A stretch of 64,000 nucleotides of DNA from Chytridium lagenaria (taxonomy: Eukaryota; Chytridiomycota; Chytridiomycetes; Chytridiales; Chytridiaceae): NCBI GenBank assembly GCA_025449115.1, contig JAHLKC010000166.1, positions 1-64,000 on the forward strand, read 5' to 3'. The translations under genes and the position numbers were made by a program. How positions within the stretch are numbered: the first letter of the stretch is position 1; the number at the start of each line of letters is the position of its first letter. Under the pieces are notes generated by a model. That model worked only from the letters and a program-made list of their open reading frames with translations, was not told the DNA's origin and ran no database searches. Positions 1 to 64,000 of this stretch are shown in pieces.

Positions 1-1
1 G

Positions 2-849
2 CGGTTTGAGGAGGATAGGGCAAGATTCTATACGGCAGAATTGCTATGCGCGTTGGATTGTTTGCACACCTTTGATATTATCTATCGGTAAGTCCATGTA
101 TTCTTCCCCAAATTTTTTTAACGCGTTTGGAAACAGCGATCTGAAGCCCGAGAACATTCTTCTGGATTTCTCTGGTCACATTGCGCTTTGTGACTTTGGT
201 CTCTGCAAGCTCAACATGAAGGAAGGTAACAAGACCAACACCTTCTGCGGCACGCCAGAGTACCTTGCTCCCGAAGTTCTCATTGGTCAAGGCTACACCA
301 AGGCCGTGGACTGGTGGACCCTCGGTATCCTTTTGTATGAAATGCTGACTGGGCTTCCGCCATTCTATGACGAGAATGTGAACGAGATGTACAAAAAGAT
401 TTTGAAGGATGAATTGAGATTCCCGGAGGAGGTCAGCCCAACTGCTAAGGATCTTCTTAAGGGGGTAAGCCTAAACATCTGAGTTTTTTTACAATCCTTT
501 GACTAATATATTCATCTGTAACTCAGCTTCTCAACCGCGACCCCAACCAACGTCTTGGCCACAAAAACGCCGAAGAAATCAAACGTCACCCCTTTTTTGC
601 CGAAATCAACTGGCAGAAGCTCATGGCAAGGAAATACGCACCTCCCTTCCGTCCCGATGTGGTAAGTCCCATAGCTTTTTCATTTGGTTTCCCACAATTT
701 GACGTATTTGAAAGGCATCCGCGACCGATACCTCCAACTTTGACGAGGAGTTCACGTCTGAAGCTCCTCAAGATTCGTACGTTGAGGGATCTTCATGCCT
801 AACTGAGGCGATTCAACACCAGTTTGAGGGCTTCAGTTTTCAAGAATAA
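2..849 (+). CDS. AGC-family Ser/Thr kinase, Ypk1/Gad8/SGK-like (5' truncated)
   Basis: C-terminal part of an AGC protein kinase; the 5' end lies outside the window. Exons 2-87, 137-464, 527-661 and 715-849 keep one frame. The first exon holds [14 protein letters not shown], and the first splice rebuilds the catalytic RDLKPEN. Further on come the DFG motif (CDFGLCK), the T-loop [12 protein letters not shown] with its PDK1-site threonine, and the lobe signature [15 protein letters not shown]. After the kinase domain, the FDEEFT segment and a final FEGFSF hydrophobic motif form the AGC C-terminal tail. The tail resembles Ypk1/Gad8/SGK more than PKA, which lacks the long tail. By family knowledge such kinases act below PDK1 and TORC2 in membrane stress and growth signalling. 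Subfamily is inferred from the tail; Sch9-like is the alternative. Confidence 0.9.
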
Positions 850-1692
850 TGAGGCTGTGGCGGGATCATTGATGGGTGCGAATGCTAGGTATGGCGCAAG
901 CTTGGGCATCGTCTGTTGCGCAAGGAAGCTTTAGGGGTGTTCCTGGGAGCTTGAGAAGAGGATGAAAGATCATTCTCCTATTTTATTTATACCTTTGGTC
1001 GAAGAGCTTTATCGAATGCGGCTACATCTCGGTCGGTCACGCATTTATTTTTGTCTTCTCTTTAACGCTTCATAATCACGTTTGTATCTTTTGCGGTTAC
1101 TTAATTACCAAAATTATATAATGCACTGCGATGGCACGACATTGCATAGTATTAAGGTGTTTTGTTTTTTTTTTTTTTGTTTCATTTCATTTTTTAAGAA
1201 AATGAGGAAACAGCTATCAAAGGGCGTCAAATGCAACATTGTGGCAAAACGATATGAGGGAAAAAAGTTCAACGAATTACAATGAATATCAAAATTTGTT
1301 GTTTTTCTTTAGTTTTGTACAAAAGAGAAAGGACGACCACCAACTAGACTCGTCAAGAAAGATATGGTGGCAAGAGGATATAAAGCTCACGCCGAAATAA
1401 AAGAAACCACCAGACGGTTGACACAAATTAAAAAGAAGATAAGAGTTCCGAGTACGGAGGTGGCTTCCTTCCAACAATGCATTATCCAAGAAAAGTGTTG
1501 GACAGCGAATGTCCTGCTTTTATCACGACATACACTACCAGCTTCTCCGGAAACCAAGGGAACGAAAGCAAGGAATAAAGAGCTGTACAAATCCCTCTGC
1601 AATTCCCGACACACAAAAAGTAAAAAACATACAAAGCTTCGAAGAAGAGGGACAACAACAGAAACAAGTCATAACCAAAATTTGGATTTTCT
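850..1692. other. Intergenic, 3' ends of two convergent genes
   Basis: Lies between the kinase stop (849) and the end of the tau-like gene (1693). A/T-rich with a long T run near 1160. The open frames here have no domain or coding-like composition, so I see only 3' UTR sequence. Confidence 0.5.
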
Positions 1693-2794
1693 TCAAGCGG
1701 AACTACCCGGAGGAATAGCTTGAACTGAGAGAATCGATCCGTTCTCTGATGAAGGAGCAACGTTCTCATTTCCGCTTTGAATGTCGCCGTTTGCAGATGA
1801 TGCTCTTGACGCAATAGAGCTTGAGCGAGGAGACATTGAACCTTTGGTTCGTGGAGCATCCACCTTTGGCGCCGCCTTGTCCTTAAAATTCAATTTCTCG
1901 GATTTAATGGCGACCTTTCCTCCACCCGCGACGTGGTTCACGTTCTAGTTGAAACACGAGATGATGTTAGAATTTGTAACGTGTGTGGGTAGATGCGTAA
2001 TGGTATAGGTCGATGGATACATACCTCGAGAGATCCAACTTTTGGGGCCGCCTTAACATCCACCTTTTGGCTAAAGATCTTGACATCGCTACTAGCCGGC
2101 TTGTGGTCAGACCTTGCATCTACTTTTGGTGCTGCCTTTTGGCTGAATTCGAGTTTTTGAGAAAAGATCTTAACGTCCCCTCCCTTTGGCTTGTGATCTG
2201 TACGAGCATCGACCTATTATAATACCAGTAAGACTAATGCTGAGGAGGTAGACAGTGGGAAAGGAGCGTTAATTACCTTTGACTCTGCCTTGATTTCGAC
2301 TTTTTGCGTGAAGATCTTCTTGTCACCACCCCGGGGGGCGTGGGTAAGGTTCTGGGTGTCCGAAGAGTTGAGACAAAGAGGGGAAGCAAGTCATTAGAAC
2401 CAAAGGTACTTGAAAACTGCCACCACCACATCAAGTAGATACAAACGGCGGGTTTTAATCATAATAGATAGCAAGTCAGGGACATTACCTCCATCGACCC
2501 AATTTTTGACTTGACGTGTGCATACTTGTTCTTTGTTGCTGGAGAAAGGACACTGCCTTTGGGTGTGGATCCGGTCCCGTTCGCAGTACTTGCCAAGGAT
2601 CCGCTAGAGCCTGACCGTGAGATAGAGGGGCTAGCTCCGGGAGAGGGTTTTGTGGAAGGTGTCCTTGTGAGGTTGATATTGGAAGACCCAGGAGTGCGAG
2701 GTTTGTTGAGGTTGGAGATGGAGCCGACGGGGGTTGTGGTTGAAGAGGAAAGGCCCTTTGTTGTGGGTCTTGAAGGTGTGCTTACATCTGCCAT
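1693..2794 (-). CDS. Tau/MAP2/MAP4-like microtubule-binding protein
   Basis: Encodes a 273-residue protein in four exons (2794-2489, 2351-2277, 2213-2025, 1944-1693; all introns phase 0). Residues 1-95 are Ser/Thr/Pro-rich like a tau projection domain. Then come about four imperfect repeats of 28-33 residues in the tau layout: KSKIGSMEN, HAPRGGDKKIF, HKPKGGDVKIFSQKLEF, HKPASSDVKIFSQKVDV, KVGSLENVNHVAGGGKVAIK and SEKLNFKDKAAPKVDA. Tau repeats carry PGGG at the matching place and end with SEKLDFKDR-type segments. The animal family binds along microtubules; the same role is inferred here, perhaps in cytoplasmic or zoospore microtubules. PGGG is degenerate (PRGG, PKGG, PASS, AGGG). Introns 1 and 3 interrupt repeats right after SME and SLE. 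The ATG at 2794 is the first in frame. Confidence 0.85.
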
Positions 2795-3518
2795 TTTTGT
2801 TGTATTTGCTTTTCTGCAGCCGTGTTGGGTGGTGAAAAGAAGTGTGCTATCCCTGGTGTTGTGTAATTGCTTGCTCTTAAAGGCAATGAAGAGCAGGACG
2901 ATGACTTTGTACTTAGAAGACGATGGCTATATTATTCGGATGGCTGACTGCGAATGTATGATGGTATGTGTGAGGTGAGAGATGCCAGGGTGAGGACGGG
3001 GTTGAGGCGTGGGGGATGGAAGAACGGACTCTGCTGAGGTGGGTTCAAAGATGTTGTTTTGATTTTCTATATTATTTTTTAGGACGACGGTGTGACGTAG
3101 CACATGGAATAATTTTTCGATATAACCCCTGCTACCGCTAAAATGGAACGCATCCAGATTACTGGAAATACCATAGACCAATGTCTAATGTCAGTGTGAC
3201 ATGCAATACAACCAATGGTAAACATTGTACAACCTAATAGTATGAATTGAAGGTTGGCAAAGTGGCAAAAAGAACAAGAGGAAAAAAGACGCCTTCCCCC
3301 AATAATTACGCCTTCCAACGGATAGTGACGCCTCTCTTTGCGAAAAAAAAAAAGAAAAAATTAAAAACACCTCAGCCGAGGCCATCGTTTTGTCTCCAGT
3401 GAAATACCTACCTTGAATATCGAGACACTTAGCATACATCCCGTCAGTGAACGTACTTGGGTACCTTTGAGAGTTGGGCACATAGTAAAACTGCAAAACG
3501 GGTGGGGATCGAGTAAAG
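2795..3518. other. Divergent promoter region
   Basis: Shared 5' region between the minus-strand MAP gene and the plus-strand Q/P-rich gene. It has a G/T-rich tract near 2980-3030 and an A-rich tract at 3341-3365. No RNA gene or convincing ORF seen. Confidence 0.45.
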
Positions 3519-6446
3519 GTGAAAATTATAATGCAGGCTGCCGCTTATTATCCGTCACACCAACCACACCACGTTGTGTCCGCGATGAGAGACGGCCAAC
3601 CTGCAGGAGGAGACGTCTACTACAACAACAACGGGCAACAGCAGCAAATGAGCAACTATCCAAGAGGTAGCGATCAACTGCAGAGTGGTTACAAACCTCG
3701 CGGGGATCGGAGTGCGTATGATAATGCAACTAGACGGCAGGCTCCAGAAGTATCGCAGATTGCTTACACCAACATGCAGTCTCAACAGCAGGAGTGGCAT
3801 CCTGATCAGGAGGAATGGCGTCAAGATGGTGATCCTCAGCAATGGCACCAGGAGGAGCAGCAACAGCAGCAACAGATATGGCAACAACGGGCACAAGTAT
3901 GGCAGCAGCAGCCACCACCAACACAACAGCAACATCAACAGCAGCAACAACAGCAGCCGCCGCAGTGGGATCAGAGCTGGAATGCTTCAGCAGGAGAAGT
4001 TTACGTTAATGAAGATGAATACGATGATTACTACCCTTCTCAAAATGACGAGGTGAACGTTGAGGATCAGGATCTTGTGGATTCCTACAGAGTGCTCACT
4101 CTTGAACGGATACAAAAAGTCCCCAAGGAGGGTGCAATCGACAACGCAGAACTCGCACCAGATCAAGAAGCAGACGATGATCTCTACGCTGGGTACGCTG
4201 CCATCACAGATGAATATGGCAACACTGTCCCTGCTAGCACTTTCCAAGACGAAGACGGTGGTCTTGTCATTTTGACTCAAGACGGTGGTCAATATTACGT
4301 TGATAAGGAATCCTACACCGCCGTTGCGGAAGCAGCTCAACAGCAGTATCTTCCAGAAGAGCAGGAGATTGCTGCGCCAGATATTCAAAGGGAGCGGGCT
4401 CCTAGCGAGTTATCTTATTCGAGGAGGTCGGGATCTGCAGCGGGTGAAGTGAGAGATAGGAATAATTCAAATGCGTCTTCCAGAAAGCCAACCTACATGA
4501 AGGCATCGTATGGTGGTTCTGCAGGAATTCAGTTGGATTTTAAGTCGGCTGAAGGGGATGACTGGGCGGGTTCTGCTTTTGATGCCTTTGCGTCTCAAGC
4601 AGGAGCAAGACCGTTTTCAGAGGAAGAAAAAGAGTCGGCCCCTACGACTGTGAAGAAGTTTCATCTTCCTCAAACTCGCATGAAGTGAGTTTTCTATATT
4701 CTTTAGCCTACATCTTTGCTGTTTAATCCTTATTTTTTCTGTTTTTCAAACTCACCTCATTCTCATAGGTACATGAACTCGCTTCTGGTGGATTTGAAAG
4801 AACAAGAGCAGAATGTGGTCTTGACCGCTATCAGGGAAGGCGCTTCAATGCCCGAGATACCTGCTCAATACCGTCGCAAGGTTGAGCCAGCGAGGGGAGA
4901 TTCTGGTGTGGATAATGTGGATACAAGGCCACGAAACATACCTCAAGGAGGAGAAGATGCCTACAGCGTCGCGCATGCCCCAGCATCCGCACCCATTCAG
5001 CAACAACAAGAGGATCTCTACATTGACAATGGATCATCCCGTTTTGTAGCTCCCTCCCGTTCCATCACCATCGATGAAACCCAACGTGCCGCTCATCGCA
5101 AGATTCTCGAACGTCACCAAGCCGCCGCCGCAGCAGCCATGGCATCCATGACGCTTGCATCGAAACTGTCAAGCCCAACTGTCTCTCCAAACTCTGACCA
5201 CTCTCCAAACGTCCAACATCCCGATCCTAAAGCCTACCCATCCCCACCTCGTTCCCCTCCCCACCCTAACCATCAAAACCCAGTCGAAGAAGATCCCGTC
5301 AGCAACCCAATGCCAAACGTGAGACCTCCCCCAGTCGGATGGGCAGCCATCCAACCCCAAGGTCCCGAAAGCAATGCAAAACGCACAAGTCTCTTGATCC
5401 TCCACATCCCCCCTCCTCCACGCCACTCTCCACCCCCAGGCGTCGCCTCCCGTCAACGTCTCGGTCCCTCCTCCCTCCGCAACGAAACCGGTCCATCCCC
5501 AGACCCCTCCTACAACCGCAACAGCCAAGCCTCCTACGCCGGTTCCCATCGCTCCCAAATGCCTCGTGGCGCTGGTCGTGAAAGCCAAACGTTTGACGAT
5601 ACACCACAACGACCATACCAGGATCACCGGATTTCGTTGATGGGTGTGTTGGAGCTTGATCCACGTCCATCTTCACGTGCTCTCGAGATGCGTCATCAAC
5701 GTATGAATGGATTGGGGGACCCTGAAAACCTCACCTCTTTTGTCACCCCTGATCATATCCGTCCCTCCAAAATGTCCAACCCCATCAAATCCATCACAGT
5801 CCCAACCCTCGTTTCATCCTCCTCAAACCTCCGAACCATCCCTATCGCCGATCTCCAACGTCAATTAAGGGAACGCGGGAAATTGGGCGGCACAGCACCT
5901 GCAAAAAAGAACATGCTCGGATTAGCCGTGTTAACAGGCGGGAAGGATCAAGGGAACGTGGCGTCCCCTTCTTCTCCTTCCCGTCCCACCTCCCATCTCT
6001 CTCAACATGGCCCACCCTCTCCCGCCGCTTCAACACGTTCCATCGGAGGACCCCGTCCATTCCCCTCCCAACAAAGTTACACTCCACCCAACACACAACG
6101 CTACCAACGCGACCCCTACCGTTCCCACCAACACTCCCCAACACAACCCTCCACCCATCTCGATGACGCAGGTCCCGCCACCGCCCCAGCTGTTCTCGAC
6201 GGTGTGCCATACGGGGGATCGCCCAACGCAAACCCTTATTTCGGACAACAGCGACCATCGCAACAGGGAGGATACCAGCAGTATCAGCAACCCCAGGGAG
6301 GGTATTCGCAACAGGGAGGTGGAACTTTACCGGCCCATCAACAAGGCCCATCGGTTCAAGATTATTTGCATCATCACCAAACGTATGCGCAGCAACAGCA
6401 GCAGCAGTATGGGGCGAGAAGCCCACCCCCACAACAACGTTATTAA
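3519..6446 (+). CDS. Large Q/P-rich intrinsically disordered protein, unknown function
   Basis: Two exons (3519-4684, 4769-6446) join in frame to give about 947 residues. An ATG at 3531 is an equally good start. Residues 100-155 are glutamine-rich with tryptophans between Q runs; the next 200 are acidic and Tyr/Asp-rich. The second exon is Pro/Ser-rich and ends in a Q/Y/G-rich tail. A less disordered stretch (MNSLLVDLKEQEQNVVL) follows the splice site and may be a short helix. I recognise no catalytic or binding domain. The composition is of the prion-like or phase-separating type often seen in RNA-granule and transcription proteins, but that is inference. Intron borders GTGAGT...CATAG are clear. 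The CDS is followed by a T-rich 3' UTR. Confidence 0.8.
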
Positions 6447-6836
6447 GCTACCCCCCTCCCCCCCTTTTTTTTTATTATAGACTTTTTTTGGCATAACGTT
6501 TTATCCCCTGTTTGTTTCGTTTTGGACGTTTTTATTGTATCCATATCGTAAGGTTGAACATTTCCTTTTTTTTACGGTTCGCTTGCTTTTTTTTGGGGGA
6601 GAGTTTTTGGATGGTTTTGGATGCCATGGTTCCCGTATTTTTTTCAACCTCTTGATATAAATATATTTTATATCGTACACCCCCCTATGAAAATATAATA
6701 TGTCGGTATTCAACATAACGTGATGATCCATAGTTAAAAAAGCCGTGAAACAACAGCAATAATTTTTAGCATCATTACAATGACGTAAATACATGAGTAT
6801 ATAAAAAAACAAAGCAAACACATGTTCTCCATTCAA
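6447..6836. other. Convergent intergenic region
   Basis: T-rich 3' UTR of the Q/P-rich gene, then the 3' flank of the first small membrane-protein gene. It holds short T runs and an AT-rich TATAAATATATTTTATA stretch near 6655. No gene seen. Confidence 0.45.
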
Positions 6837-7423
6837 CTATTCCGTCGGCGGACTCACAACAATCACAGGTGTTCCATCCCCTCCATCATGCACTTGACTC
6901 GTCACCGAAATCGACACCAACGTCTCCACTTGCACTGTCCGTCGCGTCCTCTCAAACACCCGTCTCACTGCATCCGATAAAATCGACCATCCACCGGTAA
7001 CGGGTGCATCATGAGGCGCGGCTTCAACATTAATGTCGTTGGGGGTTTGTTCGAAACCTGGTTTGGTGATGGTATGACGACGACGAAAGTGTTTGCGGAG
7101 GTTGGAGAAATCGTGGATGGGTTGATGGGACCTTTTTGTTTTTTTGGTTTTTTTTTTTTGGGAGGAGTTAGTGGGAATGTTTTTTACGAGTTTGGGGGGG
7201 GTTTTTTTTACCGGTGGAGTTCTCGCCAAAGGATGATACCGACAATGATCTGAGATGTTAGAACATGAAAGCGCAACAGGGATATTACTTTTAAACTGAT
7301 GAGAATGATGGTGACGACTGCCATGGCTGCCCAGAATGCTACGGCGTTGGGGAGGAGGGAGAAGGAGGGTGTGGAGGGGGTCCAGCATCCGGAGATGGTG
7401 GGGATGTAGGTGACGCTGAACAT
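6837..7423 (-). CDS. Small single-span membrane protein 1 of the array
   Basis: Three exons (7423-7289, 7249-7212, 7131-6837) give 155 residues. The first intron is only 39 nt and has a TTCTAAC branch-like site; the second is 80 nt with CACTAAC. A short N-terminus containing one Cys leads into a long hydrophobic stretch, about residues 24-55 (AFWAAMAVVTIILISLK joined to IIVGIILW). A basic WRELHR boundary follows, then a cytosolic tail of about 95 residues rich in Arg/His and then in acidic and Thr residues. The positive-inside rule predicts N-out/C-in. No known domain. It is the 3'-most member of six same-strand genes of this design. The hydrophobic stretch could be one long or two short spans. 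Exon 2 is small, so the model needs RNA support. Confidence 0.6.
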
Positions 7424-8151
7424 GTGTGTATAAAAAAAGTAGATGAGAGGTGATTAAGTGATTGTGAGGGTGGTTTGAGTAGGGATTTCCGGACATTTGT
7501 CGAGGTTCACCCGTAAATAGGGAGGTTGATTGGAGAATTTCTGGAAGGGTTTGGTTATGATTTATTATTGGGTTTGTTTTGATGGATGAATGGATGTGGT
7601 TTGGTTGACGGATGAGGTACTTGTGGATAACAAAAATGAAGGAGGGATGATTTTAGTTTAGACTGTTTTGTCGCCCTCTGTCATTGTTGACGTGTATAAG
7701 CGGAACTTTATGTTGTATCTATATTCTAAGCCTTTGGAACTGCGTTAGACTGTATTGCTGCTGAAGTGATGAAACAGAAATGAACAATAGAAAGAATTTT
7801 AACGTGCGTGTTTTTACGTGATTTACTAGGACATGATTAGAGTTCGAATTCGCGTACCAAGCTTTTTTGCATGGTCTTTTTTTTCAAAAATATCATTGCA
7901 TGAAACTCGATGGGGTGTCGTTGCAGACAGGTTCTAATTATTCATGCCAAGAAATCAATGTTTGGGGGGGTTTATTCATACTATTTTACGAATGGGATTT
8001 AATAAAGATGCTTCATGGGAGTAATAGATGCAACGCGTTGGGTTGGGAGGAGTGAGGCTGCAGAGTACGTTCAACCTCTGACGAAATGAGATCAGGATAG
8101 GGATACAAGTGAGATGAGGTATATGTTGATCCCGCCAAACGCATACGTCAT
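7424..8151. other. Intergenic within small-membrane-protein array
   Basis: Upstream region of member 1 and 3' flank of member 2. Mixed G/T-rich then A/T-rich sequence; no coding-like frame or RNA gene seen. Confidence 0.4.
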
Positions 8152-8481
8152 TCAAACTGCATCGCCAGCGTGACACGTTGTTGTAGGCACAGGGTATGTT
8201 GGTGGTGGGTACGCAGGCAAATCCTCCCCCGTCTCACTTTTCACACCCGTCTCAGGGTCAGAGAGAGCACTGAGCATAAGAGGTTTCAGCCATGGGTAGG
8301 GAAAGACGCGTATTTAAAAGAAATCTGCTAATTACCCGCTCTTTCGTAATCTCACAAACACGTATTGCGCAATCAACGCGCCGAGCGTCTAGAATGGTTT
8401 AGATGGGGAAGAAATGGGGTGACTTACGAGAAAGATGGCGAGGCCGAGGATGGTGGAGAGGAAGTAGGCGGAGGTGTACAT
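8152..8481 (-). CDS. Small single-span membrane protein 2, PPxY-containing tail
   Basis: Three tiny exons (8481-8428, 8388-8336, 8269-8152) give 74 residues; none is a long ORF, so length-based gene finders would miss it. Introns start GTAAGT and GTAATT and end in AG, and all junctions keep frame. A very short N-terminus (MYTSAY) is followed by a hydrophobic helix, residues 6-30, split between exons 1 and 2 (FLSTILGLAIFL / TLGALIAQYVFV). A basic RLRK stop-transfer follows, then an acidic and Pro/Thr-rich tail with PAYPPPTYP, which holds a PPxY motif. PPxY binds WW domains of Nedd4/Rsp5-type ubiquitin ligases or arrestin adaptors in other systems; that role is inferred here. Topology should be N-out/C-in, as in its neighbours. 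Confidence 0.75.
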
Positions 8482-9086
8482 GGTGGTTCAAGAGGTCTCT
8501 TGTGAGGATGTGTATGTAATCGGGGTTGAAGTGAAGAAGAAATACGTTGCTTTTTATATTTATTATTTTTGCGCTAGTCATCTTTTTATTGTGCACGCGC
8601 TTAGACACGAGATGATCGGTTTTTGTCAGCATATTTAGTTGAGGTTAAGATTGATATACCCGTCCCGCATCCATCCTTTCTTCATCAACGAGAATCTCTC
8701 TTCCACGAAATTTTCTATTGGGAATTTGGTGACAGCTCGTGTCGAAACTGCGCCTAAAAATGTGATGTATCTAGTACAATAAATATTAAAAGACCGACAA
8801 ATTATGCATTTTCGCTGTTGTCATAAGAAATGGGGTTTTTATTCTGTCAGCGTTCTGACTCGTTAGAGCTGCAAAAGAGATGGAATGCGGTGTTTATAAT
8901 GGACGGCAAAGAATAGTACAAAGATTAACTATCTTCTTAAAGGAACAGGGGTATCCACAGATAATGTATTGATATGACGTATATGATGATGAACAAAACA
9001 ATAATATGGTCAAGAAGCTGAGGGGAAAAAATGTTGATGGCTTTCTAGTCACCCATCAGATTAAAGCGGCCGCGAGTAACTACAGA
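8482..9086. other. Intergenic within small-membrane-protein array
   Basis: A/T-rich spacer between members 2 and 3. I see no gene; only short meaningless frames. Confidence 0.4.
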
Positions 9087-9564
9087 CTAATCATTTCTTG
9101 GCCTCCTCCTTTGCGGTTTCTCGGCCTCGGCCCTCTCCATTGCCTCTTCTCTCCTGGCCCTTTCAATCTTGTAACCCATGACGTTTCCGGCAGCTGCGGT
9201 ACTTCCGGTAAGCACGGATGCGTCGGTGGAGCGGTCCTTGTAGGGGTTGTAGTTGGGGTTGAGTTCGGGGTCACTGATGACTCTAGGTAAGAATAGGGTA
9301 ATGAAAGAGTTGATTAATGAAATGATTATAATTTTTGTTTTGCATAATGAGTGCGGGCTTACCCTTTACGACGGAGACATTTGTAGATGAGGGCGGCGCC
9401 AACAGCTAAGAAGACCTGCAGATTGGTTAGTTGGTTTGTGTTGTTTGTGTTATTGTAGATAGAGAGATAGATAGATAGATAGATGGATAGATAGAAGTTG
9501 GATGCATGTAATTTGTACTTACAGCGACAGCAGCAACGATGATAAAGTAGACGTAGACTTGCAT
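9087..9564 (-). CDS. Small single-span membrane protein 3 of the array
   Basis: Three exons (9564-9523, 9415-9363, 9282-9087) give 96 residues in one frame. The membrane helix is residues 5-25 (YFIIVAAVA / VFLAVGAALIY), cut by the first intron exactly as in member 2. The basic stop-transfer KCLRRKG marks the cytosolic side. The tail has NPNYNPYKDRS and a charged, probably helical end (ERARREEAMERAEAEKP). Exon 2 is 53 nt, the same as in member 2, with both splice phases shared; this supports common ancestry although the tails are not similar. Intron 1 holds a GATA-type microsatellite. No known domain; function unknown. Confidence 0.85.
9457..9495. repeat. GATA tetranucleotide microsatellite
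   Basis: Imperfect run of GATA units inside intron 1 of small membrane protein 3. Likely length-variable; no function inferred. Confidence 0.85.
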
Positions 9565-10440
9565 AATTGAGAGTAATGAGTAGATTAATAAGATAGAGAG
9601 TAATGGTGTAGTGGTGGTGGTGGTGGTGATGGTGATGGGAAGGAGTATTTAAATAAGTTTAATAATAATAAATAACAATAAAAGACGAGAGGGAAATATA
9701 ATACTTTTTACGTGCATGTTTAATATATATATGCAGATAATATTCCCCCATAACCTCACCACCAACTAATAATTAATTATAATAAATAACTAGTAGTAAT
9801 ACCAAAAGCAAGCAGCGTGCAAACAAATAAACAAACAGATATTTAATACCAAAGCATTAAGCAGCAATGCAAACATATAAACAAACATATAAATATATGT
9901 TATATAAAGGACAAAGCAAAAGCAAAAGGGGAATGGTAGTACAAGAAAGAGCGCACGACGACCCCTCTTTACATACAGTCCATGAGGAGGAGGAGTGGCT
10001 ATGTAATAATATATTTATGTAAAGATGATTTTAAATATTGAGAGGGTGAGCGAGGATGCGTTCAAGATGCACTACTAACTAGTGGTGCATGCACAGTTTA
10101 TACCTAAAAAGATATTATGGCATGATTAATGTAAGAAAATGATTGATAAATAGTATAAATGTATTTGAAGACTGAAAAAAGGAGGTCAGGGGAGAGACAG
10201 TAGTATTTCATAGTCAGCTGCAAGAGGCAAGTAAGAGAGCAGAGAGTAGAGTACTGCTCTTGAGTTAATGCATAGTGGGCGGGTGGTCTAATGCGTATAT
10301 ATGCGATACGAGATGGATGGATCATTGCCATGTGAGGATGAAAAGAGTACACATGCAGGTTGATAGGATGGTAATGAGATGGTGAATGGTGATGTCGAAT
10401 AAAAGGATGATCAAATCACATCTTGTTTCACATTTCTTGA
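9565..10440. other. Intergenic, strongly A/T-rich
   Basis: Spacer between members 3 and 4, with TAATAATAATAA-like tracts around 9660-9900 and a GGTGGT tract near 9612. No coding frame or RNA gene recognised. Confidence 0.4.
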
Positions 10441-10761
10441 TCAGTACTTGGGAGCGTTCGCCGCAGCTGGTTGAGCCGCATACATGACTGGCTGCTGCTG
10501 CTGTTGTTGCGGTACATAGGCATAGGTCGCTCCAGGAGGGTATTGAGCTGGTTGAGTCCCATCCGTCGTGTACACCACAGTCTGTTGGAGGTTGGCTGCG
10601 GCAATGTTGCGCTCGATTTGAGCCTTGCGGCGGTTCGCATAGTACTTCCAGACACAGTAGATGACACCAACGTGGGCGAGGATGACCACAATGACCACAA
10701 CAATGTAGATGATGGTGTAGGTGTTTGCAGTTTGCTGAACAGAGTTGTATGTGTTGGACAT
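10441..10761 (-). CDS. Small single-span membrane protein 4 of the array
   Basis: Single-exon, 106 residues. A short Asn/Thr/Gln N-terminus (residues 1-15) precedes a hydrophobic helix at about 16-40 (IIYIVVVIVVILAHVGVIYCVW). Then comes a strongly basic NRRKAQIERN and a cytosolic tail rich in Gln, Pro, Tyr and Ala (YPPGATYAYVPQ, QQQQQQPVMY). N-out/C-in by the positive-inside rule. No signal peptide cleavage site or catalytic motif. The Q/P/Y-rich tail resembles member 5 in composition, suggesting these two are the closest pair. Unknown function; an adaptor or scaffold at the plasma membrane is only a guess. Confidence 0.88.
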   Translation of the reverse strand: MSNTYNSVQQTANTYTIIYIVVVIVVILAHVGVIYCVWKYYANRRKAQIERNIAAANLQQTVVYTTDGTQPAQYPPGATYAYVPQQQQQQPVMYAAQPAAANAPKY

Positions 10762-11328
10762 TTTTGTTGAGGATAGTAAAAGTGCAAGACAGAGGGAAGA
10801 TGAACGGACGACGGCGAGAAGACGACGGTTAAACTTTTTTGGAATATAAGAAAATGAGAGTGAAGAGGTCTCGCCGTATTTATAGCCAAATCAAAGGGGG
10901 TGCTTCATTGTGTTACAGCCCCCGTTTTGCCCAGTCCCTTATATAAAAGAGAAAACAAGACACCTCGTGTACTTAATTTGTTTTGGACAGCCAGCCTCGC
11001 CTGAGACGTTCATCCACCCATCCATCCGCCACAGGAGACACGATCCAAGTGGTTTGGTGTGTCGATGAATTCAGGCATCTCAGTGACCGCATCATCAACC
11101 ATCTTTATATTCTTAACGTCAAACTTGAATTTATTTATTCGAGAGGTTCATATGGTTTTTTAGGGATACAAGAATGTCGGTGGATCGTTATGTGCGAACG
11201 GGTATGGAGGATTTTAATTTTTTTTTTTTAAAAAAAATATAAAAAGAGGTCAAAATATCGGCATTTCAAAAAAGCAAATCAAACAGTACAGAGTGAAAAG
11301 GGTGTCCATTTCTTTCAAATCCTTTGGC
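10762..11328. other. Intergenic within small-membrane-protein array
   Basis: Upstream of member 4, with T/A homopolymers near 11215-11240. No gene recognised. Confidence 0.4.
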
Positions 11329-11691
11329 TCAAGACTTGGGAGGAGCGCTTGTAAAAGGTTGCGCCGCATACACCGGATGCTGCGCTGCATGACCTGCTGC
11401 AGGCTGCCCGTACACAGAGTGCTGCTGCCCAAACACATGAGGCTGATGCTGTTCAGTCGGCTGCCTCCCATAACCAGGCTGCTCAGGCGTCCCATGCCCA
11501 TACGGCATACCATTCCCAACGATTTCGACAACAATGGGTCGTTGAGATGCATTTTGAATCTCTTGTATGATCGCTTGGCGTCTCTTTTCGTTCCACTTTA
11601 AGAGATATCGGATAAAGTAAACTTGGGCAATGGTCAAGCCGATGGCGACGATCGCGACGATGACGATGATGTAGGTGTATTCGAAGGCCAT
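11329..11691 (-). CDS. Small single-span membrane protein 5 of the array
   Basis: Single exon of 120 residues starting at the ATG ending at 11691; the longer upstream frame is rejected because the hydrophobic helix starts right after this Met, as in the other members. Helix at about residues 6-30 (YIIVIVAIVAIGLTIAQVYFI), then a basic KWNEKRRQ stop-transfer, then a tail rich in Gly, Pro, Gln, Tyr and His (GYGRQPTEQHQ, VYGQPAAGHAAQHPVYAA). No known domain. It sits head-to-tail with members 4 and 6. Function unknown. Confidence 0.88.
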   Translation of the reverse strand: MAFEYTYIIVIVAIVAIGLTIAQVYFIRYLLKWNEKRRQAIIQEIQNASQRPIVVEIVGNGMPYGHGTPEQPGYGRQPTEQHQPHVFGQQHSVYGQPAAGHAAQHPVYAAQPFTSAPPKS

Positions 11692-12167
11692 GGATGTATT
11701 AGGTGTGAAGAAAATGGATGAGTGTGCATGTTGGAGCTGAACTATACCCTTTTTATATGCATTTAAAGGAGGGTTGCTGCTTACATGTCTGAGTGTAGCC
11801 CTGAATTTTATGTCACTCTTTTTCTCTTCCCCGAAATGGAAAACATCAAAGTTGTGGTTGTAAATCAAAATTCCTGGCGTGATTTTCAACCTTTTGAAGC
11901 GGAGTCCAGCGTCAATCCACACATTAACAAGCTCAAGGAGTTAGACGTGGATGTGATTGTGGATACATCACGCCAACTTGGTGTTCTAGTCCACAATACG
12001 TGCCTGCAAATACAAAGAAAGTAAAGCTGCCACGTCATTAATCAAATGTATAAAGATTCTATTAAATATTATTTAAGTTTAAGAGGATATCAAAACAAGA
12101 GCTTAGTAGAGGACTAAGCCACCAAAAGATGGGTTTTAAGGACACCGTTACAGATGAAAGAAAAGGG
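11692..12167. other. Intergenic within small-membrane-protein array
   Basis: Spacer between members 5 and 6. A plus-strand frame at 11785-12024 has no similarity I recognise and overlaps the 5' flank of member 5; not called. Confidence 0.4.
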
Positions 12168-12526
12168 TTATAGGATCCGGACTTGGTCGCATCCATTCAA
12201 AATATGACTGCCCCTCTTGGCCACATTCACAACAGAAGGCGTGCCCGTCCCTTGCGTCTCGCGTCGCACTGACAGCTGGACACACCAGAAAATGGTAATG
12301 TTGATGAGGATGGTGAGGATGGAGACGACGATGACGATGATGTTGTAGGTGGTGCTGGCGGCTATAACGTCGTTGGTGGCGATGGAAGTGGGCTGCTGGA
12401 TTACATGGTTGAAGGTGGTTGTCAGGAGGACACGGCTATGAGTTTTTGAGAGGGGGATTGAAGTGTCGATTGACCCACAATTATAGGAAAAACAGGTCGT
12501 CGATAATTGACAGGGCTTACAAACAT
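12168..12526 (-). CDS. Small single-span membrane protein 6 of the array (start uncertain)
   Basis: The main exon (12395-12168) encodes a short Ser/Thr/Asn-rich N-terminus, a hydrophobic helix (IIVIVVSILTILINITIFWC), a basic SVRRE boundary and a tail of about 35 residues. No Met lies in frame near the helix. A six-nt first exon (12526-12521, Met-Phe) followed by a GTAAGC intron ending in CCAG restores a start and gives about 77 residues with the same short N-terminus as the other members. That first exon is my inference; the helix-encoding exon is seen directly. The tail (GTGTPSVVNVAKRG) shares no motif with its neighbours. Unknown function. Confidence 0.55.
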
Positions 12527-13082
12527 TGTCGTAAATAATGAAAACACGCCAGCCTTCATTCAAAGATATCTTTGATCGCATCAAGTCGACGAGCAGCCTA
12601 GTCAACGAACCTGCGCGATGTAAACCAGAATGTCTCTCGGCAGTAAAACTGGCGTCTGACCAACATTTGTGATGGCGATACGATAAGAATATTTGAAGGC
12701 TTGAGGAAATATAGTATCCACCTAAATTCACGATGGTTGGATGTACAGGAAAGTATGCGCATTCGAAATGTGGTTTTTAAATATTCTAAAACAAAAGGGT
12801 TGTTAAAGTATTGACGCAAAACATAAACACACTCCCATATATAATTAGCCTCTTGTAGGATTTCATTCTACATTTTTCCAAGGGACCTTCATAAGTTCTT
12901 CTTCTTCACAAAAACCACCGACTCTTAAATGAAAATCAACTTGATTCATACCTCACTATCCACCTTTCCTCTGACGGCAATCCCGGTATATAGTCTTTCG
13001 CGAACTACACCACTTTAGGTGCACCGCAATGGGCATAACCCCCACCCGCCAACAGTCCATCGTCAACCTTTTAAATAACCCC
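12527..13082. other. Intergenic
   Basis: Between the last small membrane-protein gene and a degraded coding remnant. No convincing gene; only short minus-strand frames. Confidence 0.4.
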
Positions 13083-13534
13083 TCAATCTCCTTGGCCGAC
13101 AGCCGGTGCCGCTGTGGCAATCATATACCGCGCGCCAACGTATTTCGTAGTGAAGTTTGTGGCTGCGTTGCCGTTGAACGTGTCAATTGCAGTATTCTGC
13201 GAGGGTGAAGGCAAGAGCGAAGTTTTGTGGAGGACGTGGAGATGGCGAAACCAAATGGCGGCAAATTCACAGCGACCGCCACCCCATCTTTAGGAAGCAC
13301 CGCAACAGCCGTATACCAACGCGAAATCACGTATTACACACACCCGCCGTTAACCGTGATACCCTGTGACTCTGCTCCCGGAGTTTCGTCTTTATGCATA
13401 TAGGACAGTGGCTGTGATGCATAGTGGCCCGGAATGTCTAGAACGCCAGCGCGGAGACCAGGGATGATGCGTGGTAGAGGTGTGCTGGTGGGGATGATTT
13501 TGCCAATAATGGCGTGGCAGACGTGGGGGTATAA
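13083..13534 (-). pseudogene. Degraded coding remnant, possibly serine beta-lactamase-like
   Basis: The minus strand shows coding-like stretches without a usable start: HAIIGKIIPTSTPLPRIIPG at 13519-13460, GITVNGG near 13355, then an in-frame TAA, then WYTAVAVLPKDGVAVAVN at about 13320-13270. After a possible intron comes GNAATNFTTKYVGARYM and a stop at 13083. The NGG...LPKDGVAVAVN arrangement is reminiscent of the C-terminal part of class-C beta-lactamase-like serine hydrolases; this is a weak family guess. No nucleophile-bearing N-terminal half is present. Because other genes here show single-base errors, the in-frame stop alone does not prove decay; the missing 5' half is better evidence. 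Confidence 0.4.
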
Positions 13535-14597
13535 TTACGTGACACTTTTGGAAGCTTCGGTTGTATTTTTTTGATGAGAGACTTTGTCCGGTTGAAGGGT
13601 TACCAAGGGAAGAGTGACGTTTTGAAAGTCGAAATTTGGTTATGAGAAGTGGAGGCGTTTGAGGATTCGAAAAGTGCTATTATTAAAAAATGCCACGTCT
13701 GCAGTAATAACTTTCAAAGTCAATAAAGAATATCCACAAGTTTGTTTGATCATACAGAAAGCCTTCTTAAAAAAAGATTGTAAGCTGATTGGTGCTGAGT
13801 GTGAAATTCATGTGCTACGATGACCGCACGTCTGTGTAACATAGTTTTCATAGGATGCGGTTGATGTTCCTTTCTTTTTTTTTTTCTTTCCTCTTTTCTT
13901 TTGAGCTATATAGGGGCAAGCAGGAGTGTGGAAAATGAATTGTAAATGACTGATTAGAAGAGAGTGTGTAACACACCCTTCCTTGTAATGAATGGTTGGG
14001 GCCTGCGCTCAATAATAGGTAGAATAGGCCGCAAGGTGATGAAATCGTTTTTAATTTTAAAAAAGACTTTCTAGCCCCGTCAATTCCATCACCGCTGCTG
14101 CTTGCTTCATCGTCTGGCCCATCTGTCCTCTCACATTCTATCCATCTCTCACCATCCATCCATCCTTCCATTCATCCATCCATTCAACCATACATTCATT
14201 CAACCCATCCATTAATCTATCCATTCAACCATCCATCATTCGTTGAACCATCCATCCATCCCATCCCCATCGACACACTCCATTCTAAGAGTCTACCTTA
14301 CCTTCACCCTACTGTCTCCTGTCTCTCTCTATCCACACTCCTTTATATTTCGGGGATTCATTTCATTGTAAATTGCTGCACCACACACAGCCCCTTGGGT
14401 CAATTCATTCCTCACTAAAAGGAGGCTTTCAAAGGTGCCGCCTTTTTTGTATTTTAGCTCTCACTTCCTCCACACACACACATACACATACACGTATTCC
14501 ACTTCACCCCTCCTTCCCCACCTCAACCCAGAAAAGAGCTACAAAACAAACACTCAATTTTCTCTAAACAACCGTCAATCACCAAAAGACCAAAAAA
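13535..14597. other. Intergenic and 5' flank of phosphatase gene
   Basis: Contains the CCAT-type repeat at 14141-14270 and C/T-rich sequence with CACACA runs (14470-14495) directly before the phosphatase start. No gene seen. Confidence 0.45.
14141..14270. repeat. CCAT/ATTCAACC low-complexity repeat
   Basis: Imperfect tetranucleotide CCAT units mixed with CATTCAACC units over about 130 nt upstream of the phosphatase gene. Probably promoter-proximal microsatellite. Confidence 0.8.
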
Positions 14598-15602
14598 ATG
14601 TCTACATTAACGCTCGCCGCCGGCCGCTCAACAACCATGCGAAAAATGCGTCCTCCGCCTCTCTCACTATCCATCTCAACGTCACCGTCAACCCCAAAAC
14701 CAACCACCTCACCCACCCTCCGCACTCCCATCTCCCCATCTCACGCCGCAGACCACAACAGTGCATCCCTCAACTTTTACCCTGACGGTCCAGCCACCAT
14801 CCTCCCAAATCTTCTCCTAGGCTCAGAGCAAAACGCTTCAGACGTCTCCATCCTCTCCCGCTACAACGTTAAATGTGTCCTCAACGTGGCTAAAGAGGTC
14901 ACCAACCCTTTACTGGAAGCAAAGGCTGTGCCTATGACTGCTAGACCAATGGACTCGAACGCCGCTCCCATGTCTGCCTACCCATTCGACGCTGCACCGC
15001 TCTCCTCCATCGAACCTCCCAGCGCAATATGGTCTGCCCTACCCTTTTCTCCACGACCTGGCGCCATTGCCTCCCAAAAACTTCCTCTACCCCTCCGCGC
15101 CCAAGACTTTGAAGGCGCTCCTTCCCCTTCTCCCACAGACTCCTCCTTCCCATCCCCAGCCTCCTCACTATCCTCCATCACATCCCCATCCACCAACCCA
15201 ATACTCGACAACCCATCCACACCGCCTCCTCCCTCTGTCCTCACATCCGCACAACATCAACAACCATACTCTCTACCAGCCTACTTCAAGCTCCCCTGGT
15301 CTCACGCTGAATCCGACCTCCTCACCCAATTCACCCGCGCCTTCACCTACATTGACGCTGCCGTCTCCCAGAACCTCCCTGTGCTTGTAGCATGTCAGCA
15401 GGGTGTTTCAAGGTCCGCGTCCCTCGTTATCGCGTACGTTATGGCGACGAAACGGATGACGCTGGAGGAGTCGTATGAGTATGTGAAAAAGTGTAGCCCG
15501 AACGTGTGTCCGAACGTGGGGTTCATGGCTCAATTGGTCGAGTTTGAGATGATGTTGAAGAAGGAACGGGAGGCAGAGATGGATTTAGATATGGAGTTGT
15601 GA
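14598..15602 (+). CDS. Dual-specificity (MAPK-type) protein phosphatase
   Basis: Single exon, 334 residues. The N-terminal 55 are Ser/Thr/Pro-rich. The phosphatase domain begins at ILPNLLLGSEQNASD, interrupted by a Ser/Pro-rich insert of about 120 residues (roughly 120-230), and resumes at YFKLPWSHAESDLL. The catalytic loop is VACQQGVSRSASLVIAYVM: Cys and Arg of CX5R are present and followed by the SAS of fungal MAPK phosphatases (Msg5/Pmp1 type). The usual His before the Cys is Ala here. CPNVGFMAQLVEFE matches the helix after the loop in this family. By family knowledge it would dephosphorylate a MAP kinase. The start has A at -3 and is the first ATG of the frame. Substrate and activity are inferred. 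Confidence 0.9.
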   Translation: MSTLTLAAGRSTTMRKMRPPPLSLSISTSPSTPKPTTSPTLRTPISPSHAADHNSASLNFYPDGPATILPNLLLGSEQNASDVSILSRYNVKCVLNVAKEVTNPLLEAKAVPMTARPMDSNAAPMSAYPFDAAPLSSIEPPSAIWSALPFSPRPGAIASQKLPLPLRAQDFEGAPSPSPTDSSFPSPASSLSSITSPSTNPILDNPSTPPPPSVLTSAQHQQPYSLPAYFKLPWSHAESDLLTQFTRAFTYIDAAVSQNLPVLVACQQGVSRSASLVIAYVMATKRMTLEESYEYVKKCSPNVCPNVGFMAQLVEFEMMLKKEREAEMDLDMEL

Positions 15603-17301
15603 GTCCATTTTTTCCTTCATCAAGACTTGGTTTACCGATATAGATCTTCATTATATACCTATTTTTTTGGTTCTCATTCGACTATTTTGAATTGTCAACA
15701 CCCCCATTTGAATATCCATTTTCTATCCCCCCATACATAAAAAAAAAAAACGAAACCCTTCCCGTTTGTATGTTAAAATTTCACTTTTCATCATTTTTAT
15801 CTTTTCATTTTTATCCTCTGGCCTAGCTGCATTTTCATATCTTGCATTCTCCACCTATTTTTTTTTTCTCTCGCATGCCTCCCGTTCTCGTATTCTCTTT
15901 TTTCGGACCGGTCCTCCTCGCTCCAAACCACATCTTTACCAATATCGGGTGTTTCCTCCCCCCCTTCCCACCATTATTTAATTTATGAAAAAAAGAAATG
16001 AAGTGGTATCCTTTGAGTCTACACCTTTTGTTTTTTTGTCAGGCTTTTAATTATCGCCATCGATGTGGCCTTTACAGAAATTTTGCTTCATGAAATTTTT
16101 ACATGGGGTTCTTTTTCTTGTCTTCAAAGGCGCATCATCTCGGGCCGCCCTGTTGACCGTTTTTGACGGCCAGGAATGTAACATTGGCTCGGAATTGCTT
16201 TGACGCCTCAGTCTCACGCGATGGACTGTCAATGCGCATTTGTCTGCCCCCAAAAAGGAGCCGTGGGCGCGTCATGTTGAGGCTAAGGGTTGCGCGTTTT
16301 GAGGGTCCCTTGAAAAAGGCGTATGATTAAGGTGTGCTTTCTCTTTCGTGGAAACGGTCCGAACGCGCTATGGGAACAGGCATTGATGCGTGTGTCCTGG
16401 AGTGGAGAATTCAAACAGGTTCCAAGTTTATATGTTGATTTGAAAAATGATCTATTAATACCTACGCTTATGTAGATTTCTTCTTATACAGATCAAAAAT
16501 GGGAGAATTTCTTTCTTACAATGTGGGTATGAAGATGGAGTTCCGACGGGTACGGAAAAGTAAGGTGATTCTTTGGTCATCTCATTAAAAGCTGATGGAA
16601 TCACTTCCCCTAAATCTCTCTATACTCCACATGTACATCAATACCGGCATACGGCGCAAAACCATAAACCACTCTTTCAAATTATTTTGGCTTGCTCATC
16701 GATAATAAATGCAAATGGCCCGCCTCACTTCGTCCGAGACTCGTTGACGGTTGACCAAAGGTCTTGATGTTGCACGAAGCACGCCGCACGTAGTGTTAAA
16801 CTAGTCGAGGAGAGACGTTGATTTGAAACATGAAATGAAACATCTTAAATCAATAGAGTTTATCCTTGCATTTATTGTCGCGTCCTGAAAATGGTTAGTG
16901 ATCTCCGAAGCGCCTACGCCAGCCAACAAGGAATTCTGGGATGTGTTCAAAGCGAGTATCCACGTTATATGCTACTCGTTTTCAAACTTTATACCTTTTT
17001 TTTTTAACCCCAAATCGCTATGGACCCCAAACGTCTTGAATAGGCCCACAGAAATAAATTCCCCATTCTCTCGCCGTTCCTCTTTCTTTCCCATTCATCA
17101 CAGAATTTTCATCAACTGGCAATCTATATCCTTAACTTTTTTTTTCCCCCTGCGCCATTACCCATAAACGACCAGACAAAATTGTAAGGGTTTTCCACTC
17201 TACATGCTTTTATTTGCAAGCCACATTTGTTTTATTTTGAGATAGTTAAAAAAAGCGGTCTGACAGTTGCTAGCTTTCACCCCCGCTTTCTTACTCAAAC
17301 C
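15603..17301. other. Long intergenic region
   Basis: T-rich 3' UTR of the phosphatase (to about 16000), then about 1.2 kb of unremarkable sequence. Frames at 15766-15981, 16047-16253 and 16898-17167 lack domains and look random. No RNA gene recognised. Confidence 0.4.
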
Positions 17302-18335
17302 ATGTCGGACCTACCTTCCCCTCCCGCTTACGAACGGCAACCTCCACCGCCGCATAACCTCACGTCCGAAGTTAATTACTCAAGTGAGGACAGCAGCCTC
17401 ATGCCCGCCTTTACACAACACCAAATGAACCTTTCCCCAAGAATCACGGTTCATCAGTTTCTCGCATATCCAGCCTCTCAATGCTTCATGGGACTCGTAT
17501 CGGGGAGGTTGGGTGGCGGGGTGTATGCAACAACCGTCACCACTTCCAACACCTGGGACGGGAAGTGAGACGACTTCCGCGGAGTACCCTTTCCCATTTG
17601 ATTGGGGTGTCGTCACGTCACTGCACCGATTCATCTAAATCCGTCAATTGTTTCCATTCCATCCCCAACGAGTTTATTTGCTTCAACGCCAACTTCATCC
17701 CCTGCGCCAAGATATTACTCTTCATTGTCAGAGGTGTTCTGGATGGTGGAGTTGTGGAAGATACTGGTTTTAGGACGGGTACGAATTTTTCCCCCGCACC
17801 ACGGACTATTTCACCGTACAAACACCATCCCTGTCTCCCGACATGCAGACAATACTTCACAACATCCAAGAAATCTCCTTCCATTCTCCTCAACTCACAA
17901 CTCACCCCTTATCCCCCCTCATCCCACACACGTCTTCCCCGTCTCTACCATTAGAAACCTCCAACACAACCTCAACCCTTCTCAACACCTCAACCCTCCC
18001 ATCATCCACCCCCTCCCCCTCCCCATCCACAAAACGCCTCTCCCCCCAACCTCAAACGCACCCCCCTCTCCCGTCCCCACACCTGCCCCCACTGCCCGCG
18101 CACCTTCCACCGCCTCCACAACCTGACCTCCCACATCCCCACCCACTTCCCCCGCGCCCCCCACACATGTCCGCACTGTCCCTCCCACTTCCAAAGACGT
18201 CACGATCTCACACGTCACGTCCGTGCAAAACATTCATTGGAGAGACCTTATAAATGTCACGCTTGTGATGCTGCTTTCTCGAGATTGGATAGTTGGAAGA
18301 AACATTGGGAGTTTGAGGAGAGGAAGTTGGGATGA
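17302..18335 (+). CDS. C2H2 zinc-finger transcription factor (5' structure unresolved)
   Basis: The last exon (17955-18335, after a TTAG acceptor) encodes about 35 Pro/Ser/Gln-rich residues and three zinc fingers. Fingers 1 and 2 are full C2H2 (CPHCPRTFHRLHNLTSHIPTH and CPHCPSHFQRRHDLTRH); finger 3 (CHACDAAFSRLDSWKKHWEF) lacks the last His. The linker LERPYKC is the usual TGEKPY-type. A plausible first exon starts at the ATG at 17302 (MSDLPSPPAYERQ), but the middle (17520-17955) has Ser/Pro-rich open frames in all three phases, and I cannot place the introns; an indel in a C run near 18035 is possible. It should bind DNA in the nucleus; target unknown. Confidence 0.7.
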
Positions 18336-19556
18336 GAAAGGGGGGGAGTTGGATCATGGGTTGGCGAGTAACGCATTCGTTGCTCGTTTATCTCGTTGAT
18401 GTTATCGTTTAGACTTTCTGTAGACATAATCAAAATAAAGTGCTGGATGGGGATGCACTGTAATAGAAGAACCTGGTATCTCGTTACTAGTGACACGACC
18501 ACTCTTCTCGTAGTACTTACATACTGCACCCACGCGACAATAAACAAGCATTAACTTGTCTTTCTGGAGAACTACCTTTTTTTGTCCGATCACGTGTTAT
18601 AAGTTAATAGAAACTTTAATTCAACTGTATAATCAGGCTTTCATCCAAATAAGCCATCCATGTTTAATATCATGAACGCGTTGGGGGTTGGGGGTGTTGT
18701 TGGAGTTGAGGTAAGCGCCACCTCGGTCCGAGACTTTAGAAAATATAATACTCACCGGAGGTGGGTCGGGAGTTTTGTTTCTTTTTTTTTGTTCCAAATT
18801 TACGCGTCCAAGTATATTCATCCCGTCTTTATCCTGATTGCGATCCTCACCGGCAACGTTAAGCGTTTTCGCCATCAACAACCTTGTTTCAGGGACCTGC
18901 GAAATCGCGTAAAAGAATGACTGACAAAGAAACAAAAAGCACAAAGGAAACTACGGTGACCGGAGTTTGCCGTAGTGATGGCGTCTAGGTCAAATCTGAA
19001 ACCCTCCAACAAATGCGAGTATCAGACTTTTATAATTCAAATAAAATTTAAAAGGATTAAAAGACGTGTTAAATTATTTTCAGTCGTCTCTTATCCAAAG
19101 AAGGCTGAATAAAGCTTTGCGTTCTTCTATTTATAATGCAGGACGCGTATGATAGGCGGTTATTAAAAAAGAAAGGGTTTGAATAAACAGCGTTCAATTG
19201 CCCCTCTCTGCAAACTCTAACCGTTTCTTCAATGCTATCCTTTGAAATCAGCCTTGGAGAGCGTCATGATCACATATATTTGAGTGGACGCGGAGACGCC
19301 GAGACGTTAAAGCCATGCGATCCCCTCCCTCCCTCCCCCCTCTCTGCAAACTTTAAAAGATTTCTTCAAAGCTATCCAACCACAGGGTTCGCTTTTAGGT
19401 GGAAGAGGATGGGAGGCGGAATGAGATAATAATGCATTGAAACGGTATAGGTCACGAAATTATGATAACCAGAGACTGGCGACGTTGTGTTCTCATTTCG
19501 TTTCTACGGCATAGACTAATTACCACGTCCTAAAAAAGATGCAAAAAGAAATATTG
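18336..19556. other. Intergenic
   Basis: Between the zinc-finger gene and tRNA-Leu. Two overlapping opposite frames at 18633-18944 show no domain and cannot be decided. C/T-rich tract at 19322-19340. No gene called. Confidence 0.4.
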
Positions 19557-19638
19557 TGAGCAGAAAGGGATTCGAACCCTTGCCTCTTGCGAGATGTGAA
19601 CTTGAGTCACACGTCTTAGACCACTCGACCATCTGCCC
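19557..19638 (-). tRNA. tRNA-Leu (anticodon CAA)
   Basis: The reverse complement folds as a class II tRNA. The acceptor stem GGGCAGA pairs with TCTGCTC (one G-U), followed by discriminator A. The D arm holds GTCGAGTGGTCTAAG; the anticodon stem is TGTGA/TCACA with loop CTCAAGT (anticodon CAA, decodes UUG). A long variable arm (CTCGCAAGAG) and the T arm AAGGGTTCGAATCCCTT follow. Class II plus CAA means leucine. There is no intron in the anticodon arm, and CCA is not encoded. Confidence 0.94.
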
Positions 19639-20522
19639 TGGTACTTTTTTGAAATATTTTAAGCCTAATTATTCATAATTTGTAATTTGCAAGCCATCGG
19701 TGAACCCACCAACCTCTCTAACGTTCTGCCATCAAGCCTCTCACTTGTGAAGGCAACTCATCTAATGTTACGCCCTGAGCTTCTTTGGACATTGTGCACG
19801 AAGTCGGCCAGCTTATGAGATGATTTAATCTCAAAATGAGTTGTTGCTTGTAGAAATGTGTTGAATCAAATAGAACCATTTTGAAATAAAATTACCAACG
19901 CACCAGTACATTACGCGGGCCACCATGCCCTGGTTCGCCTTATACCTCCTTTAAGCGTAGAATTTTTACGCGACTGTTAATGAGCGAAAACAACATCTGG
20001 ATACTCTTTGCACGTTATATATGCTGTGACTATGGAGACATCGAGTTTCACTCCGAATACTTTTCTTGCAGGCCCATACTCCTTTAAATATTAAACTTTA
20101 GTGTACGGTGTCAAGAAATCTGGGAGCAACATTATCACTTCTTAATGTAAGGCGTCTAAAAGACCCTAGAAACCTTCAAGTGAGTAAAGTTCTTGTGTTG
20201 AATTTAAAAGGTATGTTTTATTGATACGCATGTAAATACAAGCGCTTCTTTCACTGTAGCTCAGCTTACTCGCTCCTCGCCCGTCATTCTGTCCGACACA
20301 CACCTCGCGAGAACCTCGTCCGTGTGTCTGCTGTAATACTAGAACCGTTACCTTTAAATAGCTGATTTGTCAGGCAGCCTTTCGCCTGTGCCAGATGGAC
20401 AGTCATGTCATAGAAATTTGATATGATTGGTTGAATACTGCGCCACGCCTTAAGTGAAAGAAAAAAGAGAAAAAAAAGCCGGAAATCCATGAATTAAAAA
20501 ATTTATTTAATTATTTGACAAT
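19639..20522. other. Intergenic, upstream of the bZIP promoter
   Basis: No coding frame of note. Mixed sequence with T/A tracts; the minus-strand frame at 20284-20490 has no recognisable feature. Confidence 0.4.
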
Positions 20523-20542
20523 TGAGTCAAAGAGTATAAAAA
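20523..20542 (+). promoter_or_regulatory. Gcn4-type site TGAGTCA and TATA box of the bZIP gene
   Basis: TGAGTCA (20523-20529) is the consensus half-site pair bound by Gcn4/AP-1-type bZIP factors. TATAAAAA follows at 20535-20542. They stand about 390 nt before the bZIP start codon and just before two upstream ORFs. A bZIP site in the promoter of a bZIP gene suggests autoregulation; that is inference. Confidence 0.65.
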
Positions 20543-20597
20543 GTAAACCATGTTTCACCCTCCATTCCTCTCACATTCAAAATTCTCTTTTTCAAAG

Positions 20598-20609
20598 ATG
20601 GCCTTCTAA
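20598..20609 (+). promoter_or_regulatory. Upstream ORF 1 of the bZIP gene
   Basis: ATG GCC TTC TAA: a three-codon ORF in the probable 5' leader. It continues in frame upstream to another ATG at 20550 (19 codons in all), but that ATG is only 8 nt from the TATA box and may precede the transcription start. Short first uORFs like this are a feature of Gcn4/cpc-1 mRNAs. Confidence 0.6.
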
Positions 20610-20725
20610 ATCACCCCCTCCGTTTTAGCATTTTAATCCGTTAGTCAACAAATCAACTCTTACAGAGTGCTTTAAGCAACCCTACTGCAACCCCAGTACA
20701 CCAACCCTGCACAACTTTATTCATC

Positions 20726-20845
20726 ATGGCCACCTTTAACCCCATCAACAACGTCTCATCAGAGTACAACAACAAGAACAACACACAGAACGCCATTGAG
20801 TCTATAGCAGAATCATTTGCATCCTCCTCTCCACTCTCCATATAA
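20726..20845 (+). promoter_or_regulatory. Upstream ORF 2 of the bZIP gene (39 codons)
   Basis: ATG at 20726 opens a 39-residue Asn/Ser-rich frame that stops at 20843-20845, 80 nt before the main ATG. No other ATG lies between uORF 1 and uORF 2, or between uORF 2 and the main start. The small-first, longer-second order matches what is known of fungal Gcn4/cpc-1 leaders, where uORF 2 blocks main-ORF translation unless eIF2 is phosphorylated. Regulation here is inferred. Confidence 0.6.
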
Positions 20846-20925
20846 CGGAATCAAACAACCTATATCATCCACCAGGAACCCTTTCACAGCAAACCATAGC
20901 CGCGTTAACACACCCATCCAATAAT

Positions 20926-21922
20926 ATGGCCGATATTGACGAACTTCTGGACTTCATTGGGTCCCCTGCCTCGACCGGCTTGGGGGATGCATTCGGCGGA
21001 CGGAATATGGTGTGTGCTAGAATAATCTCCTCTTTCATTGAGCTGTGTTTAACCGGTCTTTTTTTTAGTCTCCGACTCTCCACTCATTTCTTCATCTGGT
21101 TACGAGTTTACGAACTTACTCGGCAACGTTGACCCCGCTTTGATGCATCTCTTCAACAACACTGGAGGCAACTTCTTTGGTGCTGTTGAAAATCTCAAGG
21201 CTGAGTCATCTCCGTTGATCGACTTGTTCATGACTCCTCCGATGGAGTCTCCCTTCCAGTCTTTCGCATCTCCCAGCACTCCATCCATTGCGTCTCTCGG
21301 TCTTGGCATCGACAGCGCCGCTTCTGTTCCCAAGCTCAATCTTACTCCCGACCAAGCGACGGCTTTGTTGGCATCCGCTGAGGCCAACATCCACTTGATG
21401 TTCCCGGAACTCGTCCCTACCGTCGAGAGGTTGCGCGCTTCGCTTCGTGCTACGCAGCCTGCCGCTGCTCCTAGCTCTGCCATGCCTTCTCCGCCTTCAA
21501 GCCTTGGTGGCTCTCCTGTGGGCTCGATCAACGTTGCATGGGAAGGTTCACCAATGCCTTCAACACCTCTCGTGCCCGGCCTCAACTATGGCGACCCTCA
21601 ACCTTCTAAGCCGAAGGTTGGGCGTAAGCGCAAGGTTCGTTCGATGGATCCAGTGGAACTCCTTGCCGAGCTTGACCAGAAGCGTCAACGTAATACCGAG
21701 GCTGCCCGTCGTTCACGTATTAGGAAGATGGCCGAGCAGGAAGTCGTCCAAAACACCCTTAGTGAGCTCATGGAGTTCAAGGCTTCTGCAGATGAGCGGT
21801 TCAAGGCGATGGAGAAGGAGCTTTCAGAAATGAAGAGCAAGCTTTCTATCGCGAACGCAAAGCTTGCTGGTGCTGGCCTTCCCCTGGTTTGTAGTCAAGT
21901 TTTGCTACACTTCACATCTTAA
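20926..21922 (+). CDS. bZIP transcription factor, Gcn4/Cpc1-like
   Basis: Exon 1 20926-21013, then a 55-nt intron to 21068 (donor GTGCTA is weak but the only one that keeps frame), exon 2 from 21069. The N-terminal two thirds are acidic and Ser/Pro-rich, with hydrophobic patches (DELLDFI, GYEFTNLL, NLKAESSPLIDLFM) as in Gcn4-type activation domains. The basic region QKRQRNTEAARRSRIRK carries the invariant Asn and Arg of bZIP and is almost the Gcn4 sequence. A leucine-zipper-like coiled coil follows (LSELMEFKASADERFKAMEKELSEM). The 3' end is uncertain: the frame is open to 21922, but a GTTTGT donor near 21891 could splice to a small exon near 22044. By family knowledge it activates amino-acid biosynthesis genes. 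The two uORFs and promoter site support a Gcn4 role. Confidence 0.87.
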
Positions 21923-22275
21923 TTGTTTTGCTTTGACATACTTTTATGCACAAACGCACTCTTGACTCTTACCGTAGTTTAATCTGGCAGTGTTTCTTCT
22001 TTTGTCTCTCCCTATGTATCATATTCTTCTTCTCTTCTTCCAGCACGGTGATTATTATGCACCAGGGTGGTTTTTCTGTTTTTTTATGAAGTTATTTTAC
22101 CTTCAAAGTCTTGCTGTTATCATTATATAGAATGTTGGCTGAAAATAAAAACCCGATTTTGGTTTTCTGATTATAAATTACGCTGCATGGGCCACCCTCT
22201 TGTCAGAGTGGACAATTCCCTTTATTTGGCTTATCACAAAGCCTCTTCACACCATCCTCCACAACATCACTTGCA
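21923..22275. other. 3' UTR of bZIP and promoter of ceramidase
   Basis: T/C-rich, with a possible last bZIP exon near 22044-22070. Nothing else recognised. Confidence 0.4.
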
Positions 22276-25023
22276 ATGGCCCATTCATCACATTCACGCC
22301 CTCCGTTCGTTTGGCCGTGCATGGCCATCAGCATATGCGCCCTCACCATCTCTGCGACTGCCGCTGCCGTCATTTTCCTTTTTGAGTGCTGGAAACTGGG
22401 TTGGATTGCCGGCCCTCTAGCTATCGGCCTCGAATCACCGTTATTGCTGACACCTCACCCTTCAACGCTTACCTCAGCTAACCACAAACAACCTCTGCTG
22501 GTTGGTGTCGGCATCGGCGATGTGACTGGACCGGCTGGTGGCGTTAACATGATGGTAAGCTTTTACTTTCCCACCTGTTCCTGCACTCATTTCCCACCCT
22601 CTGCAGGGATATGGCCACCCCCAGCAAGTCACACACGGAATTCATCAACGTCTTAAGGCACGAGCGTTTATGTTCGTTGGGTCTTCTACCATCGCCATTG
22701 TAACCGTTGACGCCTGCATGATGGGTGATGCCATCAAACGACGTGTCCTGGCTCTCATCCCTGACCTTGGCCTCACAGATGAAACTCTGACCATCTCCGC
22801 GACGCAGTAAAACCCTATCGAACCGATATCTTTGCTAATCGTTTTTAGCACACATTCAGGACCTGGGGGTTACCTTGAGCACGTGTTATACCAAATCACG
22901 TCGTTTGGCCTTGTAGACGAATCTTTGGATGCCATCGTCACTGGCATCGTGGACGCGCTTGTCACAGCAAACGCGACGTTGAAATTGACGCGGATGTACG
23001 TGGCAGAAGGTGACGTCAAGAACGCTGCTGTGAATCGATCACCGACAGCTTATGAAAGTAAAATACGACCGGTTATAAATGAAACAACTGATGATTTGTT
23101 TCATAGATAACCCGAAAGAGGAACGTGCTTTGTATGATACGAACGTGGACGAGACGATGGTTCAACTTAATTTTTGGAATACCACACGACCTTACGCATT
23201 ACTGAATTGGTTCCCGGTTCACTTGACGAGCATGAATTCATCCAACCAGCTCATAAGTCCCGACAACAAGGGCTATGCGTCATGGAAGCTTGAGAAAACG
23301 CGTGGATTATTGCAGGGTTTGCGCAGAGCCATATGGTATGTTATTTTCTTTGAAGTTGCAGATAAACGAATTTTTCTTATTCAGGGTGATGTTTCTCCAA
23401 ATGTTGTTGGAGCGAGATGTGTGGATACTGGGGAGGAATGTGATGCTGTCACGTCAACTTGCGGGGGGAGAAGTCAGATGTGTAGAGGGTTGGGACCTGG
23501 ATGGAATGTGTCGGAGATTGAGTCAACGAGGATTGTAGGGGAGAGACAGGTGGAAACTTCGTTGATGTTGTTGAAGGATGTGGCAAATGAGATGACGGTT
23601 TGTAATGGGACTTTACCATGGTATTAAATGTTTTGGTAGGATGGAGTCGTTGAATCTCGACTTATGTACGTTGACATGACAAACCGCACCGTCATCCTCC
23701 CCACCGGCGAAATCGTCAAAACCTGCCTTCCTGCCATGGGTTACAGGTATTGTACATTCCATTGTTCCAACCAACTCCCCCCTTTTCTAGTTTCGCTGCT
23801 GGCACCACCGACGGACCCGGTGCTATGGATTTCACGCAGTCTGATAACAGCACGCACCCCCACCCCTTTTGGAACGTTGCGCGCGCGTTTCTCGTGGCTA
23901 AACCGAGTGACGCGCAAACCTTGTGTCATCATCCGAAACCTATATTGATTGACACGGGAGAGGCGAGGGGCCCTTATGAATGGCAGGCGAGGATTGTAGG
24001 GGTGATGGTAATGAGGATTGGGAAGCTTGTGGTGGCGAGTGTTCCGGGGGAGTTTTCGACGAGTTGAGTTTCGCTTTTTCTTGGGTAATGTGTTTTTGTT
24101 TTTGTTGATTTTGTCTGTTTGCAGTGGCTGGACGACGGTTGAAGACGAGAATTAAGGAACGAATTGGAAGGAGGATAAAGGATGTGAAGGTTGTGGTTAT
24201 GGGACCTGCAAATTCGTATTCTGGTTATGTGACGACACCAGGTTTTTTTATATATTAAACGAGCAACGCCTTTAAACCTTCTTTTTAGAAGAATACGCTA
24301 TCCAACGCTACGAGGGCGCATCCACGATATACGGTCCATACACACTTAACGCCTACATGGACGTATTCGACGAACTCGTCAATTCTCTCATCACCGGATC
24401 CCCCATCCAAAAAGGTAACCCCCCGGTTTCCCCTCTCTTTTTTGTTAAAAACAATGTTACAAGGTACCCCGCCTGAAGATCTTATTTCAAGCGCTTTACG
24501 GATGCATCCGCCCCGTGCTGCCGACGCTGTACCGTTTGGACAAAAATTTGGAGGGGTACGCGTGAACGTCCCAGCGTTTGTGAGGAGAGGGGAGACTGTA
24601 CGCGTGGAGTTTTGGGGAGGTCATCCTCGGAATGGTGTTGAAGGAGGTATTCCACCCCCTGCCCCCGTGTGTTTTTGTCATTGACTGACGCTTTTACTAG
24701 GAACGTTTTTGGCTGTTGAGCGGATGAGTCAAGGTGGGAAATGGATACGCGTTCGGGATGATCATGATTGGGATACCAAGTTTATGTGGGAGCCTGTGAA
24801 GAAATTTCCGGGGATGAGTGTTGTGACGGTGGAATGGAGTGTTGGAGAGGATGTTGAGAGTAAGAACTTGCTGTTTGGGTGATAAAGTTGACGTTTGTTG
24901 TTTTTTTTTCCGTATTTTTTTTTTCTAGATGGTGTTTATAGGTTGAAGTATTTTGGGAGGAATAGGAATTTGAAAGGAGAAGTTGCAGGGCATTTTGGGA
25001 AATCGGGGGATTTTATTGTGTGA
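22276..25023 (+). CDS. Neutral ceramidase
   Basis: Hydrolyses ceramide to sphingosine and fatty acid. Twelve exons: 22276-22554, 22607-22806, 22849-23057, 23107-23335, 23385-23597, 23640-23746, 23791-24062, 24125-24241, 24289-24414, 24464-24646, 24701-24859, 24929-25023; about 729 residues. An N-terminal signal anchor (residues 15-37) suggests membrane or secretory location. Family motifs in order: GDVTGPAGGVNMMGY, THTHSGPGGY (metal-binding His), GDVSPN with the nucleophile Ser, DTGEECD, FAAGTTDGPG, GEARGPYEW, PGEFSTMAGRR and RYEGASTIYGP, then the C-terminal Ig-like domain. One base is missing in exon 4: the run of four A at 23295-23298 would need five to lead into AGFAQSHMGDVSPN. I take that as sequence error, since all other exons are intact. 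Confidence 0.92.
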
Positions 25024-25304
25024 TTTGGCCTTTTTTGGACTGGAATGGTTGCTGTATATAGTTTAATGCTCTAACTCATGTAAAAAACTTTGCTGTACAT
25101 ATGCAACTGAAGCAATTACGCAAATACAATATGAAATTCAATTATTTTGTCTTCAAGGCCGCGAAATGGTCATAACCCCCGGTGTATTTGTAAACCTGGC
25201 AGCTTCAAGAGTGTTGAAGTGCCAGTATTGATGTTGTTGATATATGTTGTGCGACCCACACGGAACTGACAAACTCAAATAGTAAACAACACATTTGTTG
25301 AGAT

Positions 25305-26089
25305 ATGAGCATCATCGAAGAGTTCCGTTCTGGAAAGGTAAGGGACCAGAGGATAACGTGGTGAAATGGGGATATTGAAGGATATGTGTACTGAAGCTTT
25401 ATTTTCCTTAAAACGCAGTTCACGATCTATGGGCAGTGGTGGGCTATCATCTCTGCATTGCGTAAGAAATACTTCATTTCTTCATGAACAATTTCATATC
25501 CATTAACTCACCCTATTCATTCTCACTTATCCAAAACAAACTCATGCTCAGTCTTGATCATTTTCGGGTAAGAATGCTGATTACAATGATTCTCCAACGT
25601 TAACATCTATGTAACAGCCTAGCGAGTTTCCAGGCCGTCCTCCCATTCGCTTTTGCAGCTTGGATTCAGGCCGCCATCATCGTTCTCCTCGAGATCCCTA
25701 TCGTCACTCAATGCTGCCCATGCGGACCCAGCACCTCCTCGTTCCTCAAGTTCTTTGAAAACACCGTCTTCAGGACCGTGCTTTACCTTGTGTATGTCAT
25801 TTATTACTACTTATAAGTGTTCTCACTTTCTGTAAGCTTCTCGGGTATCATCTGGCTCTCAATCATCATGGCTGCATCCTCGCTTATCATTGGCGCGATC
25901 ACCTTAACCGTCACCTTTATCCTTTACGGAATTGCGGCGACCCGTAAGGAGGAGATGCAACGCAGTTTCTACACTGGTGGAAAGGGTATCACCGACAAAG
26001 GACCCGCCGCTACAAAGACTACCGGTTTGAAGAATGTTTTCGGGCTCGGTATGGCTAAGACAGCTCGTGCGCCAGCTGGAAGCATTTAA
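25305..26089 (+). CDS. TVP18: TVP18-like Golgi membrane protein
   Basis: Five exons (25305-25337, 25419-25461, 25552-25567, 25618-25791, 25837-26089) give 172 residues in one frame; exon 3 is only 16 nt. The N-terminal SGKFTIYGQWWAI matches the FTIYGQW signature of Tvp18, a member of the Cg6151-P/Flower family. Four hydrophobic segments follow, the last two being AWIQAAIIVLLEIPIV (about 48-64) and WLSIIMAASSLIIGAITLTV. A CCPCGPS loop lies between them. The basic C-terminus (RKEEMQ, KNVFGLGMAKTARA) is cytosolic. In yeast Tvp18 is a tetra-span Golgi vesicle protein with a minor trafficking role; function here is by family. Confidence 0.88.
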
Positions 26090-26178
26090 AGAAATCCCGC
26101 AACAGTTTATTATTATTCGAATGTAAAAAAAAGTTGACAGCAAAAATACAAATAGTTTTGTGACAATTCAGTCTAAAC

Positions 26179-28010
26179 ATGGTGGATTACATCCTTGAAC
26201 CAGACAAGATCCAAGGTTTAGCGGATTACGCTGATAAGCATGAGCTGTTTGACCTGTTCGAAAGGTTGACAGCTAGGCTGCTGATAGAGAAGCCATCAGA
26301 TCCGCTGCAATGGGCTATCGACTACCTGCAACAACCCATTGTCCCATCTATTGTCATCTGCGGTCCACCATCATCAGGAACGACCGCCATCGTAAGCAAA
26401 AACACTATTCACGCCCCTAGAATACTCAATTTCTCTTTAGTGCGAAAGAATCGCTAAAGCATTCGACGCAGTCTACATCTCCACAGGTGAACTCCTTCAA
26501 ACCGCCATAGAACGACAAACCGGCATGGGGATGCAAGCTAAACCCTTCATGGAGCGCGGTAACCTGGTCCCTGATCAAATCATGCTATCTCTAGTGATGC
26601 AACGTCTTCAAGATAACGATGTGATCACAAAGGGGTATGTGTTGGAAGGTTTTCCGAGAACAAAAGAGCAGGCGCTTGCCATGCAGATCAAAGGGTTATG
26701 CCCAGCGCATTTCGGTGAGGCGTTATGAATGGTAAAGAGAAGCTGATGATCTTTACAGTTCTTTTGGACATTCCTGATGAGGTGATTGTCACCCGTTTGC
26801 GTTGGAACACGCATCGACCCCGTCACGAAAAAAGTTTACCACCTCACTCTCGACCCACCCCCGCGTTCCGTCTCCATTGAAGCACGTCTCATCCAAAAAA
26901 ACTCTCACACTGAACCCTCGATCCGTGGACGTCTCGCTCAGTACCATCGTCATCTTCGTGGAGTTGTAGGGTGTTTTGCGAAAACCCTCCGCAAAATAGT
27001 GTTTCCGGAGGGGATTGTGGGGAACGAGGAGAAGGTGATTGCGGAGGTGATGGACTTTGTGGGGACAAAGAAACGGACTCATGCGCCGAGACAGTTTAGA
27101 ATTATTGTAGCGGGGTTGCCTGGGAGTGGGAAATCGAGTGTGGCGGAATTGATGCAAAGGGAGTATGGATTTGTACATGGTATGTCGATTCTTGTTTTTT
27201 TGGTTCAGAACGCTAATAAGTTGTAGTTTCGCCGCAAACTGTTATCCTTGAAGAGGTGTCAGCAAAAACCGTTTGGGCTAAAGAGTTAAGCCCTTTATTC
27301 ATGATCCGTATGGAGGTATGTTTCTTTTATTATTTCTGTTGTATTAATTACTCTGTTATTTCAATACCTATAGTCTCCGATAACATTATGATGGACCTTA
27401 TTATTCGCCGTCTTAAAAAGCCCGACTGCGTTAATAACGGATGGGTTCTTGAAGGCTTTCCAATTTCCAAAGCTCAAGCAGAAGAGCTTAAAAAACATGA
27501 CATCGTTCCCAACAGGTACGTCACTGATTTTAACAATGTCTTTTTGAACACATTTCCTAACAACGTTTAAGACTCATCTGGCTCCGGGCCCCAGAACCCA
27601 TCTGTCGCTCCCGACTCCTCCACCGCCGCATCGACCCCACAACCGGCCGCATCGTCAACCTCACTGCTCTTCCTACTGATGTCTCTGCATCCACAGCCGA
27701 AACCTGGCTTAAACGGCCCGAAGATTCCGAAGAGTCCATCAACCTCCGTTTCGCGCGATACGAAAAAACGCTTACCGATCTTGAATCCTTTTACGGGTAT
27801 AAACAGAAGGGAAGGACGGCTACCACTACCGTTGCAATGACGCTTCCACCAAGAGAGACAGATGGAATCATGCAGGAGGTGAAGGCGGACGGGGTTGGAG
27901 AGGGAGACGGGTTTGGTGGGAATGGTGGGGTGAGAAGGGTGTTTGAGTTGGTGGAAGATGCATTGTTGCATCCTGTGCCAACTTTTACACCTTTTGGGCC
28001 TGCGGCGTGA
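26179..28010 (+). CDS. AK8: Adenylate kinase 8 (two kinase domains, flagellar type)
   Basis: Six exons (26179-26391, 26441-26714, 26759-27179, 27227-27307, 27374-27515, 27572-28010), about 522 residues. Residues 1-50 (YADKHELFDLFERLTARLLI, then EKPSDPLQWAIDYLQ) are the Dpy-30/RIIa-like docking motif typical of AK7/AK8. Domain 1 has the P-loop-like GPPSSGTT, the GYVLEGFPRT lid-proximal motif and GTRIDPVTKKVYH. Domain 2 has an intact P-loop GLPGSGKSS, GWVLEGFP and RRIDPTTGRIVN. AK8 is an axonemal nucleotide kinase in animals, so this points to flagellated zoospores. Domain 1 lacks the P-loop Lys. One extra base near 26797-26802 breaks frame between IPDEVIVTR and GTRIDP; all else is intact, so an assembly error is likely. 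Confidence 0.9.
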
Positions 28011-28110
28011 AAACGCGAAATTTAAACTACGCTTGGTATAATTATTCAGCTTCATAGATACAATGTTAAATAAATAAACATCACTATATTCTCATGCAGC
28101 AGGGCTCGCG

Positions 28111-29283
28111 TCATCGTAGCTTTCCGTGAAGGGATACCCTACTGACATTCGTACTCCATCCTCTCTTATTTCCGACCTCCATTCCCCGTCCAGGCGGCAT
28201 TTTCAATATCGTGTCCTTCCCTACCGGTAGCCCCCTTTCTTTCTTCTCTCTCTCCCTCTCCAACATTAAAATCGAGCACGCCCTATCCAAACCACCTGGA
28301 ATCGGCGGGATACTATAATTCAATGCGGACGTGGCCGACGTCGCTGTATATGGTAACGAATCAATTCTACGTGAGATTTGGGCGCGAGTGGCGACGCTCG
28401 CGCTGTAGGCTCTCGCGAGTTGGAAGCCACGGGATTGTTCTTTTCCGGTTGCTGAGAGTGTGCGGCGTGTTGCCAGCACTTGCGACGCTCCGCGTGGTGC
28501 AATGTATGGGAGGATGTCGTAAAAAATAGAGACGTACTTCCCGCCTACAAGCGGCGATGGGGTGTCCGTTTTTAGCGGTTTTTTTAGTATACCGCCAAGG
28601 CCTGGGACTTGAGGGGTTTGGGGGGCTACATTCGGGAGGTCATGGACAAAGGTGATGGTTGTAGGTGGCATGATGACGGTTGATTCACCACCTATAGCTG
28701 AAAAAACTCCTGCATTTGGTTTTAACTCCACTATGGGAGATGTATCTGGTAAGGAAGATTTTGCAGAGGGTTCCGTCATTGCAAAGTTCTCAACGTCTTG
28801 AAAAACGTCGCAAAGTCTTGCGTACGGGTCTGAACACAGAAGTGTAGGGCTTGACGGAGCCTTCTCATCATTATCCAGAGGTGATTCTGCCACTTTCGCA
28901 AGATCCAACCCTTTCACCTCTTCCTCACTTGGCGCCGTCTTGTAAATCACCACATCTGCAGCAAACACCGCCCCTCCATGTTGTTGACTCGCAATTTCAG
29001 ATTGAAGACGATATATGGTGGATGTTTTAGGTAATGTGATGAGAAAGTCATGATGCTCAAAGTCGACTTGACGAACACGTAAAACAACGTATCCGTTTTC
29101 TTGCTTTCTTTTTAGTTTCTCTCGAACGGCTAACGCCGCTTTCTCAAACTCTTTGATGGCCTCATCACCCCGCTTCCCGTTGAACGTGTACTCTCGTGTG
29201 GGTTGCGGAGATCCTGAGCCTGGGCGGGAAGATAACTCCTTCTTTTTAGAAGTCTTTTTACCCTTTGCCTTCTTTGGTGGCAT
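28111..29283 (-). CDS. Hypothetical protein, basic Lys-rich N-terminus
   Basis: Open for 390 residues from the ATG at 29283. Residues 1-25 are highly basic (PPKKAKGKKTSKKKE). Residues 55-115 form an ordered segment (EFEKAALAVREKLKRKQENG, then YVVLRVRQVDFEHHDFLITL and SEIASQQHGGAVFAADVVIY) that looks like a beta-grasp or ubiquitin-like fold; the rest is Pro/Ser/Thr-rich and disordered. A GTACGTCTC at about 28535 could be a splice donor, with an acceptor near 28475, but the frame stays open without splicing. I recognise no family with certainty. It is convergent with AK8 and close to it, which does not prove a shared role. Confidence 0.65.
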   Translation of the reverse strand: MPPKKAKGKKTSKKKELSSRPGSGSPQPTREYTFNGKRGDEAIKEFEKAALAVREKLKRKQENGYVVLRVRQVDFEHHDFLITLPKTSTIYRLQSEIASQQHGGAVFAADVVIYKTAPSEEEVKGLDLAKVAESPLDNDEKAPSSPTLLCSDPYARLCDVFQDVENFAMTEPSAKSSLPDTSPIVELKPNAGVFSAIGGESTVIMPPTTITFVHDLPNVAPQTPQVPGLGGILKKPLKTDTPSPLVGGKYVSIFYDILPYIAPRGASQVLATRRTLSATGKEQSRGFQLARAYSASVATRAQISRRIDSLPYTATSATSALNYSIPPIPGGLDRACSILMLEREREKKERGLPVGKDTILKMPPGRGMEVGNKRGWSTNVSRVSLHGKLR

Positions 29284-29348
29284 GCAAGGCGCTACTGAAC
29301 GTCAGGATTCTCAATCACAGTCTTTGTTCTTTGTCTGTTTCAGCACAG

Positions 29349-30134
29349 TTATATTTTAAGCATCGTGTTTCTGTAATATTGCAGCTCTTTAATACTTTCA
29401 CGAATATCTTCTAACGCGCGGTGGTTCCCGACTTTTTGGGGGGCTTTGTGGACGATGGATGGGTCCCATCTCCATGCAAGTTCTTTAAGAGTGCTTACGT
29501 CTACGATCCTGTAGTGAAGATGCGCGAGAAGTCTTGGCATACCTTTGCGAAGAAACTCCTACGACGTCAGACATAAGGCATAAGAAAATGGGACCTTATC
29601 GACGTGAACAGAATTTCCTGCCAACACTCCGACTCTTTTCGATGGAACATGTTTTTTTTATGTAGTCGAGAACTAGAGTTTCGGCGTCTGTAATGGAGGT
29701 TGTGGATTTTCGAACAGCAGCTGTTAGTCCGCTCTGGTCGTGTTATTTGGATGTAAATGCCAATAAAGACTTACAGCTCCATGATGTTCTGTGCACCATT
29801 CATCCATGCCGTCCAATAAAGCATCTTCCTGATGAATAACGATGTCTGCGATACTGTCAATAATAAAGTTCTCAATGGAGTCATGCCTGGTCCATCCTCA
29901 ACGGCATTAAGCTGTCCATCCGTCACGATGCAAGCAATCTAACACGCGCATTAAGCCTCAAAGAACCGGAATCTTCCGCACCTCAATGATCCGATCTTTT
30001 TCCAAATCCAACCCCGTCATCTCCAAATCAATCCACACAAGTGGATCCTTCACCTCCTTCATCGTCCGAATTTGAGTAAAACTTGTCGCTAAGCTATGGA
30101 AATGCAATTTGGGCAAGACCTTGAACGAAAGCAT
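29349..30134 (-). CDS. REX2: Oligoribonuclease (REXO2/Rex2), DEDD exonuclease
   Basis: Degrades 2-5 nt RNA to nucleotides in mitochondria and cytosol. Exons 30134-29982, 29938-29887, 29845-29775, 29733-29595, 29558-29349; about 207 residues. The DEDDh set is visible: [12 protein letters not shown] (D, E), [15 protein letters not shown] [31 protein letters not shown] (D), [17 protein letters not shown] and [19 protein letters not shown] (H, D). Intron 2 is 41 nt and starts with GC rather than GT. The first Met (30134) gives a basic, Arg/Leu/Ser-rich leader like a mitochondrial presequence; the next Met at 30062 gives a leaderless form. Exon 4 has one base too many, in the T8 run at 29652-29659 (plus strand); T7 restores [16 protein letters not shown]. 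Confidence 0.92.
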
Positions 30135-31097
30135 GTTCAAGCGGTTTATGATGCGATTGCACCGCATTTCAGCGCTACAAGGTATAAGGTACATTGAAAT
30201 TCAATATCTGCTTTAACCCGTTCCAGCCTTGGCCCGTCGTAGAAAACTTTTTGAAGTGAGAGGAATAGGAAAGTTGTTTTCGCTGACGTTGAAGATCACA
30301 GGAGGTCGGAGCGTTAGGAGCGGATGTGGGATGTGGGAATGGAAAGTATTTGGGTGTGAATCCGGAAGTGTTTTGTGTGGGGAGCGATATGTATGGTGAC
30401 AATACTGTAAATGGCTGATATTTGAAGGAGTTCGAAGCTCATTGAAATATGTAAGGAGAGAGGATTCGAGGCAATGGTTTGCGATAACCTAGCATTACCA
30501 TATAAGTCGAATTCTTTTGTAGGAAGTTCTCTTCTTTTCTTGATTTTAATATGAGCACAGGATTTCGTAATATCCATTGCCGTCATTCACCATTTCTCGT
30601 CATTTGAAAGAAGACGAGATGCGATCAAGGTATACAACCTCTCAAAAAAGAATATAACATGGATTAGGAACTTTTGAGAATATTAAAACCAGGCGGAAAG
30701 GTCTTAATATTCGTGTGGGCATTGGAACAAGAGAAGAAAAAGTTTGAGGACCAAGACGTTTTTGTACCGTGGACATTTCCTAAACAGATATTTAAATCAA
30801 AGGCTGATCAAAACGAAAAAACTGGTGTTGGTGAGTTTTATTTTATTTTTTTTTGAAGATAACTTTTTGGTTACCAGATACACAGATTTTGCGGGAAGAT
30901 GAAAGGGATGTGGTTTATCAGAGGTTTGGTGACGTTACGAGAGCATGTTGTAATATGTTAGGTTTTATCACGTTTTTAAAAAGGGAGAGCTTGAAGAGAC
31001 AGCTCTTGCCGCTGGCGGTCTAGACATTGTTGATTCAGGGTATGATCGCGACAACTGGTACATCATTGCGCAGAAAACTACACAACAAAGCGCATGA
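30096..31097 (+). CDS. TRM9: tRNA wobble-uridine carboxymethyl methyltransferase TRM9
   Basis: Methylates carboxymethyl-uridine at tRNA position 34 (mcm5U), with Trm112 as partner. Eight exons (30096-30188, 30227-30255, 30295-30390, 30428-30518, 30561-30629, 30668-30830, 30878-30923, 30962-31097) sum to exactly 240 codons with no frame break. Diagnostic motifs: [11 protein letters not shown] near the N-terminus, SAM motif [57 protein letters not shown] and the C-terminal [13 protein letters not shown]...GYDRDNWYI. The start overlaps the antisense 5' exon of the oligoribonuclease by 39 nt (30096-30134). Length matches Trm9 and lacks the AlkB domain of animal ALKBH8. Confidence 0.93.
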
Positions 31098-31180
31098 AAG
31101 ATTTCGCATGATTTATTAGATAATACATGGTATATATATAACCCCTACATCGGGTTCGCAGAGTCAGACCCAGACCCTTA

Positions 31181-34100
31181 TCACTTTTTCTGAAAATCCA
31201 TCGATATCAAACCTCCACTGTCCAAGCTTAGACTCCAAATCCTCTCAAAATACTGCACAAACGAGGTTTGACTCAACATGGATAACAGAAACTCATTGAA
31301 ACTCAAACGATACGCTATTGTATCGTTCGTGGGTGATTCAGGGGAGGGGTCCATGAAGAGGTCTTTGGCGGAAGGTTTGGGTGACGTGCGGCCATTGAAA
31401 GAAAGGCTCCGAGAGGGGCGACGGGATAGTGGTTTGTTTTGAGTTTCGGCCATTTCGGGTTTGAGATGAGAGGGCTTGTCTTCCATGGAAGGGCCTCCTT
31501 GAGCCACTGATGACAAGGCGGCGCCAACACTCATACTTTTACGTATCCCCCCGCCAGACGTGTCATCGCCGAGAGGGGAAAGGTTGTCGGTACCAGATAG
31601 GGTGATATTTCCTTTACTCTCCCCAATTTTGAGCGCCGTGCTGACAAACGAGGTAACGGATCTCAGAAATTGCTCACTCTCATCGTGGCTTGCCTTTGAC
31701 AGGTGATGTTTTGATGGTGTCATCTCGAAAATCTCGAGCAACGAATCCATGAGCGACTTCAACTCCTCTCGACTCAAAAATCCGTCTCCATCAAGATCGT
31801 GAAGGTCAAAGATAAACCTCACACGGGCGTGAAGTGGTTGCTTCATGATGATATCAAGACTATGGACGATGGTGGCGAGATCAACAACGTAATTTGCTGA
31901 TTGCATCCCTCCTACACCACCAATACCGGAATCCTTTAAACTCGACATATACTCTGATCCCATGCCCCCTTGTGGCGCAGCTTTACTAGCATGGAAGAAG
32001 GAATAGTTAAAGCTACAGTAGAAGTAGATTCTATCTACTATAGGAAGTCGATATTCCTTATCATCTTCCACAACTTTTGGCCTTGCAGGAGAAAGCGCCG
32101 AATTCCCAGAAAACCGACTTCTCCAAGGGCTCACTTCTTGAAAAATCTTATGAAAATCCGCCAACGACGTGCTCTTGGTGGTAGGACTTGCCCCCTTCGA
32201 TGATGCCGTCCTCTTCCTTCGTTGCGAAGCATCGACAAGCCCCCAAGCACCCCTTTTTAACAACTCATTCCTAATCCGATCCTCCTCTGTCACCTCGCCT
32301 CCGTCCACCTTCTTCCCTCCACTCACATCCTCATTAGCAAACTCAATATTTCGTGCAAGATTATATACAATCGTGAGCTCCTCCATTGAGAGCGAGACCT
32401 GCTCGCTCAATGTCCTCACTTGACTTTTTCGTGACGTATCCTCCATCTGATGCACAATCTTAAGTCGAAACTTTGCCCGCAAAGTCTCGATGGAATCATT
32501 CGTCACAGCCGACGAAAATGAATAGGCCGTGGAGAGAAGAGCGTCAAATAACGGTCGGCCTGACATTGCTGAGAAATCAATGTTGCCGAAATCTCGATTT
32601 TTGATGTCAAAACTTGCTCTTACTCCTGAATCTGTTGGCGGAGATTCGGTTTCAACAGTCAACCGTAAGAAAAACTCCTTCAAAATCGTCATGAAAATGT
32701 CGTCATCTCGGCCTCGTGAGATCAGTTCTCTCTCGTTAATTTTTAGTATGGCGAGCGAAAGCCAGAAAAGAAACTTTGGTCCGTCCAAGAAGAATGAATC
32801 AAGAAGCTTCACCCCAAGCCGGATAGGGACACTGTTTAGAAACAGACACAAGAACCATGGTACTGATATTGTACTAATATCCATGTATAGTTTGTTCATG
32901 TGAGATGAGAGGGCAGGCATGTGGATTTGAACCAGTTGCGAGAATACGGATTGATCAACAACAGAGCCTACCAGTGTTTTCGTGTACTGATCAGGTAAAA
33001 GTCTTTCAATAATGACACCTACGTGAGATGCATTAGTCAACCTGCACGTTCAAGGAGAAGCAATAATGAATAACTTACAAAGTAGCCAAAAAGCGTCTTC
33101 TTCTCTTAAAAAAAGCAAAAGGACTGCTGAAATAATGTTGAGAGCCTGTGCATATCCAATACCAGGATTACGCCATGAATATGACGTCAAAACCCTTCTT
33201 AAAGCATCGATTCCAATGGTGGATTGATACGCGATGTGTTCCGGCAAAGATCTTAATTTACTAATAAGATACACTGTTTCCCTTGGTAAAAATAATTACC
33301 TTCTCACGTCCTTTTCAATTTCATCCGTAAATGGAGATACAACGCCAATATGATTTTTCACCATATTGAAGTAATAATCCTTTTCCGGTCTCGATAGCCA
33401 TGCTCCCGAGGCTATCATCCTAGACCAAGGGTTAGTAGTTGTATTATTATCCTCCGAGAAAATAAGTACCAAAAGTCCCCTCGAAATAAATCGGGAACGC
33501 CATTTGTTTTAATAATCATATCACGAAGACACCGAAAATCACGTAGCATACACGTGTCTCTCCCACAAGCCTCAAAGTACGATAACCACAATTTCTCATG
33601 TTCCTTCTGCAAACGAAAGAGATTCTCCGCGCCTCTAACTCTTCAGGACGCATAGGCAGACTCCTATCAATTTCCCCTCCATTACGCATATGCAATGCAG
33701 CTTCCTTCCTTAGGCGAGCCAGATCGTTCGAGGCAGCATCACCATATCCTTCGTCAAAAAGGAACATGAGACCAATCGGAACAATCAGTGTTTCGATTGA
33801 TCCGATTGCACCTGCTTTTGCGGCACGTGATGCTAGGGCATCATTGTCGGAGAGGGATGAAAGGTAATCGCTTAACGATGTTGTTGAGTCTCTTGGACCG
33901 TCTCCGTTGCTCTCCTTTCCCGGGATTCCTTTATCGAAGGAAGCTGTCACTTTCAGGTATCCATTCCTGCTCCCGATAGATAGCTCGTCATCCAGCCTCC
34001 AATCCACCGACTTCATCCTATTCAAAACCTCTACAGCGACTCTATCCCTCCCTTTCACGCTACTAAACGACAGCCAGTATTCCTTCCGCGACCGCGTCGC

Positions 34101-35855
34101 AAGAACCAAGTTATCCCGACAACGTGATGGACGTGATGGACGTGATGCGTTGGGCATCAGGGGGTAATGCGGTTGGAGGCTCCTTCTTCAACGAGACAAT
34201 TTGAGAAAATGGGATGGCGAAACAGAATATAGGGTCTGAGTTTGGGGATTCAGGGAAGAGAAGAGACGAGCTGCCAGAGTTTGAGCCTCCTGTACGGTTG
34301 CCCCTACAGCGGACACGACAGATTGAACTGGTATGGCGGCGAAGCAGATGAAATGGTGGGATATGTAAGCGTTTCCAGAGAGATAATTTGTAGTGAGGCG
34401 ATGCCAATATGAGCAGGATAGCTCTTCCAAGACAATCTTTTCTTGATTTGGAAGTCGAAACAGGAAGCGAAACTCGATGTTTTTAAGCTGTGTTTCAATT
34501 TTTTCGGATGAATAAACGTCCTTGACGGAAACGAATGTGCTGTTGTGGCTGATATTGGAATCGGGTTTGACAGCTGAAAATACTTTCTGATATTGTCGGT
34601 CCAAGATTCCCTTGCGAATCTTCGTCTTTCAAAGTGACAGCCTTGATGGTAGTAAAGTCTTCTTCATCAAAGGTCAACGCTCCAAAATTGAAGCCTTCCT
34701 CATCAATCCAAAGTGCACGTCATCCCGCGATCTTCCCATCAATAGGCCACCTCCGCGGTTAACGCCACTGTTCGCAAGGTCACCAGTTGTGTTCGTTTTT
34801 GAAAAACATATCGGAGGTGGCGATGACAGAATTCTCGGCACCTTTAACTAATCGGTTCATGGCCGAATCGCTCAAGGCCTGCAATGTTCGGAATACTTCT
34901 TTCCGCTTCAAATATAGTGCAAATAAATACTGACGGAGGATGTTAAGGTCTGCTTTAAATTAAAAAAGTCCTTACAAATCTCTCCTTTACCGAAATCTGA
35001 ATGCAATCGGGCATTAACACGCGCTTCGCGCTCACTACTTCCAAACCCAGGAGATCCTTAAAGGCAATCGAAATTCGAATAATACCGTTCTCACTAAACT
35101 CAATTGAACTATTCGAATTATTATTAGTTCGATATGAAGCTGATGAAATTCCGTGTGATAAATAGTGTTCCTTTGAAAGCATTATCATTTAACCAGAACG
35201 TAGCCGCATAAACTAGAAATCATCAAAAAAACAATACGTAAGGAAAAGCTTACAGCTGATGAGGACTCATCCTTGAGACTTGGAAAGCTTGATCCATTTC
35301 TGCCTTCACATCCGCGGCCTTTGTCTGAGATCCCGCATTCTTTGGATCTAAACAAATTCAATATCCGGGTTTATAGCATAAGCATCCCGTACCAACATAT
35401 TCATCATTAATATCCTCAAACTGCTTTAATAGCATTGATTCGATCTGAGAAGGCTGCATTCGATCCCCCTTTTGCTCCATGTCCAAAAGCTAAATCACCA
35501 TCAACGAAAATGGAACCCTCACAACCAGTCCCACCTTCAAAAACAGATTCCTTTCCACCCAATTCCAATCCTGATGTATCTTTTCAAAGTTTTCGTCCAC
35601 AGCAACGACATAATCCCCCCGTTTCCCGGAACATTTCAATAGAATGCGAAACTCATACTCGTTGATGGACCGGATGAATGCAGGAGTGGCTCCATTCGCA
35701 GAGGTGGTGGTTGATACGGAAACTGAGATTGCACCAAAGAAGTTTTGGATGAGAGAGCCGGATTTCCGCGATTGAAGGGAGAAGTGGGTGTTGCCGGCTC
35801 GGTCTACCCATGTTGCTGATGGAAAGACTGAAGCTTCTATCGGCTTGATGAACAT
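31181..35855 (-). CDS. TBC1D9-like RabGAP (GRAM + TBC + EF-hand)
   Basis: A single multi-exon gene, by its match to TBC1D8/9. Start [17 protein letters not shown] at 35855; exon 1 ends at 35535 ([11 protein letters not shown]). GRAM-like segments follow at about 35180-34840 and 34680-34080 ([39 protein letters not shown]). The TBC domain spans about 33560-32600. IEKDVRR then SLPEHIAYQ holds the IxxDxxR arginine finger, and [14 protein letters not shown] holds the YxQ glutamine finger, so the GAP is probably active. Near 31800 (plus coordinates) is an EF-hand loop, [12 protein letters not shown]. The last exon ends at 31181. It should stimulate GTP hydrolysis by a Rab on endomembranes, perhaps Ca-regulated. 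Internal exon borders were only partly placed; the coding span is firm. Confidence 0.88.
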
Positions 35856-36089
35856 GGCAACTGGCAATTCGACAATTTCAATTGTTGGGATGATTGGATA
35901 AACATTTCATGCAGGCAAGTCGAGGACCATACCCGTGCTGTCTTCCGCTACAACTTTCTCGTTACCATCGCCAGGGACTATTACTCAAGGTTCATCGAAC
36001 TCTTTACAGAGGTCAATGGATGGAGCGAAAGTTTAGCGAGCATTGCTAGCGCTTCGTCATTTACAACGGAGGTTCCAGATCTTAGTTGA
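35856..36089. other. Short gap upstream of the TBC gene
   Basis: Plus-strand frame with AVFRYNFLVTIARDYYSRFI at about 35930-36010 may be a first exon of the following gene, but it ends at a stop (near 36086) before a clear donor. Left unassigned. Confidence 0.3.
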
Positions 36090-36872
36090 CAAAGGTGACG
36101 GTGAGTGAGACTTTTAAATTTGTGCTTTTGTGACTCGCGTTGGGGTTCTATCTTATTATTTTACCTTTTTTAAGCATAGAAGGCTATTGCACTCACTGAA
36201 GAACCGGGGAAAATTCTTGCGATGGAGACTCTAACCATAAAACAGCGTACTGAAGCAACTAGGCTGATGAAGCGTGTCAAGCCTGGGATTCCTTTCTGTT
36301 CAAATACAGTTCAAAAGGTTTGTTATTGTTAGGTCCATCTGGTTGTTGTTTCAACTATGTCTGCAACATTTGTGAGGCTTTTTCTCCTAACCCTCAATTC
36401 AGCCTTTGCAACGCCTAAACACATCTGGGCCTGGCCTCCGCGGCGTCTCCCGTATCTCACGAACGCTTTCGTCGCTTCGAGCCACTCCTGGGAAGCAAAA
36501 AGACCTGAAAGCTAAACTTTACGCGCTTGAAGCGTCGAACGCTCGTTCGCATGGAGGTGGTGTTTCGGAAAGAACTTCAGCGTCTGTTGTTGGAGGGGGA
36601 GGCGGCGGTGGGTCGAGGAAATCGAAGGGAGGGTTATTGGTTGGCGAGGCTGCGATGAAGGCGCATGCGTTGAAAATGAATGGGACAAATGTCGCTGGGA
36701 AGTCGGTGGTATGGGAGGGGATGGGGGTAAATGGAATGGTTCGTCTTCTTCAACATTGGAGGCGGCGAAGAAAGTGAATGTGACGTCAAGGGTTTCGAAG
36801 AAGCAGGGGTCTGCTGGGAGTGGCCTACTCAGGATGCTGTTGAGGCAGGAGAGTTTTAAAGCAATAAATTGA
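36090..36872 (+). CDS. Hypothetical gene, copy 1 of a local duplication
   Basis: Exons end AAGGTGACG|GTGAGT (36100), then 36180-36317 (KAIALTEEPGKILAMETLT...) and one from 36403 (PLQRLNTSGPGLRGVSRISR...). The C-terminal part is Gly-rich (SHGGG, SVVGGGGGGG) with a basic end. The frame stops at 36777, but reading one base over continues (WNGSSSSTLEAAKKVNVTSR) to 36872, which matches copy 2 at 38.6-39.1 kb and so is probably the true end, with a base lost or gained near 36710-36740. No domain recognised. The 5' end is not found. Confidence 0.5.
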
Positions 36873-37084
36873 TTGATAATATATTCCCCTTTAACATCTT
36901 GTGTATTATTCGGAGGATACGAAAGCCTCTTCTTGTTCAAAATAATTTCGTTTAAAATATTGTCCTTTTCTTTATTTGTTTCTGTTTATTAAAGGCAAAT
37001 ATATATTCACATCTCCACATACAGTAAAACATCATTTTTTTTGCACATGGGAAGTTAACAGCCCCATCCCCCAAAGAAAAAAGG
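36873..37084. other. Intergenic, A/T-rich
   Basis: Convergent spacer with poly-T/A stretches; nothing recognised. Confidence 0.4.
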
Positions 37085-37500
37085 TCCTTAATCAAAAGGC
37101 GCGTCCCTTTTTCGAGCGCTGCGCGGAGCAACTGAGAGACTGTTCAGCAGCAATTTCGTCCAAATTCTTGACCAATAGATCGTAAAGAAAAACATCTGCG
37201 GGAGAGAACAGTAAGCGCGAGCCTAATCAACACACAAGCAGGACTCACATGTATAAAAACAATCTTGAATTCCAACGCGAGGATGTGTAGCCTGAAGTTC
37301 ATCCCATCATCGACTCTCTATAGCAGAGAGGCAGGGATAAGGGCGCCGATTGGGAGCGCGCGCGAGTTTCAGCGCGTGGGCATCACCTGTTTCTCCTGCA
37401 CCGTCTTGATTGTCTTGACCAAAACCGCGCTCCCTGCTTTGGCAAAACTGGGTGCGGGACAGACGTTGCCGCAAGCGCCTCCGCAGCATCCTCCTAATCA
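37085..37500 (-). CDS. Possible small gene, Cys-Gly-rich N-terminal segment
   Basis: Coding-like minus-strand pieces are joined by good splice signals: GGCCGGACGNVC followed by SFAKAGSAVLVKTIKTVQEKQ (about 37490-37388, donor GTGATG), then MNFRLHILALEFKIVFIH (37310-37250, donor GTGAGT). A last segment after CCCGCAG (from 37193) has either VFLYDLLVKNLDEIAAEQS or another frame. The Cys cluster might bind a metal. Phases do not fully agree and no start is found, so the model is weak. I do not recognise the family. Confidence 0.3.
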
Positions 37501-37662
37501 TCGTTGTTCTCACTCGTATTGGGTAGATTGGTGGTGAGTATGGGGTGTTTACGCATTCAGGGGGGTTGCCTTGGGATCATTAAGGAAGGTGTTGCTAAAG
37601 AAAAGGTAGTCATGAAAATAATAATATTTTTATTGGGTGATAAAATGCATGCAAAAATATTT

Positions 37663-38394
37663 CTAAACTACACTTATGCTCCATCCAGCTGCCTTTACAA
37701 GGCATTGGATGACCTTAAACTGCTTTTCCGTTAGGTTGTTCTTGGCATGGATTATAAGTTGAGAAGGTCCCAGAGTGGAAATTAAAGGAACGTTCACGGA
37801 CCTTGACCTGTAGATGGACGCCACCTCTGACGACACTTCCTCTATCGTTAAGCCTTCTTCCAAAAAATGTTGGTAGATAGAATCATTGTCAGATAGATAA
37901 GACATCCATTGCTCCTGTCGTCCCTTGCTTTTCGGGTACGTTGAAAGACGTAATTGAAAAGTTTCTAAAGACAAAATTGTTATGTACAACCAAAAAATTT
38001 AATTAAGAATATAATAAATATACCAATAATAAGCCGCATAGTCAGCATATGCTCAAAATGAGCAAGCTTCAACTTGGCTTCTTCAAGTTGAAATTGCACC
38101 GAATCAAGGTGCCTCGTAATGGCTGCAATAACTTCGTTACTTGTTTGCAGAGTTATTTGCAAGAGATTCATCCTTTGCTCGGAGAGATTCGTCCTTTGCT
38201 TGAAGGGCCATCTTCCAGAGGTCGTCTGTTGTGACTCCTAAAGGAAATACAATAAGAACAGATGAAAAGTAGAGTCATTACTCACCTTTTGTGTTGGCAC
38301 TATAACAGTGAGGTGTAGCACACATCAGCCTATGCTTGATGTGTGTGAGACGTCGGGCGACAAAGGATGAAGAGAGTCGAGTGATGAACTGCAT
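37663..38394 (-). CDS. Hypothetical, probably mitochondrial coiled-coil protein
   Basis: Exon 1 (38394-38286) encodes a presequence-like MQFITRLSSSFVARRLTHIK, rich in Arg, Ser and hydrophobics, typical of mitochondrial import. Exon 2 (38237-38024) carries a coiled-coil-like HLDSVQFQLEEAKLKLAHFE. Exon 3 (37964-37663) encodes a folded-looking C-terminal domain (ETFQLRLSTYPKSKGRQEQW, GLTIEEVSSEVASIYRSRSV, NLTEKQFKVIQCLVKAAGWS). Inside exon 2 the frame of KDESLRAKDESL does not run into that of LQITLQTSNEV without a one-base shift near 38165-38190. I do not recognise the family. It lies between the two copies of the duplicated plus-strand gene. Confidence 0.55.
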
Positions 38395-38450
38395 GATAGT
38401 AAATATTGATGGAAGTATGAATTTTTTGTAATCATACCATTCCATCCATC

Positions 38451-39138
38451 ATGAGATACGTTGTAATGGCTGGCAGCTTTTCAGAACACGAAAACTGCGG
38501 GATCATCAGTGATGAGGAAGAGGAAGTACCGTTTTCGACGGTTTCCGCTACGCAGGGATTAAGGCTTATGGGACTATATCCAAAACTTATGTCACTGGAA
38601 GTAAATCACCACGAAACTCGTCGTCGTCTTTCTCGTTGGGGGATTCGTTGGCAAGTATGAGAATGAGTCAGACTTCGGTGAAAAAGGTGACGGTGAGTAA
38701 GAGTTTTATATTCGTGCTTTTGTGCCTCACGTTAGGGTTCTATCTTATTATTTTACCTTTTATCGTAAACGCTCGTTCGCATGGAGGTGGTGGTTCGGTG
38801 AGAACTTCAGCGTCTGTTGTTGGTGGAGGTGGTGGTTCAGAGAGAACTCCAGCGTCTGTTGTTGGAGGTGGCGGTGGGTCGAGGAAACCGAAGGAAGGGT
38901 TTTGGTTGGCGAGGCTGCGATGTTGGCGCATGCATTGAAAATGAACGGGATGAATGCTAAGGAAGTTGGCGGGATAAGTGGGGATTGTGGCAAAGGGAAT
39001 GATTCGTCTTCTTCGACAGTGGCGGCGGCGAAGAAAGCGAATATGACGTTAAGGGTTTTTGAGAAGCAGGGGTTTGCCGGGTGTGGCTTACTCAGGATGC
39101 TGTCGAAGCAGGAGAGTTGTAAAGCAATGGACACGTAG
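38451..39138 (+). CDS. Hypothetical gene, copy 2 of a local duplication (internally deleted)
   Basis: The 5' part encodes acidic ISDEEEEVPF and then GDSLASMRMSQTSVKKVT before a GTGAGT donor at 38696. That donor and the intron-like sequence after it match copy 1 (36101 on), but copy 2 then jumps directly to NARSHGGGG, missing the 36180-36540 exons. The 3' end (SSSSTVAAAKKANMTLRVFE, ending KAMDT) matches copy 1. One base is missing relative to copy 1 near 38900 (TTTTGG against TTATTGG), so the Gly-rich and C-terminal parts lie in different frames. A 42-nt unit is duplicated inside it. Confidence 0.5.
38786..38868. repeat. 42-nt tandem duplication in Gly-rich segment
   Basis: Two units of 42 nt, beginning GGTGGTGGTTC at 38786 and 38828 and each running through GCGTCTGTTGTTGG. 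They encode Gly-rich plus ERT(S/P)ASVV. Copy 1 of the gene has a single unit. Confidence 0.85.
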
Positions 39139-39320
39139 ACATTTGGATTTAATATGGTCGTGTATTAAATATTATACGCTCGAGAGTTATAGACTGACAA
39201 ACTGAGATGGAATCTTTTGAAATAAAATAATATCATGGCGCGATATACATTGCAACGCCGAAATAAAAAGTCGAAAGAACAAGAAAAGGTTTCGTGGTAG
39301 AAAAGCAAAGTCCCAGCTTG

Positions 39321-40672
39321 CTACCGTCTCGCATATGGTAAGAACCTCTTTTCGCTCGACGCATTGTCTTTTCTTCTTTTCTCCATAAGCTTTTCGACTT
39401 GCGCAGGGGTCATCTTCTTGTACTTTTCGATCAACATCATCTTCTTCACATCGCCTATTACAAAATCAAGTCAGTGCGTTCCCAAAAGAGAGCAGGTAGC
39501 ATAAATGTCTTTGACGTACCTTTCTTCAAGAAGTAAGGCTTCTTTCCGCTCTTAACAGCTTCCGCCTCAGTCTTCTTCCATTCCTTAATGACCTTCTTCC
39601 TCTTATCCTCAGTCTGGTTCGCCTTAAGCGCCGTGGTCTTTTAAAAGCATTAGAAGAAAGCAGAGGGAAATATACCTTACCATAGATTGATGAAGCTTTA
39701 TCAATTTCTCCCTTTCCTCCGGATTTTTTTCCTTCTTAAGAACCTGATCTATCATTCCAATCTCATTTTTCCGGTATTCGTCCAAGAATTTATACGATTC
39801 CTTAAAGAGTCCAACATTGACGTTCCCGTTCGGTGCCTCAAATCGCGGATCCCTTCCTTTATGTTGAGACGCCTCCACGACAGTTCTTTTTCGAGATACT
39901 GCCTTTTTAGCAGAAATCTCTTGAGGGCTGCATCAAAAAATACATTAGGCCTCTGCAAGATATTATTCCAAGCACTTACGCATGCTTGCTTTTTCCGTTT
40001 TTCTATCGGCGCCTTGACTTTGGTTTTCTTTTCCTTCTTTGTTCTAGGTGCTGAACTGCGTTCCTGGTCAACGCCTGATCCACTTTGAAGTTGCTTAAAC
40101 TTCTTTAAACCAATTTGTTCTTGAACTTTCAGAAGATGGTCAAAGGAGACTCCTTCGAGCTCTGCTTTTAGTTTGCTCTTGACGGAGTAAGTCTTTGATC
40201 TTATATCCATTATTTACCAGATTTGCTTCTTCATCCATTTCCTCATCCTCCTCATCCTCCTCCTCGTCATCTTCACCTCCATTCAAATCTTCCTCAGACG
40301 GCATATCATCATCATCTTCATCGTCGTCCATTCCATCATCCCCAAAATCCTCTCCGAAATCCTGCTCATCGTCATCTTCATCCATCTCCTCATCCTCCTC
40401 CACAAAATTCGCAGGCACCTTCCCACCAGCCTTCTTCGGCCTTACACTCTTAACCTCCTCAACCTCCTCATCCTCCTCATCCTCTGCAAAATCCGCCATC
40501 TCAAACCGTCTCGAAGCTCTATCCACCTCCACCTCCCCTCTATCCTTTGTCGGCACCACTTTCAAAGGCCCCTCTCCTTCAACGGCATCAAATTGGGATT
40601 ACTTTGATTCTTCCAATCCCCCTCGGCAGGCCTCACCCTATGGTTGGGTCTCCTCCCTCCTCTAGATTTCAT
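39321..40672 (-). CDS. RRP36: rRNA-processing protein RRP36
   Basis: Nucleolar protein of the small-subunit processome (early 18S processing). The N-terminal part is extremely acidic (several D/E runs, 40530-40210) after a basic start. The conserved core follows: VSFDHLLKVQEQIGLKKF, RDPRFEAPNGNVNVGLFKES, YKFLDEYRKNEI and KKEKNPEEREKLIKL. The Lys-rich C-terminal exons end with EKRFLPYARR and a stop at 39321; that ending is diagnostic for RRP36. About four introns (GT-AG) lie between 39450 and 40200. The start is uncertain: ATG at 40672 (MKSRGGRRPNHRVR) is in frame only if a base is shifted near 40590. Confidence 0.88.
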
Positions 40673-40771
40673 CCTGTTTTCTTTTCCCATCCAAAAAACT
40701 TGCAACAATACAATAAACATGACGGTCAAGATCACACCCAAAGTCCCTTATTGGCATCCATCAAACGAATC

Positions 40772-42044
40772 ATGATGCAACCAGGTTTCTTTGGCTCCAT
40801 CGGACCTATATGCGTAGCGATCGGTGTGGCCTTGATCTCAACTGTTCGTATGGGTATACTTTACAATCACATTACCCTTCCATTACGCCTCAGAACGTCC
40901 CGAGGGAGACGTTGTGTGGACATCTGGGGGTACTTTGATGTGGTGGTGTCATAGCATCTTTGGGATATACATCCTCATCAATATAGCGTTTCATTATTAT
41001 ATGGTTGTGGTGGTGGATCCTGGGACTTTGGGAACATTTTGAACCGGCTGCGTCAAATGATTCTTTGTTTGTGGAAATGCAGACGACGGATTTTGAACCC
41101 ATGTTGCCGCGGGCGACTACTTGTGTGAGAAATGTATTGGTGTGATTATGAGGGGTTTGGGATTTGACGTGTGTTAGGTGGTCGACATCGACCGGAACGG
41201 GCGCATCATTGTAAGGTATGCAATAAATGCGTTCTTAAAATGGATCATCAATTGTAAGTCCAAACCCCCCTCATACATTAATAATCTGACTATAACAAAG
41301 GCCCTTGGATCAATAACTGGTAATTTATTTACGTTGAACGAATATACTCATCGCTCAGTGTGGGATTACGCAACCACCGCTACTTTCTACTCTTCCTCTG
41401 CTGGGTCCCATTCGGCACTATCTATTTTTTCTTTATGAACATAAACCATCGCGTGGAGCGCTTTTGTAAGAGGGACTCCAGTAAGTCGACTCTTTTCTAA
41501 CCGTTGTATTGACAGTTCTTATAGATGCCATGGCAAAGCTCTTTTGAAAAATACCTCTATATCCTTGTGTTATGTTTAAGCTTTTCTATCAGTAACGGAC
41601 TCTCTGCATTTGCCTGGTGGACTGCAGCCCTCATTTTCAGAGGTGATTTTGTATTTCTTGTTACGTTTGTATTGACGCGTCTTGGGCAGCCGAAACAACC
41701 ATCGAGGAAAGAAAGTCCGATATCTCAGAAACCTCGCAGAAAGTAGAGGAGAGGTAACACCGCTTTCCATTGAAATCATCTCATCTAATATTTGTTTATA
41801 GCGCTACATCAATGAGGTTTTTTTCCTTTGCATCATGTTTGTTAAACTTTGGTAGTACGACTTGGGGTTCTGGCGAAACATGACCTTCTTCCTTAACGTC
41901 TCTGACAAATACCCATGGTGGCTCGTCTTCATCCCCATCCCCGTTCCTCCCGCCTGTGATGGAACGTGGTTCCCCAAAGTCTCCATACCCCCAAAATCCG
42001 AAGAAAGCGGTGACCTTGTTGTTGAGACACAGATCGACAAGTGA
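40772..42044 (+). CDS. DHHC palmitoyltransferase (ZDHHC16-like)
   Basis: Transfers palmitate to protein Cys on endomembranes. Start taken at MMQPGFFGSIGPICV (first membrane span); a second span is WWCHSIFGIYILINIAFHYY. The Cys-rich domain is seen across short exons: CEKCIGGRHRPERAHHCKVC, NKCVLKMDH, then PWINNCVGLRNHRYFLLFL. Spans 3 and 4 follow (WVPFGTIYFFFMNI; YLYILVLCLSFSISNGLSAF). After them come AETTIE, the counterpart of the family's TTxE motif, and YDLGFWRNMTFFLNV near the end. The exon holding DH reads GATCATCAATT|GTAAGT at about 41243-41253; removing one A restores DHHC and the splice phase, so one base is probably wrong. Position next to RRP36 is divergent. Confidence 0.87.
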
Positions 42045-42093
42045 CCTTCAAAATTAAATTAAATAATCACAACAAAAATAAAAGTTGGACAAG

Positions 42094-42879
42094 ATGGGAA
42101 AAGCTAGCAGCAAGCTCAGTTCAGAGCAAGTCGAGGAACTGCAACGGATCACATATTGTAAGTAATGTTGAAAGGCATGCCGTGATCGCTGATATGGTGT
42201 TTTGGCGGGTTAAGTTGATAAAAAGGAATTACAGCAATGGTAAACAGCATACCCAAATCGTTTTCGGTTGTTTTAAAGCAAAATGGGATACAGGTACAAA
42301 GGGTTTTTAAAAGACTGTCCATCCGGTGTTCTCGACAAGACCGAATTTCAAAAGATCTATAAACAATTCTTCCCATTCGGTGATCCTTCAACCTTTTCCG
42401 AATACGTCTTCAATGTCTTTGATGCCAACAAGAACGGGACGATTGATTTCACAGAATTCATTTGTGCGCTATCAGTGACGTCGAGAGGGAAAATGGATGA
42501 GAAGCTTGTTTGTAAGCCTTTTTTTCAGTGTTTTTCATGGCTGAATATTGGGGGGTTTTTTTTTGTAGGGGCTTTTCAGTTGTATGATATTGATAACGAT
42601 GGGTTGATATCGAGGGAGGAGATGCAGAAGATTGTGGAGGCGATATATAAAATGGTGGGAGCGATGGTGAAGTTACCGCCGGACGAGGATACACCTGAAA
42701 AGAGGGTGAATAAGATTTTTGGGATGATGGATATGGTATATACAAACACCTCAGCGATAATCCTGCTTACATTTTTAAAGGACGACGATGGGATGCTTAA
42801 TATGGACGAATTTAGAGAAGGATCGAAAAAGGACCCATCTATTGTCACAGCATTATCTTTATACGAAGGCCTGGTTTGA
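42094..42879 (+). CDS. NCS1: Neuronal calcium sensor 1 / frequenin
   Basis: Five exons (42094-42157, 42215-42239, 42294-42511, 42569-42735, 42781-42879) give exactly 190 residues, the family length. MGKASSKL has Gly2 for N-myristoylation. EF-hand 1 is degenerate (KDCPSG, as in all NCS-1). EF2 ([12 protein letters not shown]), EF3 ([12 protein letters not shown]) and EF4 ([12 protein letters not shown]) have the Ca-binding positions; EF4 is completed only by splicing. Exon 2 is 25 nt. In fungi Ncs1/Frq1 activates PI 4-kinase Pik1 at the Golgi and affects Ca tolerance. Confidence 0.95.
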
Positions 42880-43107
42880 CATTACGCTTTAATCGCTCGT
42901 AAACCGAAAAATGGCCCAGATACCCTACTTTTTATTCACACACTTTCGCCATCATTCATGCCAGGTATCTTCATAAACACACTCCAAATATGTATCCACA
43001 AGAAGAAAAAAGAAATAAACGGATGCATCAGAAAAAAAACATAATATGGGAATAGGGCATGAAAAAAAAAAAGAATGGTGTCAAGTTATCTGATGCTAAG
43101 AGGGGGT
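42880..43107. other. Convergent spacer
   Basis: Short 3' region shared by NCS1 and the Hal4-like kinase, with A runs at 43030-43075. Nothing else seen. Confidence 0.4.
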
Positions 43108-45742
43108 TTAATGTTTATCCGTTGGTGTCCGGATATGCTTGTGGTGGACTTCATCGGGTGTTTTGCCAAGACAAACCTCGATGGACTTGAACCATTCGTT
43201 TTCAAAAAGTTGGGACATGGTGATGCGTTTTGTAGGATTGGGTTCAAGGATGCGGTACTACAAAAACACGGGTTAGAAATGTATGAGCTCCACAAGACGC
43301 TTACCATTGCAGCACGAGATCCAGGAGGGAGTCGGTCCAGAGGCCAGTAAGCGCCGTGATGCTCAACATAGTGTTTGAATCTTGCATCGCTTATTGTTGC
43401 CGCCTTCCATGGAATACTGTTGTAAAGCATGACGTAGCTATATAAAATTGCAGGTTAAGTAATGCTACTAAGAATAGGGAACGATGAAAATATTATATGA
43501 AAACTAACTAGATAATTCCCATAGCCCAGACATCAACCAACTCAGAGTCATACTCTTTGTTGACATATTCCTAAAAAAAATTAGGCCTGGTTATGACATA
43601 TCCCAAAAAATGACCATCAAATTGGAGAAAGCTTACCTCGGGGGCAATATAAGGGCCTGACCCACAAACTCCATGACCCTTTGTACAATTTTTTCCAAAA
43701 GGCGTTCTAAACACCTCAGAGACACCAAAATCTGTAATCTTGATGGTTCGGCCGGTAACGTCCAAAAGAAGATTTTCAGGCTTAAGATCGCGATGAGCAA
43801 CACCCATGCTGTGAAGATACTGAACACCTAAAACCAGTTGCTTGAAATAGCTGCAGAGATGACAATGTAAGAATAACATAATTTCCTTTTCTGCGAGAAA
43901 AATGGATAGAAAAAGTGAGTAATTTACCAATTAATCTCATCCGTCTCGGTTAATGTGCCACTGTGTATTCTTGTAAAGAGGTCTCCGCCCGCGCAATACT
44001 CCATGACGACACACCATTTCTTTTTCTACAATACGCAAACAAACCACGTCAGCCATGATTTACAATTTTCAAGGTAACAACGCAAAGGCAAGATGTATAA
44101 AACTCTCACCTCATCCTGAATCAAATCAACCGTCTTGACCACATTAGGATGATCCAGTGTCGAACTAATACAAAACTCGGCGACAAGCTTCTTAACATAC
44201 TCCTTCTGCGTCTCATCCTTTCTCCGTTTCCGAAACTCTTTAATCGCATACTTTTATCCGAATTCAGCGGGCAACAAAGCCTCACCACCGCATAAGCTCC
44301 CTTGCCCAAAACTTCCTCTCGTTTGCCATACTTTTCTGCTAATGAGGTTTCCGAGGCAGAGCGAGGTAACTGAGACGTAGCCGAAGATATCGCAGGGACG
44401 GTTAGACCAACGGGAAGGACGGTAGGAGAATCAAGATGATGGACCGACAGCGTGGGGAGAGGAGGTTTCATAAAGTTTTCGGAATTTGAGCTATGATCTG
44501 ATGTTGATCCGTTTACTGAAGGAGGCACAGCTGTGGATGACTTGCGCGACGGTGACGCTGAAACGGAGGGTGATGCTGCAGTAGGTGAGACAGTCTGTAG
44601 AGGCTTTTTAGAATCAACAGTGGTTTTCGCCGAGGCAGTAGAATGAGTTGACGCGTGAGAGTCTTTTCGTGATGTCATGATGTTCTTAAACAGCTTATTG
44701 GCAACGGGATGCGCTTGGTGTTCGGCATCCGAATCGCTCTCGGAATCAACACTGCTGGCCGAGATATTCCCATCGGATCCAGCAGGACTATTTCCACGAG
44801 AATTTGAAGCAGAGGACGATGACTTTCTTGATATTGTGCTGTTGAGCACCTTGTTAAAGATACTCGTTCCTTGCTCTTTCCATTTCCATCACGACGAAAT
44901 ATTCCTCCACCAAAAGACTCAGATTCAGACTCTGATGCACTGTCCGCATCCGTTGCTTTCGACTTTTTGCCTCCAGACATGGACATCAACCTCGGCCCGC
45001 CGGATCGTTCATTTCCTTGCCCATCAAGAGGCTCAGACGACTTTTTATTTCTCGATAACGATTTCGCGGATCTCGGGAAGGTCATCACCAAGCCATGATG
45101 GTTTCCGTTGCCATTCTGCCCATGCCCCTCCATGTCACTGGCGATATCTGAAGCATATTCATCCTCGGAATCCATCTCAGACTCGCTCCCACTGTGATAA
45201 GATCTTCTCGATCTTCCCAAAACACCTGATCCCTCATGGTCGTGTGGATGAAAGATGCGGTAGAGAATACCGTGCTTCTTGCCGGCCGCGCCTGCACCGC
45301 CATCCGAAGAAGCACCACCCCCACCTCCACTCGAGTAACCACTTGACGAGCCTCCACCATTCCCACCCGTCGGAGGCTGGAGATGTTGCTGCGCAGTGCT
45401 TGCCAGATTGCTTTTACTCGACCTCAATGATTTTGGACTTGAAATGGATCCATTCGATCCGTTTAATGATGAAGTGCTACCGTTGATGTGACCAGCGTTG
45501 TCGTGCGCCTTTCCAGATCCACTTGAGACTGAATGCCTGTCGGATGAGAATGAGCTGAACATGGATGACATGGACGGGCCGAATCCTGAGCCACTTCCGT
45601 GCGCCTTCTTTTCCATCTTTGGTGAGCCCCCCTTTGAGGAGGACGCTGTGGATGGTCGCCTCGACACGGAGCCACCCGACTTTCTCGTCAGAGAGTTAGC
45701 CTCGAGACCAGGAGTCCAGATATCAGTTGTGAAGGTCTGCAT
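43108..45742 (-). CDS. Ser/Thr kinase, Hal4/Sat4-Npr1 family
   Basis: An N-terminal region of more than 500 residues is Ser/Gly-rich with acidic tracts. The kinase domain runs from [20 protein letters not shown] (about 44340). It includes [93 protein letters not shown] and EWFKSIE, ending at 43108. The GVSE after DFG and the GxCGSxPYIAPE segment are typical of fungal Hal4/Hal5/Npr1/Hrk1 kinases, which regulate plasma-membrane transporters. Six or more short introns. Two frame breaks: T4 at 44252-44255 (plus) should be T5 to give DKKYAIK, and another single base near 44866-44876 in the Ser-rich part. Confidence 0.9.
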
Positions 45743-46351
45743 CTTTCTTTAATGTATGGATATGGGATGTGAGTGAAGGGATGATTGAAAGGGTGATGGA
45801 ACAATGAGAAAGAGAGAGAAAGAATATCTCTTTGCAATGCAATGTAATGATACTGAGCTGATAGTAAGCTACCAGGGCAGATGAGGGGTGATTAAATCAC
45901 TCAGTCACTACACACACACACTATGAATAATAATGCACGGCCGTGTGAGATGCACGCAGCACAACCACCACTTTTTTAATAATTAAATAATTAATTAATA
46001 ATTAAACAGATTCAGAGTGTTGATTGGTTGGTTGGTGGGTGTAAAAAGAAGGAAAGGATTTTTTTTCTTCAAAAAGGTCTCAGTTTTGTCTCGGATCACA
46101 ATTCACACATTCAATCTATATATTATTATTTATTTATTATGACAAACCTTGTTGTCACTTTATACTGTAAAAAGAACAATTAAGGTTGAACTATTTATCA
46201 GAAGAGAGGAAGGTTGCAGGAATTGGAATAATGGATGGATGGATGGCTGGTAGGTATACAGGATGAGTATTTAGTATATAAATGTTTTAGTGTTTGTGTA
46301 ATGTGTGCTGCTGTTATTGTGTGATAAATATTACATTGCTAAAGAGTTTGT
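45743..46351. other. Divergent/3' intergenic region, A/T-rich
   Basis: Upstream of the Hal4-like kinase. Holds AATTAATTAATAATT-type tracts (45978-46005), CACACACAC at 45910 and GGATGGATGGATGG near 46232. No gene recognised. Confidence 0.45.
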
Positions 46352-47169
46352 CTATGTGGAAGAGGAGGAGGACAACGGTGAGCTAAAGGGTTCAAACCCT
46401 CTATCTATCACCTTCATCTCTGGAAAGAGTTTAAACAGAACCTTGCCTCGAAGTAACCCATCGGAACTGGGCCGTATTTGCGCGAGTCGGTCGAGTTGTT
46501 GAGGTTGTCGCCTTGAAGCCAGACGTGCCTTTGGGAACCTGGTATTTAAGAGTAATAGTGGTTAGCATACTGTCCCCTTCTCCTCCATTATCGTCATACA
46601 ACAACTTGATACTCACGGTAACAAAGTCCGTAACTGATTTTGTAGGATCTACAAGAACTTTATCGCCGGGCTTAAAAATGGATACGCATAAACAGTTAGA
46701 ACGTTAAGTAGTAATTATGAGATGATAAATTGGCATTCCAGCGAAAGGAATGAAGGAAGTTGCAAAAAAACTTACCAAGCCCAGAACGCGCTTGCACACT
46801 GCGCGAGTGGGAGTCAAAGGGGATATGGCCACAACAACTTCCCCTCGTTCCAACTTTCTAAACCATTTCCACGAAACATACTCTACGAGTACAATGTCCC
46901 CTCCGATATTAAATGTTGGCAGCATGGATGGACCTGTGCACTACGGGCCACATCATTAATGTTTAAAAGTCAGTCACTCGAAAGTGTGTGTGAAACATAT
47001 TGAAAAGAAGCATACAAGGCATGCAAAGACATTGCGCATACCATAGTGATCTCTCCAAAGTACTGCTGGACAAGAAGCGTGATGCACACACATTGAGAGG
47101 TGAGTCCAGCAAAGCGAAGCCATCGAGAAGCCCTCTCCTTAGAGAACAATGAAATGCAGCCTTGCTCAT
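46352..47169 (-). CDS. IMP1: Mitochondrial inner membrane protease subunit 1 (IMP1)
   Basis: Signal peptidase-like (S26) Ser/Lys protease that removes inner-membrane sorting signals. The core exons give [20 protein letters not shown] (Ser nucleophile in GPSM), [28 protein letters not shown] (general-base Lys), then HVWLQGDN and [19 protein letters not shown], in family order. The N-terminal segment [14 protein letters not shown] then [14 protein letters not shown] is the membrane anchor. A start Met for that frame is not found directly; ATG at 47169 lies in another frame, so the first exon or a single base is missing from the model. The tail ([13 protein letters not shown]) is short. Confidence 0.88.
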
Positions 47170-48655
47170 AGCACGAATGATATTCCTCTCTTTATACAGA
47201 TGAACAGCCTCGCTCCCACATATTCGCCGACGGCAGGATAGGATATTATCGCTCGAATGTCAGCCTTATAAAAAGGCTAGAAGAACGGAAATCGATAAAT
47301 TAGAAATCTTTTACTTTTTTTTTCAGAGTTTGGTGAGCACATCCAACATCCAACATTCCAACATCCAACATCCATCAACACAATACCGTCACCCCCTCCC
47401 TCTTCATTGATGAATATGTTCCATAGATTTTCGACGGAACTCTTACATGTCGAGAAAACGAAACATGCACCACCAACTGAGAAACTACTATTTCCCTCCT
47501 GCCCCCTCACCACGTCATCCTCTCTGTCATGCTTTCATCCGATCTCTACCCCTTTAACTTACCAAGTTTTTCTATTGATTTTCCAGGCTATCCTCAAGAC
47601 TCATCGGACTTCATGAAAGCTTTTTAAACGGTTAGTTGGAACAATCACTTTCTCTCTCACCCTTACTCGATTGATGATACCCCAAGTTTAAGCCAGTTCT
47701 GCTTCTGATAATCAATGACGCGAAAGACTTTTATATCGTATCTGACGATTTTTATCATTTCCCCTTTTCTTGAAAAGTGTCTTCGAATGAAATCTAACAC
47801 TTACTTTCACCTTTCAGACTTGCTGTGATGGTAATCGTTTTCTTTCACTGGAAATGTCCGTAAAGGTAATTTCTTTTTCCCCTTTGTTTCTTTCACCGAT
47901 GATGCTTCATATCCGTGTTTCACATGAAATCAATGATTCCAACCTTTGTTATGCCTGATGGTGTCAATAACCCTCCTTTGCTTACTTTGTTGCCACCATC
48001 CTCTACAACTTGAATTCTAATCCATTGTTTTACAGATCCGTCATCTTGTCGTCAGAGTTTTCAATCTTTTATTTGAAAGCACTCGCGCCAGAGATGCCGT
48101 ATTCTTACAAAAGTCTGGTAAGTATAAACTCCCAAATTACAGTACCAGCTATGAAATTTCAATACGTAAGCTGGAGATTCCCTTGGGGGAGGATCAACGG
48201 TTGATCATAATTAGAACCACCAGCGGTTTGATCGTTGACTGGTGTCAAAGTATCATCTACATATTCTTTATCTGGTTTATAATTATTTATCTGAATAAAA
48301 GTTGTATTATCAAACACATGATGGGTTTCCAGTTCTTCAATTCTTGACCTCGTTCCTGATGAAACTCGAGAGCGTGTATGTGGTTGTTATGTGGTTTAGA
48401 CATTTGCAACCGTCAGACGAAATACTTAGTGCTGGCCCTGACCTCCATCTTTAGCAGCCAATTTCAATGTGTTTGTCAAGGCCAGTCGAAAAAATCGAAT
48501 TGGAGGAAAAGGCTTTGGAATGAGCTCTGTGCAGTCGTTGTTGTGAGGAAAAGTACAATACCAGGAGACGGCATCTCATTCAAGGGCAGACGTAACATCC
48601 AGCCCCGCAAGCAATAAAGCATTTCAAGGAGAGGGCGACAGGGGCGGGGGAAGCG
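47170..48655 (+). other. Region with possible unrecognised small-exon gene
   Basis: Upstream of TAF4. Some plus-strand pieces look coding and have good splice sites: LSSRLIGLHESFLN at about 47588-47630, TCCDGNRFLSLEMSVK at 47820-47866 (donor GTAATT) and IRHLVVRVFNLLFESTRARD at 48036-48117 (donor GTAAGT). HLQPSDEILSAGPDLHL and a stop follow near 48400-48457. They could form one short gene, but no start or continuous phase can be shown. The rest is C/T-rich. Confidence 0.3.
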
Positions 48656-51292
48656 ATGGCGCAGAATGCTGGAGGACATGATCTTCTCAGCATATTAGCT
48701 GACGTTGCCGAGGAAGAGCATGACAACAATGCAGCCGGACTTTCTGGAATCAGGCCTCCATCAGCACTCTTACCAACATTAGTTTTACCAAACACCACAA
48801 ACATACCCGCCATCAATGGAGGAACCATCCCAAATCTCCAAAACCCTTCTCATTTGATTTCTCGAGCATCATTGACCAACCTCCCGACCCAATCCATTCA
48901 CAAGCGCACTTCCACCTTATCCCAAGCCTCCAACACAAACATGGATTTCACCTGGCTAGACCAACAAATCCCTCCAGCACCTCCTGCACAACCTCCCATC
49001 GTCCAACCCCTCCTGCACCATTCAATAAATCCCTTTCTCTTCCACCCCAATTCCTCGCAACCCCAACGCCATCGTTCTCGGGAAACGTTCGTCCCGCACC
49101 CGGAATACAACCTATACCGTCAAGACTGAAGAGACGGCGTTTATACCCATTCCCGCGCCAAATCTACAACCGCGTCCGGTGCTGCCGTTGACGAATATGT
49201 CGCCACAGCCGTCCCGAAGGCTGGTTTGGCGACACCGGCGCAGGAACAGTTGAAGCAGTTGATGAATAAGATTCCGAGTGATAAACATTCGGTGTTGTTT
49301 GGATTATTCGCACAGTTGCAGGTAATGATGCGTTTTTTTTTTTCTTTACTTGACTCGCTGAGTTAACCTTGATTTATCTTTGACTTTTCTGTTGTAATGA
49401 CAAGAGCAAAGCAGTGACTATAGACGGTTTTATATCGAGGGTTAGATCTTTGACCGAACAAACGGCCGCTTCCCCACTTCAATCTTCTCCAAGACCTACC
49501 TTACCATTACAACCCCGCCCCCCAATTTCGTCCCTTTCATCCACCTCCATCACATCCGACGATTCTGGCGTTGTAACCAAGATTGAGAGTCCCTCGCTTC
49601 CTCATGCATCATTGAAACGGCCCGCTGAAGGAATAGGATCACCGTAAGTTGTCCTCCCGTGCATTTTGTTTTACGTGGTCGACCTCCCACCCAACCTTAA
49701 TGCGTTATAAAAGCCCGACCCAAAACGGTCAAAGGTGGAGCCTATGATGACGAGGAGAATGTCGGCGCAGCTTGCTGGTCCACCGTTGTCTATGTCTAGT
49801 CCTGTGCCGGTGCCTGGGAATGAACCATCTGGACAGGGAGCCCCGCTGAGACTTCCAATCGCGCCGGCTCCCAGTACTATGCAGGCAAAAGGAAAAGGTG
49901 AGAATTTGTATGTCATGTGTTGGATTAATGTGTTTCATATATTAGCGCCTGCAGAAACGGACGTGGATAAATTAGATGTGGCTAGTATGATGGATGTAAC
50001 GAATTATGGTGGTGTTGATTTGAGGGTACGTTTTAAAAAAAGATGTTTTTTGTTTGTTTTTTTTAACGGTGATTGTTGACTTGTCCGTTAAAAGGAGGAA
50101 GAAGAGAGTTTTGGTATGATAAATACGGCCAATCTCCCACCATCAAATCCCCTTGGTGTCGACCGTTCAAAACTCCAAGATTTTCTCAACCTTACTCGAT
50201 TAAAACGCATTGTTGAAACAAAAGGTGATCCTCATAATCCTCGCCATGACTAACTTGAAAACCCCTAGGTCGAAAACACGGCATTCGCACCATTGACGAA
50301 GATACCCTCATTTACCTTGCTCTCGCTGCAAGAGAACGCGCAACCCACCTCCTCGAAAAAATGGTCACCGCCTCCAAACACCGTGTTGGGATTCTTCTCG
50401 ACCAACTCCTCGACCCCACCACCTCCCCTGCGCCAACCACCTTTAACATTTCTGTCTCCAACGACGTCCGTCGGATGATCCAAATGACTGAATTCATGGA
50501 ACGCGAAGAAGATAATCGAGAACGTGTCCGTCTACATCCCGACGGGTCGGGTCGTAGTGCTTTAGAAACGGCACGAGCTGCCGCTTTGGCCGCACAGGCT
50601 GCTGGGACTGCGCACCCTGACGCTGCCATCATGACACCGTTGATGATGATGCCTGCTACGACGAGTGGGTTTGAGACGAGTGGGTTTGAAGGGGCCGAGA
50701 GCTTGCAGGCGGCTGCTGCGACGGGGTTGGGTGGGGTGAGAGGGATGGAGACTGTTGTTCAGGCGGATGTGGCGGCTGCTGTTGCGGCGAGTGTAGCGGC
50801 TGGGGATGTAGTTAAACCGAGTAAGAAGAAGAAGGCGAAGAAGGGGGCGGTGGATTTGACGACGGAGGCGATTAAAGCGAGACAGGTGAATACGACGGCG
50901 TTGTTGGCGGCGGGAGGTGCGAAGGCTATTAAGAGTTGGATGATTCCGGGGGGTGGAGCTGTTGGAGCTGTTGTGCCTGGGAAGAAGAAGAAGAAGGGAG
51001 GGGTGGAGGGGATGGGGAGGTGAAGGCTGCGAAAAGTGGGGGTGCGGGTGTTGGAGTGGGACCTTCTGGACCGGTGGATCCGAAAGTGTTGGAGGAGGAG
51101 GCGCAGTTGGCTAAACTTGCAAAGGTTGGGGTTTATAAAGACGATACGGGACGGGAGGTGAGGGTGTTGAGACCTATGACGGTCAGGGAGATGACGAGGG
51201 TGACGTTGAGGGATGCGTTGTTTAGCTTGGAGAGCGAGCAGCAGATGTCGTCGAGCCCGTTGCTTTACAAGTGGTTTGGCAAAATCAATTGA
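48656..51292 (+). CDS. TAF4: TFIID subunit TAF4
   Basis: Scaffold subunit of TFIID, histone-fold partner of TAF12. The start MAQNAGGHDLLSILADVAEE precedes Pro/Ser-rich sequence. AQEQLKQLMNKIPSDKHSVL resembles the TAFH region. The conserved C-terminal domain begins at GMINTANLPPSNPLGVDRSK (about 50110), followed by KHGIRTIDEDTLIYLALAAR and ERATHLLEKMVTASKHRVG (histone fold). It ends with RPMTVREMTRVTLRDALFSL and SPLLYKWFGKI, matching the TAF4 end. Introns occur at about 49323, 49645, 49897, 50023 and 50225. Frame shifts are needed in the Pro-rich part (48990-49160) and in G runs at about 50996-51020 (the KKKKKGG to GEVKAAK join); sequence error is likely. Confidence 0.88.
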
Positions 51293-51738
51293 GGGCAGGG
51301 TTTTATCCCGCTGCTTGCTATTTTTTTACCTTGTTTGCTCTACTGGATCCAAAGATAATAATATTATTCGAATCGCTAGCTAAAAGCAAGTTTTGCTAAA
51401 AAAGCATTTTGTAATGTTTATTCGTGAATGATACTTAGTATCATGATATATTTGAAGCAAAGTTTTCAACGTTTTATAAAACACCAGTTTCATCTCAGTT
51501 TAGGTTTACTTGGATAAAGGAAAGAAGAAAGAAAAAAAGAACCGAGAGTGAAGGGAATAATATGGCGCGTTTTAGCGCTTTATATCTAAATAGAGGGATG
51601 ATGCTTTACAGAGGTCATAACAAATGATTTTCATAAAAACGAAGCGTAAAGAATTAAAGAAACGAAACGAAAAGGCTGTCTATCTATCTAAAAAAAAAAG
51701 TATAACGCATCGCTTGATGGTCATCCGCACGGGTGGAC
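51293..51738. other. Convergent spacer before the receptor-like cluster
   Basis: 3' regions of TAF4 and receptor copy A. Contains A runs near 51525 and 51690; no gene seen. Confidence 0.4.
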
Positions 51739-53678
51739 CTATGAAATATTGGTAGTCGAACGCTTCTTTGATGGTGCTATTGGCGGTTTTACGATATCAA
51801 TCTGCTCCATGGTCCAGCCTGCTGCAAGGTACTGTTCTAACGTGAAGGCTTTAGTGTATTTAGGGATCACGACGGGTTGTGAGGTTGCGGATGTAGTGGA
51901 AACGACGGAAACGGCGGCGGAAGCGGCACCCGTGGCGACGACAGTGCTGTCAGGAACGGAGCTACGATAATGATGTAGGTCAATAAGACAGTATGATGGT
52001 TTGTATCAAAATAAGAATTGGGACTTACACAAAGGTTTGAACGGGCGATGGTGGTGATGTTGCAAACGGTCCCATCACATCACGTTCTAATGTAGTTATG
52101 ACAGGAGCCCTTGGAGACATTGTCGACGCTGTGCTTGCCGATGGCAACGACGACATTGTACCAGCAGCCCCGAAAGCTGTCAATTTAACACCTCCAGCAC
52201 TTCCAGCAGCATAAGTTGGGTTATACCCTTCACCCTCTCCCCATTTCGCATAGCCCCCGCCCTCCTCCTTTTTCTGCCTTCTCTTTTTCATTGCATAGAA
52301 CACACCGAACAGAATGGCGGCAACACTAACAATAGCTGCGATAGAGAGACCGATGATGCCGCCTTTTGTTGTGATACCTTCACCCAGTGTAGGGCCGGAG
52401 CTGCCGGATGGTGGGGTATCAGTTGGAGAAACGCCGAGAGCGGATTCAGTGGAGACACCGTCTGTCGTTGTAAGGTTACGGGTACCGACTGCTGTGGAAG
52501 GGGCGATTGTGATACGACGGATGGTGGTGACGACTGCACCCGTGGAATCGGTGATGGTGACTTGAGTGTCGATAGTTGTGGCCGTGACGACGTCAGTGGT
52601 GGCGATAGGGGGATTGTTAGGCTGTTGAGATGGGTCTGAGGGTGACTGGTTTCCTGAAGGAGAGGGAGTTCCGGGTGCGACTGGCGAATTTGCAGGTGGA
52701 ACTGGCGAGTTTGCGGGTGGAGGGTTTGACGGGGGAGGGTTTGAGGGGGGAGGGTTTGAGGGGGAGGGTTGGAAGGGGGAGGAGGTGAGTTTGGAGATGG
52801 TTGAGGAGGGACACAACAACTGGAGGTTGTTGTTGGACAGTTCCAGCCATGAGACTGATCCTCCCTCCTGTGTTTGTATCTACCCCATACATGTTACAAT
52901 TCACCCTCCCTGTCGTCGTACTCTGCACTGTGATGAATCTGCAGTTATTCGTGGTTTGGCATCGATTTATGCAGGCTGCTTTCGTGGGTGCTTCACTCTC
53001 TTTATTGCATTCGTTAGTAACGTAATTAAAGGAAGAAGCGGTGCTTACGGGTTCCGACGATAATGTTAGACCTAAGATGGCCAGATATCTCAACAGACGG
53101 TGCCGACATGTGTATTGTTAAAAAGTTGGCTTCTGTTGTTATCCGCTTGCTATTGATTATGTTAACGCAGGTACGTGTTGATTAGACTATAGTTTACTTA
53201 CACAGTACACCTTCCTAAAAAAAAAAGTGGGGGAGGCGGGGGTTAGATACTGTAATGCAGTAACAAGTCTAACAAAGTACATACTATTGCCACTGCTATA
53301 CGAAAAACTGTGGGGGGCAGAGCGAAAGCAAAGATAGGTCAGTATGGGGCCGCACCAATTAAGTAAAGTGTTCTCACATAAAGCATCCTGGAGTCCGAGT
53401 ACAGACAGTTGAGCACTCACACACCGATCCAACATTTTGCTGAACTTGAAAGTCTGTTTGATGATGCAAGGAATGAGTTGATATGAATATTAGACGTTGA
53501 GTTGGTTTTGATGATGCCATTGAAACGCACCGTTGCCAACAATGTCATAGTCCATGGTTACGATCCTGTTCGTCCCGCAAGTCTGCAGTTGAGCCTGTAC
53601 TGCATTTGCAGAGAGCATGAGGACCATGATTGCAGGTAGCATCATTCTTTTGTAGACGGATGATGCCGAAGAGTCCAT
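51739..53678 (-). CDS. PAN-like receptor family, copy A
   Basis: Seven exons: 53678-53531, 53453-53378, micro-exons 53307-53285 (23 nt) and 53214-53202 (13 nt), 53149-53049, 52999-52029, 51961-51739. Signal peptide (MMLPAIMVLMLSANAVQA), then module 1 (CECSTVCTRTPGCFIFSY, ending RRCTVKR). A linker VEISGHLRSNIIVG leads to module 2 (KAACINRCQTTNNCRFITV, CNMYG). A long Pro/Ser/Asn-rich stalk precedes the membrane span IIGLSIAAIVSVAAILFGVF, basic KKRRQKK, and a cytosolic tail with YAKWGE and TLERDVMGPF. The last exon holds FTLEQYLAAGWTMEQIDIV. The Pro-rich stalk (about 52780-52815) changes frame, so one base is probably wrong or the copy is broken. Likely a plasma-membrane sensor or adhesin; ligand unknown. 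Confidence 0.82.
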
Positions 53679-54390
53679 GGATGACGACGACAACGACAAC
53701 GACAGCGACGACGATGGCATCTCTCTCAGCCGAAGGTAGTGGTGTCTGGTGCCCAAACTGGAGTGCAACGTGATACTTTCAAACTTGGACATCAATTTTT
53801 ATTTCGACAATTATTGGTGAAACGTAAGGGGAGGGCGTTAAGATTTAATCATTTTAAAAAGATTCCATTCCATGGTGGGCGGGGTGGTGGTGGTTCGGAA
53901 ATACTTTCCGATTTTATTATTTTTTACTTTTTATTTTTTAAGTGCATTTATCATTACACACGCGCATCATTAGGATAGGACGAGTAGAAGGTGTGAGTTA
54001 TCCACCTCAGTGGGAGTAAACTGATGGCTTATGGAATCGTGTGCCTGGTGCGATGGTAGACCCGAATCAGGCGTAGTCTTGGGGAGGTACTCTGCCCAGT
54101 AGCTAGGAATTAAAGCACCAGAAAAGTGATAACACTGTATACTCGCTTTTGTATTAAAACAAGCAATTCAGCTTTCAGGCTGAAGAGGAGAAATCGATCT
54201 AAGTTTAAATCTAAATGAATGGAAAAAGAACCGAGAAGGAAAAGGGAGTAGCAAAAACGCATTAAGCCTTTTGCATACATATACAATGATAAAGTTCTTA
54301 AACGACTGGGATTTGAGGTGATGTCTAAAAAGGCGGATCGGATATAAGATTTTCGAGAAAACACAAGCGAAAAGAGGTAAGAAAGGCAGC
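53679..54390. other. Spacer between receptor copies A and B
   Basis: A/T-rich, with a T-rich stretch at 53915-53945. Minus-strand frames at 54110-54437 have no family features. No gene seen. Confidence 0.4.
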
Positions 54391-56165
54391 TCATGTAGAC
54401 TGCACTGGTTCCTGCATAGACCGACGGCTGTCGACACGTGCTAATGTATCCAGGGATGAGTTTTCCGTCGCATCATCGTCTGAAATGGGTGGCTTCACAA
54501 TATTAATCTGCTCCATAGTCCACCCTGCCGCAAGGTACTGTTTAAGCGTAAAGGCTTTTGTGTAGTTGGGAATAACGACGCGTTTTGGTGATGCAACGAC
54601 GGCGCTGTCAGGTATGGAGCTACAAGAATAAGCGTGGTCAACACGTGTTAAACCAAGAATGAAAAGCTGACTTACTTGGAGGCTTGAACAGGTACGGGTG
54701 GAGAAGTTACAAACGGTCCTTTAACGCCACGCTCTAATGTGCTTATGTTCATAGGAGCCCTCGGAGATATTGTTGACTCCGTGCTTGCCGATGTCAGCGA
54801 AATCATCCCACCAGGAGCCTTTATAGTATTCAAATAGACATCGCCAGCCTTTCCAGCAGTGTAGGATTGGTTATCCCCAATGTCATCCCCCCATTTTTTG
54901 TAGCTCCCGCCCTCATCTTGTTTCTGTTTCCTTTTTCTCATCGCGTAGAACACCCCGAAGACTAAAGCAACAACTATCACGATGGCCGCAATAGCGAGAC
55001 CGATGACACCGCCTTTGGAAAAAGTCCCGTCGCTGGTAGCGGGATTGGAGTTGCCGGACGTAGCGGACTCGGTGGGAGTTATGTCGAAAGCGGGGTCGGT
55101 GGAGATGCGGTCCGTTGTGGAGATGGAAGAAATGAGGTCAACGGGAAGGTGCAATAGTATCAAGACGGGTGGTGGTAAAGATGGAGCCTGTAGAATCGGT
55201 CACGGTGACTCCTGCATCGACGGCAGAGGTTGTGGATGCGGCAGTTGGTGAATTATCGGGTGGGCTTGAGTTTGCAGAAGGAGAGGGAGCTGGGGAAATT
55301 GCGGGTGGCGGATTTGAAGGAAGAGAAGAAGGGCTTGGAGATGGTTGAGGGGGTGGAATTGGGGGTTGCGGAACGGTTCCGGCCATTATATTGATAAAGC
55401 CGCCTGTGGTAGTTCCTCCATACATGTCACAGTTCACCCTCCCGGATCTCAAGGTCTGAACGTTGATAAAGTCGCAGGTCCGCGTATTTTGGCACCGAGA
55501 AATGCAAGCTCCTTTCGAATTGGCTTCATTCTCTGTAGAGACACCGATTTGAATAAGTAAAAGTAACAGATATCCCGTGAAATATTCAGTGCTTACTTCC
55601 AACCGCCCAGTCAGACCTGAGATGACCAGGGATCTCAATAGACGTATCTGACATGAAGATAGTCACAAAATTGGCTTCTTGATCTACCCGCTTGCTGCAT
55701 TGGATGTCAATTTTGGAATATTGATAAAGAGCGATGAGACTCACATATAACACATTCCTATGAAGTCATGACGGTTAGAATATACCATATAAAAATAAAA
55801 CTACAGAAATCGCTCACCTAACGAGCTCATGTATGTAAAACTGCATAAAACAGACAGGAAGATTATCAACACAGATCGTCAATTAATCAATATTCTCACA
55901 TGGAACATCCCCGAGACTTGCAGAAATCTGTACATGCGCAAAGGGATCCAGTGAGTCTCGTTTCCAAGTCTGCGAATGTTAAAGTCAGATTCGGTTGAAA
56001 ATGACGTTGGCACGCACCATTATTCATAACGTCAAAGTCCATAGTTATGATCCGATTCAATCCACATGTTTGCGACTGAGCCCGTACAGCACTTGCAGCG
56101 AGCATCATGGCGACGAGTGACAAGAGCATCCCCATGACGATGGGTGATGCCGATAGAGACGCCAT
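54391..56165 (-). CDS. PAN-like receptor family, copy B
   Basis: Exons 56165-56018, 55969-55900, 55840-55818 (23 nt), 55757-55745 (13 nt), 55694-55597, 55532-54676, 54619-54391. Signal peptide VMGMLLSLVAMMLAASAVRA, module 1 (CACTDFCKSRGCSIFTYMSS, ending GMCYIKR), linker IEIPGHLRSDWAVG, module 2 (GACISRCQNTRTCDF, CDMYG), a shorter Pro/Ser stalk, span VIGLAIAAIVIVVALVFGVF, RKRKQKQ, YKKWGDD, STLERGVKGPF, and the last exon with FTLKQYLAAGWTMEQINIV. Exon 1 is 148 nt, as in copy A. The exon total leaves one base over; the break lies at 55138-55163 between TTRLDTIAP and the pre-membrane segment. Otherwise intact. Confidence 0.82.
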
Positions 56166-56896
56166 CAGCTTCAACGAGGGTCGGAAAACGTGGTGTTCTT
56201 TTTTCTCTAAGTGTACCACGTTGAACGGCCTCTAATTTGTATCTCGGCGTCAAAGCCAAAAATGTGGAAACTAAAATTAAAATAGCCGATCCCGTCAACG
56301 GATTATAACGTAGAAAAAAAAGGTGTAAAACAGTATTAACTTGAATGAACTAAGGGGCCCAGTATTTATTAGAACCATGGTATTTACGAAGGTTATGAAA
56401 AACATCCCATTTTTGCTAAAATCGCATTGTCTCGTCTCTTTCTCATATCTCCCTTTCTACATCAATGTAGCTACAGGTTTTCCCTTTTGACGCGAGAGAT
56501 TGCCACGGACGGATGATGACAACCTGCTCAATGGTTCCGGTTTACCTACTACCATGTCCGAGAAGGCTCGCGAAGACTGCAACACAGTGGGCGCAGTTAA
56601 GGGTAAATTAGACCACTGCTGGTCATGGTACTACGTCTTTAAATATTTAGCTTAAACTTGAGCAAGTAGGTATTTCCACCAATAACTAAAGCATCCATCG
56701 GCTTTAAGGTCATGACGGAAGCGTCTGCATACCTAGCATTCAAATAAAAGTTCAATGATAAGGGGAAAAAGAAGTTTGCTAATATTTTGAAGCATTGACC
56801 GAAAAATTAAAACGTGATAGAGGTCTATATAAAAAACTGAAAAAAGAAAAGAGTATATGGCTGGTAAAAAGAAGGCATTCAAAATGTGAAAGGAGT
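56166..56896. other. Spacer between receptor copies B and C
   Basis: No coding frame with family features; unremarkable sequence. Confidence 0.4.
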
Positions 56897-58819
56897 CTAA
56901 TTCGACTCCAAAGGCTCATGCATCGTCCGATGAGTATTGCCACGAGCCAGTGTATCCACAGACGGCTTGGCCATCGCCGGAGCAACTTTCTTCGATGGTG
57001 CTATTGGTGGCTTGACGGTTTCAATCTGTTCCATCGTCCACCCTGATTTGAGGTACTGTTCGACGGTGTAGGCTTTGGTGTACTTGCGGGTAGGCTCTGC
57101 GACGGAGGATGCTGCGCCTGCAGCGACAACGGTGCTTTCAGGGATAGGGCTAGAATAGTCAGCAAGTCAGTATTCATATTCCTTTAACTGATATGAGAAG
57201 CTGAGGAAAACTTACGCAAAACTCGATTCGGGCGATAAGGCAGCTGGCGCTGCAACTGGGCGTTCCAAAGTCGAAACCATGACCGGAGCCGGAGATATGA
57301 CCGCCGCAGTGTTCGCCGATGGTAACGACGCCGTTTTACCAGCACCCGCCATGTTGCTTAACTTGACATTTTCATACCCCATCCTACCCCCAGCACCAGC
57401 ACCTCCGTTAGTAGGGTTATGCTCACCGTGATCTCCCCATTTATGGTACTGCCCTCCCTCTTTCCGCTCCTTCCTCCTCTTCACAGCGAAAAACACACCA
57501 AAGATCACCGCAGCAACAACAATGATAGCTCCAATCGCCAGGCCGATAACGCCTCCTTTAGATAAACCAGCCTCACTAGTAGTAGAGCCGGAGTTGCCTG
57601 ATTTAGGTGTGTCCGTGGGGGAAATACCGAGGGCAGAGTCTGTGGAGATGCCGCTTGCGGTGACGATGGAAGCGTTGTGGGAGGCTACAGGAGCCATGAG
57701 AGTGACATGTCGGGTGGTGGTGACAACCGCACCAGTGGAATCAGTGATGGTGAGTACATCGATTGTTGTAGCTGCGACGGCGTCAGTGGCGTCAGTGGTG
57801 GAAAGTGGGGAGCTGTCGGTTTGTTGAGATGAGTCCGAGGGTGGTTGATTGGCAGATGGGGACGAGGCTGCAGGTGGTGACGAGTTCCCAGGTGGAGGGT
57901 TTGAAGGAGGGTTTGAAGGGGAAGTACTTGGAGATGGTGGAGGTGGAGGAGGGATTGCAACGTCAGGCTGTTGAACGGTTCCAGCCATAATACTGACCCT
58001 TCCTAGTGTGCCTATGTTTCCTGCGTACATATAACAACCTACGCGAGGACTCTGCTCCTGAATGGTGACGAATTTGCAAGTCCTCGAGCCTTGGCAGCGC
58101 GAGATACACTCTCCCTTCGAGTTGGCAAGGTTATCTTTGAATATTTAGAAAAAAAAAGGCAATGGCTGTCATGAAATAATAGGCCGGTATCGGGCACTCA
58201 CTTCCAACGCTGATGTCGGACCTAAGATTGCCGGGTATCTCAATATTCGGAGCCGACATGAAGATTGTTACGTAGTTTGGTTCTGGCGTGATCCGCTTGC
58301 TGTATATTGTGTTATGCTTACAGTCGCTTCTACTGAAATCTCTACTCACATGAAGCAGCTTCCTGAAAGAATAACGAGGGTTAGAACACACGTACACACT
58401 CACGCACACAGAGCAATAAATAGAGAACAAGAGCCAAAAGTACTCACTGGTAGACCTCACGTATGCAAAGCTGAAGTTAAACGGAAAAGAAGAATGTTTA
58501 GAAGAGTCTCGCATACAGCTTATCGACTTACACAAAACAACCGCTTACAGACTCGCAAAAGCTTGCGCACTCGCAACGAGAATCTACAACTCTGTAATCT
58601 CTGTCTGTGATGGAGATGAGTTTCAGAATGAAGTAAGATGTCGAGCCAATGTCATTCTAACAACGTACCGTTATTCACGATATCAAAGTCCATCGAGATG
58701 ATTTCGTTCCTCCCACAAGTTGAAGCCTCTTGAGCCCGCACGGTAGCAACAGCCACCATCGAGATGATGAGTACCAGCAGCATGCTTCTGTAGACGGATG
58801 ATGCTGACGCAGTGGCCAT
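56897..58819 (-). CDS. PAN-like receptor family, copy C (intact reference copy)
   Basis: Exons 58819-58669, 58604-58532, 58470-58448 (23 nt), 58362-58350 (13 nt), 58299-58202, 58134-57216, 57149-56897 total 1530 nt, i.e. 509 residues with no frame break. Residues 1-29 are a signal peptide ending VRAQEA. Module 1 is about 33-85 (CECASFCESVSGCFVFAY, ending RSCFIKR). Linker IEIPGNLRSDISVG, then module 2 about 118-160 (GECISRCQGSRTCKFV, CYMYAG). The stalk of about 160 residues is Pro-rich and then Ser/Thr-rich (probable O-glycosylation). Span VIGLAIGAIIVVAAVIFGVF, then KRRKERK, YHKWGD and STLERPVAA. The last exon holds YTVEQYLKSGWTMEQIETVK and ends in an Asp/Arg/Thr-rich segment shared with copy B (DTLAR). 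The second Met of the longer frame was chosen because the signal peptide follows it. Confidence 0.9.
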
Positions 58820-59204
58820 GACGACGAACGAACCAACGAACGAGCGTTTTTGTGTTATCGCCGGTTTGGTGTGCAACGTTTGTCTTTCATTTGATTTTTA
58901 GTATTTGGTCCTGAAAGGGGTCACATACATATTAAGCCATCGTGTTTCATTTTATGTATTTACATGAAACATTTTTATCAACAAAAAACAGATTTTATCT
59001 GCGAAAACGCTGTTTTTCGTAAAGTAAATTCATCTGTTACTTGTTTGTGGTAAAGAAAATTCATTTGTTACTTGTTCATCTGTTACTTGTTTATGGTAAA
59101 CTACTAAAAATCTATAAAATAATAAGGACTTCAAAGAGGAACACCCCCCAAAGATAAAGCTATGAAAGAAATCGCGTCCTTCGCAATACACCCCACCATC
59201 ACGC
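58820..59204. other. Spacer between receptor copies C and D
   Basis: Contains a local repeat of GTTACTTGTTT-type units at 59036-59095 (three partial copies). No gene seen. Confidence 0.45.
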
Positions 59205-61236
59205 TTAATGCGATTGCATTGGCTCCACTTCAGACTTGACCGTGGAAGTCCTTTCTAAACCATTCTGCTCCACCGCCAATTCCCCTGTCGCCAGCATGGC
59301 TACCCCCTTTGCCGAGGGCAGCATAGGTGGTTTCACGATGTTGAGCTGCTCCACCGTCCACCCTGCAGCGAGGTATTGCTCCAATGTAAAAGGTTTCGTG
59401 TAGGTCGGTAGACCGGGCAGGAGTGGGGCATTGGTGGAAGTGGGGGGTTTGGTTGGTGTTGTTGCCGTTGTAGCAGCGGCTGATGCTGCTGCAATAGGGA
59501 CTGCAGGGGAAGCGGTTGAAGGTGCATCCATAACACTAAAAACGGCAGAAAGGCTCGTGCTATTTGATATGATATTATTTTCTGGAAAAGAGTACAGCAT
59601 GAACTAATCCAAGAAGAACTCACCGTCTCTGCGTCATTTCCCTTTCAATTGTGATATTAGTTGACATATTCCCGGTTTGAGACATCTTCCTCATGCTAAT
59701 TTCCTCTTCCCTGTTCTTCGATCCAGCAGCCGCTGCGCCTGCAGCCAAACCAAAACCCACTCCTGCCGCAGAGCCCGTCAAATTAGCACCTCCTCCCCCC
59801 GCCCCCCTATCCAAAGTCACCAGCTCATCCCAATCCCTCTCCTTCTTCTGCGCTAGTGCATTCCTCCGCAAACCATATACGATCCCTGCAATGATAACCG
59901 CCGCACCAATAACAGCTGCAGCGATTCCGATTCCGAGAACCACGCTGATGCCATTACCAGATCCATCCCCTGAGCTCGGTCCAGAGGTGGCTGTAACAGC
60001 TCCAACACCATCTAGATCAGTAATCAAGGGCCCGACGCTTCCTGAGAAAGTGCGGAGCGGACCTTCCGCCGTAGAACTGGGGACACGCGTCATGCCTGCA
60101 GGACGGGATGTACGTGTAATGTTAAAGACACTGACGGTCCCAGAGACAGTAATGGCGGTTTCAGTGATAATCGTGATATCTGAAACTGTTTCTGCGGGCG
60201 GTGGTGCTTCGGATGAAATGGGAGACGAAGGATTCGAAGGATTCGAAGGATCCGAGGGTTGGTTAGGTGTGCTCGGAGAAGGCGATGGACCTGGGACGGG
60301 AGGGACGGGGACAGGATTTACTGGGGGCTGTGGGGAAATGGGCGGAGCATTGGGAACGTCCTTAAAGCCGATGACGCTGGTCCTTGCTTCATTGCCTTCA
60401 TCCATAGAACAATAAACGTCTCCGCGTTCAGGCGTCATAACCACGTATTGGCACCTTGGTTCTGAGATGCATTGGTCGATGCACCGTTGCTTAGACATTA
60501 GCCCTAAGAACACGTTGCGTTAGCTTGAAATGAGTAAAAGGGGAAACTTACTTATTTGGCCAAACGGATTAATGCTTAAACTCCCTCTAATTCGGAGGTT
60601 CGTGTTAAACTTGAAGACTGTCTCTTGGCCACGTTGTCGAAGAGCACTCTTCCTAGAATGTTGTTTATTTATACGAACTGATGGTTTATCCACAAAAGAG
60701 AAACAACCAAGATGATAGAGACCGATGTCATAATAAGATAACAACTTACAAAAAGCATTTTCCTGTAGAACGTTATGTGCAATTTATGGTTTAGTATCAT
60801 AGACGTTAATAAATTAATGTACGAAAACAAAAAAAAGCCCGAAAGCGAAGACTTAAGTAGGTTCAGTACTAACCAGCATTAAACGTTTCTTGACTGTTGT
60901 CTAGACTCACAATTCCATACGCAAACCTACACAGAATGTTTAAAATTCATGTCTGCAACGGGGGGAAAATTCTCACAAATCGCAATCGCTATGGTCATCG
61001 CACCGCTTCGCACACTCGCATACGTCGTCAGCGTGAGGACCGTGCGCTGACTCTGGGATGTCTAGTTCAAAACATGGTCAGGTCTGACAGGTCATGATTA
61101 TAATGATACCATAAGCATTGATGCCAAAACCCCTGGTGTCGATTCGCACTGAGGGACAGTTCCGCGGTTCTGCTGCAACCAAGCCGGCAATGAGAAGCCA
61201 TGTCAACGTGAAGGTTATATGGATGAGGTGGAGCAT
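59205..61236 (-). CDS. PAN-like receptor family, copy D (intact, divergent)
   Basis: Exons 61236-61110, 61061-60977, 60926-60907 (20 nt), 60762-60750 (13 nt), 60652-60552, 60503-59624, 59535-59205 total 1557 nt, 518 residues. Signal peptide (ITFTLTWLLIAGLVAA), module 1 (VCECAKRCDDHSDCDLFAYG, ending KCFLK), module 2 (RCIDQCISEPRCQYVVM, YCSMDEG). Stalk, then span VLGIGIAAAVIGAAVIIAGI, a tail with ERDWDELVTLDRG, and a last exon with FTLEQYLAAGWTVEQLNIV. The third exon is 20 nt instead of 23 and needs a weak GTCTAG donor; the GTGAGT four bases earlier would break frame and lose the module-1 Cys. Most diverged of the complete copies. Confidence 0.85.
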
Positions 61237-61819
61237 CCTGACGACAACAGACTCCTTAATCTGAGACCACAGTGGTGATGGACAGAATAGAGCAGTGGGG
61301 CAAGATGGGAAGACGAAAGATGGGAAAACGGAATCCTTGCTGAACACTAATGGATTTACCTTCCTGTACGTGATAATCCAGGGTTTGCGCAACTCCATCC
61401 CTGTTGACGTTTTAGGGAGAATTGTTACACACCCAGAAAGACACAAATGGGACAGCGAAATATTTCAAACGTGAATGCCCAAGACCCCTCTTTAAAGGGA
61501 GGGGGGGGATTGGGTGTCGAGTTTAGATGCGCCTTCCAACCGTGGTCAACACAAAAATAAAAGTTGAATGTTTCCTAAGGCCATATCTTTTTCGTAGTGT
61601 CAATATGCATAAACTGGGATCTGAAGGGATATGGGGTGCGTACACCATCATCATCTAAAAAATACAAGAGGCACGACTATCTCAATGAAACGAAAAGAAG
61701 ATTAACAAAAGCAAATGTATCGACAACAACATCGAAGCGGCAAAACGGATCCTCAAAATTATTAGCCCCAACATTATAAAAAAACTTGACTAAAAAAAAC
61801 TAGCACAACAGTCTGTCGT
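61237..61819. other. Spacer between receptor copies D and E
   Basis: Includes a G10 run at 61499-61508. No coding frame with family features. Confidence 0.4.
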
Positions 61820-63598
61820 CTAATTTGGCTGAGGGATACCAGAAGGGATAATAGGCGGTTGTAAGGCGTTAATCTGCTCCATGGTCCAGCCAGATTGGAG
61901 ATATTGCTCGACGGTAAAGGCTTGAGGTTGCTGCGGCTGAGCATAGAATCCGCCATAAGGGTTGGCGTAGGGGTTAGCGTAAGCTTGGGAGTAGCCCATA
62001 GTTCCATTTTGGCCAGGAGTGTAGTAGCCATAGGAGCTATCGTAGCTAAACATTGCAGGGAAAAAATAGAAGAAAGACGCGAGAAAGCGAGAAGCGAAAT
62101 GTAAAGAAATGTGTTAGTACTGAAAAAGAAGTGTAGGATCCAAATGAAATGATTTAGTTATAGAATGCTGGTTCGTACCCAGCTGTAGACACAGTCGAAG
62201 GCGGAACAGTAGATGCAACCTGTTGCTTTAACGCGCCGTTCGTCTCATCATAGAATCATACACAACAGGAGTAGGCGGTGCCATAGCAGCCGCACTTTCC
62301 CTTCCTGCAACGCCATTACTCCCGCAGCTCCATAACCCGAAGCAGCGCCAACACCCGCAGATGAGCTAAAAAATAGGACCTTCAGCACGTGGCGTGGTGT
62401 TTTCTGTCCTCTTCTTGGCAGAAACTCGAACGGCGAATGCAATAGCTGCACCAATGAGAAGAACGCCAACGACTGCGCCAGCAGCTCCAAGACCAATGAT
62501 AAGACCCGTGTTTTCTTTAGCTTCTTGAAAAGGACTAGAGGTTTCGGTGGAAGTAGTTGTCGAGGTAGCTGAGGTAGTAGTGCTGAGGGTGTAGAGAGCG
62601 AGCTGGTTGTGGAAGTGGACGTCGTTGTCGTAATGGAAGTTGCGGAGACTGTAGTTGTGGGAGGAAGAGTAGTCGCACTGGTAGATGTAGAGGTTGAAGA
62701 AGTTTCTGTTGACGTGACCACATTGGGGTTACGACCTCTGATACCCACACGGCGATCAGGGTTAGCTGAACCAGAGTAAAGTGAACAGACACCACCGACA
62801 GCAGAGTAGATCACGTATCGGCAAGCAGAGTCGGCCTGGCACTGGCGGATGCATACGGTCTCACTGAGGACGGATTGGGCTAAGAATAAAACCGTTACTT
62901 ATAAAATCGAGAGAAAGAGTTGCCAAAGAGCGAATGGCACTTACAAAGCAGGCCATTGAGAGCTGTACCAATAGCCCCAGTAAACCCGTAAACTGGCAGG
63001 GTTGGCCTTGAAAATGGTAAGAGCATCCACGGTCGTGTTGGGCTGCTTCCTATAGAAACCAAAATGTTTAATAAAAAACGGGCATAACAACCTTTAAACT
63101 TACAAGTAACAGTCGGCTGTTGAAGGCAAGGTGACGGTGAAAATAATTAGAAAAATGCTGGGAGAACGTCATTTTTCATAATTGACTTACTGGTAGCAGT
63201 GTTAAAGGCAAACCTATACAATAATGTAGTTAGTCTTTTGTCACTGAATTAGCATTCTTACACGTTGCATAGATTGTTCGATTCGCATTGTCTCGCACAG
63301 TCACAGAACCCTCCAGGGGCTCGGGGAGGAGGAAGCTCGATATCTGATAATGAAAGCGTTCAGAATGCATTTATAATTTTAAAAAAAGCGCTGTATGGAG
63401 ATTGAACGAAAACTCGATCGACTTAAACCAAACAGCACACCACTAACAAACACCAAAAGATTACACACCAAACCCCATTATATCGAATGGATCCGAATCA
63501 AACACCGTCATGAACTGGGTATTGCAGGTATCTTGAGCGTCAACGCTGCCTGCAATGGCGACGAAGAGGACCGCCGCTGTTGCGACCCATGAGGCCAT
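61820..63598 (-). CDS. PAN-like receptor family, copy E (subtype with QPP tail)
   Basis: Exons 63598-63469, 63343-63262, 63213-63191 (23 nt), 63116-63104 (13 nt), 63049-62945, 62879-62179, 62045-61820. Signal peptide (MASWVATAAVLFVAIAGSVD), module 1 (FCDCARQCESNNLCNVFAFN, ending DCYLKQ), module 2 (SETVCIRQCQADSACRYVIY, CSLYSGS), a Ser/Thr-rich stalk (STSTSATTLPPTTT), span LIIGLGAAGAVVGVLLIGAA, RVSAKKR. The last exon is Tyr/Gln/Pro-rich (YDSSYGYYTPG, AYANPYANPYGG) and carries FTVEQYLQSGWTMEQINAL, then QPPIIPS. Frame changes are needed in exon 5 (near 62990-63010) and in the tail part of exon 6 (62270-62380), so this copy is either misread or decaying. Confidence 0.8.
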
Positions 63599-63921
63599 CC
63601 TCAGAAACGTTGGCATCACGAACACCGGGCCTTGTGTGACGACAGCTGTAGATTTATAATATTTTTTCTGAAAGCCAAAGCTGACAATCGCAGATATATG
63701 TAGGAAACTCTATTGCGCACTGTAAACGAAAGAAAACACAACAACTCACGCGCCTAAACATTTCTAAAGGCGATCTTATGAGGGGAAAGGGCAACATTAA
63801 CAAACAAGCGAAACGTGTATCAAGGAACCGAAAAAGAACAGGGCGAGTTAGACAAAACCCATAAATATAGAAATAGCAGCAACAAGGGCCTGCCTCGATG
63901 CCTCATCGACTTATCAAGCAT
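63599..63921. other. Spacer between receptor copies E and F
   Basis: Short A/T-rich spacer; no gene seen. Confidence 0.4.
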
Positions 63922-64000
63922 TTACTTGGCAATAGGAGGTTGGAAGGCATTGATCTGCTCCATAGTCCATCCTGATGCCATGTACTGCTCAACGGTAAAT
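63922..64000 (-). CDS. PAN-like receptor family, copy F (C-terminal end only)
   Basis: The last 79 nt hold, on the minus strand, FTVEQYMASGWTMEQINAF, then QPPIAK and a stop at 63922. This is the C-terminal motif of the family, closest to copy E (INA[LF]QPPI). The rest lies beyond the window, so the array continues to the right. Confidence 0.85.
   Translation of the reverse strand, partial: FTVEQYMASGWTMEQINAFQPPIAK

Follow-up and report, generated by a model that had tools for sequence, protein, structure and literature searches.

The cell-wall sensors Wsc1-3 of Saccharomyces cerevisiae are described as combining a cysteine-rich domain, a glycosylated Ser/Thr-rich stalk, one membrane span and a cytosolic tail, and the cysteine-rich domain of Wsc1 is assigned a PAN/apple fold in the same account (PMC9024836). 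Clustering of Wsc1 is reported to depend on this domain (PMC2885430). PAN modules are also described for CBEL of Phytophthora parasitica, together with cell wall location and substrate binding (PMC3338822, PMC3681718). A preliminary description of the tandem array presented here knew of no described fungal family with its layout. As to layout this was wrong, for the description of yeast Wsc1-3 gives them the same plan (PMC9024836).

Gene models of the array

Eight paralogous genes (A–H) follow one another head-to-tail on the minus strand of a Chytridium lagenaria contig (JAHLKC010000166.1); all features located below are on that strand. Copies A–E lie inside the window, i.e. the whole stretch of 64,000 nucleotides that was analysed (contig positions 1 to 64,000), F spans the window edge and G–H lie beyond it. 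The distances from the ATG of one copy to the stop of the next are 670, 731, 385, 583, 305, 368 and 617 bases, and these intervals are therefore too small for another sizeable gene. An array of at least six tandem minus-strand paralogs without any gene between them had been proposed before; its tandem order and the lack of an interposed gene held, and the number rises from six to the eight modelled here.

All eight models have seven exons and six introns. They were placed by hand with the paralogs in view, copy C alone being backed by an outside record (NCBI BC829DRAFT_407829, Chytridium lagenaria; 509 aa, 100% identity). Exon 3 measures 23 nt in six of the eight models and exon 4 measures 13 nt in seven, and introns 1–4 have phases 1, 2, 1, 2 in every model, which we count as beyond chance.

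Reading was open throughout in C (56897..58819; 509 aa), D (59205..61236; 529 aa), F (contig 63922-65622; 444 aa, start at contig base 65622, with the 3' end at 63922..64000 in the window) and G (contig 65991-67765; 452 aa, start at contig base 67765). The other four copies break frame. In copy A (51739..53720; seven exons) the break falls within the Pro-rich stretch of exon 6, from where other frames are open up to the tail, and in copy B (54391..56165; seven exons) it falls in the stalk part of the same exon. Copy E (61820..63616; seven exons) breaks in exon 5, as judged by homology to F, and again within exon 6. Copy H (contig 68383-70030; start at contig base 70030) is broken as well, including its tail region. 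Copies A–E had initially been regarded as complete, but in this assembly only C and D are open within the window.

PAN/apple ectodomain and membrane topology

A profile search, suggested in the preliminary description as a check, placed PF00024 (PAN_1) above the Pfam cut-off in five of six copies (A, B, C, F and G), with two stretches in each. The best single-copy E-value was 3.2e-12, which we count as beyond chance. Scores were 33.7 bits for the ectodomain of A, 23.8 bits for B and 38.4 bits for C (two stretches); copy D, at 18.6 bits, stayed under the cut-off of 21.4 bits. This protein-level scan took in A–D, F and G; in a profile search of the genome, exon 6 of E (28.3 bits) and exon 6 of G passed the cut-off. 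NCBIfam gave nothing near its cut-off in the two proteins scanned. Three other places in the genome match PAN_4, and by eye these adjoin glycosyltransferase-like open frames, not receptor-like genes.

Ten cysteines, which may pair in disulfides, are invariant in all six aligned copies. They comprise one N-terminal Cys and two modules. As measured in A–D, F and G, module 1 is spaced C-x-C-x3-C-x4/5-C-x10-21-C, and module 2 follows C-x3-C-x5-C-x10-14-C. The two paired modules had been recognized before; the spacings given for them did not hold when re-measured in these six copies, and the N-terminal Cys is added here. In copy C the first module is spread across the micro-exons 2-4 (73, 23 and 13 nt; 58350..58604), with the best Pfam stretch at residues 56-94, and the second occupies the first part of exon 6 (57974..58134).

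Searching the PDB with copy C alone yielded nothing significant (top PAN row: MIC4, E 0.25), so that a family profile was needed for a match to apple domains. The profile of the family's ectodomains matched the apple domains of factor XI (E 8.5e-11), with its best stretch in module 1, as well as plasma kallikrein, Toxoplasma MIC4 and Sarcocystis SML-2. AlphaFold2 modelled module 2 of copy C (residues 121-160) as a helix and two strands with block pLDDT of 89, 89, 88 and 80, and comparison of this structure gave a weak VIA-align match whose top three rows were the galactose-complexed lectin SML-2. The original characterization as PAN/apple-like finds support in Pfam, in the profile match to solved apple domains and, weakly, in the structure match of module 2.

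Hydropathy revealed only two hydrophobic peaks in each of the four open copies (C, D, F and G), an N-terminal stretch and one span; the signal peptide is called from hydropathy only. In the same four copies the stalk consists of 39-50% Pro, Ser and Thr, and the span is followed by basic residues and then by a cytosolic-side tail, with no Cys after the span. The cytosolic part comprises 165-197 residues beyond the 19-residue span window. By hydropathy, the span together with the basic residues following it maps to 57470..57559 in copy C and to 59863-59958 in copy D; the corresponding membrane strings of A (52277-52366), B (54927-55016) and E (62408-62512) were located as strings. GxxxG occurs in all eight membrane strings. 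The layout originally proposed (signal peptide, Cys modules, Pro/Ser/Thr stalk, span, basic stop and tail) is therefore present in all four open copies, and the term receptor-like finds support in this topology and in the conserved cytosolic tail.

A conserved tail below divergent ectodomains

The most conserved feature of the array, not singled out previously, is the C-terminal motif YTxEQYLxxGWTMEQI. A pattern scan of the whole genome (42 Mb) found the motif at seven sites, all within the array: in A (51800..51819), B (54506-54525), C (57024-57043), D (59344-59363), E (61872-61891), F (63953-63972) and G (contig 66037-66056). A homology search returned the same seven tail sites and nowhere else at E up to 10. 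When predicted alone, the tail formed a confident helix-turn-helix (block pLDDT of 93 and 89 for the two helices). The full model of copy C repeated these helices (pLDDT 77 and 86) from an alignment without the tail of any other copy.

Tail identity was 48-84% over 25 codons (21 pairs of A–G), and ectodomain identity, over the 15 pairs among A–D, F and G, was 23-57%. For the ectodomain pairs among A, B and C, dN/dS values were 0.36/1.29, 0.41/1.73 and 0.32/2.27; dN is thus well below dS, although these are pairwise averages from one genome that single selected sites may escape. Synonymous sites were saturated in 11 of the 12 remaining ectodomain pairs, indicating that the copies are old. The preliminary idea of a polymorphic family finds no support in these one-genome data.

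Full-length copy C, searched against 5.8 billion proteins, found only itself among the matches listed (candidate pool 8000, probably owing to stalk words). Masked for signal peptide, stalk and span, it again found itself only (2887 candidates, E up to 10) and likewise missed its paralogs. The tail of G gave no match in the 5.8 billion proteins, an uninformative result given that copy C, which is in the database and has eight 5-residue words in common with it, was also missed. Since the searches overlooked known paralogs or copy C, these negatives say nothing on absence from other chytrids. Titles and abstracts in the literature yielded no PAN receptors in chytrids among the matches listed; the match for chytrid and PAN domain concerned Saprolegnia.

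Proposed function and comparison with known systems

Recognition of surfaces by chytrid zoospores before settling is poorly known. The array proteins share the plan of yeast cell-wall sensors and hence look like sensors. We hypothesize, giving this about an even chance, that the array encodes Wsc-like single-pass PAN sensors which differ in their ligands and share a single cytosolic partner. Situated in the plasma membrane, they would operate like the yeast Wsc sensors. The PAN/apple pair, held on a Pro/Ser/Thr-rich and probably glycosylated stalk, would touch a glycan or glycoprotein belonging to the wall, to the substrate or to a second cell, and the GxxxG-bearing spans may permit clustering. 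On the cytosolic side, the C-terminal helix-turn-helix would recruit one partner common to all copies, and differing ectodomains joined to one tail could read different ligands into one signalling output. A bolder version, which we regard as unlikely, is a private chytrid module whose PAN-pair ectodomains, old and divergent, are all read via the one tail, allowing the zoospore to distinguish substrates or algal hosts; the tail would then be a new protein-binding mini-domain, unique in this genome.

The proteins might instead be adhesins, with the PAN pair attaching the fungus, as zoospore, cyst or thallus, to cellulose, to chitin or to the wall of an alga and the tail anchoring to the cytoskeleton or directing sorting, without any signal. 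PAN modules of CBEL and of the fungal Ss-Sl2 have been linked to adhesion and the wall in one account (PMC3338822), and the lectin SML-2 heads the structure comparison of module 2. However, the long cytosolic part (165-197 residues), with a 25-codon C-terminal stretch that is better conserved than the ectodomain and predicted to be folded, is not obviously needed by a pure anchor, and we consider adhesion possible but doubtful. Variable recognition of self, mate or host strain, with copies that diversify under selection and vary between strains, would suit a tandem array of ectodomains only 23-57% identical above a conserved tail. It appears quite improbable to us: dN is well below dS in the A/B/C pairs, even if averages leave room for single selected sites, the saturated pairs point to old copies, and both the spacing of the Cys and the layout of the exons vary little.

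Frame breaks in four of eight copies, several in some, could also mean that the array is decaying and that half of its copies (A, B, E and H) are pseudogenes. Yet the window also contains a protein kinase that is likewise split between two frames, with a one-base overlap of the two parts that excludes an intron. Because this kinase also breaks frame, assembly errors seem the likelier cause of the breaks. Moreover, the tails of A, B and E are conserved past the breaks, with pN of 0.10-0.27 against pS of 0.52-1.13 in the 15 tail pairs involving any of them, numbers that are blind to recent decay. Decay of the array is thus improbable in our view.

Returning to the sensor hypothesis, Mid2-type sensors resemble the array proteins in having a stalk and one membrane span. 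To our knowledge they lack PAN modules, and as a candidate family (PF04478) they were rejected, with copy F reaching 18.6 bits against a cut-off of 23.2 bits and the other five of six copies giving no match. SML-2 (Sarcocystis muris) and MIC4 (Toxoplasma) are apicomplexan micronemal proteins that both carry PAN/apple modules. Both matched the array ectodomain by profile, SML-2 also providing the best structure rows; we know of no stalk-span-tail layout in either.

Ss-Sl2 of Sclerotinia sclerotiorum, described as a protein of the fungal wall, shares the signal peptide and two PAN modules with the array (PMC3338822). It is a secreted, wall-bound protein of 352 aa, and 'transmembrane' occurs nowhere in the main text of its description (PMC3338822). 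An Ss-Sl2-type protein, secreted and span-less, therefore fits the two modules but not the one membrane span of all four open copies. In CBEL the PAN modules are described in association with CBM1, which was not matched in any of the six array copies at E up to 1.

Among the closest known systems, Wsc1-3 as described share with all four open copies a Cys-rich ectodomain, a stalk (here Pro/Ser/Thr-rich), one span and a tail, and the PAN/apple fold of Wsc1 has a likely counterpart in the ectodomain of the array. Unlike Wsc proteins, which have one PF01822 domain with eight Cys, the array proteins have two PF00024 modules and ten Cys. PF01822 was absent from the matches of all six copies at E up to 1 and from the families matching the six ectodomains at E up to 10, where HMMER filters remove most matches above 0.1. 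The locus offers candidate sensors as a defined set that includes an intact reference copy, and its short, apparently folded tail could be used as bait for a putative shared partner. The Wsc plan of PAN-type Cys-rich domain, stalk, span and tail thus occurs in a chytrid with PF00024, beside true WSC matches.

Extent and exon layout of the array

The contig carrying the window is 78,856 bases long, in a genome of 41.9 Mb and 356 contigs, and its numbering equals that of the window up to 64000. It carries eight genes, A to H, arranged head to tail and all on the minus strand: A at 53720-51739, B at 56165-54391, C at 58819-56897, D at 61236-59205, E at 63616-61820, F at 65622-63922 (crossing the window edge) and, in contig coordinates beyond the window, G at 67765-65991 and H at 70030-68383. 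Neighbouring genes are 305 to 731 bases apart. The tandem minus-strand array of at least six paralogs noted in the preliminary description was thus confirmed, and it extends past the sixth gene to eight. Past A it adjoins a TAF4 gene (window 50259-51292, plus strand), of which two TAF4-matching pieces sit in different frames, with a short intron possible between them. Past H, a plus-strand gene seems by eye to begin.

We built the gene models manually and with reference to the paralogs. Copy C is the one with an outside record, and its model is identical at every residue to the NCBI protein BC829DRAFT_407829 of Chytridium lagenaria, in agreement with the splice pattern. Every modelled copy comprises seven exons. 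Introns 1 to 4 have phases 1, 2, 1 and 2 in all eight, and intron 5 is in phase 1 in seven, the exception being E, where exon 5 breaks frame. Exons 2 to 4 encode the first PAN module, split by micro-exons (exon 3 of 23 nt in six of the eight copies, exon 4 of 13 nt in seven); the second module lies within exon 6, and exon 7 encodes the conserved tail. This shared exon number, phasing and module placement is explained by copying of one ancestor in place. A, B and C form a group with a support of 96 in a tree built from the ectodomain and tail together, the remaining splits having 40 to 77. The micro-exons at exons 3 and 4, present in all eight copies, may be missed by automated gene prediction.

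Frame breaks and divergence

Four copies (C, D, F and G) have an uninterrupted reading frame; the frame is broken in A, B, E and H. Copies A to E had been called complete, which in this assembly holds for C and D and fails for A, B and E. The window also contains a protein kinase gene (43100-45750, minus strand) whose catalytic domain falls into two pieces lying in different reading frames. Its first piece, ending at 44253, has a glycine-rich loop recognized by eye and matched no Pfam family, and its second (44029-44253) matches Pkinase profile positions 26-76 at 25.1 bits, below the cut-off of 31.7. The pieces overlap by one base, so that no intron fits, and the split gene points to indel errors in the contig. 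Downstream of their frame breaks, copies A, B and E have tails with protein-level conservation and synonymous sites near or at saturation, although recent decay would leave no trace in these numbers. Taken together, the broken kinase gene and the conserved tails favour assembly errors over decay as the cause of the frame breaks in the four copies.

Among A, B and C, dN/dS was about 0.14 to 0.28 (ectodomain pairs, pairwise averages), and dS was inestimable for 11 of the other 12 pairs owing to synonymous saturation. These values give no support to a recent polymorphic expansion of the family, which had tentatively been called polymorphic. Protein database searches for relatives in other species, using copy C, masked copy C and the tail of G, yielded copy C only; two of them missed sequences known or expected in the database, so these searches do not establish that the array is unique to the species. 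Among the open-literature matches listed, we found no account of PAN proteins of this type in chytrids. PAN_4 matches at other loci (L005, L006 and L007, on contigs C287, C20 and C8) adjoin glycosyltransferase-like open frames, and L005 and L006 look by eye like near-identical copies on two contigs.

Protein layout and comparison with Wsc sensors

The four open copies encode 444 to 529 residues, each with exactly two hydrophobic peaks, one at the N-terminus and one starting at residue 258-315. The ectodomain proper contains ten cysteines in each, with two extra in G near the signal peptide. The stalk comprises 109-161 residues (39-50% Pro, Ser and Thr), and the 19-residue span window is followed by 165-197 cysteine-free residues. 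Hydropathy peaks and composition therefore bear out, in all four open copies, the layout of stalk, single span and tail proposed from first inspection. GxxxG is present in all eight membrane strings, a motif common enough to be weak evidence. We also spotted by eye a cytosolic motif near the membrane, F-[SN]-[SA]-S-[AV]-GVGA-[AS]-S, common to E (window 62338-62373), F (contig 64405-64440) and H (contig 68675-68710), all on the minus strand.

Membership of the Wsc family by sequence was rejected, as a Pfam search of six copies gave no PF01822 match. Elsewhere in the genome there are 15 WSC matches (11 over cut-off), so the PAN copies do not replace the WSC family here. WSC matches cluster on contigs C29 (about 40.7-49.1 kb) and C64 (about 24.2-26.3 kb).

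Yeast Wsc1 is described in PMC9024836 as a mechanosensor in wall integrity signalling, built from a Cys-rich domain that adopts the PAN/apple fold, a glycosylated stalk rich in Ser and Thr, a single membrane span and a tail in the cytosol; according to PMC2885430, its clustering depends on the Cys-rich domain. The main rival reading of the array proteins is that they are adhesins. The conserved tail suggests that the copies have a common output, and the divergent ectodomains suggest differing inputs. Most likely, the array proteins would act as Wsc-like sensors, with the PAN pair outside and an effector site common to the copies inside, since they have the plan of Wsc1, two PF00024 modules replacing its one PF01822 domain.
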